41,451 nt of DNA from Desulfamplus magnetovallimortis (GTDB taxonomy: Bacteria > Desulfobacterota > Desulfobacteria > Desulfobacterales > Desulfobacteraceae), in contig NZ_LT828540.1 of the NCBI RefSeq assembly GCF_900170035.1, positions 947,419 through 988,869 on the forward strand. Reading direction: 5' to 3'. The notes below the pieces were generated by a model, which was not told where the DNA came from, searched no databases, and saw nothing but the letters and a program-made list of their open reading frames with translations. The stretch's first letter is position 1. Each line of letters starts with the position of its first letter. Shown here one piece after another: positions 1 to 41,451 of this stretch. Made by a program: the position numbers and the translations under genes.

Positions 1-1369
1 AGGTCAAGCCTTTTGTCATCTTCTCTTCAGTGTTGTGTGAAAGGGAGGGTTTTATATGAAAGAATTCACAGTCCGCAGTTTGAGTCCTTTCATTCTTTGT
101 TGTGTCGGATGGCCTGACATGGACGTTATTCAGTGTATCTGTTTCTATGGCGTTCAGATTTTCATAACGACCTATGCAGTTTACCAATTTTTCAAACAGC
201 TCGTTGTAATCATGGAACATTTTTTTATTTACAATACTGATAAAATCATCGGAATCTTCATCTTCTGTTCCGATTTTCTCCAGGCTTGGATACCTTGCAA
301 GGGAGAATGCAGCTAAGGCAGGGAGAGTTTCCAGGTCATCCTCAATGTTGTTTTGGATGTATGTCTCAATTTCCCTGTTAAATGAATTCAAGGCACTGCT
401 GAAAGAGGAAGATATAATGGAGAGGACAAGAATCAGGTCAACTTCTCTTCTTTTTTTGAGCAATCTATTGATAAAAAAGTGCATTCCCGGACTGTTCTGA
501 ATATTATTTCCAAAAAAGCCCACAACAGTAGTTGAAAGCCGGTTTGCAATGATGCCGAAAATATCATTGAAACCGGTTCTTGAATCAATCAATATGAGAT
601 CTGGAGAGAAGTATTTATTGATATTTTTAATTGTGTCCAGAAACTGATCCACAATGGTTGATGTGCTGTGAATATCGAGGCGAGCCAGTGCTTCAAGATA
701 GTCCAATCTGCTTTGTTCGTCAAAAATATTACCCGCAGGCAGCAGATGGATTTCACCGTCACCGGAATATTTTTTTGAAATTTCGTAGGTATAACCTTCC
801 TGAAGGTTTACTTGATCACCAAGCCCCTCTTTATCTTTTAGATACTCGACAATACCATTTCTGGGGATATCTTCGTTACTCACATCAAAATAATTTATTA
901 AACCCGGGGCCTCAAAATCACAGTCAATGATGAAAACTTTTTTTCCATAATGGGTCGCATAATAGGATGCAAACAATGCCAGGGCTGTGGTACGTCCCAC
1001 CCCCCCTTTATAGCTGTAAAATGAGACAATGGGGCATGACACCACTCTTCTTGTCTCACCGTCATCATCAATTATGTTTGACAGACTTCTTCTTAAGCCC
1101 AGATCAAGGGGGGTTGTCCGTTCAAAAAGAGATTTGTAATACTCATCGTCTTCAAAGTCCTCTGGAGAAATGAGTTCAAAATCGATATCTATTTTTTCTT
1201 TTTCGGTTAACTTATTAAAATCATTTATAGTGAATGTCTCAGAAACAATGTAAAGGGTTGCCGACATATTTAATTTCAGTATTAATCGATATTCTGAGAT
1301 TTGATGCCGATCCTTTAACGCCGACAGTTCTTTCTCGATGGCTCGCAATTTTTCAAAAATGATCAGCAT
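1..1369 (-). CDS. ParA/MinD-like ATPase, KGGVGR variant, BREX-associated (partial, runs off left edge)
   Basis: Open frame of about 456 codons from an ATG at 1369 with no stop before position 1, so the C-terminus is outside the window. A GAGG ribosome site lies 8 bases upstream. About 110 N-terminal residues of unknown function precede a deviant Walker A, SFYSYKGGVGRTT, which keeps the ParA/MinD signature lysine but has Arg for the usual second Lys. IIDCDFEAPG (Walker A') and LILIDSRTGF (Walker B-like) follow. Such ATPases usually dimerise on ATP and control partner proteins. The gene is co-oriented with brxA-brxB-brxC and sits where pglX often follows brxC, so I infer an accessory or regulatory ATPase of the defence locus. 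The family assignment is firm; the role is inference. Confidence 0.8.
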   Translation of the reverse strand, partial: MLIIFEKLRAIEKELSALKDRHQISEYRLILKLNMSATLYIVSETFTINDFNKLTEKEKIDIDFELISPEDFEDDEYYKSLFERTTPLDLGLRRSLSNIIDDDGETRRVVSCPIVSFYSYKGGVGRTTALALFASYYATHYGKKVFIIDCDFEAPGLINYFDVSNEDIPRNGIVEYLKDKEGLGDQVNLQEGYTYEISKKYSGDGEIHLLPAGNIFDEQSRLDYLEALARLDIHSTSTIVDQFLDTIKNINKYFSPDLILIDSRTGFNDIFGIIANRLSTTVVGFFGNNIQNSPGMHFFINRLLKKRREVDLILVLSIISSSFSSALNSFNREIETYIQNNIEDDLETLPALAAFSLARYPSLEKIGTEDEDSDDFISIVNKKMFHDYNELFEKLVNCIGRYENLNAIETDTLNNVHVRPSDTTKNERTQTADCEFFHIKPSLSHNTEEKMTKGLT

Positions 1370-1373
1370 GATA

Positions 1374-1588
1374 TTAACCTCTTGTATTTAAAAATATTTC
1401 TTTATGAATTATTTTGGCTGTTTCATAGAATGAGACATAATGTCGTTTCTCAGTCACACTTAATGTGCATGAATAGCGAATAATTGCATCCCAATTGCAG
1501 TATAGTTTGAGAACTTCTTGATCAATACCTGACAAGTATATTCATGCTTACGTGCTGCATTTAGAAAATCTTTGTAAACCATTTTCAT
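1374..1588 (-). pseudogene. Remnant of a small unknown (possibly HEPN-like) gene between brxC and the ATPase gene
   Basis: Two overlapping short frames fill this gap. The first (1588 to 1460, 42 aa) starts MKMVYKDFLNAARKHEY just 5 bases after the brxC stop. The second (1535 to 1374, 53 aa from a TTG) contains CNWDAIIRYSCTLS and YETAKIIHKEIF and ends 4 bases before the ATPase ATG. The first resembles the N-terminus and the second the C-terminus of small helical HEPN-type proteins, so this may be one gene with an internal deletion or frameshift. It could also be two real microproteins. The resemblance is from memory and weak. Confidence 0.35.
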
Positions 1589-1593
1589 TTGCT

Positions 1594-4500
1594 TCACTGA
1601 ACCCTTACTTTAAAATTCTCATGAATTGCCTTAAGCAACTCAGATCTGACAGTTTCGATAAACGTATTGACATCCTCTTCACTGTTAAGATGTGCTTTTT
1701 TATTTAGATTGGAAAGCTTGATAGATTTTGTCTCTTTTGGGGGAGGTGGTGGATCATCCTTTTTTCTGAACTTATCTTCAATCTCAATCAAAGCATCTTC
1801 ATACAGTTCCTGAACTTCTCTTACACTGTATGCAATCTGCGGGATGCTGAACTCTCCGGCAATCTTCTTTTTGGAGTTCTGGAGCGGGAATAGTATCCTG
1901 TTTCTGAAGTCATCATCTGCACTGTTTTCATTCAATAAGTTCATGACGTGCCCGATTTTATAATCAATTTCATCAAGAACTTCTTTTTGATGATCATCAA
2001 CCTGCTCGGTGTTGACCTTATCCACAATTGAGATCAGCCCACTGACACTCTTGAGCATCAGATAGGGGCTTGGTGAGGATGCAATGCTGCACAGTTCCTT
2101 AAATGCTTTATTAGCGTCAAAGTCTTTTTCTATGGCGAATCGGTTGGGTTTAAAACGATCAAGAGCCTTTAGAAGCGTCTCCCATGTCTCTTTTTGGTGT
2201 GAATAAAAATCCTGTAGATCCTGGAAATCTTCCTGTGCATCCAAAAGATCATCTTTCTTCTGGATAAAGGATTTGATTACCTCAAAGGAATCATGGATAT
2301 CAAGGATGCTGTTGATGGACTGCAAACATTTATCAATCTCATTTTTCCCCGGATAATTTCCCGTGTCTGCAAGGGTTTTGTAGGTCGTCAGTGGAAGCCT
2401 CCACTCTTTCAATCCGGTTTTGATATAGTCACTGATTTTATCCTGACCATCCGGGGCAAGATTTCCGAACAGCTCTTTTCCAATGCTCTGTGCCTTTTTT
2501 ATCTCTGCTGACGAGACAATGGGTTTTTCCAGAATTTGAACATGCTTCCACTGTGGGGTTTTAGTCAGAAGCGGAATCGCATCCTTGGACCTGATTTTGT
2601 TTTTATCAAGGAGCAGATTTATGGTTCCGGCCATGAAGAGCTTGGAAATAAGCACCACCACCTGAAATTCCGGCCATCCATATGGGCGTCTGGAAAAGTG
2701 TTTGACCAGTTCATCCAGCACAATGGCTTTATTGGTTGCCGTTTTTAGCTGGATATAGGTACCCAGCTCTTTGACATCCTGATAATCCTTTTGGGTAAAT
2801 CCAATCAGCTCTTCCTGGGCAATATGGTCTGAGAGAAGAATCTGTTTGATCTCTTTTACGGGATCGTCATGTACCGTGGAAAGATAGCTGTACTTATTAA
2901 AAATATTTTGGATCAGATGATCAAACACACTGTCGATAACCTTGACTGAACTGGCGGATGCCCGGGAAGTATGGGATCTTTCCGGGCAGTAAAATGATTT
3001 TCCAAGGGTATAAAACTCAGCACCCTGAATCAAGTCATCCACTTTGGAGGTGAGTCTCTCTTTTCTGTTCCTGTTTTCATCAGACAGATCCCTTAGTATC
3101 TGCTTCAAACTGGTGGATGCCGCAGCATCGCTTTTATCTTTAATGTATTTTTCCGTCTGAATGTACGTGCGGATGTCGGAGAAAAGAGCTTGATCGTTAT
3201 CCAGCTTTATTAGAACCGTTCCATCGCTGTCTGCACTGTGCATGGAGCATCTGCCGGAATTGAAAACCGTGTACTCATCATGCATGGGGCTGATGATTTC
3301 AAGGGTGAGATCATAATCAAGTTTTCCTTTGTAGGGTTTGTCATCGCAGATTCGATTGAATGGATAGTCGCGTTTAAAGGGAATATATTTGTGTTTGGTC
3401 TTACCCTTTAATATCTCCTCAAAGATGATGTTTGCCAGAAGATCGGTTTCAGCATGGAAATGAATTTCAATGCTCTTGATTTCCCTTGACACTTCCCGCT
3501 CCTCATTGGTCAGGAAGAAGTAGAGATCTCCATTTCTGCTGATGAGGTTCTCTTTTTCAAGTCGCAGCAATGCGTCATCAATATTTTGCTTCAGAACAAT
3601 CCTGTCCGCATCCACCTGATCAATGGAGAGGGTGACAAGGTTATCCACATTGGGTTTGATGATATCCACATACCGGATGAGAAAAAGGGTCTGGAGAATC
3701 TGAATATCAAATGGCGGCTTTAACCCTTTGTTCTCTTTTGCCTGTTCAATGCTTCGTTTCACCGATGTATCCAGAAAGCTTTCGATGCAGGGAAAGAACG
3801 CATGGAGCGGCACCAACGTGGTGGTTTCATTTTGGGAAACGTTCATTGCTGCGGATTGGAACGCATCCAACATGGAACGCTCCCCACGACTCAAATGAAG
3901 TCCGGTGGCCCCTGCTTTACGGATGGATTCAAATATCTTCTGAACCAATTGGAAGTGGTAGGGGGTAAAGGGGTAATTACTTACAAAATCCTCTTTGGTG
4001 GAAAAGTTCTTGAGGGTGGTGGTATCATGGGTAAAACTGAGTTGGCTTTTGAGAATATCTCCTTTATCGAGAAAGAGATCTTTCAGTTCGAACGCGGCAC
4101 TATCCTGTTTTTCCAAGAGACGGGCCTGGATCACCTCATCAGTATTGGCACTGGACAGGGAGAGTCTGGTGTTGAAACGTCCCTGGATCTTGGAAAAATC
4201 ATTGGCCTTGGTGGATTTGATATCTCCGATAATGGCGTCGATATCTTCCTGGGATGTCACCATGACCCATGCTCGACCTCCACAAACCCTTCCTAAATCT
4301 TCCACAATGGTCTGGAGGTTCAGCATCAGATGGGTATCGCTTCCAATGAACTGACCGATTTCATCCACCAGAAAGATCAACCGATGGTTTTGGGGCTTTG
4401 TATCTAAATACTCTTTTACCTGCTTTGCAAAATTTTCAACGGTCTGGGTAAAGTGTTCCTCATTTTTTTCAAACCACTCCCTTGTGGCTTCCGGTTTTTT

Positions 4501-5175
4501 ATCAAGGACAATAGATAGTGCTTCTACAATCTCATCCTGAAGCAGTGTATAGGCATCCCGCTCTTCTTCCCATGGTGATCCGTAAATCTCTTTGAACTTC
4601 TCTTTAAACGCTTCATATTGCCCTTTTTTAGTAAGGTACCTTTCGATCTCTGCAAGGGGAAGCGAGTCTGAAGAAAACCCGAGGGATTCATTGAAGAGTC
4701 TCCAGAAAACGGAAAGAATGGCGGCTCTGTCATTGGATGCATCCGCTCGACTGTCAATGTTGAACAGAATCACATCTGCGGAGAAACTGCCCAATCGTTT
4801 GATGTCGGCCAGAATCATGGGGTCGTTGATCTTTTCCGTAAAAAACTCCACTGCCCTTTTTTCATTTCCGGTATCGGGACACCGGGCTGCTTTGTTACCC
4901 AAGAGATAGGACAAAATTTTCAGGAAATGTGACTTGCCCGACCCAAAGAAACCGGAGATCCAGACGGCCATTCGACTGGCTATGACGGGATCGTTGGGAT
5001 TATCCATTGCAGCAAGATAAGCTGCCATGAATGCTCTAAAGTGTATGTCCAGCTCCCGGGTCACGACATATTCGTCCAATTCCTGCCATACAATGGATTC
5101 ATCTAACTGATCAGCTTTAACAACCCCGTTTATGGGGCGTGAGATGTTCTTCTTGAAAATACTCTGAATCTGCAT
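1594..5175 (-). CDS. brxC: BREX system P-loop ATPase BrxC
   Basis: 1193 residues, the usual size for BrxC, the large ATPase of BREX phage-resistance systems. BREX methylates host DNA and blocks replication of invading phage. The N-terminus has a P-loop, GFFGSGKSH (residues 75-83), preceded by the BrxC-like stretch DEYVVTRELDIHF. A Walker B, LIFLVDEIGQ (about 266-275), follows. The C-terminal third is long and helical, with a PPPPP tract near the end. Start is the ATG at 5175 with a purine-rich site upstream. It follows brxB by 90 bases in the order brxA-brxB-brxC, which makes the assignment strong. No frameshift or missing motif is seen. Confidence 0.93.
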   Translation of the reverse strand: MQIQSIFKKNISRPINGVVKADQLDESIVWQELDEYVVTRELDIHFRAFMAAYLAAMDNPNDPVIASRMAVWISGFFGSGKSHFLKILSYLLGNKAARCPDTGNEKRAVEFFTEKINDPMILADIKRLGSFSADVILFNIDSRADASNDRAAILSVFWRLFNESLGFSSDSLPLAEIERYLTKKGQYEAFKEKFKEIYGSPWEEERDAYTLLQDEIVEALSIVLDKKPEATREWFEKNEEHFTQTVENFAKQVKEYLDTKPQNHRLIFLVDEIGQFIGSDTHLMLNLQTIVEDLGRVCGGRAWVMVTSQEDIDAIIGDIKSTKANDFSKIQGRFNTRLSLSSANTDEVIQARLLEKQDSAAFELKDLFLDKGDILKSQLSFTHDTTTLKNFSTKEDFVSNYPFTPYHFQLVQKIFESIRKAGATGLHLSRGERSMLDAFQSAAMNVSQNETTTLVPLHAFFPCIESFLDTSVKRSIEQAKENKGLKPPFDIQILQTLFLIRYVDIIKPNVDNLVTLSIDQVDADRIVLKQNIDDALLRLEKENLISRNGDLYFFLTNEEREVSREIKSIEIHFHAETDLLANIIFEEILKGKTKHKYIPFKRDYPFNRICDDKPYKGKLDYDLTLEIISPMHDEYTVFNSGRCSMHSADSDGTVLIKLDNDQALFSDIRTYIQTEKYIKDKSDAAASTSLKQILRDLSDENRNRKERLTSKVDDLIQGAEFYTLGKSFYCPERSHTSRASASSVKVIDSVFDHLIQNIFNKYSYLSTVHDDPVKEIKQILLSDHIAQEELIGFTQKDYQDVKELGTYIQLKTATNKAIVLDELVKHFSRRPYGWPEFQVVVLISKLFMAGTINLLLDKNKIRSKDAIPLLTKTPQWKHVQILEKPIVSSAEIKKAQSIGKELFGNLAPDGQDKISDYIKTGLKEWRLPLTTYKTLADTGNYPGKNEIDKCLQSINSILDIHDSFEVIKSFIQKKDDLLDAQEDFQDLQDFYSHQKETWETLLKALDRFKPNRFAIEKDFDANKAFKELCSIASSPSPYLMLKSVSGLISIVDKVNTEQVDDHQKEVLDEIDYKIGHVMNLLNENSADDDFRNRILFPLQNSKKKIAGEFSIPQIAYSVREVQELYEDALIEIEDKFRKKDDPPPPPKETKSIKLSNLNKKAHLNSEEDVNTFIETVRSELLKAIHENFKVRVQ

Positions 5176-5265
5176 AGTTATGTTTCCTTCGAGATAATGA
5201 TACCGTATTCCATCCGTATGAAGTTATTTTTTATAAAATCAGGCCGAAAATCATCAAGTAAACCA

Positions 5266-5841
5266 TCATTGTGGAACCAATTGAAAGGCCCTGTAGTAGT
5301 TTGATTCTTTCAATTTTCCGAAAAGACTGAGTCCCTGCCCGGTAAATATCCCAGGGTAGAACAATACCAGAGGGGTGTCCCCCATTAAATGGTGGAGGTT
5401 GCCCAGCACGTTATGACTTCTCAGCATGGGGTAAGCACTTCCAACACCAGACACAAGGACAAGATCCTGCTCTTCCGGTTTAGCCAGATCAACAAACTCT
5501 TTTGCTATCTTCTTTGCATCTAAGGGGCCTTTGATTGCTTTCAGTACCGCGTCATTCCCTTTCTTCTGCTGAATATCCAAAACCCGATCCAACAGTTTTC
5601 TATTTTTCAGGTACTCCACAATCAGTTCAAACAGGTTGATGTGCTGGAGGCGGATGTCGGGTTTTCTTTTGGGGAGCTGGCTCAAGAGAAACTGGATGTG
5701 TTCTCTCATTTCAAGTTCATTTTCTGCTGGATAGTCAAAAATATAAAATCCGATTTCATTGCCGAGTCCTGAATTGGACAGCAACTCATCGGAAGTTAAA
5801 CGATCTAAAATTTTATTCAAACGGTCTTTAAATGGGGCCAT
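5266..5841 (-). CDS. brxB: BREX protein BrxB (DUF1788)
   Basis: 191 residues, normal for BrxB (DUF1788 family), a conserved small component of BREX loci with no known enzymatic motif. Recognisable features are the N-terminal MAPFKDRLNKILDRL, the central helical part and the C-terminal segment with PLVLFYPG near residues 155-165. The start has a GGGAG site 4 bases upstream. It lies between brxA and brxC on the same strand with gaps under 100 bases, so the three are probably one transcript. BrxB is thought to act in the BREX complex with BrxC and PglZ; nothing in the sequence defines its reaction. Confidence 0.92.
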   Translation of the reverse strand: MAPFKDRLNKILDRLTSDELLSNSGLGNEIGFYIFDYPAENELEMREHIQFLLSQLPKRKPDIRLQHINLFELIVEYLKNRKLLDRVLDIQQKKGNDAVLKAIKGPLDAKKIAKEFVDLAKPEEQDLVLVSGVGSAYPMLRSHNVLGNLHHLMGDTPLVLFYPGIFTGQGLSLFGKLKESNYYRAFQLVPQ

Positions 5842-5929
5842 TTCACTCCCTTACTTTTTTGTATGAACCAATTGATATCCATTGAGAGATCTATGTCTGT
5901 GCATAATGATGACAAACGCTTGGCCCTGG

Positions 5930-6538
5930 CTATAATGAGATTTCCATGCATCTCAATACGTATGATTCATCGTTTTTTACCAGATATCCTCTAATTTGAG
6001 GGGACAATGACACCGGAGTCAACTTGCAGGTCTTGGTATTGTCAATATAGCCTGCTTCCGACAGCATTCTGAAAACAATCTGTTTGAGCTTGGAACGGGT
6101 CGATGGTTTCCATGATTCTACATGGGGTTCGATTTGAGCACACTCATCAAGGTAATCCTTCCAGTCAGCAGTTGTGATCTGTTTGGTAAAGGTAAGCCAA
6201 TGTTGACGGAGGATGGTATCCATGAAGTCTCCCACAAGCCTGCTGTGTTTTATGGATGCAGAAAGCAGTGCCTGGGATGCAGTTTCCGATGAGCCTTCCA
6301 CAATCATTTTCCACAAGTCTTTAGTCATGAGAGATAGTCTTGCTTTGATCAAACGGGCCTGCCTTCTTGCAGCTTCAGGGCTTCTTTTTTGTAGGATATT
6401 GTCGATGACAATCGCCTGACGCCACTCTTGAGTATCGACATCATCAATAAGCAGACGTGCAATTTTACGGCTCTCTTCCACAAGCAAAGCACCTGCTACT
6501 ATTTCACCAGAGTATATTTTAGGTTGAAAGTTTGTCAT
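5930..6538 (-). CDS. brxA: BREX protein BrxA (DUF1819)
   Basis: 202 residues, the usual length for BrxA (DUF1819 family), a small helical protein that is normally the first gene of type I BREX operons and has been reported to bind DNA. The N-terminus YSGEIVAGALLVEESRKIA and the C-terminal SEAGYIDNTKTCKLTPVSLS region are typical. Start is the ATG at 6538, with AAAAAGG just upstream. It is the first gene of the minus-strand operon; its promoter should lie in 6540-6700, where imperfect TTGAT/ATCAA dyads occur but no clear box stands out. Confidence 0.92.
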   Translation of the reverse strand: MTNFQPKIYSGEIVAGALLVEESRKIARLLIDDVDTQEWRQAIVIDNILQKRSPEAARRQARLIKARLSLMTKDLWKMIVEGSSETASQALLSASIKHSRLVGDFMDTILRQHWLTFTKQITTADWKDYLDECAQIEPHVESWKPSTRSKLKQIVFRMLSEAGYIDNTKTCKLTPVSLSPQIRGYLVKNDESYVLRCMEISL

Positions 6539-6734
6539 TCATTCCTTTTTGATAATCAATTAGATTCATTTATGATTTTCAATCAAGCCAAGTCATACTT
6601 TATGAGTAAACAATTAAAAAATGTACCATATGTGTTTCGACATAATCAAACCATCTCTTTGAAACGGTAATAATCATGTGCTTGATAAAGATATTATAGT
6701 GTAATATCAACTATATATATGAAAGGATATGATC

Positions 6735-6821
6735 ATGCAAGCAATAAAAGATGAAGTTGTAAAAGCAAAAGAGAGGGTGAAAGAGGCCAAGGCAGCATTA
6801 AAGGAAGCTAAAAAAGCTTAA
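6735..6821 (+). CDS. Putative 28-aa charged helical peptide
   Basis: A short frame divergent from brxA with a good ribosome site (GAAAGGA, 8 bases upstream). The product starts MQAIKDEVVKAKERVK and is almost entirely Lys, Glu and Ala, as in an amphipathic helix. The stop is TAA; in-frame codons continue after it for about 36 more residues before the next stop. Next to it a 16-bp unit is perfectly duplicated (6870-6901), so the ORF may be the head of a longer broken gene. I do not recognise it. Confidence 0.3.
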   Translation: MQAIKDEVVKAKERVKEAKAALKEAKKA

Positions 6822-6869
6822 AGAATCCAGTGGAAGCAGGAACTGTTTGATGACTTCAAAAAAAAGGGC

Positions 6870-6901
6870 ATTGGAAAGAGCCGTTATTGGAAAGAGCCGT
6901 T
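6870..6901. repeat. Perfect 16-bp tandem duplication
   Basis: ATTGGAAAGAGCCGTT occurs twice with no spacer (6870-6885 and 6886-6901). It lies downstream of the tiny ORF. A 16-bp insertion shifts any frame by one, so it may have broken a longer reading frame. With one copy removed, a frame reading ALERAVEAENKNKTR opens. Confidence 0.8.
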
Positions 6902-7122
6902 GAAGCTGAAAACAAAAATAAAACAAGATTAAAAATTATACACATACTCAATTAACTATGGTAAGTCTGGGCTATCGAAAAGTCCAACTTTTGATTTTAT
7001 TTTTTTTGAGAAGTGGAAGCTATGGTGGAATAAAAATTGGGGGATGGTGGATATCTAATGGAAGTTGATCAGAAAAGCAGTATATGAAAAACACAACCGT
7101 GGTTACGTGGCAGCAGAAAAAA
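6902..7122. other. Non-coding stretch beside selC
   Basis: A+T-rich sequence between the 16-bp duplication and the 10-bp repeats. I see no convincing reading frame, promoter or hairpin here. It separates the BREX side from the tRNA-Sec 3' end. Confidence 0.5.
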
Positions 7123-7182
7123 AACTGCCATGAACTGCCACAAACTGCCATAAACTAGCATGAACTGCCACAAACTACCACG
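7123..7182. repeat. 10-bp tandem repeat, six units
   Basis: Six consecutive 10-mers of the form AACTGCCAYR, with one or two changes in the fourth and sixth units. The array begins 38 bases downstream of the tRNA-Sec 3' end. It looks like a simple minisatellite; no coding role is apparent. Confidence 0.8.
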
Positions 7183-7220
7183 AATATATGGATTTTAACT
7201 ACTCGAAATAAAAAAGAATT

Positions 7221-7318
7221 TGGCGGAAGTGCATGGGAATCGAACCCACCCGGGACGGTTTTAGCGCCCCACATCGGATTTGAAGTCCGAGGGCCCCACC
7301 AGTGAGCCGCGCACTTCC
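7221..7318 (-). tRNA. selC: tRNA-Sec (anticodon TCA)
   Basis: 98 nt including an encoded CCA. The acceptor stem GGAAGTGC pairs with GCACTTCC, the anticodon loop reads CTTCAAA with anticodon TCA, and the long variable arm and the T-loop GGTTCGATTCC are present. The length and UGA anticodon identify the selenocysteine tRNA, so the organism makes selenoproteins. The 3' end faces the BREX locus; selC is a well known integration site for genomic islands. No selenoprotein gene is recognised in this window. Confidence 0.95.
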
Positions 7319-7412
7319 ATGGGGTAAATTCAGAACGTAAAGGTACCTCCTATATATTTTTTCAATTTTTGTCAACAGTGAATTCAATAAAAATTGCCAT
7401 TTCCCATTTGCC

Positions 7413-7521
7413 TTTAAGAGCCAAATATTTTTTCTTTAAAAGCCAAATGTTTTTTCTTTAAAAGCCAAATGTTTTTTCTTTAAAAGCCAAATGTTTTTTC
7501 TTTAAGAGCCAAATGTTTTTT
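7413..7521. repeat. 22-bp tandem repeat, five units
   Basis: Units of TTTAARAGCCAAATRTTTTT followed by TC, at 7413, 7435, 7457, 7479 and a slightly shortened one at 7501. The array lies between selC and the 62-bp repeats. Units differ by one or two bases. There are no spacers, so it is not a CRISPR array. Confidence 0.9.
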
Positions 7522-7538
7522 AAACAGGCTCTCAATCT

Positions 7539-7801
7539 TTTACCGTGGAAATAGATACAAATTTTCATATTCGGGGGTGGCTGGATGGCAGCCATGACCG
7601 TTTACCGTGAAAATGGATACAAATTTTCATATTCGGGGGTGGCTGAGTCGCAGCCATGTCCGTTTACCGTGGAAATAGATACAAATTTCCATATTCGGGG
7701 GTGGCTGAACGCCGGCCATGACCGTTTACCGTGAAAATGACTATCATTTTTATATTTGGGGGTGATTGATACGTAATCATTCATGTCTGTTTACCGTGAA
7801 A
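7539..7801 (+). repeat. 62-bp hairpin repeat array (family B), four units plus a partial
   Basis: Units begin at 7539, 7601, 7663 and 7725, with a partial fifth at 7790. Each starts TTTACCGTG, passes through GATACAAATTT and CGGGGGTGG, and ends with a short stem. The stem changes sequence while keeping pairing: GGCTG with CAGCC in two units, GGC with GCC in the third, and TGATT with AATCA in the fourth. The same family recurs at 15858-15980 and 41085-41451. There is no protein-coding explanation. Confidence 0.9.
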
Positions 7802-7907
7802 TTCCCAACCCCACTATTTTCTTTCACGGAGACGACCGGAATCGGACATCATTAAAGGTTCATTCAAGGTTTACTCTCTATTTCTAAAAATTGACCCTAT
7901 TCTGCCT
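7802..7907. other. Intergenic stretch, no gene seen
   Basis: No reading frame or hairpin of note. The motif TTTACTCT occurs here once and twice more just before the peptidase gene (around 7941 and 7969). Confidence 0.4.
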
Positions 7908-7936
7908 TTGTGATAGTTCAAAATTTGGTGTATAAG
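7908..7936 (+). promoter_or_regulatory. Candidate sigma-70 promoter for the peptidase-larC pair
   Basis: TTGTGA (7908-7913) and TATAAG (7931-7936) are separated by 17 bases, about 100 bases before the peptidase start. The match is reasonable but such boxes are common in A+T-rich sequence. Confidence 0.4.
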
Positions 7937-8037
7937 ATAATTTACTCTGTTATTAACTGCAATTCCATTTACTCTGCATTCCATTGCACATGCAAGATTG
8001 CAGTGGCGGATTCCATCAATTAAAAAGAGGGCTTTTA

Positions 8038-9186
8038 ATGATCAACAGCGACAGAATTATAGAAAGATTTACAAAATTTGCACAGATTGACTCTGTATCC
8101 AAGGAAGAGGCAGAAATAGCACAGCTTCTCAAAAAGATACTAAAAGAAATGGGTGCAGAGGTTTTTATGGATAATGCTGCTGAAAGTGTTGGCGGCAATT
8201 GCGGAAATCTTGTGGCCAGATTTAAGGGAAACACAGATGTTGCCCCTGTTCTTCTCTCAGGTCATATGGATACAGTCGAGCCTGGTAGAGGGGTGAAGGT
8301 GCAGTTTAAGGATGGGGTTTTCAGAAGCGACGGCACTACAATACTTGGCTCAGATGACAAATCAGCACTTGTTATAATACTTGAAGTGATGGATGTCATA
8401 CTTGAAAACAACCTTCCATACCCACCTGTTGAAATTGTATTTACAGTTTGCGAAGAGATAGGTTTGCTTGGAGCCAAAAATTTTGATCTCTCCCTGATTA
8501 ATGCAAAAATTGGCTATATTCTTGATTCAACTGATACTGAAGGAATTGTAACCCGTGCTCCATCTGCAAAGCACTTTACCATTAATGTTCATGGCAAGGA
8601 TGCCCATGCTGGAGCTTCCCCTGAAAAGGGAATCAACGCCATTGCTGTTGCAGCAAAGGCAATATCCCAACTGGAGCTTGGCCGAATTGATTTTGAAACA
8701 ACCTGTAACATAGGAAAAATCCAAGGCGGAAAAGCCACCAATATTGTTCCGGATCTTGTTACACTTCATGGTGAGGCCAGAAGTCACGACGAGGCAAAAC
8801 TTGAGAGAGTCACACAAAACGTGTGCGATGTTTTTAATAAGACAGTTGAGATGTTAAGAAAAGAGAAAAATGATCTTCTGCCAAAAGTTGACATTGACAT
8901 TAAGGAGGATTTTCCGGCAACCTATATTGCTGACAATCATGTGGTGGTTACCCTGGCACAGCGTGCTGCTGCAAATCTTGGGAAAAAACTTGAATGTAAA
9001 GCCATTGGCGGCGGAGCAGATGCAAACATCTTTTTTGGCAAAGGTGTTGTAACAGGTGTACTTGGCACAGGCATGACCGATGTTCATACTGTCAGGGAGT
9101 CAATAACCCTAAAAGATATGGAAAACAGCGTCAGGCTTATTCTTGAAATCCTGAAACTTCATGCATCCGGAAGTGACAATGTCTGA
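8038..9186 (+). CDS. M20-family metallopeptidase, PepT-like
   Basis: 382 residues from the ATG at 8038 (AAAAAGAGGG upstream). A start at 7984 would add 18 residues without a ribosome site. It matches the tripeptidase T-like branch of M20 zinc aminopeptidases, which act in the cytosol on short peptides. Metal and catalytic residues are visible: GHMDTVEPG (H76, D78), GSDDKSA (D106 region), CEEIG (E139-E140) and a late GMTDVHTVRE. The middle carries the dimerisation or lid domain, with HGKDAHAGASPEKG. Its end overlaps the larC start by 8 bases, so the two are probably translated together. Substrate specificity cannot be told. Confidence 0.88.
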   Translation: MINSDRIIERFTKFAQIDSVSKEEAEIAQLLKKILKEMGAEVFMDNAAESVGGNCGNLVARFKGNTDVAPVLLSGHMDTVEPGRGVKVQFKDGVFRSDGTTILGSDDKSALVIILEVMDVILENNLPYPPVEIVFTVCEEIGLLGAKNFDLSLINAKIGYILDSTDTEGIVTRAPSAKHFTINVHGKDAHAGASPEKGINAIAVAAKAISQLELGRIDFETTCNIGKIQGGKATNIVPDLVTLHGEARSHDEAKLERVTQNVCDVFNKTVEMLRKEKNDLLPKVDIDIKEDFPATYIADNHVVVTLAQRAAANLGKKLECKAIGGGADANIFFGKGVVTGVLGTGMTDVHTVRESITLKDMENSVRLILEILKLHASGSDNV

Positions 9187-10447
9187 CACAATGATTGCCT
9201 ATTTTGATATGTTTTCCGGTATAAGTGGAGATATGACCCTTGGAGCATGTCTATCCCTTGGGGTTCCTGCAGAGTGGCTTAACCGGCAATTTGAAAAAAT
9301 TCCACTTTTAGGCGTTAAAATAAGGAGAGAGGATGTAATCCGTAACGGTATTTCTGCTGTAAAGCTCTTTGTTGATGAATCCCACCATTCCCATACCCTG
9401 GATGAATTGCAAAGATTGGATAAATTAGAAAAAGAGTATGCAAGCGAGGCTTCCAGCCACTCCCATTCAAGGAATTTTGAACAGATTAAATCCCTGATTT
9501 TTAATGCACCTTTTTCTGAATATGTAATATCTTCGTCTGTTGCAGCATTTAAAAAAATTGCAGTGGCTGAATCTGCAATCCACGGGGTACCCCTTGAAAA
9601 AATCCATTTTCATGAAGTCGGAGGAGTGGATGCCATTGTTGATATTGTGGGCACTTTCCTCTGCATGGAGTACCTTGGTATTCAAGAGGTTTATGCATCA
9701 ATGATACCCCTTGGAAATGGAAGTGTTACATGCAGCCACGGTGCAATACCAGTACCTGCTCCTGCCACCATTAAAATTCTTGAAGGCGTTCCTGTTAAAG
9801 CATCAGGCAATGCATTTGAGATGGTAACCCCCACAGGTGCCGCCATAATCACCACCCTTGCATCATCATTTGGAGACATTCCTGACATGGTGATTGCCGG
9901 AAGTGGTTATGGCTCAGGAACATATGAGTCAAAAAGCGGCCTTCCCAATCTGCTGCGCATAATAACCGGACGCAAACCTGCACCAAAAGCAATAGAAAAC
10001 GAGTATATTTTTTATGAAAAGGTTTGTGTTCTCACAACCATTATTGATGACATGAACCCCGAAGTTTATGGGTTTCTTATGGAAAAGCTTTTTGTATCAG
10101 GAGCACTTGATGTCTCATGGACTCCTGCCCAGATGAAAAAAAACAGACCTGGAAACCGTATTGAAGTGATCTGTAAAAAAGAGTCTCTTGATAGTATGAT
10201 TCATGTGATACTCACTGAAACAACCACCACCGGTGTACGTTTTGATATTGTTAACAGAGCCTTTCTTGAAAGATGCACCATAGATGTTGAAACTGTTTTT
10301 GGAAAAATTGCTGCAAAAGAGATTAAAGAGCCTTCAGGAGCTGTTCGTATTGTGCCTGAATATGATATCTGTCATAAAATAGCACATGAAAAAAATATTC
10401 CTCTGCATGAAGTTTACAGAGAAATTATGGCAGCAACACTAACATAG
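9179..10447 (+). CDS. larC: Nickel pincer cofactor biosynthesis protein LarC
   Basis: 422 residues from the ATG at 9179; ATGs at 9161 and 9191 are alternatives. LarC inserts nickel into the pincer cofactor (NPN) made by LarB and LarE, used by lactate racemase and related enzymes. N-terminal YFDMFSGISGDM and HFHEVGGVDAIVDIVG are hallmarks, and the C-terminal part (TIIDDMNPEVYGFL and TPAQMKKNRPG) is the LarC2 region. In some lactobacilli LarC is made by frameshifting between two ORFs; here it is one continuous frame. A His-rich stretch near residue 90 (SSHSHS) may bind metal. larB and larE are not in the window. Confidence 0.92.
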   Translation: MSDTMIAYFDMFSGISGDMTLGACLSLGVPAEWLNRQFEKIPLLGVKIRREDVIRNGISAVKLFVDESHHSHTLDELQRLDKLEKEYASEASSHSHSRNFEQIKSLIFNAPFSEYVISSSVAAFKKIAVAESAIHGVPLEKIHFHEVGGVDAIVDIVGTFLCMEYLGIQEVYASMIPLGNGSVTCSHGAIPVPAPATIKILEGVPVKASGNAFEMVTPTGAAIITTLASSFGDIPDMVIAGSGYGSGTYESKSGLPNLLRIITGRKPAPKAIENEYIFYEKVCVLTTIIDDMNPEVYGFLMEKLFVSGALDVSWTPAQMKKNRPGNRIEVICKKESLDSMIHVILTETTTTGVRFDIVNRAFLERCTIDVETVFGKIAAKEIKEPSGAVRIVPEYDICHKIAHEKNIPLHEVYREIMAATLT

Positions 10448-10512
10448 AAAGCTTGGTATGCTCTTGTATTAAGAGAACTTTTTTGATACAAGAAGTCTTT
10501 GCATATGTAATA

Positions 10513-10751
10513 ACGTACATGGCGGATTACCGCCACAATCGAAGGGATGAAAGTCGTTTTTAAAACAGCCTGTTACCGAGACTTTCATATAAACGGCCAT
10601 GGCAGATCCATCTGCCACAACGAATCATGAAAGTCCTTTAGAGCCTTAAAAGACGGGGACTTTCTTATAAACGTACATGGCGGATAGCCGCCACAATCGA
10701 AGAGATGAAAGTCGTTTTAAAAACAGCCACTTACTGAGACTTTCATATAAA
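10513..10751. repeat. About 80-bp two-hairpin repeat (family C), three units, upstream of recA
   Basis: Three head-to-tail units start near 10513, 10592 and 10672. Each has a short hairpin such as ATGGCGGATTACCGCCAC followed by a long-range inverted pair, ATGAAAGTC and GACTTTCAT, about 35-45 bases apart. In the second unit the small stem is GGCAGA with TCTGCC, so pairing is kept while sequence changes. A relic (ATGGCCTTACTCGGCCACAA) lies at 10787-10806. The array fills most of the larC-recA gap. Confidence 0.85.
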
Positions 10752-10827
10752 AAGATTGCTCCCTGAAAACAAACTTTATGATTTAAGATGGCCTTACTCG
10801 GCCACAACCTTTTAGGAGATAAAATAT

Positions 10828-11886
10828 ATGGTAGATGCCACAGAAAAGGATAAAGCTCTTCAATCTGCAATGAGTCAGATAGAACGACAATTTGGCAAAG
10901 GTTCAATCATGAAGCTGGGATCACGCCCTGTTCAGGCTGTACCTGTGATTCATTCAGGTTCCCTGGCTCTTGACAAGGCTCTTGGTATCGGGGGATATCC
11001 CCGTGGCAGGGTTATTGAAATATATGGCCCTGAATCATCCGGAAAAACAACCCTTGCCCTCCATGCAGTGGCAGAGGCACAGAAAAAAGGTGGAGTTGCG
11101 GCATTTATTGATGCAGAGCACGCACTTGATGTCTCCTATGCCAGAAAGTTGGGAGTTGATTGTGATGAACTTCTGATTTCCCAGCCTGATACAGGAGAAC
11201 AGGCACTTGAAATTGCGGATATGCTTGTAAGAAGCGGTGCTGTGGATGTAATGATCATTGACTCTGTGGCAGCCCTTGTACCAAGGGCAGAAATTGAAGG
11301 AGAGATGGGTGATTCCCATATGGGCCTTCAGGCAAGGCTTATGTCCCAGGCATTGCGAAAACTTACAGCCACAATGTCAAAAACTAATACAACAGTTATT
11401 TTTATAAATCAGATCCGCATGAAAATCGGCGTTGTATATGGAAATCCCGAGACCACAACCGGCGGTAACGCCCTGAAATTCTATGCATCCATACGCATTG
11501 AGATCAGAAGGGCTACAGCCATCAAGGAGGGTCAGGATGTAATGGGTAACAGAACCAAGGTTAATGTTGTTAAAAACAAACTTGCCCCACCATTTAAAAG
11601 TGTTGAATTTGATATAATGTATGGAGAGGGCATTTCTAAAACCGGGGATCTGCTGGACATGGGAGTTGACCTTAACATCATTGAAAAAAGCGGTGCATGG
11701 TACTCATATGAAGGAGAGCGCATGGGTCAGGGAAGACAAAATGTTAAGACCTTTTTTGCTGATAATCCCCAGATTTATGAAAAGATTGAGGCTAAGGTTA
11801 GGGAGCAGCTTGGCATTGCTGACAAAATGCCACCAGGTAAAGAGAGTGTGACACCAGTTAAGGGAGCGACAGAACCGGAATCTTGA
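10828..11886 (+). CDS. recA: Recombinase RecA
   Basis: 352 residues, normal for RecA, the ATP-dependent strand-exchange protein that also triggers LexA cleavage. Walker A is GPESSGKTT (residues 67-75), followed by FIDAEHALD, the Walker [11 protein letters not shown], the L1 and L2 loop regions ([16 protein letters not shown] and [21 protein letters not shown]) and a variable acidic C-terminus. Start is the ATG at 10828 with TTAGGAGAT 7 bases before. No recX follows; the next stretch holds a small ORF and alaS. An SOS box was not recognised; the upstream region is full of hairpin repeats. Confidence 0.98.
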
Positions 11887-11916
11887 AATGATAATTCTGA
11901 TTCCACGCGAAATCAG

Positions 11917-12066
11917 GTGCAAAGGAAAGTTGATCCCCATATTCTTCAGTTATTAAAAAAAACTGATCCTCGTTTGGGTAATTTGGCCATGAAATTTGAT
12001 TCCCGCTTTGTACAGCTTAGTTTTGACTGGGAAAGCGGGCATTCAGGAGTAAAAGATGACAGGTAA
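11917..12066 (+). CDS. Small ORF between recA and alaS, in frame with recA
   Basis: A frame of 59 codons opens directly after the recA TGA and ends at 12066, overlapping the alaS start by 11 bases. The best internal start is a GTG at 11917, giving 49 residues that contain HILQLLKKTDPRLGNLAMKF and end in GVKDDR. The composition looks like protein, and the overlap with alaS suggests coupling, but no good ribosome site precedes the GTG. It could be a short independent gene, a relic of a longer RecA C-terminus, or chance. No family is recognised. Confidence 0.35.
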   Translation: MQRKVDPHILQLLKKTDPRLGNLAMKFDSRFVQLSFDWESGHSGVKDDR

Positions 12067-14692
12067 GGAAGCACGCAGAAAATTTATTGAATACTTCAAA
12101 AAACATGATCATCAGGTGGTAAGAAGCTCGTCTCTTGTACCCCAGGATGATCCTACCCTTTTGTTCACCAATGCCGGCATGGTACAATTCAAAAGAGTGT
12201 TTACCGGAGATGAAAAAAGGGACTATTCCACCGCTGTAACTGCCCAGAAATGCGTGCGTGCCGGCGGAAAACACAATGATCTTGAAAATGTCGGCTATAC
12301 AGCCCGTCACCATACCTTTTTTGAAATGCTCGGAAATTTCTCCTTTGGGGATTATTTCAAGGAAAAGGCCATGGAACACGGCTGGAACCTTCTTACCAAA
12401 GGTTATGGCCTTGATCCGGAAAAGCTTTGGGTCTCTGTCTTTCAGGATGATGATGAAGCATATAACTTATGGAGAGATCACATAGGTGTTCCTGAAAGCC
12501 GTATTGTGAGACTTGGAGAAGATGATAACTTCTGGGCAATGGGTGACACAGGTCCATGTGGCCCGTGCAGCGAAATTCACATTGACCGCGGCCCTGAATA
12601 TGGCTGCGACAGTCCTGACTGTGCTGTCGGGTGTGAGTGTGACCGCTACCTTGAGCTGTGGAACCTTGTATTCATGCAGTTTGAAAGGGATGAAACAGGA
12701 AAAATGACACCTCTTCCCAAACCAAGCATTGACACAGGGCTTGGGCTGGAAAGAATTGTATCTGTTCTCCAGAATGTCCCCACAAACTATGAGACAGATC
12801 TTTTTATCCCCATTATGGAAAAGGTTGAGCTTCTGTCAGGCAAAAAAAAGTCAGACTCCCGTGAAACAGAAGTTGCCATGAAGGTCATTGCCGACCACAG
12901 CAGAGCGGCTGCCTTTCTTATATGTGATGGAATCCTGCCATCAAACGAAGGCAGGGGCTATGTGCTGCGAAGAATCATGAGGCGGGCAATCCGTTATGGA
13001 CGCTACATCGGCCTTACACAGTCATTTCTCCATGAGACAGTGGCAACTGTCTTTGATATGATGGATGAAGCATACCCTGAGCTTAAGGATTCAGCAGCTT
13101 TTATACTCAATGTAGTTAAAAATGAAGAGATTAAATTTTCCGAAACCCTTGATGTGGGACTGAAACTTCTTAAAGAAACAATTGATAAACTTCAGGAGCA
13201 GGATTCGCCAGATAAAATCATCTCAGGAGATGTAATATTCAGACTCTATGATACATATGGTTTTCCGGTTGATATTATCACAGATATTTTAAAGGGAACC
13301 GACATTGCACTTGATATGGAAGGATATGACCGTGCAATGGATGCCCAGAAGGCAAGATCTAAAAGCTCCAAAACATTTTCAGGTGTGGCAGAGGCATTCA
13401 AAACCCTTACCTCCCAGGGTGTCAAAACAGGGTTTACAGGATATGATGAGCTGGAAACCCAATCTCCTGTCATACTAATTGTAAGGGATGGCAAAGAGAC
13501 TGAAATTGCTATTACAGGCGATGAGATCGAATTTGTTACTGAAAGGACTCCTTTTTATGCTGAATCAGGAGGCCAGGCCGGAGATTGTGGTGTTGCACTT
13601 CCCTCCCTCTCATCAGGTGACAGTTTTACAATAAAAATTAATGAGACCATTTCTGATCCCACAGGTATCCGCATCCATAAAGGTGTTGTGGAAGAAGGCA
13701 GTGTCAAAAAAGGCGACACACTTCTTATGAAGGTGGATGCTGAAAACCGTTCGGCAACAGCACTTAACCATTCAGCTACCCATATTCTGCATGCTGCCCT
13801 CAGATCAGTGCTTGGTGACCACGTAAAACAGGCAGGTTCCCTTGTGACATGTGACAGATTAAGATTTGATTTTACTCATTTTTCTGCCATAACAAAGGAA
13901 GAGATCGCAGCCATAGAACTCTATGTCAACGCCCGAATCCGTGAAAATGTTCCCCTGGCAACAGTTGAGATGAGTATGGATGATGCTGTAAAATCAGGGG
14001 CAACTGCCCTTTTTGAAGAGAAATACGGAGATCATGTAAGGGTTGTCTCAATGGGAGAATTCAGCCGTGAACTGTGCGGTGGTACACATACAAGCCGCAC
14101 AGGTAACATTGGGGTGTTCCAGATTGTGTCAGAAGCAGGTATTGCCTCAGGCGTAAGACGCATTGAAGCTCTGACCGGTGGAAAAGCAATTGAACACATT
14201 CAGGAGAGCATAAGCCAGCTTCAATCAACGGCAAACCTTTTAAAATGCCCCAAAGATGGGGTACTCTCAAAGGTCGAAGCCATGATTTCCGATAAAAAAG
14301 CAGCAGACAAGGAGATCATTTCCCTTAAAGCTAAGATTGCCTCTAAATCCGTTGAAAGCATTGATTCAGAGATAAAAGAGATCAATGGCGTCAAAGTTTT
14401 GTCAAAACAGGTTGAGATTGACAATCCTTCACAGATGCGTGATCTTGCTGACAAGTTCAAGGCAAAAATAGGTTCCGGCGTGGTACTTCTTGGAGCGGAA
14501 TCAGGAGGCAAGGCCCTTTTGATATGCGTTGTCACAAAGGATATAACAGACAGATTCCATGCCGGAAATATTGTAAAAAAAGCTGCTGCCATTGTTGGTG
14601 GTGGCGGCGGTGGCAGACCAGATATGGCCCAGGCCGGAGGGACAAAACCGGAACATCTTGAAGCTGCCCTTAATTCTGTATATGATCTTTGA
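12056..14692 (+). CDS. alaS: Alanine--tRNA ligase
   Basis: 878 residues, normal for bacterial AlaRS, which charges tRNA-Ala in the cytosol. The class II catalytic core is N-terminal (FTNAGMVQFKRVFTG, and ARHHTFFEMLGNFSFGDYF). The editing domain carries the zinc and hydrolytic motif HSATHILHAAL plus CGGTH, and the C-terminal Gly-rich GGGGGGRPDMAQAGG is the expected C-Ala signature. A Cys-rich insertion CDSPDCAVGCECD near residue 185-195 is common in deltaproteobacterial enzymes. Start is the ATG at 12056 with TCAGGAG upstream. It lies downstream of recA, a widespread neighbour pair. Confidence 0.98.
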   Translation: MTGKEARRKFIEYFKKHDHQVVRSSSLVPQDDPTLLFTNAGMVQFKRVFTGDEKRDYSTAVTAQKCVRAGGKHNDLENVGYTARHHTFFEMLGNFSFGDYFKEKAMEHGWNLLTKGYGLDPEKLWVSVFQDDDEAYNLWRDHIGVPESRIVRLGEDDNFWAMGDTGPCGPCSEIHIDRGPEYGCDSPDCAVGCECDRYLELWNLVFMQFERDETGKMTPLPKPSIDTGLGLERIVSVLQNVPTNYETDLFIPIMEKVELLSGKKKSDSRETEVAMKVIADHSRAAAFLICDGILPSNEGRGYVLRRIMRRAIRYGRYIGLTQSFLHETVATVFDMMDEAYPELKDSAAFILNVVKNEEIKFSETLDVGLKLLKETIDKLQEQDSPDKIISGDVIFRLYDTYGFPVDIITDILKGTDIALDMEGYDRAMDAQKARSKSSKTFSGVAEAFKTLTSQGVKTGFTGYDELETQSPVILIVRDGKETEIAITGDEIEFVTERTPFYAESGGQAGDCGVALPSLSSGDSFTIKINETISDPTGIRIHKGVVEEGSVKKGDTLLMKVDAENRSATALNHSATHILHAALRSVLGDHVKQAGSLVTCDRLRFDFTHFSAITKEEIAAIELYVNARIRENVPLATVEMSMDDAVKSGATALFEEKYGDHVRVVSMGEFSRELCGGTHTSRTGNIGVFQIVSEAGIASGVRRIEALTGGKAIEHIQESISQLQSTANLLKCPKDGVLSKVEAMISDKKAADKEIISLKAKIASKSVESIDSEIKEINGVKVLSKQVEIDNPSQMRDLADKFKAKIGSGVVLLGAESGGKALLICVVTKDITDRFHAGNIVKKAAAIVGGGGGGRPDMAQAGGTKPEHLEAALNSVYDL

Positions 14693-14802
14693 TTTTTTCT
14701 AATGAATTAAGTCTGAAATCGTTTCCCAAACTCCCTCTTCACTAATGGAGAGGGAATGGCCACCACAGAAGATTACCCCTCACAACAAGAATCTTAAGCC
14801 TT

Positions 14803-15846
14803 ATGACAGCATACTTTATCAGACGTCTTCTGTTGATAATACCAACATTCATCGGTATAACGGTAATGGTGTTTGCTATTACAAGGTTTGTGCCGGGCGG
14901 CCCTGTGGAACGGATAATTGCAAACGCAAGACAGATGCAGGCCATGGGAAATACAGGCGGCGGAGGCGGCCTTTCTGACGAAAGCCGTGCAGGAGCGGGA
15001 CAACCTCTTTCTGAGGAGCAGATTGAACGACTTAAAGCCTACTACGGGTTTGATAAACCGATACTTGAAAGCTACTATCTGTGGCTTTTAAAGGTACTCA
15101 AATGGGATCTTGGCACATCAACAAGATACTATGATCCTGTATGGCAAACCATAAGAGAAAGGATTCCAATATCACTCTATTTTGGACTTCTGACCCTGAT
15201 TATGGTTTACGGCGTCTGTATTCCCCTTGGTATTGCCAAGGCAATTTACCACAAAAGCGGGTTTGATAATCTAAGTTCAATTATAATTTTTACAGGATAT
15301 GCCATTCCAGGCTGGGTTGCCGGGGTTATTTTTCTTGTACTTTTTGCTTCGAAACATGATATCTTTCCCCTTGGCGGACTTACATCAGATCTTTTTGTAC
15401 TCATGACTCCCATGGAAAAAGTAAAGGATGTAGTGTGGCATACCATACTTCCTCTGCTCTCCTATGTAATAGGGTCATTCACAGTGATGACACTTCTCAT
15501 GAAAAACACTTTGATGGATACCCTTTCTGCAGATTATGTCAGAACCGCCATCGCCAAGGGTTTATCCTTTAGACAGGCGATTTTTCGTCATGCATTGCGA
15601 AACAGCCTGATTCCAATCGCAACGCATTTTGGAAATAATATCTCCGTTATTCTCATGGGCTCGTTTCTCATTGAAAAAGTCTTTAATATCAATGGTATGG
15701 GGCTTTTAGGGTACGAATCGGTTGTGGACAGGGACTACCCCATGGTCATGGGAATTCTGGTTATCTCCTCTCTTCTTTTCATGCTGGGCAATATCCTGTC
15801 TGACATATGCGTGGCCATTGTGGATCCAAGGGTACGTTTTAAATAG
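14803..15846 (+). CDS. ABC transporter permease, YejB/DppB-like, without partner genes
   Basis: 347 residues. The protein has an N-terminal membrane segment (YFIRRLLLIIPTFIGIT), the RFVPGGPVE motif typical of oligopeptide and microcin C permeases, a 60-residue periplasmic insert rich in Gly, further membrane spans, and the EAA-loop-like region around SADYVRTAIAKGLSFRQAIFRH that contacts the ATPase. The length and insert fit YejB best. The expected neighbours (yejA, yejE, yejF) are not adjacent: hairpin repeats begin 12 bases after the stop and a different binding protein follows. Either the partners are elsewhere or the operon has been cut. The start lacks a good ribosome site. Confidence 0.82.
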   Translation: MTAYFIRRLLLIIPTFIGITVMVFAITRFVPGGPVERIIANARQMQAMGNTGGGGGLSDESRAGAGQPLSEEQIERLKAYYGFDKPILESYYLWLLKVLKWDLGTSTRYYDPVWQTIRERIPISLYFGLLTLIMVYGVCIPLGIAKAIYHKSGFDNLSSIIIFTGYAIPGWVAGVIFLVLFASKHDIFPLGGLTSDLFVLMTPMEKVKDVVWHTILPLLSYVIGSFTVMTLLMKNTLMDTLSADYVRTAIAKGLSFRQAIFRHALRNSLIPIATHFGNNISVILMGSFLIEKVFNINGMGLLGYESVVDRDYPMVMGILVISSLLFMLGNILSDICVAIVDPRVRFK

Positions 15847-15857
15847 TATGTACAAAA

Positions 15858-15980
15858 TGATCATGGCTGGAAGTCAGCCACTCCCGAATATGGAAATTTG
15901 TATCTATTTCCATGGTAAACGATCATGGCTGATGATCAGCCACCCCCGACCATGGAAATTGTATCCATTTCCACGGTAAA
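15858..15980 (-). repeat. Family B hairpin repeat, two units, reverse orientation
   Basis: Two head-to-tail copies of the 62-bp family read on the minus strand, from 15980 to 15920 and from 15919 to 15858. Their stems are GGCTGATCATCAGCC and GGCTGACTTCCAGCC. They begin 12 bases after the permease stop and could act as a 3' mRNA structure. The rest of the gap to 16109 shows nothing clear. Confidence 0.88.
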
Positions 15981-16109
15981 AAAATTCCGTTACTTTTCAG
16001 AAATAGTATCTCCACTCATGACTTTAAAAAACACATATATTGATTCACCGCCATAACCTCAGAACAAGACCACATTCATATTAACAACAAAAGCAAAAAA
16101 GGTTTATAC

Positions 16110-16931
16110 ATGAAAAAAATAATCTACCCAATTACAGTATTTATTTTGCTTCTCTCATTATTCTGCCTTCCTGTTTATTCTTCTGAAAAAATTGTTAAAG
16201 TTGCAACCCTTGATGAATATCCTCCATACTGTTTTCCCCAAAAAAGCAAAAAAGGCTTTAACGAAATAATTCCCCCCGGAGTTGATTCAGCAAACCTGCA
16301 AGGGTATAGCTGGGATGTTCTGCGGGAGAGTTTCCATGCCATGGGATATACAATAAACTTAAGTATTTACCCCTGGAAAAGGGCAGTTTATGAAACAAGC
16401 ACAGGAATGGATGACATCATTTTTCCCATGATCAAGAACCCGGAAAGGGAAAAGACATTCAGTTTTTCAAAAGAGTCTGTTGATCAGGTCAATTTTTTAA
16501 TTTACGTTCCCCTTGACTCTACCATAGAGTGGCAGGGTCTGGACTCTTTGAACGGCTTGACAATAGGAAAAATAAGGGGCTGGAACTTTGGGAAAAAATG
16601 GGACCAGGCAACAGGATTTGAAAAAGACGATGTCACAAAAATAATCCAGGGTTTTAAAATGCTTGATATGGGGCGTATTGATGGTTTTGCAGGGTATGAA
16701 ATCAATTTTGATTATGCCCTCAAAAACGAAAACTGGAAAACAAAATACAAAAAACTTCCTTCTTTTGATGCATCAATAGAATATGTTGCCGGTGTTAAGA
16801 CCAATCCCGGAATATCTATAATTCTTGATGACTTTGACCTTGGCAAAAAGAAGATAATTGAAAATGGAATTTTTTCTGACATATCAAGAAAATGGGGTGT
16901 AGAAGAGCCGCCTCAGAATCAGAACAACTAA
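16110..16931 (+). CDS. Periplasmic solute-binding protein, family 3-like
   Basis: 273 residues with a signal peptide (KKIIYPITVFILLLSLFCLP, cut near residue 24). The mature part starts VKVATLDEYPPYCF, typical of type II periplasmic binding folds used for amino acids or as sensors. Family-like segments are GYSWDVLRESFHAMGY, IYPWKRAVYET and PEREKTFSFS. No transporter genes flank it; an ABC permease of a different class lies upstream and a histidine kinase downstream. It may serve an orphan transporter or feed sensing, but the sequence does not decide the ligand. Start is the ATG at 16110 with AAAAAAGG upstream. Confidence 0.8.
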   Translation: MKKIIYPITVFILLLSLFCLPVYSSEKIVKVATLDEYPPYCFPQKSKKGFNEIIPPGVDSANLQGYSWDVLRESFHAMGYTINLSIYPWKRAVYETSTGMDDIIFPMIKNPEREKTFSFSKESVDQVNFLIYVPLDSTIEWQGLDSLNGLTIGKIRGWNFGKKWDQATGFEKDDVTKIIQGFKMLDMGRIDGFAGYEINFDYALKNENWKTKYKKLPSFDASIEYVAGVKTNPGISIILDDFDLGKKKIIENGIFSDISRKWGVEEPPQNQNN

Positions 16932-17023
16932 TGCTTCTTCAAGTTTGAACTGTCGAAGATTTTTAAAACACTTCAAGATTTCAAGTTTTTTCTACCCGTT
17001 AACCAAACCCTGCAAAAACACTT
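16931..17023 (+). repeat. About 95-bp dispersed hairpin repeat (family D), copy 1
   Basis: Starts TGCTTCTTCAAGTTTGAAC and ends near ACCAAACCCTGCAAAAACAC. The two ends are imperfect inverted repeats. It is the most diverged of three copies (others at 25092 and 34693). It begins at the stop codon of the binding-protein gene and fills most of the gap to the kinase. Confidence 0.75.
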
Positions 17024-17072
17024 AATTGAGTACTCAGCATGATAAATGCAGAATTTAAAAAAGGATGGTGCT

Positions 17073-18905
17073 ATGACAGATATCAAATCTTCAAGATTGG
17101 TTGAAGCCTTTAAAGCTATTGGGGATGGTATTTATATTATCAACTCCGACTACACAATAGAATACATGAATAGTGCCATGACTGCTCTTTTTGGTGATGG
17201 CGTTGGTAAAAAATGCTACGATATAATGAATGAGGGCAAAGGTATCTGCAACTGGTGCCGCTTTGACGACGTATTTAATAAGGGTGAAACCCGTTATGGC
17301 GAAGTAATCCTTGAAAAATTTAATAAAACATTCAACCTCATAGAGCTTCCCATAAGCAACAGTGACGGCACTCGCCTGAAGCTTTCAATTTATCGTGATA
17401 TTACAAAGACAAAAGAGCAGGAAGCAAGGCTGAAAAGCTCTGAAGAGGATTACAAACGACTGTTTGAACATGCAGGCTGTGGGGTATTTATAAGCAGCAA
17501 AGAGGGAAAATTTCTGGATGTCAACAGGACTTTCCTTAAAATGCTTGGCTATGTAAACCGTGACAATTTTCTGGCCATGGATATTGCAAGGGATCTCTAT
17601 CTTAAGCCTGAAGATCGCAAGGAGTTCATGAGCATTGTTGAAAAACAGGGAAGAGTTGTTGATTACGAGGTGGAGTGGCGCAGGAGGGATGGCCATACCA
17701 TCCAGGTTCTGCTCACAAGCCATGTAAGGTATGACGAAAAGGGCAATGTTCTGGGTTATGAGGGTATTGTGGTTGATCAGACCCAGAGAAAAATGATGGA
17801 AGAGAAGATGCAGAAAGCCCTCAATTTTCTGGATCAGACAATCAACTGTTCTGTCAATGCCATTATGGCCGCAGATTTAAAGGGAGAAGTTCTCATCTGG
17901 AACCAGGGGGCTGAAGAGGTTTTTGGCAAAAGTGCCGAGGAGGTTATAGGTAAAATAAACATAAGGGAGATTTACACCGGAAATCTTGCAAAAGACGTAA
18001 TGAAAATGATCCGATCCGATGATTATGGAGGCAAGGGAAAGCTTAAATCATATCCAGTAACATTCAAGGATATTAATGGAAATGAGACAGAAGGAAATCT
18101 TTCCGCTGCACTTCTTTATGATGAACATGGAAACGAAATTGCATCTGTTGGAATCTTTGTGGATCTCAGCGAACGCCTTGCCATGGAGAGAAAACTAAGT
18201 GAAACACGTCAGCAGCTTTTGCAGTCAGAAAAGCTTGCTGCCATGGGACGTTTGACTTCCCAGCTTGCCCATGAGCTTAACAATCCTCTTTTCGGAATCA
18301 TGAATACCCTGGAGCTTATGAAAACCGAAATATCTCCACAGAACAAACGGCGCAAACTTTTGGATATGTCCATTTCTGAAACAGCACGACTTGCGGATAT
18401 GCTTAGAAAAATGCTCTCCTTTTCCAAACCTGATCAGGAGGAGAAGCGAAATGTCGATATAAATGTGCTTCTCGACGAGATAATCCTTCTTTATGAAAAG
18501 AGATTCAGGGAAAACAGTGTTAAATTCACCTATGAGTTTGCACAAGGGATGCCAATGGTCTATGCTTCACGGGATCAGTTGCGCCAGGTTTTTCTGAACA
18601 TGATATCCAATGCAATGGATGCCATGCCAGATGGGGGCAATTTAAGTATCAACACCCTATTTGATGCAAAAAAGGTTCGTGTCATAATTACAGACACCGG
18701 AGGCGGCATTAAGGAAGAGCATATAGAAAAAATTTTTGACTCCTTTTTTACAACCAAAACCGACAGTGTCAAAGGGGTAGGACTTGGCCTTTCTGTATGC
18801 TATGGATTTGTCAAGGAGCATGGAGGAGATATTCTGGTGGAGAGTAAAGTGGGTCAAGGTACCAGCTTTACAATATGCCTTCCGGTAAGTGATGTGCCAA
18901 AATAA
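17073..18905 (+). CDS. Soluble three-PAS sensor histidine kinase
   Basis: 610 residues from the ATG at 17073, chosen for the AAAAAGGA site; an in-frame ATG at 17046 would add 9 residues. Three PAS domains (about 5-115, 125-240 and 250-370) precede a HisKA domain with the H-box AHELNNPLFG (His near 399) and an HATPase with SNAMDAMPDGG, DTGGGIKEEHIEKIF and GVGLGLSV. PAS1 carries C48, C59 and C62 (CYDIMNEGKGICNWC), a pattern that could bind metal, haem or a redox centre; that is inference. There is no membrane segment, so it senses a cytoplasmic cue. No response regulator is adjacent, so its partner is unknown. Confidence 0.93.
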   Translation: MTDIKSSRLVEAFKAIGDGIYIINSDYTIEYMNSAMTALFGDGVGKKCYDIMNEGKGICNWCRFDDVFNKGETRYGEVILEKFNKTFNLIELPISNSDGTRLKLSIYRDITKTKEQEARLKSSEEDYKRLFEHAGCGVFISSKEGKFLDVNRTFLKMLGYVNRDNFLAMDIARDLYLKPEDRKEFMSIVEKQGRVVDYEVEWRRRDGHTIQVLLTSHVRYDEKGNVLGYEGIVVDQTQRKMMEEKMQKALNFLDQTINCSVNAIMAADLKGEVLIWNQGAEEVFGKSAEEVIGKINIREIYTGNLAKDVMKMIRSDDYGGKGKLKSYPVTFKDINGNETEGNLSAALLYDEHGNEIASVGIFVDLSERLAMERKLSETRQQLLQSEKLAAMGRLTSQLAHELNNPLFGIMNTLELMKTEISPQNKRRKLLDMSISETARLADMLRKMLSFSKPDQEEKRNVDINVLLDEIILLYEKRFRENSVKFTYEFAQGMPMVYASRDQLRQVFLNMISNAMDAMPDGGNLSINTLFDAKKVRVIITDTGGGIKEEHIEKIFDSFFTTKTDSVKGVGLGLSVCYGFVKEHGGDILVESKVGQGTSFTICLPVSDVPK

Positions 18906-18936
18906 AACTTAAACTAAGTATGTTATGACTGAAAAA

Positions 18937-18970
18937 GCTACGGATTTTTGCCTCCTTAAAATCCGTTAGC
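18937..18970 (+). terminator. Hairpin downstream of the kinase gene
   Basis: GCTACGGATTTT pairs with AAAATCCGTTAGC across a 9-base loop, with one bulge. It lies 30 bases after the kinase stop but lacks a clear T-run, so it may be a weak terminator or an mRNA-end structure. The rest of the gap to 19165 shows no gene. Confidence 0.4.
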
Positions 18971-19165
18971 ATCAAAAAGTGCTTCAAATACTCCCCACCC
19001 AAAAAAATATATTTCCTTTATCGTGGATTCTTTCACGTTAATTGGTGGAGAAGTGATCGCCCCTTAAAAGTTAGGAACGAAGGGGGGCTAAAGATTTTCC
19101 ATAAAAAAGCTTGCAAAAAATAAAGCCTATTTCCATCAAATATCGAGATCACTATCATCTTAACA

Positions 19166-19879
19166 TTATTTCAAATATTTTTCTTTCCACTCATCAAGTC
19201 TTGACATTGCTTCAAATTCACCAATATGTCCTTTTTGTATCTGAATATCTAATGCAGATACAGCAATAGTACGATCTCTTGTATCAAATATGATTTCATC
19301 CAGAATCTCAATAGTATCAGAGTGTAATGGTTCATCTTGATCATTACCGTAACTTTCCAAAAACTCTATGCCTGATAAAATTAACTCTCTCTTTTTACTT
19401 TTCAGTGCAATCGAGCATAATTCGAATATTTTGGGAATGTCATAATGATTTGCAAGGGCTATTAACATTTCAAGTGCCAAGCCCTTCCTCTTATTGGCAA
19501 AGCTATCTCTTGAAATATTCATAGCAAAAAGTTCCTCTGCAAAATCAACCAACTTCAGGGCAATGAGATATTCTTGCTCTTCTTCAGAGGTTCTCTTTTT
19601 GATATCCGATTCTGTATCCATAAAATAGTGGTTTTCAAATGTATATCTTGAGAGGCCTTTTAGAATTGTTCTTTCTATACGCTGTTTATTTGGACCTTTT
19701 GAATGGATCATTTTTCGCTCTAAGTCAAAAAGAATCTCTAATGAATCGAGCGTCATTTGTTTTCCACGATAAAAGAAACCGTCAAGTTTGCGTATTTTTT
19801 CAGAAAGGCTTTTTTTGTTTGATTTTTCTCCCAGTAAAAATTCGTTGTACACATCATCACATATTTCTTTGAGCATCAC
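19166..19879 (-). CDS. Hypothetical helical protein, 237 aa
   Basis: No family recognised. The product is soluble, charged and mostly helical, without signal peptide or membrane segment. The middle (LALEMLIALANHYDIPKIFE and LILSGIEFLESYGND) resembles helical-repeat proteins in general. A good AAAGGAAAAG site precedes the ATG at 19879, and an ATG one codon later is equally possible. It follows the 118-aa gene by 60 bases on the same strand. A real gene is likely because the frame is long and well started. Confidence 0.65.
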   Translation of the reverse strand: MMLKEICDDVYNEFLLGEKSNKKSLSEKIRKLDGFFYRGKQMTLDSLEILFDLERKMIHSKGPNKQRIERTILKGLSRYTFENHYFMDTESDIKKRTSEEEQEYLIALKLVDFAEELFAMNISRDSFANKRKGLALEMLIALANHYDIPKIFELCSIALKSKKRELILSGIEFLESYGNDQDEPLHSDTIEILDEIIFDTRDRTIAVSALDIQIQKGHIGEFEAMSRLDEWKEKYLK

Positions 19880-19939
19880 TTTTCCTTTAAAAGCAGAGAT
19901 CGGATTGAATTTCTAAACAGGCTCAATTAGGTTAGCCGC

Positions 19940-20296
19940 TTATAAACTTTTCAATTGAACTGTAAAAAAACGAAAACCTTTAGATTTCATTTCCTCAAAG
20001 TTGGCTTCAGCAACTTGCAAACCTTCTTTTCGTGCAAGCGGATAAAATTTTTTGTACGAGTCCTGATCAAAAGCATATGCTGCCCCTAATTTAAGACCAT
20101 TCAATATTTCTTCAAATGATGTTTTTTTAATGATCCTTTTTGTAAAATCATCGGGATCTATTTCCTTCACGAATGCTTTCATAGTTCGTGAGGAAGCTGA
20201 AATTACACAAGCATCACCTCTGTCACCTGTGCAAACAACCTGATTTGGTGGAACAAAGGCAAAGTAACCAATTATTTTTCGTTTAGGGTTTGCCAT
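19940..20296 (-). CDS. Hypothetical protein, 118 aa
   Basis: Start chosen at 20296 (MANPKRKIIGYF) because AAGGAAAAAA lies directly upstream; the longer frame from 20347 lacks a site. The product has no membrane segment or known motif. VVCTGDRGDACVISASS and GAAYAFDQDSYKKFYPLARK suggest a small alpha/beta fold. It is co-oriented with the 237-aa gene downstream. No function is assigned. Confidence 0.6.
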   Translation of the reverse strand: MANPKRKIIGYFAFVPPNQVVCTGDRGDACVISASSRTMKAFVKEIDPDDFTKRIIKKTSFEEILNGLKLGAAYAFDQDSYKKFYPLARKEGLQVAEANFEEMKSKGFRFFTVQLKSL

Positions 20297-20376
20297 TTTT
20301 TTCCTTAGTTTACTACTGAAGGTAACATAAATACTCAAAATCGACATCTTATTGCTTTTTCAGAAGTTATTGCAGT

Positions 20377-20468
20377 TGTCTGAACCAGGATAACCAGGAT
20401 GGATAGGATGCTCAGGATAGATAATCCTGCCTTATCTTGTTAATCTTGGGAATCCTGATTCAGACAGT
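20377..20468. repeat. Dispersed repeat with CAGGAT units and inverted ends
   Basis: The ends are GTCTGAACCAGGAT and ATCCTGATTCAGAC, an inverted pair. The interior carries repeated CAGGAT or TAGGAT hexamers (ACCAGGATGGATAGGATGCT). Similar sequences are widespread in environmental bacterial genomes. It lies in the gap between the 118-aa gene and the attC-like site at 20536. Confidence 0.7.
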
Positions 20469-20535
20469 GTTGACAAGGCTTACAAGATCATAGGTGTCGA
20501 CTTTGAGTAAATAGGATGAGATTCGGGTAATAAAC

Positions 20536-20594
20536 GGCTAACGCCAAAATCAGCGGCACGGCTTTTTGCGTCCGCTGGATTTTTTTGTTATGTG
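20536..20594. other. attC-like site 1
   Basis: On the plus strand it begins GGCTAACGCC and ends TTGTTATGTG. Inner arms TCAGCGG and CCGCTGGA pair imperfectly. The outer ends resemble the R'' and R' boxes of integron attC sites, and the RhuM stop codon (TAA) lies within one end, as in many gene cassettes. No integrase gene is in the window, so the assignment rests on shape alone. Confidence 0.4.
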
Positions 20595-21595
20595 TTTTTC
20601 TCATCTTTCAATAATTTTTTCATCTCACGGTCAAAATCAGAGATATATTTTTTATCCTCTTCTTTTCTATATTTCTCATATTCAATTTTTGCTTTTTCGA
20701 CCGCTTTTTTATGGCTGATTTTTCCGGCATTGGTTAAAAGTTCTTTCTCACTGATTCTCAGGAAATCATCAAGTTTTTGAATCCAGTCCTGCATTTTCAT
20801 TAACCTGCCGTTTGTTGCCTGGAGTTCAGCAAAATCGAGATACATGGAGACAATGAGATTGAGCTGCTTGAGTTCATCTTCAGAAAGATAATTTTTTGCT
20901 ATTGAAATATCTCTTGTGGTTATATATTTGCCGTGAAAATTGGTCAGCCCTAGAAATGGTTTTTCTGCGTCAACTCTTTGGCTTATCATTTCTGCTGCTG
21001 TCTGGCCGTGGATGGCATAGTGCATTTTATTTTGAACGGCTGCAAAAAATTCCCTGGTCAAAGCGGCATCCTTTTTATAATCAATGCTGGTTGCATAGAT
21101 ATCAGTGACTTTCTGGTAAAAATTTCTTTCACTGCTTCTGATATCCCGGATTCTTTGAAGAAGTTCTTCAAAATATCTTGACCTTGCGCCTTCCTGTTTC
21201 AAGCGGTCATCATCCATTGTAAAGCCTTTTACAATGTATTCATGAATCCGTTTAGTGGCCCACTGGCGGAATTTTGTACCTTGAGGAGATTTTACACGAT
21301 ATCCAACAGAAATTATAACATCCAAATTGTAATATTTGACCTGTTTGCTTTGAGTTTTACCCTCTATTGCACCGTGTTTTGTGGTATGTCGGAAAAGCCG
21401 ACACACCTCTTTTTCGTTCAGTTCCCTCTCTTTAAAAATATTCCCAATATGTTCAGTTATGGTTGTTCTTCCTTTTCCAAACAGCATTGCCATCTGTTCC
21501 TGTGTCAGCCAGACTGTTTCATCTTCCAACTGCACCTGAAGCTTTGTTGTACCGTCTGAAGCCGTATAAATGATTATTTCTGAATTATGTTCCAT
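20588..21595 (-). CDS. RhuM-family protein
   Basis: 335 residues matching the virulence RhuM family, common in genomic islands and beside restriction-modification genes; its biochemical role is not established. Characteristic stretches are the N-terminal YTASDGTTKLQVQLEDETVW, WLTQEQMAMLFGKGRTTITEHI (a helix-turn-helix-like segment), YRVKSPQGTKFRQWATKRIH, and the C-terminal Lys/Glu-rich helix. Start is the ATG at 21595, directly after the restriction-like gene stop at 21599, so the two are coupled. The stop lies in an attC-like site. Confidence 0.85.
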   Translation of the reverse strand: MEHNSEIIIYTASDGTTKLQVQLEDETVWLTQEQMAMLFGKGRTTITEHIGNIFKERELNEKEVCRLFRHTTKHGAIEGKTQSKQVKYYNLDVIISVGYRVKSPQGTKFRQWATKRIHEYIVKGFTMDDDRLKQEGARSRYFEELLQRIRDIRSSERNFYQKVTDIYATSIDYKKDAALTREFFAAVQNKMHYAIHGQTAAEMISQRVDAEKPFLGLTNFHGKYITTRDISIAKNYLSEDELKQLNLIVSMYLDFAELQATNGRLMKMQDWIQKLDDFLRISEKELLTNAGKISHKKAVEKAKIEYEKYRKEEDKKYISDFDREMKKLLKDEKNT

Positions 21596-21598
21596 TTA

Positions 21599-22663
21599 TC
21601 ACCCCTCTATAATCGGCTTTAATATTTCAGGCGATTTTTCAGAAAAGCTGTTCATGCGTTTGACTATTTCACTGTCCGGATCGCTCCAACGGTTATGAAG
21701 TTCGGTTATTACCTGTTCTTTCTGGGTATCGGTCAGAGTTTCAAACTCCTTGCCCTGCATAACCTCTTCAATATCTTTTTCTACAAATTGCAGGATATCT
21801 ATTTTTCGTTTTTTCATATGGTCGGGGACGTAGAGGTTGAAAACCATGCAGTCAATGACAGATTCAAAATTTTTTGTATCTTTTTCAAGATTGGTCTCTT
21901 TCGCAAATAAGATACAATCAACAACGTTGGAAAATAATAATTGTAAATGGTTATCAGGTTTATAAATTGGAATTTCTAAAATCGGCCCCTTATCAACCTG
22001 ATATGCTTTCCCTTGCATTTTCCCTTTATTTCTCAACCAAAATGCAATTAGTTCTGAGTTAAAAAGAGCAGTAAGATATTTTTGATTAATTCGATTTGTT
22101 TTAATGATAAAAAATGTTTGAGAAACATAACAGTCAAAATCTGTAAATGTAAATGTTGGGCGTTGAGGACACTTTCTTAATGATATTATTTTTTCTCCTT
22201 TAAAGAAATATTCATTTCTAGCACGATGCAGTCCGTATGGCTTATTATCAGATGTAATAACATTAGAAAACCTGTCTAAATGCCTTTTAATATTTGGATA
22301 TGGTTTTATTGTGAGGGGGTTTTTAAAACTTGAATCAGTGTAAATTACCCAGGTGTCATTAATGCTGTTGCCGAAATATCTTGTTAACTGGTTTGTTGAA
22401 TAGAAAGGCTTTATTAATTCGGTTTCTTTTTCAGTAAGATCAAGATTGTCTTTTTCCTCATTTGATAAATTAAAGATGCCTGCACCAATCGGTATTTGGT
22501 TACTTAATTTTGTAGCTCCTTTTTTATTAAGAAAATCTTGATGGACATCAATGCCTGTTGCAACTTCTTTTGTTTTATAAAGAGTAAAGTTGCTTTTTGC
22601 TATTATGACATCTAAAACCTGCTCACTATCAGCTTTAACAAATGATATTCGGTTATTAAGCAA
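21599..22663 (-). CDS. C-terminal part of a type IIG-like restriction-modification protein (TaqI-like specificity domain)
   Basis: 354 residues from a TTG; an in-frame TAG lies 15 bases upstream of it, so it cannot extend further. The product matches the C-terminal target-recognition half of Eco57I/TaqI-like enzymes: LIKPFYSTNQLTRYF, ITSDNKPYGLHRARNEYFF, CYVSQTFFIIK and YLTALFNSELIAFWLRNKGK. The N-terminal methyltransferase core, with its NPPY motif, is absent. Upstream lies an attC-like site and group II introns rather than the missing half. I read it as a truncated, probably non-functional methylase or nuclease, or a stand-alone specificity subunit. It is coupled to the RhuM gene. Confidence 0.65.
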   Translation of the reverse strand: MLNNRISFVKADSEQVLDVIIAKSNFTLYKTKEVATGIDVHQDFLNKKGATKLSNQIPIGAGIFNLSNEEKDNLDLTEKETELIKPFYSTNQLTRYFGNSINDTWVIYTDSSFKNPLTIKPYPNIKRHLDRFSNVITSDNKPYGLHRARNEYFFKGEKIISLRKCPQRPTFTFTDFDCYVSQTFFIIKTNRINQKYLTALFNSELIAFWLRNKGKMQGKAYQVDKGPILEIPIYKPDNHLQLLFSNVVDCILFAKETNLEKDTKNFESVIDCMVFNLYVPDHMKKRKIDILQFVEKDIEEVMQGKEFETLTDTQKEQVITELHNRWSDPDSEIVKRMNSFSEKSPEILKPIIEG

Positions 22664-22792
22664 GTTAATCGGTATTATCTAAAGATTGTGATAATCGCTA
22701 ATATCATTATTTTCTCTTTAAATTATTCACATAACAATAAGCTCACCAGCCACGCCTGACAAACTCCAAAAGAACCGCTCACGTCCTGCGTG

Positions 22793-24308
22793 GTATCGGG
22801 TAGCCGGGGTCTGTTTCCAGCCCCAAGCCGTAACGATAGGTAGGACTTTTCAGTCTTTCCCCCACTCCAAACCGTGCGTGCGACTTTCACCGCACACGGC
22901 TTTCCAGCTCAGAAATCGAAACTGATCTGTTCCTCACTACTCACCTGCTCGCCTGCACTTAACGTCCGGGCTGTGCCAGCAGCTTCAAGGCTGCTCCCAA
23001 TCTACAATTCCTGGTTAACATTTGATCAGGTTTTTGATTCTTCTTCGCCTGGCTTCCTTCACCATGTCCGAGCCATTACAGCTCGGCATTTGGCTACTAC
23101 GTTGCCTCCGCCCTCTCTCCCGCAGGCTGGCATTCTCGCCTCCCGTTAAGGTATAGCGGTGTGAGAGTTCCTCAGTTCCGATATAAGATACATAACAGCA
23201 ACCCTTAGCTGCCTGCTGTCCACCGGGTGGGCAATGAGACAACGCTTTGATGATTAGGGAGCATCAAAGCCAGCCACCTCACCATTTTGGTTCAGGTGTT
23301 TCAGCCATTTTCACCTGTTACGGTTCACGACGGTTAAGCAGATTCCTGTTCGTCAGCATAGTTTGCAGGGGTAGCCCGGTCATCCGATTTATGGCTATCA
23401 GAAGCCGGTACATTGTCTGAAGGCTTCACACCCTGACAAGTGCCGCTTGTCAACGCATGCTTCATCCCCCTTATGTTGTTGTCTAAACATAAATTCTTTA
23501 TAGAATCAATACCTTATATCGTTAAAGAGCGCACCCCTAAGAACCGTGCATGAGACTTTCACCTCACACGGCTCAAGCATTGAAAAAAGTTCCGTCAAGA
23601 ACCCGGCAATATCTAAAAACAGATGAATTGCCTTCTCGTTTCACATTTGTAGACAATTTACTTTGTTTGGCAGAAGCCTCCCAAAGCTCTCCAGGCCGTC
23701 AGTGACTAAAAGTCACCATCTATCCACACCATGAAGATAAAACTGCCCAAACGTTTCCCGGGATTCAACACCTGTCGGAAGTCTGCTCACTTTCGTGTCG
23801 GGGATACCCCCGTATCTGCCTCATTACAAGGCAGCCTTTGCTTTCTCCGACATCTTCTATCTGCTCACCTTACGGTTTGCTTTCCATACTTAAATGGAGA
23901 CAATTGGGCTTACCCTGATTCCTCTGATATTACACAGTAGGTTAGCGTCCGTCTATCCGCCGGGAGAATTTAAGATCACGTATGATGACACCAGAGCATC
24001 ACAACCATACCCCTCACCATTTTGGTCAAGGCTTGTCAGCATCTTTGGCCTCTCATCGCTAACGACGTTTATCGACGGTTCACATGTGTTACGCATACCA
24101 CCATTCTTAGCTTCCATCCAGCTTGATGCTGCCAGAGTTGAGGTTACCTCACGGTTTCCTCTCCAAGCCTTTCGGCTAAGGACTCCATTGTCCCCTGGGC
24201 TTCACACAAAATCGTTACCAGTAATGCATGCCAAGGTAAGAAACTGCCGGTGATACGGCAGGTTAATTTGCATTAATTAACAATAATATCAGCGACTTCA
24301 GGTCGCAC
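22793..24308 (-). mobile_element. Group II intron A, ORF-less, interrupted by intron B
   Basis: Read on the minus strand. The 5' end is GTGCGACC (24308-24301), matching GUGYG. A 34-nt domain V hairpin, GAGCCGTG to CACGGTTC, lies at 23574-23541 and contains the catalytic AGC and a GAAA loop. Intron B begins six bases later. After intron B, a domain VI-like hairpin GGGGCTG-GAAA-CAG-A-CCCC and a terminal GATAC (ending at 22793) complete intron A. Without intron B it is about 811 nt, and no reverse transcriptase frame remains, so it cannot move alone. Flanks match an attC-like site. Boundaries are from motifs, not from folding. Confidence 0.65.
22830..23534 (-). mobile_element. Group II intron B, ORF-less, nested in intron A
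   Basis: Read on the minus strand. It starts GTGCGCTC at 23534, just after domain V of intron A. A 34-nt domain V, AAGCCGTG to CACGGTTT, lies at 22902-22869, followed by a domain VI-like hairpin (GACTGAAAAGTC) and CCTACCTATCGTTAC ending at 22830. Length is about 705 nt with no reverse transcriptase. Its interior shares the block CCAAAATGGTGAGG with intron A, so both are of one intron class. Both insertion points read AGGG before GTGCG. Confidence 0.6.
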
Positions 24309-24333
24309 CCCTTGCAGCGCCTTGTTAGCCTTT

Positions 24334-24780
24334 TTATTTATCGCATTTTGAAAGTAGGTATTTACCCGCCTCATCAATCAAGGGGAATAGGTATCCTTGG
24401 TTCCCTGTTCCATTAACATTTAATGGTTTATGGGCGCCTTGTTTTATTAAAATATCTTGTAACTCAGCTAAAATATCAGGGATGTAAATAGGTCGTAACA
24501 AATTAGTGTATGAAGCGTCAATTTTTCGCCCATTGATTTCCCAAGTTTCTCCAGCGTCTCTAAAAGGATTGTTACTGTCGTAAGCATTACCCTGGGCGAT
24601 AGAGTAAGCAACTATGTATTGCCTGAAATAGGAAAAAATAATATCTCCTTTTCTTACATCTTTCATCGTGTCCCAGTGGTAAATATTTTTTCCTGATTTA
24701 GTATTTTTCGGTGCCCAAAGATATCCACCATTTTTTTCTTCATGATGTGTTTTGTTTTGAGATACCCACCAATAAGCCAT
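24334..24780 (-). CDS. EVE-like domain protein (N-terminal module of some HNH endonucleases)
   Basis: 148 residues with a strong AAGGAGG site. MAYWWVSQNKTHHEE, GGYLWAPKNTKSGKN and VRKGDIIFSYFRQYIVAYSIAQG match the EVE-like domain found at the start of some HNH endonucleases that act as modification-dependent restriction enzymes. EVE and related folds read modified bases. Here the protein stops after this domain and no HNH motif follows; the next sequence is an attC-like site. It may be a free-standing reader or a truncated nuclease. The family call is from motif memory. Confidence 0.6.
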   Translation of the reverse strand: MAYWWVSQNKTHHEEKNGGYLWAPKNTKSGKNIYHWDTMKDVRKGDIIFSYFRQYIVAYSIAQGNAYDSNNPFRDAGETWEINGRKIDASYTNLLRPIYIPDILAELQDILIKQGAHKPLNVNGTGNQGYLFPLIDEAGKYLLSKCDK

Positions 24781-24798
24781 AGCTAACCTCCTTAATTT

Positions 24799-25087
24799 TT
24801 ATTTGGATAATATTTTTGCTATGGGGACATCAGCCTGGGCAAGTTTGAAACTGCACAAATTTTCGACTGGTACCTGTAGATTGTTTTAATATTTGCCCTC
24901 AAATCCCACCTAAAATCCCATGCTATTTTTCGAATATGATATTCCTCAGGTAACCAATCTTGAGATATATTTCGAGGCACGATTGTGGTGTTTCGTCTTT
25001 CTCTATTTTTCCTCCTGGGAACTCCCAATAACCTTCTAACATTTGTCCTTTTTTTCTCCTCGTTAGAAGGACACAATTCTCATTGCG
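24799..25087 (-). pseudogene. Broken MutT/Nudix hydrolase gene
   Basis: On the minus strand the frame from 25087 reads VLLTRRKKGQMLEGYWEFPG then GKIEKDETPQSC, a clear MutT-type start with a partial Nudix box. It drifts to a stop near 24930. Another frame resumes with FKLAQADVPIAKILSK and ends at 24799, as MutT proteins do. At least one frameshift and loss of part of the Nudix helix make it non-functional. Its 5' end abuts a family D repeat, so the N-terminus was lost there. Confidence 0.65.
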
Positions 25088-25091
25088 AATC

Positions 25092-25192
25092 ACACTAGTG
25101 CTTCTTCAAGTTTAAACTGTCGGGTGACTTTTAAGGCTTTTCAAAGGTTCAAGGCATTTTCTACCCGACAATCAAACCTTGAAAGCACACTA
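25092..25192 (+). repeat. Family D hairpin repeat, copy 2
   Basis: Starts ACTAGTGCTTCTTCAAG and ends CCTTGAAAGCACACTAG, with inverted internal blocks CTGTCGGGTGA and TCTACCCGACA. It is the best-preserved copy. It lies between the broken Nudix gene and the Cys-rich gene, and supplies the stop codon of the latter, which suggests it was inserted. Confidence 0.85.
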
Positions 25193-25729
25193 GGGGGCAA
25201 CTCTATTCCCAACGTATTGCTGAATAAATGATAGATATTCCCTCCCTCCTTGTGTTCTTCTTTGTATTGACCTGTAAACTGATGCAGAAACTTTTATGAG
25301 ATCATCATGGGACGTGTTGGGTAGATCGACTTGAATCATTTGGAACATTTTTTCAAACTTGGCCTTTAACTCATGGTCATCAATCTTTAATTCGGTTTCT
25401 CCGAAATGGAATCTATCAAAAGCCAATTCTAAAAGCTGTAATGCTTGCTTGTCTGTAAATACATTTTCATCCTCTGCGTAAAATTGGCAAAGAATTGATT
25501 CAATTACATTTGCAATATCTTGAAGATTAGATGAATCGGACATTCGCTGTGTACTATAGAAAGGTACTTTTCGATAGTTTCTGATCAAGGAAACATCTTT
25601 GTAGTATGAGCATCCTGCGCATTTTTCAGCCGTGCGAGATTGCCCGCAGCAGAGGCTACATACAAAAGTGTTATCTGCCGCACATTTTCGTTTTCCTTTA
25701 CGAGAATTACAGATTGAACATTTTGCCAT
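25190..25729 (-). CDS. Cys-rich (zinc-ribbon-like) protein of unknown function
   Basis: 179 residues from the ATG at 25729, chosen for AAAAAGGATA upstream; the longer frame from 25828 lacks a site and crosses an attC-like repeat. The N-terminus MAKCSICNSRKGKRKC then CSLCCGQSRTAEKCAGC has nine cysteines in CxxC-like pairs, likely binding zinc. The rest is helical (ALQLLELAFDRFHF). The stop codon lies in the end of a family D repeat, so the C-terminus may be truncated. No function is known to me. Confidence 0.65.
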   Translation of the reverse strand: MAKCSICNSRKGKRKCAADNTFVCSLCCGQSRTAEKCAGCSYYKDVSLIRNYRKVPFYSTQRMSDSSNLQDIANVIESILCQFYAEDENVFTDKQALQLLELAFDRFHFGETELKIDDHELKAKFEKMFQMIQVDLPNTSHDDLIKVSASVYRSIQRRTQGGREYLSFIQQYVGNRVAP

Positions 25730-25804
25730 AAGTATATCCTTTTTGGGGCTGCCGAACGCCCTCATAACCTGTTTTCCGTACATATCGGAAATCTTGCCTG
25801 CAAA

Positions 25805-25858
25805 GCATAACAGCAGGATTTGTGCCATAGGAAAATCTGGTTCATGCGATTGTTATGT
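25805..25858. other. attC-like site 3
   Basis: Plus strand begins GCATAACAGC and ends CGATTGTTATGT, with TAACA and TGTTA as outer arms; the inner arms pair poorly. It lies just upstream of the Cys-rich gene. It resembles the two other attC-like sites but is the weakest of the three. Confidence 0.28.
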
Positions 25859-26109
25859 TTCTGTATTTATTTACCATACAATCGTTATCAATATTTATAT
25901 AAAACAATCTATGAAGGATGTCCCGCAATGATATAGAAAATTTACAGAGCAATTAATTTTTAAAGAGGTTGCATCATCATGATAAAATCAAGCCTAAAAG
26001 TATTTATTCCTTTATAAAGTACGGTGTCAAGCAATTCTTTAAAAAGTTACATTCCCGAGATAAGATATCCTCTTTGTGGTATTTTTTAATAAAAAACATT
26101 TTATAAAAA
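25859..26109. other. Intergenic stretch, no gene seen
   Basis: A+T-rich, with no frame longer than about 40 codons that looks like protein and no clear hairpin. It separates the accessory patch from the broken ORF at 26110. Confidence 0.4.
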
Positions 26110-26358
26110 ATGATTCTTAAGGTGAAGCTCACTTATTCTAGCCTGGACAAAGTAGTAATCCAAAAGGTAGGCCAAGGGGAACATGGGGACAGGCTTTCTA
26201 AAGTGTTAGGCCATCATCAGAAGGCATTGGAGTTTTCAGAGCTCCTTTAATGGGCAAGGTATGTGAAAGAGAATGATCTGCAATGGTGGATGCGTGATTT
26301 TATGACAGCGTACAAGGCTCATAAATATTTGGTGAATAATGCGGGGAATAGATTTTAA
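26110..26358 (+). pseudogene. Broken ORF with one in-frame stop
   Basis: One frame runs 83 codons from an ATG at 26110 to TAA at 26356, interrupted only by TAA at 26248. The two halves read MILKVKLTYSSLDKVVIQ and WARYVKENDLQWWMRDF, and both look like protein. The open frame on both sides of a single stop suggests a relic gene. I do not recognise the family. Confidence 0.4.
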
Positions 26359-26360
26359 GC

Positions 26361-26397
26361 ACAAAAAAAAGGTTTAGAAAATAATTTCTAAACCTTT
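26361..26397 (-). terminator. Strong intrinsic terminator of the tRNA unit
   Basis: Read on the minus strand: a perfect 13-bp stem, AAAGGTTTAGAAA with TTTCTAAACCTTT, around a 4-base loop, followed by a run of T. It lies 20 bases after tRNA-Cys and would end the tRNA-Gly-tRNA-Cys transcript. Confidence 0.85.
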
Positions 26398-26416
26398 GTA
26401 TGTATTCTATTTTTTA

Positions 26417-26491
26417 TGGAGGCGGCTTCCGGATTTGAACCGGAGAATAACGGCTTTGCAGGCCGTCGCCTTACCACTTGGCCAAGCCGCC
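26417..26491 (-). tRNA. tRNA-Cys (GCA)
   Basis: 75 nt including an encoded CCA. Acceptor GGCGGCT pairs with AGCCGCC, the anticodon loop CTGCAAA has anticodon GCA, and the T-loop GGTTCAAATCC is present. It follows tRNA-Gly by 12 bases on the same strand. Confidence 0.95.
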
Positions 26492-26503
26492 TTTTTTGTT
26501 TAA

Positions 26504-26578
26504 TGGAGCGGGAAACGGGATTTGAACCCGCGACTTCGACCTTGGCAAGGTCGCACTCTACCACTGAGTTATTCCCGC
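26504..26578 (-). tRNA. tRNA-Gly (GCC)
   Basis: 75 nt including an encoded CCA. Acceptor GCGGGAA pairs with TTCCCGC, the anticodon loop TTGCCAA has anticodon GCC, and the T-loop GGTTCAAATCC is present. It is first of the tRNA pair and lies 60 bases after pgsA, so it may be co-transcribed with the housekeeping block. Confidence 0.95.
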
Positions 26579-26638
26579 TCAGTTAAAAACAGAAACTTTA
26601 TATATCTGATGCCCTTTTTTGTCAACAGTTAATATCAA

Positions 26639-27205
26639 TCAAAATGCAATTAATTTTCTGAACTTGATAAAATAGTCAGCACCTGACCAAATTGTGAAAA
26701 ACAGCGCACCATACAGCAAAACAGAACCTATGGCCCCAAAATCAATACCAAAATAGGAGTGATGGATCAAAAGCGGGATAATTGCAGCAATCTGAAATCC
26801 TGTCTTGTATTTGCCAAGCCATGACGCTGAAACATCTTCTCCTTGCTCGATGATTACGCATCTTAGGCCTGTCACGGCAAGCTCTCTTCCAATTATCATG
26901 CAGGCGACCCATGCGGGTATATAGGCCAAAGAGACAAGCATTATAAAGGCAGATGTCACAAGAAGCTTGTCTGCAAGGGGATCCAGAATTTTCCCAAGGT
27001 TGGAAACAAGTCCATATTTTCTTGCAAAATAACCGTCAAGATAATCTGTTATAGATGCCAGAGAAAAAAGTGCTGCTGCCAGAAGCAGTGCGATCTTTCC
27101 CGGGTACATCATCAGAATTACAAGAAGTGGAACTGCCACAATTCTTGACATGGTCATGACATTGGGATGTAATACAGTTTTTAATAGCTTGTTTTGCAAG
27201 GTCAT
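26639..27205 (-). CDS. pgsA: CDP-diacylglycerol--glycerol-3-phosphate 3-phosphatidyltransferase
   Basis: 188 residues, normal for PgsA, the membrane enzyme that makes phosphatidylglycerol phosphate. The CDP-alcohol phosphotransferase motif is complete: DYLDGYFARKYGLVSNLGK then ILDPLADK, with the metal-binding Asp residues. Several hydrophobic spans surround it. It starts 7 bases after the transaldolase stop, so it is the last protein gene of that run before the tRNA genes. Confidence 0.93.
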   Translation of the reverse strand: MTLQNKLLKTVLHPNVMTMSRIVAVPLLVILMMYPGKIALLLAAALFSLASITDYLDGYFARKYGLVSNLGKILDPLADKLLVTSAFIMLVSLAYIPAWVACMIIGRELAVTGLRCVIIEQGEDVSASWLGKYKTGFQIAAIIPLLIHHSYFGIDFGAIGSVLLYGALFFTIWSGADYFIKFRKLIAF

Positions 27206-27212
27206 TGGTTGA

Positions 27213-27860
27213 TTACTTATTCTCTTTTTTCTTCCAGTCAGCCATGAAAGCAGCGATCCCCTTGTCGGTCATATGATGAGATGCAAGGGCCTTTAACACC
27301 TTGTATGGGATGGTGGCAATATCTGCCCCGATAAGTGCAGAATTTAATACATGAAGGGGATTTCTTATACTTGCCACAATCACTTCTGTTGTATAACCAT
27401 AGTTGCCGTAAATATCTACAATCTCTTCTATAAGGCCCATACCATCCTCGGAGAGATCATCAAGGCGTCCAACAAACGGGCTTGCATAGGTTGCTCCGGC
27501 CTTGGCAGCCATCAAAGCCTGAAGAGCCGAAAAAATAAGCGTAACATTAGTTTTAATTCCCTCTCCTGATAGGGTTCTTACAGCTTTTAAACCTTCAATT
27601 GTCATGGGAATCTTTACCACAATATTATCACTTATTTTTGCAAGTTCTCTTGCCTCGGATACCATACCTTCATACTCAAGGCTTATGACTTCTGCACTTA
27701 CAGGGCCGTCAACAACTTCGCAAATCTCTTTGATGATATCCTTAAACTCACCATCTTCTCTTGCAATAAGAGAGGGGTTTGTTGTGACGCCATCAACCAT
27801 GCCCATGCTGTTTGCATCCTTGATTTCATCAATGTTGGCAGTATCTATAAAAAATTTCAA
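27213..27860 (-). CDS. Small transaldolase / fructose-6-phosphate aldolase family protein
   Basis: 215 residues from a TTG start at 27860, giving the canonical [14 protein letters not shown]-terminus; the GGAGG site lies 6 bases before. The longer frame from 27881 would place that site inside the coding region. The enzyme is a TIM-barrel aldolase of the TalC/FSA type, using a Schiff-base lysine (VVKIPMT). [21 protein letters not shown] and FVGRLDD are typical. It could be a transaldolase of the non-oxidative pentose phosphate pathway or a fructose-6-phosphate aldolase; sequence alone does not separate them. Confidence 0.9.
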
Positions 27861-27927
27861 AATCTTCCTCCGTCCACTCACTATATTATTTATTGTTCAA
27901 AAATTATGTAACCAACTCTATGTAAAA

Positions 27928-28464
27928 TTATACGTTACAAAAATTTAAATCCACTTGTCCATTAATTATTTCTACTTTCTGTTCAGGATCGTTTTTAATA
28001 TTCTCCAGAAGAGCTTTGACTGTGCTTCTGAAAACAGGGTGAATCGCATCAGGAGCTATATCACAAAGGGGTTTTAATACAAAGCACCTTTTGTGCATCC
28101 GTGGATGTGGAAGGGTAACTTTTTCTGTCTCAAAAATGAGGTCACCATACAAAATAATATCAAGATCAATGATCCTCGGGCCAAAACGAACAGATTTTTC
28201 ATATTGACCAAGATTCTGCTCAACCTGCTTCAGGGTGAACATCAATGATTCCGGTTTGAGGAATGTATCAACTCCTATGGCAGCATTAACAAACCACTCC
28301 TGATCAGTGTAGTCAACAGGTGCTGTCCTGTAAAAAGAAGATACAGAGACAACAGATACCCCATCCATGGAATCAAGCAAATCAATTCCCTTAATACAGT
28401 TCCCATTTTTGTCTCCCATATTGGAGCCAACGGAAAGATACACGCGTATGTTTTTTTCATGCAT
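27928..28464 (-). CDS. folK: 2-amino-4-hydroxy-6-hydroxymethyldihydropteridine diphosphokinase (HPPK)
   Basis: About 178 residues. FolK transfers pyrophosphate from ATP to the pterin in folate synthesis. Clear motifs are YLSVGSNMGDK at the N-terminus, SSFYRTAPV, RFGPRIIDLDIILYG (the FolK signature) and LPHPRMHKRCFVLKPL. The start could be 28464 (MHEKNIRV), 28473 or 28503; I prefer 28464 because homologues begin near there. The longer start would overlap the lipoprotein gene by 8 bases. folB and folP are not in the window. Confidence 0.92.
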   Translation of the reverse strand: MHEKNIRVYLSVGSNMGDKNGNCIKGIDLLDSMDGVSVVSVSSFYRTAPVDYTDQEWFVNAAIGVDTFLKPESLMFTLKQVEQNLGQYEKSVRFGPRIIDLDIILYGDLIFETEKVTLPHPRMHKRCFVLKPLCDIAPDAIHPVFRSTVKALLENIKNDPEQKVEIINGQVDLNFCNV

Positions 28465-28495
28465 CTCGGTCATGGTCAATGGGAAAACAGCAGAT

Positions 28496-28630
28496 TCATG
28501 CATTGGAAATCCTGAGATGATTTAAAAAAGTTGTCTCCTTAAATTGAGGAGGAAGCGGGTCGCCTTTTTTACCGCACCCCTGCAGTGTAAAAACAAAGAG
28601 AAACAACGCAATAATAAAAATAGAACTCAT
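28496..28630 (-). CDS. Small lipoprotein, LptM/YifL-like
   Basis: About 44 residues from the ATG at 28630 (the open frame goes back to 28690). A hydrophobic signal (IFIIALFLFVFT) ends in the lipobox LQGC, followed by GKKGDPLPP, the pattern of the small outer-membrane lipoprotein LptM (YifL), which aids assembly of the LPS transporter LptD. Such genes often sit downstream of argH or near lysA. The mature part is only about 28 residues. Confidence 0.65.
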   Translation of the reverse strand: MSSIFIIALFLFVFTLQGCGKKGDPLPPQFKETTFLNHLRISNA

Positions 28631-28741
28631 CCTATACAAAACAACAGGTGTTATGTCACTAACAATTCTGCAGAAACTTTCCGGCATCACTTAATTCCTT
28701 TTTCTGACAACTGAACTCTTAATTTCTTAAAAACACCTGTA

Positions 28742-30130
28742 TCACCCAAGGGTAATTCCAAGGAGAAGCGCAGCTTTTTCCACAGCAGATTTGACACTGT
28801 CATAACCGGTTCCACCATGTGTGATGCGCCTTGATATCATGCTCTCAATGGAAAGAAAATCAAATATATCCTCACTGACAAGATCTGAAAACTGTTTTAT
28901 TTCATCAAGGGAAAGTTCATGCAGCTCCTTTCCATTTTCAAGGGCAAATGCAACAGCCTTTCCTGAGACAGAATGAGCCTCCCTGAAAGGCATCCCCCTA
29001 ACCACCAGATAATCAGCAAGATCAGTGGCATTCAAAAAACCTTTTTCAGCAGCAGTGCGCATCACACTGCCATGTATCTTAACATGGGGAATCATTCGGG
29101 TGTATATATCAATAGAGGCTTTCAGGGTATTTACCGTGTCAAATAGAGGTTCTTTATCCTCCTGCATGTCGCGGTTGTATGCAAGTGGAAGGGATTTCAT
29201 CAAAGTGATTATGGCCATGAGATTGCCAACAACCCTGCCGCTTTTTCCTCTGACAAGCTCTGCAACATCGGGATTTTTTTTCTGGGGCATGATGCTGGAA
29301 CCGGTTGTAAATGCATCAGATATTGTTATAAATCCAAATTCGGACGAAGACCACAGCACAAACTCTTCGGACAGACGTGAAAAATGGATCATGCATATGG
29401 TGGCATGTGAAATGAACTCCATTATAAAATCCCGATCAGAAACAGAATCCATGCTGTTGTCTGATATTTTTGAAAATCCAAGAATCTCACGGGTCAGCTC
29501 ACGGTTTAAAGGAAATGTGGTTCCGGCAAGGGCAGCAGAGCCGAGTGGCATTACATCTGTTCGTTTCAGGGAATCTGAAAAACGTTCATAATCCCGCTTG
29601 AACATTTCATAGTACGCCATGAGATGATGGGAAAAAAGCACCGGCTGGGCCCTTTGAAGGTGTGTATATCCCGGCATAACAACCCCCATGTGCTTATGGG
29701 CAGTCTCTACCAGAACCTTCTGAAGAGCAATAAGTGAATCCATAACCTCAAGTGTCTGTTTTTTAAGGTATATTCTCACATCAAGGGCCACCTGATCGTT
29801 GCGGCTCCTTCCGGTGTGAAGTTTTTTGGCAACACTGCCCGCAACATCACCAAGAGCGCTTTCAATATGCATATGGATATCTTCAAGGGCATCAGAGTAC
29901 TCAAACTCGCCTTTTTCAATGCGGCCTTTTACCACCTCAAGACCCTTTTCAAGTTTTGTTGCCTCTTCTTCCGTAATTATGGATTCATGGGCCATCATCT
30001 TAAGATGAGCCAAGCTGCCTTCAATATCACTTGCAAAAAGTGCCTTGTCCACATCTATGGATGATGTGAACTTCTCCACCATCTCATCAGTGTTTTCACT
30101 GAATCTGCCATCCCAGGGTTTTTGTGACAT
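28742..30130 (-). CDS. argH: Argininosuccinate lyase
   Basis: 462 residues from the ATG at 30130 (MSQKPWDGRF). It cleaves argininosuccinate to arginine and fumarate, the last arginine biosynthesis step. Family motifs: HTGRSRNDQVALD, GYTHLQRAQPV, and the signature GSSIMPQKKNPD with the catalytic serine loop. Length and motifs are normal. It follows argG by about 75 bases in the cluster argB-argD-argF-argG-argH. Confidence 0.97.
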   Translation of the reverse strand: MSQKPWDGRFSENTDEMVEKFTSSIDVDKALFASDIEGSLAHLKMMAHESIITEEEATKLEKGLEVVKGRIEKGEFEYSDALEDIHMHIESALGDVAGSVAKKLHTGRSRNDQVALDVRIYLKKQTLEVMDSLIALQKVLVETAHKHMGVVMPGYTHLQRAQPVLFSHHLMAYYEMFKRDYERFSDSLKRTDVMPLGSAALAGTTFPLNRELTREILGFSKISDNSMDSVSDRDFIMEFISHATICMIHFSRLSEEFVLWSSSEFGFITISDAFTTGSSIMPQKKNPDVAELVRGKSGRVVGNLMAIITLMKSLPLAYNRDMQEDKEPLFDTVNTLKASIDIYTRMIPHVKIHGSVMRTAAEKGFLNATDLADYLVVRGMPFREAHSVSGKAVAFALENGKELHELSLDEIKQFSDLVSEDIFDFLSIESMISRRITHGGTGYDSVKSAVEKAALLLGITLG

Positions 30131-30206
30131 AAATAAAATTTCCGGTTTAATTAATGGCATCCTTGACATGATCCCAAAGATGCCTTCTGTTTTAATACAT
30201 CGGTTT

Positions 30207-31424
30207 TTAAAGGTTTAATGACCTTTTTTTATGTGCCATTTTCCGGATTCTCAAACGCAGTGCATTTAGGCGGATAAATCCTTCCGCATCTTTCTGACTG
30301 TAAACATCATCATCCTCAAATGTTGCAAATGATTCATCATAAAGGCTCCTGTCAGACTCTCTGCCAAGAACATAGCATCCACCTTTATATAGTTTCAAAC
30401 GAACACGACCCGTAACGTCAGTCTGGGTATCATCTATCATCTTCTGAAGAAGTTCCATTTCAGGAGAGAACCAGAAGCCGTTGTAGATAAGTTCAGCATA
30501 TCTTGGAATAAGAGAATCTCTGAGATGGGCAACCTCACGATCAAGGGTAATGGACTCCATATTCATGTGGGCAAGTCTTAGAATTGTACCGCCCGGAGTC
30601 TCATATACTCCCCTTGATTTCATTCCTACAAATCTGTTTTCAACAAGATCAACCCTACCTATGCCGTTTCGCCCTCCAAGGGTATTGAGGTTTTTTAGAA
30701 GGGTTGCAGGAGACATATCTTCGCCATTAATGGCTACAGGATCACCTTGGTAAAAGGTAATGTCAACGACTTCGGGTTTATCCGGAGCATCTTCCGGCCT
30801 TATGGACATTGTGTACATTTCATCCGTGGCCTGTGCCCACGGATCTTCCAGGATACCACCTTCATAACTGATATGAAGCATATTCCTGTCCGTACTGTAG
30901 GGCTTTGCCGGTGTCTGGGGAACAGGAATTCCATGATTTCTCGCAAATTCCATCAATTTTGTTCTTGATGTAAGATCCCAGTCCCGCCATGGGGCAATTA
31001 TCTTTATTGTTGGGTCAATTGCAAGATATCCAAGTTCAAAACGAACCTGATCATTTCCCTTGCCTGTGGCCCCATGGCTTACAGCATCAGCCCCTTCTTT
31101 TGCGGCAATTTCAATCTGGCGTTTGGCAATAAGGGGCCTTGCTATGGAAGTACCCAGAAGATACTGCCCTTCATATATTGCATTTGCCCTGAAAGCTGGA
31201 AAAACATAATCCCGGACAAACTCTTCTCTCAAATCTTCCACATAGGCTTTGACGGCACCTGTTTTCATGGCCTTTTCCTCAAGACCGTCCAGCTCCTCTT
31301 CTTGTCCCAGATCTGCTGTAAGGGTTACAACTTCACATTGATAAGTTTCAATGAGCCACTTCAATATAACAGAAGTATCCAACCCACCGGAATAGGCCAG
31401 TACAACTTTTTTAATGTCAGACAC
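30207..31424 (-). CDS. argG: Argininosuccinate synthase
   Basis: 405 residues if the GTG at 31424 is the start ([14 protein letters not shown]); an ATGGAGAAT site precedes it, and homologues start there. A longer ATG frame from 31502 would overlap argF. The enzyme joins citrulline and aspartate using [13 protein letters not shown] is the N-type ATP pyrophosphatase loop, with [15 protein letters not shown] and the C-terminal RDS region around [16 protein letters not shown]. It lies between argF and argH on one strand. Confidence 0.96.
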
Positions 31425-31494
31425 TTTATATTCTCCATTCGATGTTTTTGGGCATAATTCTAACTCAGGACACATAAAACTTTTTACAGGTTCA

Positions 31495-32418
31495 TCATGC
31501 ATTGGTTCGCAAAATCAGTGTTTCCAGTATTGCCTTATGCATGTGGCGCTTGTTTTCTGCCTGATCCCAGAATACAGCACCCGGTGCTTCCAGTATATCC
31601 ACTGAAATCTCTTCTCCCCTGTGGGCAGGCAGACAATGCATAACCATCACATCATCCTTTGCATGGGAGAGTAGTTGCCTGTTAACCTGAAATCCCTCAA
31701 AATCAGATATACGGCTCTGCTGTTCTTCCTCCTGACCCATGCTTGCCCATACATCTGTATAGACAACATCTGCACCCTTGACAGCCTCCACAGGATCATT
31801 TGTAAAACAGATTTTACTTCCTCCCCTTGAAAGAGAACTCTCCCTTATGAAAGGGGCAATACCGTATCCTTCAGGAGTTGCAACAATAAGCTCAAGATCC
31901 AGTACAGCAGCAGCATTAACCCAGGAATTTGCCACATTGTTACCATCTCCAACCCATACGATCCTCTGGTTTTCATAACCACCTTTAACTTCAATGATGG
32001 TCATGATATCGCTTAAAATCTGACAGGGGTGATAGGAGTCTGTCAAAGCATTTATAACAGGAATTGTAGATGATGCAGCAAATTTTTCCACAAGTGTGTG
32101 ATCAAAGGTTCGCATGGCAAGGGCATCAATATAACGGGAGAGTACCCTTGCCGTATCTTCTGCCGGTTCATTGCGGGAGATCTGTGTATCTTGTGTACTC
32201 ATATAAATGGGGGTGCCCCCAAGCTGTATCATTGCGGTCTCAAAGGCTACCCTGGTCCGTGTTGATTTTTTATCAAAAATCAGCCCCAGACTCTTTCCCG
32301 TCAATGGTCTGTCAGAAATGCCCTGGTTAAAACGTTTTTTAAGTTGAAGCGCCCTTTCAAACAGCCAGGTAAAATCAGATGCATCCAGGTCAAGCAACGA
32401 GAGTAAATCTTTCTTCAA
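31495..32418 (-). CDS. argF: Ornithine carbamoyltransferase
   Basis: 307 residues from a TTG start at 32418 with AAGGAG 8 bases upstream. It makes citrulline from ornithine and carbamoyl phosphate. Signatures: [11 protein letters not shown] (carbamoyl phosphate site), [14 protein letters not shown], and [13 protein letters not shown] with the conserved Cys. No frameshift. Unlike most ATG-started genes nearby it uses TTG, which could lower its translation. It lies between argD and argG. Confidence 0.96.
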
Positions 32419-32448
32419 TGGATTTCTCCTTACATCATTAATGTGGAA

Positions 32449-33678
32449 TTACAGCAGCATATCCAGCGCATCCACAAGTGCATCAATCTCCTCCACTGTA
32501 ATAATCAGGGGAGGCGCAAATCTAAGAATATTACCCTGAATTGCATTAATAATAAAGCCTTTTTTCAGACATTTTTCCACAATATCAGAAGCTTCATTCT
32601 CAAGAACCATGCCCACAAGAAGTCCTTCTCCTCTCACATCCTTTATACAGCTATGCTTCTCTTTAAGCAGATTGAGGCGTTTTCTGAAATAGTTCCCCTT
32701 CTCACGGCATTCACTCAAAAATTCAGGAGCGGAGACAATGGAAAATACTTCAAGAGCAGCAGATGCCACAAGGGGAGTCCCCCCGAAGGTGGTGGCATGG
32801 CTTCCCGGAGCAAAACCTTTAGCTACTTTTTCTGTTGCAAGCATGGCACCCATGGGAAGACCGTTTGCAAGGGCCTTTGCAAGGGTCATGATATCAGGGG
32901 TAACCCCATATATCTCATGGGCAAAAAGATATCCGCACCGCCCCATTCCGGTCTGTACCTCATCGAAAATAAGCAAAATACCCTTCTCATCACAAAGAGT
33001 ACGCACAGCCTTGAGATACTCAGGATCTGCCGGAACAACCCCGCCCTCTCCCTGCAGAGGCTCCATGATTACTGCACAGACAGTGTCGTCAATAACAGAT
33101 TGAAGGGCATCAAGGTCATTAAAAGGAATTTGAATAAAACCATCCATCAGTGGCGAGAAACCCTGTTTTATCTTATCTTGACCTGTGGCTGTAAGGGTTG
33201 CCATGGTTCTCCCATGAAAGGATTGTTTCATGGAAACTATTTTATATCGTTTATTTTTATTACCTGAAACACCTTCTTCACTCTCCTGTTTGCTCCCTGG
33301 TGCTTTATGCAAAGTTTCATTAGAGTTAAAATAGCGCCTGGAAAGCTTTATGGCAGCTTCATTTGCCTCTGCACCTGAATTTGCAAAAAAAACCCTGTCT
33401 GCAAAGCTGTTTTCAACAAGAAGTTTTGCAAGTTCTGCCTGGGGTTGGGTATAATAGAGATTTGAAACATGAACAAGAGTTGCAGCCTGTCTTGCAACAG
33501 CCTCAGTAATACGGGGATGGCTGTGGCCAAGGCTGCACACTGCAATGCCGGCAAGAAAATCTGTGTACTGGTTTCCCTCTTCATCCCAGAGGGTTGAACC
33601 TTCTCCCTTGACAAACACCCTCTTTATTCTTCCATAGGTATTAAAAATATATTTGTCTGTTTTTTCAATTGTATCCAT
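32449..33678 (-). CDS. argD: Acetylornithine aminotransferase
   Basis: About 409 residues from the ATG at 33678 (MDTIEKTDKYIF); an ATG at 33705 is possible. A class III PLP transaminase that converts acetylglutamate semialdehyde to acetylornithine. FANSGAEANEAAIKLSRR, SFHGRTMATLTATGQ and LIFDEVQTGMGR are typical, with the PLP lysine in TLAKALANGLPMGA. A polar insertion (KAPGSKQESEEGVSGNKNK) of roughly 15-20 residues before YKIVSMKQSFHG is unusual. Sits between argB and argF. Confidence 0.95.
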   Translation of the reverse strand: MDTIEKTDKYIFNTYGRIKRVFVKGEGSTLWDEEGNQYTDFLAGIAVCSLGHSHPRITEAVARQAATLVHVSNLYYTQPQAELAKLLVENSFADRVFFANSGAEANEAAIKLSRRYFNSNETLHKAPGSKQESEEGVSGNKNKRYKIVSMKQSFHGRTMATLTATGQDKIKQGFSPLMDGFIQIPFNDLDALQSVIDDTVCAVIMEPLQGEGGVVPADPEYLKAVRTLCDEKGILLIFDEVQTGMGRCGYLFAHEIYGVTPDIMTLAKALANGLPMGAMLATEKVAKGFAPGSHATTFGGTPLVASAALEVFSIVSAPEFLSECREKGNYFRKRLNLLKEKHSCIKDVRGEGLLVGMVLENEASDIVEKCLKKGFIINAIQGNILRFAPPLIITVEEIDALVDALDMLL

Positions 33679-33746
33679 TTTCTTAACATTCCCTGTCACT
33701 AACATAAAAAATGAGAAGTTATGACTCTTTAGTGAGTTGTTGACTC

Positions 33747-34622
33747 TTACTGAACCACCTGGGTACCAATACCTGAGTCGGTAAAAAGCTCAAGCAGCAA
33801 GGCATGGGAGCGGGTTCCATTTATAATGTGGGATTTTTTAACACCATCTGCAAGCACATCAAGGGCACACTCCACCTTTGGAATCATTCCCCCCTTTATT
33901 TCCCCTGATTTAATCATGGAGTCAATCATCTCAGCATTTACTGTGGAGACAAGATTTGATGTTTGATCTAAAAGTCCATCCACATCTGTCATGAGGATCA
34001 GTCGCTCAGCACCAAGAGCGCCTGCTATCTTTGAAGCCACAAGATCGGCATTGATGTTGTAGGTTTCCCCTTTTTCACCAACTCCAACTGGTGCAATCAC
34101 GGGAATAAAACCCCTGTCTGCAAGGGTATGGATAATTTCAGGGTTGATGCGTGATACAGTTCCAACCATTCCGGGATCAATAATCTCAGGAGGGTTATCA
34201 CCTTGAGCTTCCTGATAAATGGTCATCTTCTCTGCAACAATAAGCCCGCCATCCTTTCCTGTAAGGCCAACAGTTCTGCCCCCCTTGCTGTTGATCCTGG
34301 CTACAATCTCCTTGTTGACCTTGCCCCCCAGAACCATCTCAACAACATCCATTGTCTCGCCGTCTGTATAACGCATTCCACGCACAAAACTTGATGTGAT
34401 CCCCATGGCACTGAGTACTTTGTTTATCTGCGGCCCACCGCCATGAACCACCACCGGGTTTATTCCAATATATTTAAGAAGAGTTATGTCACTTGCAAAA
34501 TCATCCTTGAGTTTTTCATCAACCATGGCATGACCGCCATATTTTACAACAATGGTTTTTCCTGAAAAACGACGAATATAAGGAAGAGCCTCTATTAAGA
34601 TATCTGCTACATTCATTGTCAT
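33747..34622 (-). CDS. argB: Acetylglutamate kinase
   Basis: 291 residues. It phosphorylates N-acetylglutamate, usually the arginine-inhibited step. Motifs: [26 protein letters not shown], and [20 protein letters not shown]. The C-terminal [20 protein letters not shown] is typical of the arginine-sensitive type. Start is the ATG at 34622 with CAGGTAG upstream. It is the first arginine gene of this run; a family D repeat separates it from hslU. Confidence 0.96.
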
Positions 34623-34692
34623 ATTAACTACCTGTAAATATTATGGATATGCAAAAAACACCCTCTGTTAAAGCCATATTTCGAGATTTTCT

Positions 34693-34786
34693 CAGTGTTC
34701 TTTCAAGGTTTGATTTTCGGGTAACCCCTTGACCCTTTGAGTTCTCTAAAAAATCACCCGACAGCTTTAACTTGAAGAAGCACTCA
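34693..34786 (-). repeat. Family D hairpin repeat, copy 3
   Basis: Reverse orientation relative to copies 1 and 2: its minus strand begins AGTGCTTCTTCAAGTT and continues CTGTCGGGTGA, ending ATCAAACCTTGAAAG. It fills most of the hslU-argB gap and could act as an mRNA hairpin between the two units. Confidence 0.85.
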
Positions 34787-34814
34787 GTCATAATCCACAG
34801 AAATTATTAATACA

Positions 34815-36236
34815 CTACAGTATATAGCGGCTCAAATCCTCATCCTTGACAATATCCATGAGCTGTTTGTCAACAAACTCAGCATCCACCACAATCTTTT
34901 TTTCCTCAATATCAGGAGCATCAAAAAGAACCTCTTCAAGGAGGCGTTCCATTAGGGTATGAAGGCGTCTTGCCCCTATATTCTCTGTCCTTTCATTCAC
35001 ATCCACAGCAATTGCGGCAATACGTTCCACTGCACTGTCAGTAAACTCAACCTCAACTCCTTCGGTGCGAAGAAGGGCCATATATTGAAGGATCAAAGCA
35101 TTTCTCGGCTCTGTCAATATCCTCTTGAACTCTTCCCTTCCAAGGGAGTGAAGCTCCACACGTATGGGAAAACGCCCCTGAAGCTCCGGAATCAAATCCG
35201 AAGGTTTTGATACATGAAAGGCTCCGGATGCAATAAAAAGAATATGATCTGTCTTTACTGTTCCGTATTTAGTTGGCACAGAGCTTCCCTCAACAATTGG
35301 AAGAAGATCTCGTTGTACCCCTTCCTTGGAAACTTCAGGGCCGTGGCTGTTGCCTTTGCCTGCAATCTTGTCAATTTCATCCAGAAAAATTATCCCTGAT
35401 TGCTCAACCATCTCAATAGCATCATTTGTCACTTTTTCCATATCAACAAGATGTGCAGCCTCTTCCTGGCAAAGAATCTTCATGGCCTCGGAGACTTTGA
35501 TCTTACGGCGTTTGGTGTTTTTGGGCATCAGGCTTCCAAGCATATCCTTCATGTTGATGCCCATCTCCTCCATGCCTGTATTGCTGAAAATTTCAACCAT
35601 GGGCATTGATTTTGACGGAACATCCATATCCACCATGCGGTTATCAAGCTTGCCTGCCTTAAGCATCTTGCGCAGCTTCTCCCTCGTGGAAGAGCTTGAT
35701 CTCTCAGGCGGGGAGACAACATCAATTGCATTGTCATTTTCAAGGATATCAATGGAGGATATGCCATTTTTTTCCAAACCATCCTCGGAGCCATTATCCT
35801 GGGATTTCCTGCTGTCAGACCCTGGAAGTAGAAGATCAAGCACCCTCTCTTCTGCAATTACAGCAGCCTTCTCCTGAACCGCATCCTGCTGTCTTGCCCT
35901 AAGATTATTGACTGTCAGCTCAAGAAGATCACGGATCATGGACTCCACATCACGTCCAACATATCCAACCTCAGTAAATTTGGATGCCTCAACTTTATAA
36001 AAAGGAGAATCAGTCAAAGTTGCAAGACGCCTTGCAATTTCTGTCTTGCCAACACCCGTAGAACCTATAAGTATAATATTTTTCGGTGCAATCTCATCCC
36101 TTAAGTCCTCTGGAACCTGGCGCCTTCTCCAGCGATTTCTCAAGGCAATGGCCACTGATTTTTTGGCATTCTTTTGACCGATTATGTATCGATCAAGCTT
36201 CTCCACAATCTCTTTTGGTTTTAAATCATTAAGCAT
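34815..36236 (-). CDS. hslU: ATP-dependent protease ATPase subunit HslU
   Basis: 473 residues, about 30 longer than the E. coli protein. It unfolds substrates for the HslV peptidase. Walker [10 protein letters not shown] (residues 58-66), Walker [14 protein letters not shown], the pore motif GYVGRDVE, and the sensor region [19 protein letters not shown] are present. The extra length is a Ser/Asn/Asp-rich insertion around residues 140-183 ([15 protein letters not shown]) in the I domain, where family lengths vary. It follows hslV by about 180 bases. Confidence 0.97.
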
Positions 36237-36418
36237 CGGATTATTCTCTCATCTCTCTGTTAGGAATGAGTCCGGAAATAACTTATCCACTCTCCCACTC
36301 TCCAGAGACGAAGATGTAGCTTTGGGAGATAAGCGGGCAAGCAATTTAAGACCTGTTCCCTATTTACCGTGCAAAAAAACCTCATCATTATTATTATGAT
36401 CAGGCAGATGACGGTTCA

Positions 36419-36955
36419 TTATATCTCTTCTATTGTAATATTGGTATTAGTGTAAACACACAGAGACGCTGCAATTGCCATTGCCTCTTCCACAATTTTG
36501 CGTGGCTCAAGCTCAGTGTGGTTCATCAGAGCAAAGGCAGCCGCATGGGCACCGACACTTCCGGAACCAATGCTTATTACCCCGTGATCAGGCTCAATTA
36601 CATCACCATTGCCTGACAAAAGATAGGTATTTGTCTCATCAGCGGCAATCATCATGGCTTCAAGTCGCCTGAGATACTTGTCGGTTCGCCACTCCCTTGC
36701 AAGTTCAACAGATGCCCGTGTTAAATTACCGTTATAGCGTTCCAGCTTCTGTTCAAGTTTTTCAGCAAGATGCAGGGCATCGGCTGTGGCCCCTGCAAAA
36801 CCTGTGATAATTTTTTCATTATAGATCCGACGCACCTTTCTGGCCTTGTGTTTAGTGATGGTGCTGCCAAGAGTGACCTGGCCGTCTCCAGCCACAATCA
36901 CTTTCCCTTTATGGCGCAATGCCAATATGGTGGTACCGTGAAAAGAATCTGTCAT
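36419..36955 (-). CDS. hslV: ATP-dependent protease subunit HslV
   Basis: 178 residues, normal for the proteasome-like threonine peptidase of HslVU. MTDSFHGTTILALRHKGK shows the catalytic Thr after the short propeptide (GTT). VIAGDGQVTLG is rendered here as VIVAGDGQVTLG, and SGNGDVIEPD and IGSGSVGAHAAA are typical. It starts the hslV-hslU pair. The 36237-36418 gap to hslU holds no gene, only a trace of TTTACCGTG. Confidence 0.97.
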   Translation of the reverse strand: MTDSFHGTTILALRHKGKVIVAGDGQVTLGSTITKHKARKVRRIYNEKIITGFAGATADALHLAEKLEQKLERYNGNLTRASVELAREWRTDKYLRRLEAMMIAADETNTYLLSGNGDVIEPDHGVISIGSGSVGAHAAAFALMNHTELEPRKIVEEAMAIAASLCVYTNTNITIEEI

Positions 36956-37032
36956 TATTTGTCCTTAAAAAAAATGTGTGTAACCTTCGTAGCTTAAAAA
37001 TCTCCCTTATCATTCATATGACCAGAGGAGAG

Positions 37033-37055
37033 CAATGGCGGCCATGACGGTTTAT
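37033..37055 (+). repeat. Relic of a family B repeat end
   Basis: AATGGCGGCCATGACGGTTT resembles the stem-end plus next-unit start of the 62-bp family (GGCCATGACCGTTTACC). It lies between xerC and hslV. Only this fragment is recognisable. Confidence 0.4.
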
Positions 37056-37069
37056 CTCATACCCTTATC

Positions 37070-38068
37070 TTAACTTCTTGGATGAGATTTATCATACACC
37101 TGCATCAATTTGTCAATGGTGACGTGGGTATAAATCTGTGTGGTGGAGAGACTTGCGTGGCCAAGAATCTCCTGGATGCCTCGTAAATCAGCACCGGCAT
37201 CAAGCATATGGGTTGCAAAGGAGTGGCGCAGCATATGGGGGGTTACATGCATCGCAAGACTGCATTCTGAAACAATCTTTGTCAGTATTTTCCTCATGGA
37301 ACCATCTGTAAGGCGGCTGTTTCTGTGGTTAAGGAAAAGTGGATCAAGGCGCAGAGGTAATATGTGTCTATATTGCAAAATGGCATTCAGGGCACGTTCA
37401 CCAACTGGCACAATTCTCTCTTTATTGCCTTTTCCCAGAACCCTTATTAACTGTTGATCAAAGTTGATATCATGGAAATCAAGGGCTGCCATTTCCGAGA
37501 CCCTAATGCCGGTTGAATAGAATGTCTCAAAAATAGCAGAGTTTCTCTTTTCAAGCAGTGTTGAAGAAGGAATTGAGTCAAGCAGAAAAAAAAGATCATC
37601 AACTGTGAGAAAATCGGGAATATTGCGTTTAAGTTTGGGGAAAGGAACTGAATCAGCAGGGCTTACCTCAATTTTGCCACATTTGACCAGATAATTGTAA
37701 AAAGACTTCAGGGTGGAGAGCTTGCGAGCAACAGAGCTTTTTTTGATATCCGACTGTGCAAGGTGAATAATAAAGTCTCTGACAACACTCTTCTGGTTGT
37801 TTTTAATACAATCCAAAAACTCTTCATCATGATTCTTGTTGTTTTTAATACAACCCAAAAGCTCTTCTTCATGATCAGAAAGATATCCATCCTTTTCCAG
37901 GTAGCTATCTTTTTCCAGAAAAACTTTGTGGCTTTGTATATCAAGGGTGTAATGCTTTACAAGAAAACGCAAATATTCTTCAAGATCACTTCTATATGCA
38001 CGTAATGTGTGAGGTGAGTAACCTTTTTCAGCATCAAGACTTTCAAGAAATGAGTAAAAAAGCGACAT
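37070..38068 (-). CDS. xerC: Tyrosine recombinase XerC/XerD
   Basis: 332 residues from the ATG at 38068, which overlaps the previous stop as TAATG. Site-specific recombinase that resolves chromosome dimers at dif. Catalytic residues are all present: R189 (TGIRVSE), K213 (GKGNKER), H278 and R281 (PHMLRHSF), H304 (LGHAS) and Y313 (TQIYTH). The N-terminal core-binding domain carries an extra 35-residue stretch (about 52-93) with an internal duplication of EEXLXCIKNN, encoded by a 30-bp direct repeat. It is in the standard xerC-hslV-hslU order, which favours XerC over XerD. Confidence 0.93.
   Translation of the reverse strand: MSLFYSFLESLDAEKGYSPHTLRAYRSDLEEYLRFLVKHYTLDIQSHKVFLEKDSYLEKDGYLSDHEEELLGCIKNNKNHDEEFLDCIKNNQKSVVRDFIIHLAQSDIKKSSVARKLSTLKSFYNYLVKCGKIEVSPADSVPFPKLKRNIPDFLTVDDLFFLLDSIPSSTLLEKRNSAIFETFYSTGIRVSEMAALDFHDINFDQQLIRVLGKGNKERIVPVGERALNAILQYRHILPLRLDPLFLNHRNSRLTDGSMRKILTKIVSECSLAMHVTPHMLRHSFATHMLDAGADLRGIQEILGHASLSTTQIYTHVTIDKLMQVYDKSHPRS
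37797..37867. repeat. 30-bp direct repeat inside xerC
   Basis: Two copies (37797-37826 and 37838-37867) differ at two bases and are 41 bases apart. Each contains GTTGTTTTTAATACAA. They encode the duplicated EELLGCIKNN and EEFLDCIKNN of XerC. The spacing keeps frame only through the adjacent bases, consistent with an in-frame expansion. Confidence 0.85.
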
Positions 38069-39053
38069 TACAGACCAAGCCCTGACATTATTTTCTGCAT
38101 ATCTTCCCACACATCCTTTTTTCTTGCAGGCTTTTCAAGAAGCACAGAGGGATGCCAGGTGGGCATTACAGCAGAAGAAGTTTCACTGCCTGCTACTTGA
38201 TAAGAGAAGAATCTCCCCCTTGATTTTGTCAAAAGGTATTCCCGTCCCATGAGAACTTTAAGTGCATGGTCTCCAAGTGTACATATAATTTCAGGGCATC
38301 CTTTTTTATGACTTGTTCCATCTCATTTCTAATCTGATTAACCTGCCTGCGAACAACAGGAATTCCTTTTGTATAATCAAGGGGTAAGAAGATGCAAAGG
38401 CAGATATTTTGACGAGTCAAATGCATTGCCTTAAGAATTTTAAGGAAAAGTTCTCCTTCAGGGCATTCGTAAGGGTCAGAGATTATATTTGAAATGTCTG
38501 CATCAGGTTCTTTTGTGGAGACGTGAAGCGGAGTTTGATCAGTTAAGTGCAGTGCTTCACTGAAAAAAAGCAGTCTGGCATGGATGTCGCCATCCATTAA
38601 AAGCAAATTGTTCGGTAAAGGGAAGATGTTCTCATCCACGTTAGAGACATTAGGTTTGGAGAGATCAAGTGAGCTAACCTCTTCTGCTTTGCCGGAAACC
38701 CTGTGAATTTGGGCTTTTATTGAAAGGTTGCTAACCCTGGCTGTGTCATCTTTGGAAGAAGCAGTATATTTTGAAAATGTTTTTTTTGTGGATTTATATT
38801 TAAGATCATTGATATTTCCAAGGTTTTTATGCGTTACCTTTCCGGAAGGAATTTGCTCATGATGCTGTTGAGAAAATGAGTGACTATCATGGCTCCAAAG
38901 GTTAAGAATATCTATGGAATGCTCCGACAGCTCAATAGAATTTTGGCCGGACTCCTGATTCCATGACAACAGGGAAACAGCACCATCCAGAATTTTTTTA
39001 AACTCTTCCCTGTAAAATGACATAGAGATAAAAACCTTAGATTTTTTATTCAT
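38068..39053 (-). CDS. Family 4-like uracil-DNA glycosylase, split by a -1 frameshift
   Basis: The upstream frame (39053 to 38229) ends soon after reading EMEQVIKKDALKL. The -1 frame continues the family sequence instead: CPEIICTLGDHALKVLMG, then SRGRFFSYQ, VMPTWHPSVLL and KKDVWEDMQKIM, ending 38068. The switch point is the heptamer A_AAA_AAG at 38307-38301, a classic -1 slippery site (as in dnaX). The -1 frame stop overlaps the xerC start. The N-terminal half has a long Ser/Asn/Lys-rich linker, and the usual GEAPG catalytic loop reads SEALH, so activity is doubtful. Programmed slippage, a one-base deletion or a sequencing error are all possible. Confidence 0.7.
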
Positions 39054-39057
39054 ATCA

Positions 39058-40347
39058 TCAAATCTTTGCAAGAATACGATCAAGAAGAGTATGCGCCACC
39101 TGTTTTTTGGATGCAAGGGGAAGCTCTTCAACCGTACCGTCCCTGAAAAAAAACTTCACCTTGTTGGTATCTGATTCAAATCCTGAACCTTCCACCCCTA
39201 CAATATTCCCCACAATCATATCCAGATTCTTTTTCCTGATCTTTGCAAGGGCATTTTCATCAAGATTTTCCGTTTCTGCTGCAAATCCTGCCAGAAACTG
39301 TTTTGTTTTTCTCTCTCCTGCCATCTTCAAGATATCAGGATTTTCAACAAGATCAATGGTAAGAGCAGCATTAGCGGAAAAAGAATTAACATCTGGAAAA
39401 GAGGACGCGTCAGTAAGGTCTTGCCCCACAGCAGAAAATGTTTCTGACACGGAATGCTCTGAAACTGCATTAACCTTATCTTTTTTAATCTTGCTGCTTT
39501 TTGGCTCAAGGGGTCGGTAGTCAGCAACTGCTGCAACTTTAATTATAATATCGGCATCATCCATATTTTGCATTACAGCATCTGCCATCTCAAGGGCACT
39601 TGTAACCTTTACAACATCAACCCCAAAAGGCGGAAAAATGGATGTGTGCCCTGAGATAAGGGTAACCAGCCCTCCCCTCTTTTCCGCAGCCTCGGCAATG
39701 GCATAACCCATTTTTCCAGATGAGTGGTTGGTGATATATCTCACAGGATCAATTGCTTCCCTTGTTGGGCCTGCTGTAACAAGAATCTTTTTGCCTTCAA
39801 GATCCTTTGGATGAAAAAGCCTTACAACTCTGTCAAAAATAAGTTCCGGCTCTGGGAGACGACCGGCACCACTTGTTTTACATGCAAGTTCTCCTGTGCC
39901 AGGTTCAAGAATGGTAACTCCATCTTGTTCCAGAATATCAAGGTTGCGCTGGAGAGCACGGCTTTCATACATCCAGGTGTTCATGGAAGGGCATATCATA
40001 ACAGGAGATTTCACCGCCATCATCATTGTGGTAAGAGCATCATCTGCAATGCCACAGGCAAGTTTGCCTATGATATTTGCGGTGGCAGGAGCAATTATAA
40101 CAGCATCCGCCTCCTGTGCCCACTCTATGTGGCGGACAGAAGATTCCTTTGAGTTAAAAAGACCGGTGCAGACATCATTCTCCGACAACACACGGAATGT
40201 TGTTTCTCCCACAAACTCAAGGGCAGATGAGGTCATGACCACTTTGACATCTGCCCCTGCTTTTTTCATGAGGCGAAGAAGTTCAACTGCTTTGTATGCT
40301 GCAATTCCGCCGCATACACCAAGGATAATGTGTTTATTCTTTAGCAT
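39058..40347 (-). CDS. coaBC: Bifunctional phosphopantothenoylcysteine decarboxylase / phosphopantothenate--cysteine ligase
   Basis: 429 residues from the ATG at 40347 (MLKNKHIILGVCGG). CoaC half: H73 (VRHIEWA), PSMNTWM and the catalytic Cys in ELACKTSGAGR (C156). CoaB half: ILVTAGPTREAIDPVRYITN, AAVADYRP and SKIKK (K289). It makes 4'-phosphopantetheine for coenzyme A. A polar insertion of about 38 residues (291-328, with VSEHSVSETFSAVG) sits between SKIKK and the following strand ALTIDLVENPDIL, where most homologues have only a few residues. It ends 5 bases before the glycosylase start. Confidence 0.95.
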   Translation of the reverse strand: MLKNKHIILGVCGGIAAYKAVELLRLMKKAGADVKVVMTSSALEFVGETTFRVLSENDVCTGLFNSKESSVRHIEWAQEADAVIIAPATANIIGKLACGIADDALTTMMMAVKSPVMICPSMNTWMYESRALQRNLDILEQDGVTILEPGTGELACKTSGAGRLPEPELIFDRVVRLFHPKDLEGKKILVTAGPTREAIDPVRYITNHSSGKMGYAIAEAAEKRGGLVTLISGHTSIFPPFGVDVVKVTSALEMADAVMQNMDDADIIIKVAAVADYRPLEPKSSKIKKDKVNAVSEHSVSETFSAVGQDLTDASSFPDVNSFSANAALTIDLVENPDILKMAGERKTKQFLAGFAAETENLDENALAKIRKKNLDMIVGNIVGVEGSGFESDTNKVKFFFRDGTVEELPLASKKQVAHTLLDRILAKI

Positions 40348-40448
40348 ATCCGAAAGAGTAATCCTTATTTTTTTGTGACAAATCCATGAAATAAAAACCA
40401 ATAGAACTCACCATGATTTCCCACAAATTAAAAAAACACAAACAAATC

Positions 40449-40958
40449 TCATTCAAAAAGAGTGCTTTCTCCCAACGGTTGAACTCCAGGAACTGTTTCT
40501 GCGACAGCAGGGGCAACACCTATCTCGGCATACGTATAAAACTCCTTTTCCCGAAGTGTAATAACTGCCCATCTGGAAGATTTATGAAAAATCATAATTG
40601 TTGATGCAGGGGATTTTATCTGACTTACCACATCCCAGTTATCTTTCTGCATGTTGTTGTTAAAAAAATTGAAAAGGGAGTTAATCTCAATTCTGCCCTT
40701 AAGTGTTAAAATACCTGATGTGTATCCAGGAGTACTGACCACAACAGTTGATTCGTTAACTACTGCAAGATCTTTTGGTACAAGAACATCATCAAAGTCA
40801 TAATAAAGAGCAGTGGGTTCACGGGAAACTGCCGGAGAAGGTGTGGCAGATGTTCTGCTGTTTTTATCAGCAGCCATGTTACTGCTGCATCCTGAAAAAA
40901 ACACCAAAGAGAATAAAACCATAATAACTGCGTTTATTTTTTTAGTCGAGAGATCCAT
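40449..40958 (-). CDS. Hypothetical lipoprotein, 169 aa
   Basis: Start at 40958 because CCGGAGGTAAA precedes it; the upstream in-frame ATGs lack a site. A signal (INAVIMVLFSLVFF) ends in the lipobox FSGC, followed by a Ser/Pro/Thr linker and a folded domain with YDFDDVLVPKDLAV, STPGYTSGILTLKGRIEINS and FFNNNMQKDNWDV. That domain resembles a conserved family of deltaproteobacterial lipoproteins whose function I do not know. It precedes coaBC by about 100 bases. Confidence 0.75.
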   Translation of the reverse strand: MDLSTKKINAVIMVLFSLVFFSGCSSNMAADKNSRTSATPSPAVSREPTALYYDFDDVLVPKDLAVVNESTVVVSTPGYTSGILTLKGRIEINSLFNFFNNNMQKDNWDVVSQIKSPASTIMIFHKSSRWAVITLREKEFYTYAEIGVAPAVAETVPGVQPLGESTLFE

Positions 40959-40984
40959 TTTACCTCCGGATACATTTATAGTAT

Positions 40985-41040
40985 TTATATTAAATAATAC
41001 GATGATAATATTTGGATTAAATAATACGGTGCTAATACGC
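40985..41040 (-). repeat. Short direct repeat upstream of the lipoprotein gene
   Basis: On the minus strand CGTATTATTTAAT occurs twice, 29 bases apart, in A+T-rich sequence before the lipoprotein start. It could be part of its promoter or a small local duplication; no clear -35/-10 pair was found. Confidence 0.4.
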
Positions 41041-41084
41041 AACAAATTTAAAAGTATAGTAATTTCCATTTTATCTATTGTAAA

Positions 41085-41451
41085 CAGGCATGATTGATTA
41101 CGTATCAATCACTCTCAAATATAAAAATGATAGCCATTTTCACGGTAAAACGTCATGGCTGCCATCCATCCACCCCCGAATGTAAAAAATTGTATCCATT
41201 TCCACGGTAAACAGGCATGATTGATTACGTATCAATCACCCCCAAATATAAAAATGATAGTCATCTTCACGGTAAACCTTCATGGCCAAACATCCGGCCT
41301 CCCCCGACTATGAAAACAATGTATCCATTTCCACGGTAAACGGACATGGCTGGCGCTCAGCCACCCCCGACCATGGAAATAATGTATCCATTTCCACGGT
41401 AAACGGGCATGGCTGCCATCCAGCCACCCCCGAATATAGAAAATTGTATCC
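41085..41451 (-). repeat. Family B hairpin repeat array, six units, runs off right edge
   Basis: Read on the minus strand, units end near 41085, 41150, 41212, 41277, 41341 and 41404, the last cut by the window edge. Stems differ but keep pairing: TGATTGAT with ATCAATCA in two units, GGCC with GGCC in one, GGCTG with CAGCC in another. The conserved body is TTTACCGTGGAAATGGATAC then CGGGGG. No coding frame explains it. Confidence 0.92.

Follow-up and report, generated by a model that had tools for sequence, protein, structure and literature searches.

Nested ORF-less group II introns in an attC-like site of Desulfamplus magnetovallimortis, with the inner intron at the domain V/VI junction of the outer one

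A stretch of 41,451 nucleotides from Desulfamplus magnetovallimortis (hereafter the window) carries two ORF-less group II introns on its minus strand, one nested within the other. The inner intron, B, interrupts the outer intron, A, at the junction of domains V and VI, and A itself lies in an attC-like site. Comparison with uninterrupted relatives confirmed that the twintron arrangement is real. We consider it highly probable that these are two stacked mobile introns, of which A homes to attC sites and B to the domain V/VI junctions of other introns, with reverse transcriptase (RT) supplied in trans. The proposal draws on the nesting and its boundaries, the EBS/IBS pairing of B, a second B copy at the same offset, the attC position of A and a related intact RT, all read from sequence.

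Layout of the two introns

Two 34-nt domain V hairpins with GTGCG 5' ends had been proposed in a sequence-only reading of the window, and both were borne out by the Rfam model RF00029, with scores of 65.1 bits (22904-22830) and 56.6 bits (23576-23500) against a gathering score of 40. The second half of the 56.6-bit match, which belongs to intron A, is the 5' end of intron B lying in the place of domain VI. Upstream of each hairpin a domain I was matched by RF02012 (gathering score 34) at 112 bits (24262-24110) for intron A and at 35.3 bits (23491-23376) for intron B, the latter barely exceeding the threshold; domain V/VI and domain I thus score above gathering for both introns. The GTGCG ends are located at 24308 (A) and 23534 (B), the 3' ends are GAT and TAC, respectively, and both introns fit the GUGYG...AY rule of group II introns. 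Exactly six bases, TTAGGG (23540-23535), separate domain V of intron A from the start of intron B, as the earlier reading had it. No ORF of at least 80 aa (ATG, GTG or TTG start) was found on the own strand of either intron, in agreement with the claim that they are ORF-less and contain no RT; the two listed ORFs that overlap them (22874-23149 and 23894-24253) are on the plus strand.

When B was removed in silico, domain V of A met domain VI as in uninterrupted relatives, and the rejoined domain V/VI region is predicted to fold like a natural uninterrupted copy. One such copy occurs in the same genome (G000, 6.68 Mb) at C11:7307 and is 87% identical to A; its match to the window stops at query base 787 and resumes at 1492 from the same genomic base, so that the 705 bases of B are absent. 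Another (L029, 81% identity) is found on plasmid pHRM2a of Desulforapulum autotrophicum HRM2, with no annotated feature over the copy. Identity to A was 87% for L017, and 87% over 642 positions for the RT-bearing L018. In several more distant introns domain V runs directly into domain VI, with nothing at the B site. The outer intron of a twintron is expected to occur without the inner one as well, and this was found in L017, L029, L036 and others. The nesting that had been proposed therefore holds, since uninterrupted relatives align across the B site; the exon junction had to be moved from 22792, because comparison with the relatives places the end of A at 22795. Domain I of the pHRM2a intron contains a short tandem repetition (L029, ~2180-2220) of the GAAGCCCGGGGGACAAT type, which is absent from three aligned copies.

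Two other arrangements of these parts were weighed. Two domain V units downstream of one 5' splice site could form an alternative-splicing device, such as Clostridium tetani C.te.I1, in which extra domain V/VI units provide alternative 3' splice sites (PMC4424553, from partial text). Here, the second unit brings a 5' end, a domain I and EBS sequences of its own, which rule out extra 3' splice sites of the C. tetani type, and the block is absent from A relatives, so that such a device is very improbable. A circularly permuted group II ribozyme, with D5-D6 before D1 (PMC8637638, from partial text), would likewise place a domain V directly upstream of a GTGCG domain I. It was ruled out by the normal domain order, each D1 preceding its own domain V, and by A relatives that have no B, and we give it practically no weight. 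Two introns, one within the other, are the preferred reading of the layout.

Table 1. Positions in the window of the nested introns, the attC-like sites and the adjoining ORF
Feature	Position	Strand	Basis or remark
Outer intron A, whole	24308-22795	-	ORF-less; ends CTACCCGAT; ends set from relatives
Intron A 5' part, GTGCG to 6 bases past domain V	23535..24308	-	D1D4-7 112 bits; relatives
Intron A domain I core	24110..24262	-	RF02012, 112 bits, E 6.2e-23
Intron A domain V, 34 nt, AGC triad, GAAA loop	23541..23574	-	RF00029; sequence
Intron A domain VI and 3' end CTACCCGAT	22795..22829	-	adjoins domain V in L017, L029, L036, others
Inner intron B, 705 nt, ORF-less, GTGCG...TTAC	22830..23534	-	HSG16 copy; Rfam 65.1 + 35.3 bits
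Intron B EBS2 GAACCGT	23320..23326	-	complement of ACGGTTC at -13..-7
Intron B EBS1 CCCTAA, hairpin loop	23254..23259	-	complement of TTAGGG at -6..-1
Intron B domain V, then its domain VI to 22830	22869..22902	-	RF00029, 65.1 bits
attC-like 5' half: R'' GGCTAAC, spacer, L''; 5' exon of A	24309..24330	-	15 nt to intron start
attC-like 3' half: L', R' GTTATGT; 3' exon of A, begins A	22729..22794	-	pairs with 5' half when joined
148-aa ORF ending at interrupted attC	24334..24780	-	likely cassette gene
Second attC-like site, uninterrupted, after RhuM-family ORF	20536..20593	-	R'' ACATAAC, R' GTTAGCC, arms -17.2 kcal/mol

Intron B and domain V/VI junctions

The 13 bases upstream of intron B, ACGGTTCTTAGGG, consist of the 3' strand of domain V of A (ACGGTTC, 23547-23541), which is the IBS2 of B, and the linker. 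The insertion site looks like a targeted, base-paired homing site, a feature that the sequence-only reading had missed, with EBS2 pairing at 7/7 and EBS1 at 6/6 positions (13/13 in total). EBS2 is the sole 7-nt match in the first 450 nt of B, even with G-U pairs allowed, and EBS1 is the one all-Watson-Crick candidate among five; its stem is predicted and shows two-sided changes relative to the only other full-length copy, described below. Of the 187 pairs predicted for B as a whole, 27 differ at both positions between these copies and are still paired (two sequences, no control). The sequence AACCGT was present in none of 17 EBS2 loops extracted by pattern from other intron copies; the pattern did not extract the loops of B, HSG16 and the rumen contig L079, which were read directly.

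Within the order, 291 genomes were searched, and B was matched in 39 of them, mostly at domain V alone. Besides the window, one end-to-end relative was found in Desulfobacterales bacterium HSG16 (L077, G093 contig C117, 40,100 bases), a genome of another family. Identity between the two copies is 83% at positions 1-488 and 94% at 626-705, and they align from GTGCG to TAC, which confirms the boundaries of B. In HSG16, too, six bases separate the copy from the domain V before it, here that of a different intron, and a domain VI-like hairpin is present downstream of the copy; EBS2 pairs at 6/7 and EBS1 at 5/6 positions (11/13 in total). With B in place of domain VI, the host domain V scores 32.4 bits, under the gathering score of 40, so this host intron may be decayed. 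Since the copy occupies the same offset, it is also unlikely that the 705-bp insertion in the window is an assembly artefact.

Intron B is rare, as a pattern scan of 395 genomes from the phylum recovered no further copy. Fragments of it also matched in G107, G149 and G175. The G107 locus (L050, C332, ~1490-1630) has a B-type fragment fused to the start of a host domain V and is perhaps a deleted third insertion. B was not matched in E. coli genomes. Matches occurred in 327 plasmid records, 302 of them from Enterococcus; among the 25 plasmid matches listed, all cover domain V only, except that of Deinococcus sp. QL22 (66.5% over the 3' half of B), around which no RT was found among the annotated features of 8.3 kb.

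The pattern of a domain V immediately followed by GTGCG had no match in viral contigs and three in genome contigs. Two are real, namely HSG16 and the rumen contig L079; the third, from Archangiaceae (L078), has no Rfam group II match and was taken as chance. On the rumen contig, an RT-encoding inner intron of 2.3 kb starts six bases after domain V of an outer intron with its own 496-aa RT ORF. Each domain V there scores above gathering, and no domain I family matched on the contig. EBS2 of the inner intron pairs at 8/8 positions and a domain VI-like hairpin lies downstream, while for EBS1 there are three candidates, all with several G-U pairs and none convincing. The contig is filed under Ruminococcaceae. 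Among plasmids, only two records, both from Methanosphaera sp. ISO3-F5, are related to its inner ribozyme (75% over 118 nt); they also rank top for the intron-encoded protein (IEP, 51%), and the host may therefore be archaeal. Among 200 surrounding genomes the inner intron was found only in the contig itself, and viral contigs contained no relative. An ORF directly upstream of the rumen outer intron (L141, contig C32, 220-870) is presumably TnpB-like.

Just two full-length copies of B are known, a number that would suit an ectopic chance insertion for which the domain V/VI position has no meaning. We regard this as improbable, given that both copies lie at equal offset in different introns, that B pairs with its site throughout, and that the rumen RT-encoding intron is found at the same offset with a complete EBS2 pairing, but no clear EBS1. 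Returning to targeted insertion, we lean towards the view that domain V/VI-homing group II introns are intron parasites that arose in at least two lineages, the Desulfobacterota B and the rumen RT-encoding intron.

The attC-like site and the supply of reverse transcriptase

In silico removal of both introns joins R''/L'' to L'/R', and the rejoined flanks read GGCTAAC-15 nt-ACCACG...CGTGG...GTTATGT. The parts of the attC-like repeat that the sequence-only reading had recognized are thus present, and the second attC-like site and the position shared by the lineage agree with it. Taken alone, the window site is weak. Pairing of its L''/L' arms gave p = 0.067 against shuffles. A first attC scan, which was poor, failed to pick up the site because it filtered on the outer R''/R' bases, and counted 7 and 11 matches in the window, below five shuffles (15-28); a later scan counted 54 and 50 (6 and 4 with signature) against 58-71 (5-8) in shuffles. 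An early comparison of three cases with six null values was likewise poor, as was the null from cross-pairing of arms between loci, in which 20% of 182 reached -16 kcal/mol. Because single-site energy is weak evidence, the case for attC is built on the constant position among relatives and on better sites.

For the A lineage, 38 locus identifiers, several of them for the same place, yielded 22 distinct 5' ends by pattern, the rest being dropped; where GGTGCG and GTGCG both fitted, GTGCG was chosen. One end is masked at the junction, which leaves 21 scorable loci, the window included. AAC is located exactly 15 nt upstream of the intron start in 16 of these and 13-16 nt upstream in 19, L097 and L108 being those without it; L030, read by eye, is not attC-like either. 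Five loci were added, of which four have AAC at exactly 15 nt, while the fifth is A-type and interrupts domain I of a different intron. The L''/L' arms paired better than shuffles in 8 of 14 loci (p <=0.033), the non-passers besides the window being L137, L128, L132, L134 and L122. The 3' exon starts with A in seven of the eight passing loci and in the window, and we take this position to be an extrahelical base of the attC structure. In most scorable relatives, insertion in cassette orientation, inside L'' and 15 nt after the AAC of R'' thus appears as a trait of the lineage that the sequence-only reading had not noticed; the lineage is probably integron-associated and putatively IIB-like. 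Besides that of the window, a twintron was noted at L123 (G149:C1:69700-74000, positions 1-1770), where an A-type ORF-less intron of ~906 nt lies in domain I of a second intron; the inner domain V/VI ends at 1183 and the outer at 1766.

An automatic EBS/IBS search of the lineage revealed no column common to most members at the expected exon position. By eye from the alignment, EBS1 CTGGTG fits CACCGG of L017 and CAGGTT is exact for AACCTG of L029. EBS2 AGCGAT, also assigned by eye, fits L017, with four bases matching in window A and in L029, and seven EBS2 bases match in L031. The EBS1 of window A, CTGGTG by homology, pairs poorly by eye with the IBS1 of the same intron, CAAGGG; splicing of A may therefore be poor, or A may have changed after it inserted.

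At E 0.001, none of Pfam, NCBIfam and PADLOC matched the 148-aa ORF at the interrupted site. The RhuM-family gene (20588-21595; 476 bits against the PADLOC candidate defence family PDC-S05) is likely a cassette, since it lies directly before the second attC-like site. An IntI-like gene at C13:8260 (441.9 bits) is the only integron-integrase gene over the family cut-off and has one in-frame stop. Elsewhere in the window, a selenocysteine tRNA gene was annotated on the minus strand (7225-7318, 76.6 bits).

Six RVT_1 matches were found in the assembly. One intact group II IEP was found in the genome, L018 (C11), a protein of 487 aa with RVT_1 and GIIM that scores 355.7 bits against TIGR04416 (cutoff 300) and for which no endonuclease family, HNH included, matched in Pfam. 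It is encoded by a relative of intron A that lies ~100 masked bases after attC-like GGCTAACAAAACGCTCC. Two RVT_1 matches at C10 are broken pieces reading as group II IEPs, one of which scanned at 267.7 bits; the other three (163.4, 121.3 and 46.6 bits) are below the cutoff, and one of them matches AbiP2. About 57 kb past the window end, the same contig encodes a 513-aa RT (L012, G000:C1:1045650) with 684 bits to AbiP2 in PADLOC. At L022 (G000:C10, ~47.9-50.4 kb), the gene for a group II IEP is cut off, and after it comes what is left of an A-type intron, which has a further, broken IEP and no domain V match; the locus is another intron-in-intron relic in this genome.

The earlier suggestion of an RT acting in trans, to be looked for in the genome, is reasonable for mobility and is partly borne out by the L018 IEP, which could serve intron A. 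No RT was found for the lineage of intron B itself. That the L018 IEP might serve B too is our guess, modelled on the Thermosynechococcus elongatus twintron, in which one IEP served both introns (PMC2882425, from partial text).

According to the reading of two mobile introns, A would insert into attC in sense orientation, within L'' and 15 nt after the AAC of R''. EBS2 and EBS1 of B would read the domain V 3' strand and the linker of the host intron; B would reverse-splice into the host intron DNA at the domain V/VI junction and would be copied by the trans-acting RT. In RNA, B would leave first, because it separates domains V and VI of A, and these would then rejoin; A would splice next, rejoining the attC transcript. 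With attC split by 1.5 kb in DNA, cassette recombination there is expected to be blocked, and the split site would no longer serve the integrase.

A dead relic, with B having landed in an A that can no longer splice and both now decaying in a fossil cassette, would fit the poor EBS1/IBS1 match of window A, the weak window attC, the in-frame stop in the integrase gene and the broken group II IEPs of the genome. Nevertheless, domain V, the 3' ends and the EBS/IBS of B look intact and the changes between the B copies preserve pairs, so that we consider this alternative possible though rather unlikely, and continue to favour two mobile introns.

If they are such, pairing with the conserved catalytic domain V would make many related introns targets, and splicing of the host would depend on the parasite leaving first. 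The twintron would then offer an experimentally accessible example of RNA parasitism that takes advantage of a conserved sequence in another ribozyme and dictates the order of splicing. To judge by the attC rule, a second lineage of group II introns reads integron sites, with orientation and position unlike those of IIC-attC introns, and retroelements may thereby have one more way of freezing or rearranging gene cassettes.

Comparison with known nested and attC-associated introns

In prokaryotic twintrons whose published sites were examined, as far as the available portions of the reports describe them, the inner intron lies either within the IEP ORF or within domain I, whereas here it interrupts the catalytic core. 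Neither domain V/VI homing of prokaryotic introns nor a sense-orientation attC rule was found in the accessible text of the open-access literature searched. The original study of Methanosarcina acetivorans, judging by its title, reportedly concerns homing into the ORFs of related introns, unlike the domain V/VI junction here. The nested introns of M. acetivorans resemble B/A in being site-specific intron-into-intron homing, according to partial text of PMC4424553.

In T. elongatus, ORF-less F3 introns (TeI3c) are nested in F1 introns (TeI4c), and the IEP of TeI4c is able to act on both introns in splicing and in mobility (PMC2882425, in the portions available). Similar to B/A, an ORF-less inner intron occupies one conserved site of a mobile group II intron. 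However, that site is in domain IV, between two IEP ORF start codons, whereas B occupies the junction of domains V and VI; the outer intron there carries an IEP ORF, while intron A of the window is ORF-less. The Trichodesmium twintron, for which sequential splicing was reported, is a further bacterial group II twintron comparable to B/A (PMC4649490, from partial text). Unlike in B/A, its inner intron lies in domain I, both introns encode IEPs and the host is a protein-coding gene. A Wolbachia twintron is mentioned in PMC8919778, and a euglenoid plastid twintron located three bases from a 3' splice site in PMC5572947, both as given in partial text.

Group IIC-attC introns, like A, are group II introns that target integron attC sites (this and the following from available portions of PMC7923331). 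They belong to class IIC and insert opposite to the cassettes, at the bottom-strand R'' (TTGT/T); in contrast, A is in cassette orientation inside L'', with the junction G/A. A further comparable intron is UHB.I2, a IIB1/CL1 intron in a cassette array of Tanatar-5 soda lake, located immediately after attC (PMC7923331). Intron A shares with it the putative IIB type, the likely cassette array and the cassette orientation, and the reported UUGCG start of UHB.I2 resembles the GTTGCG start of several A relatives. UHB.I2 encodes an IEP and is not nested, whereas A is ORF-less and hosts B; UHB.I2 may belong to the A lineage. Bacterial twintrons are already known; what appears new, within the literature searched, is the proposed homing to domain V/VI junctions together with the sense attC rule.
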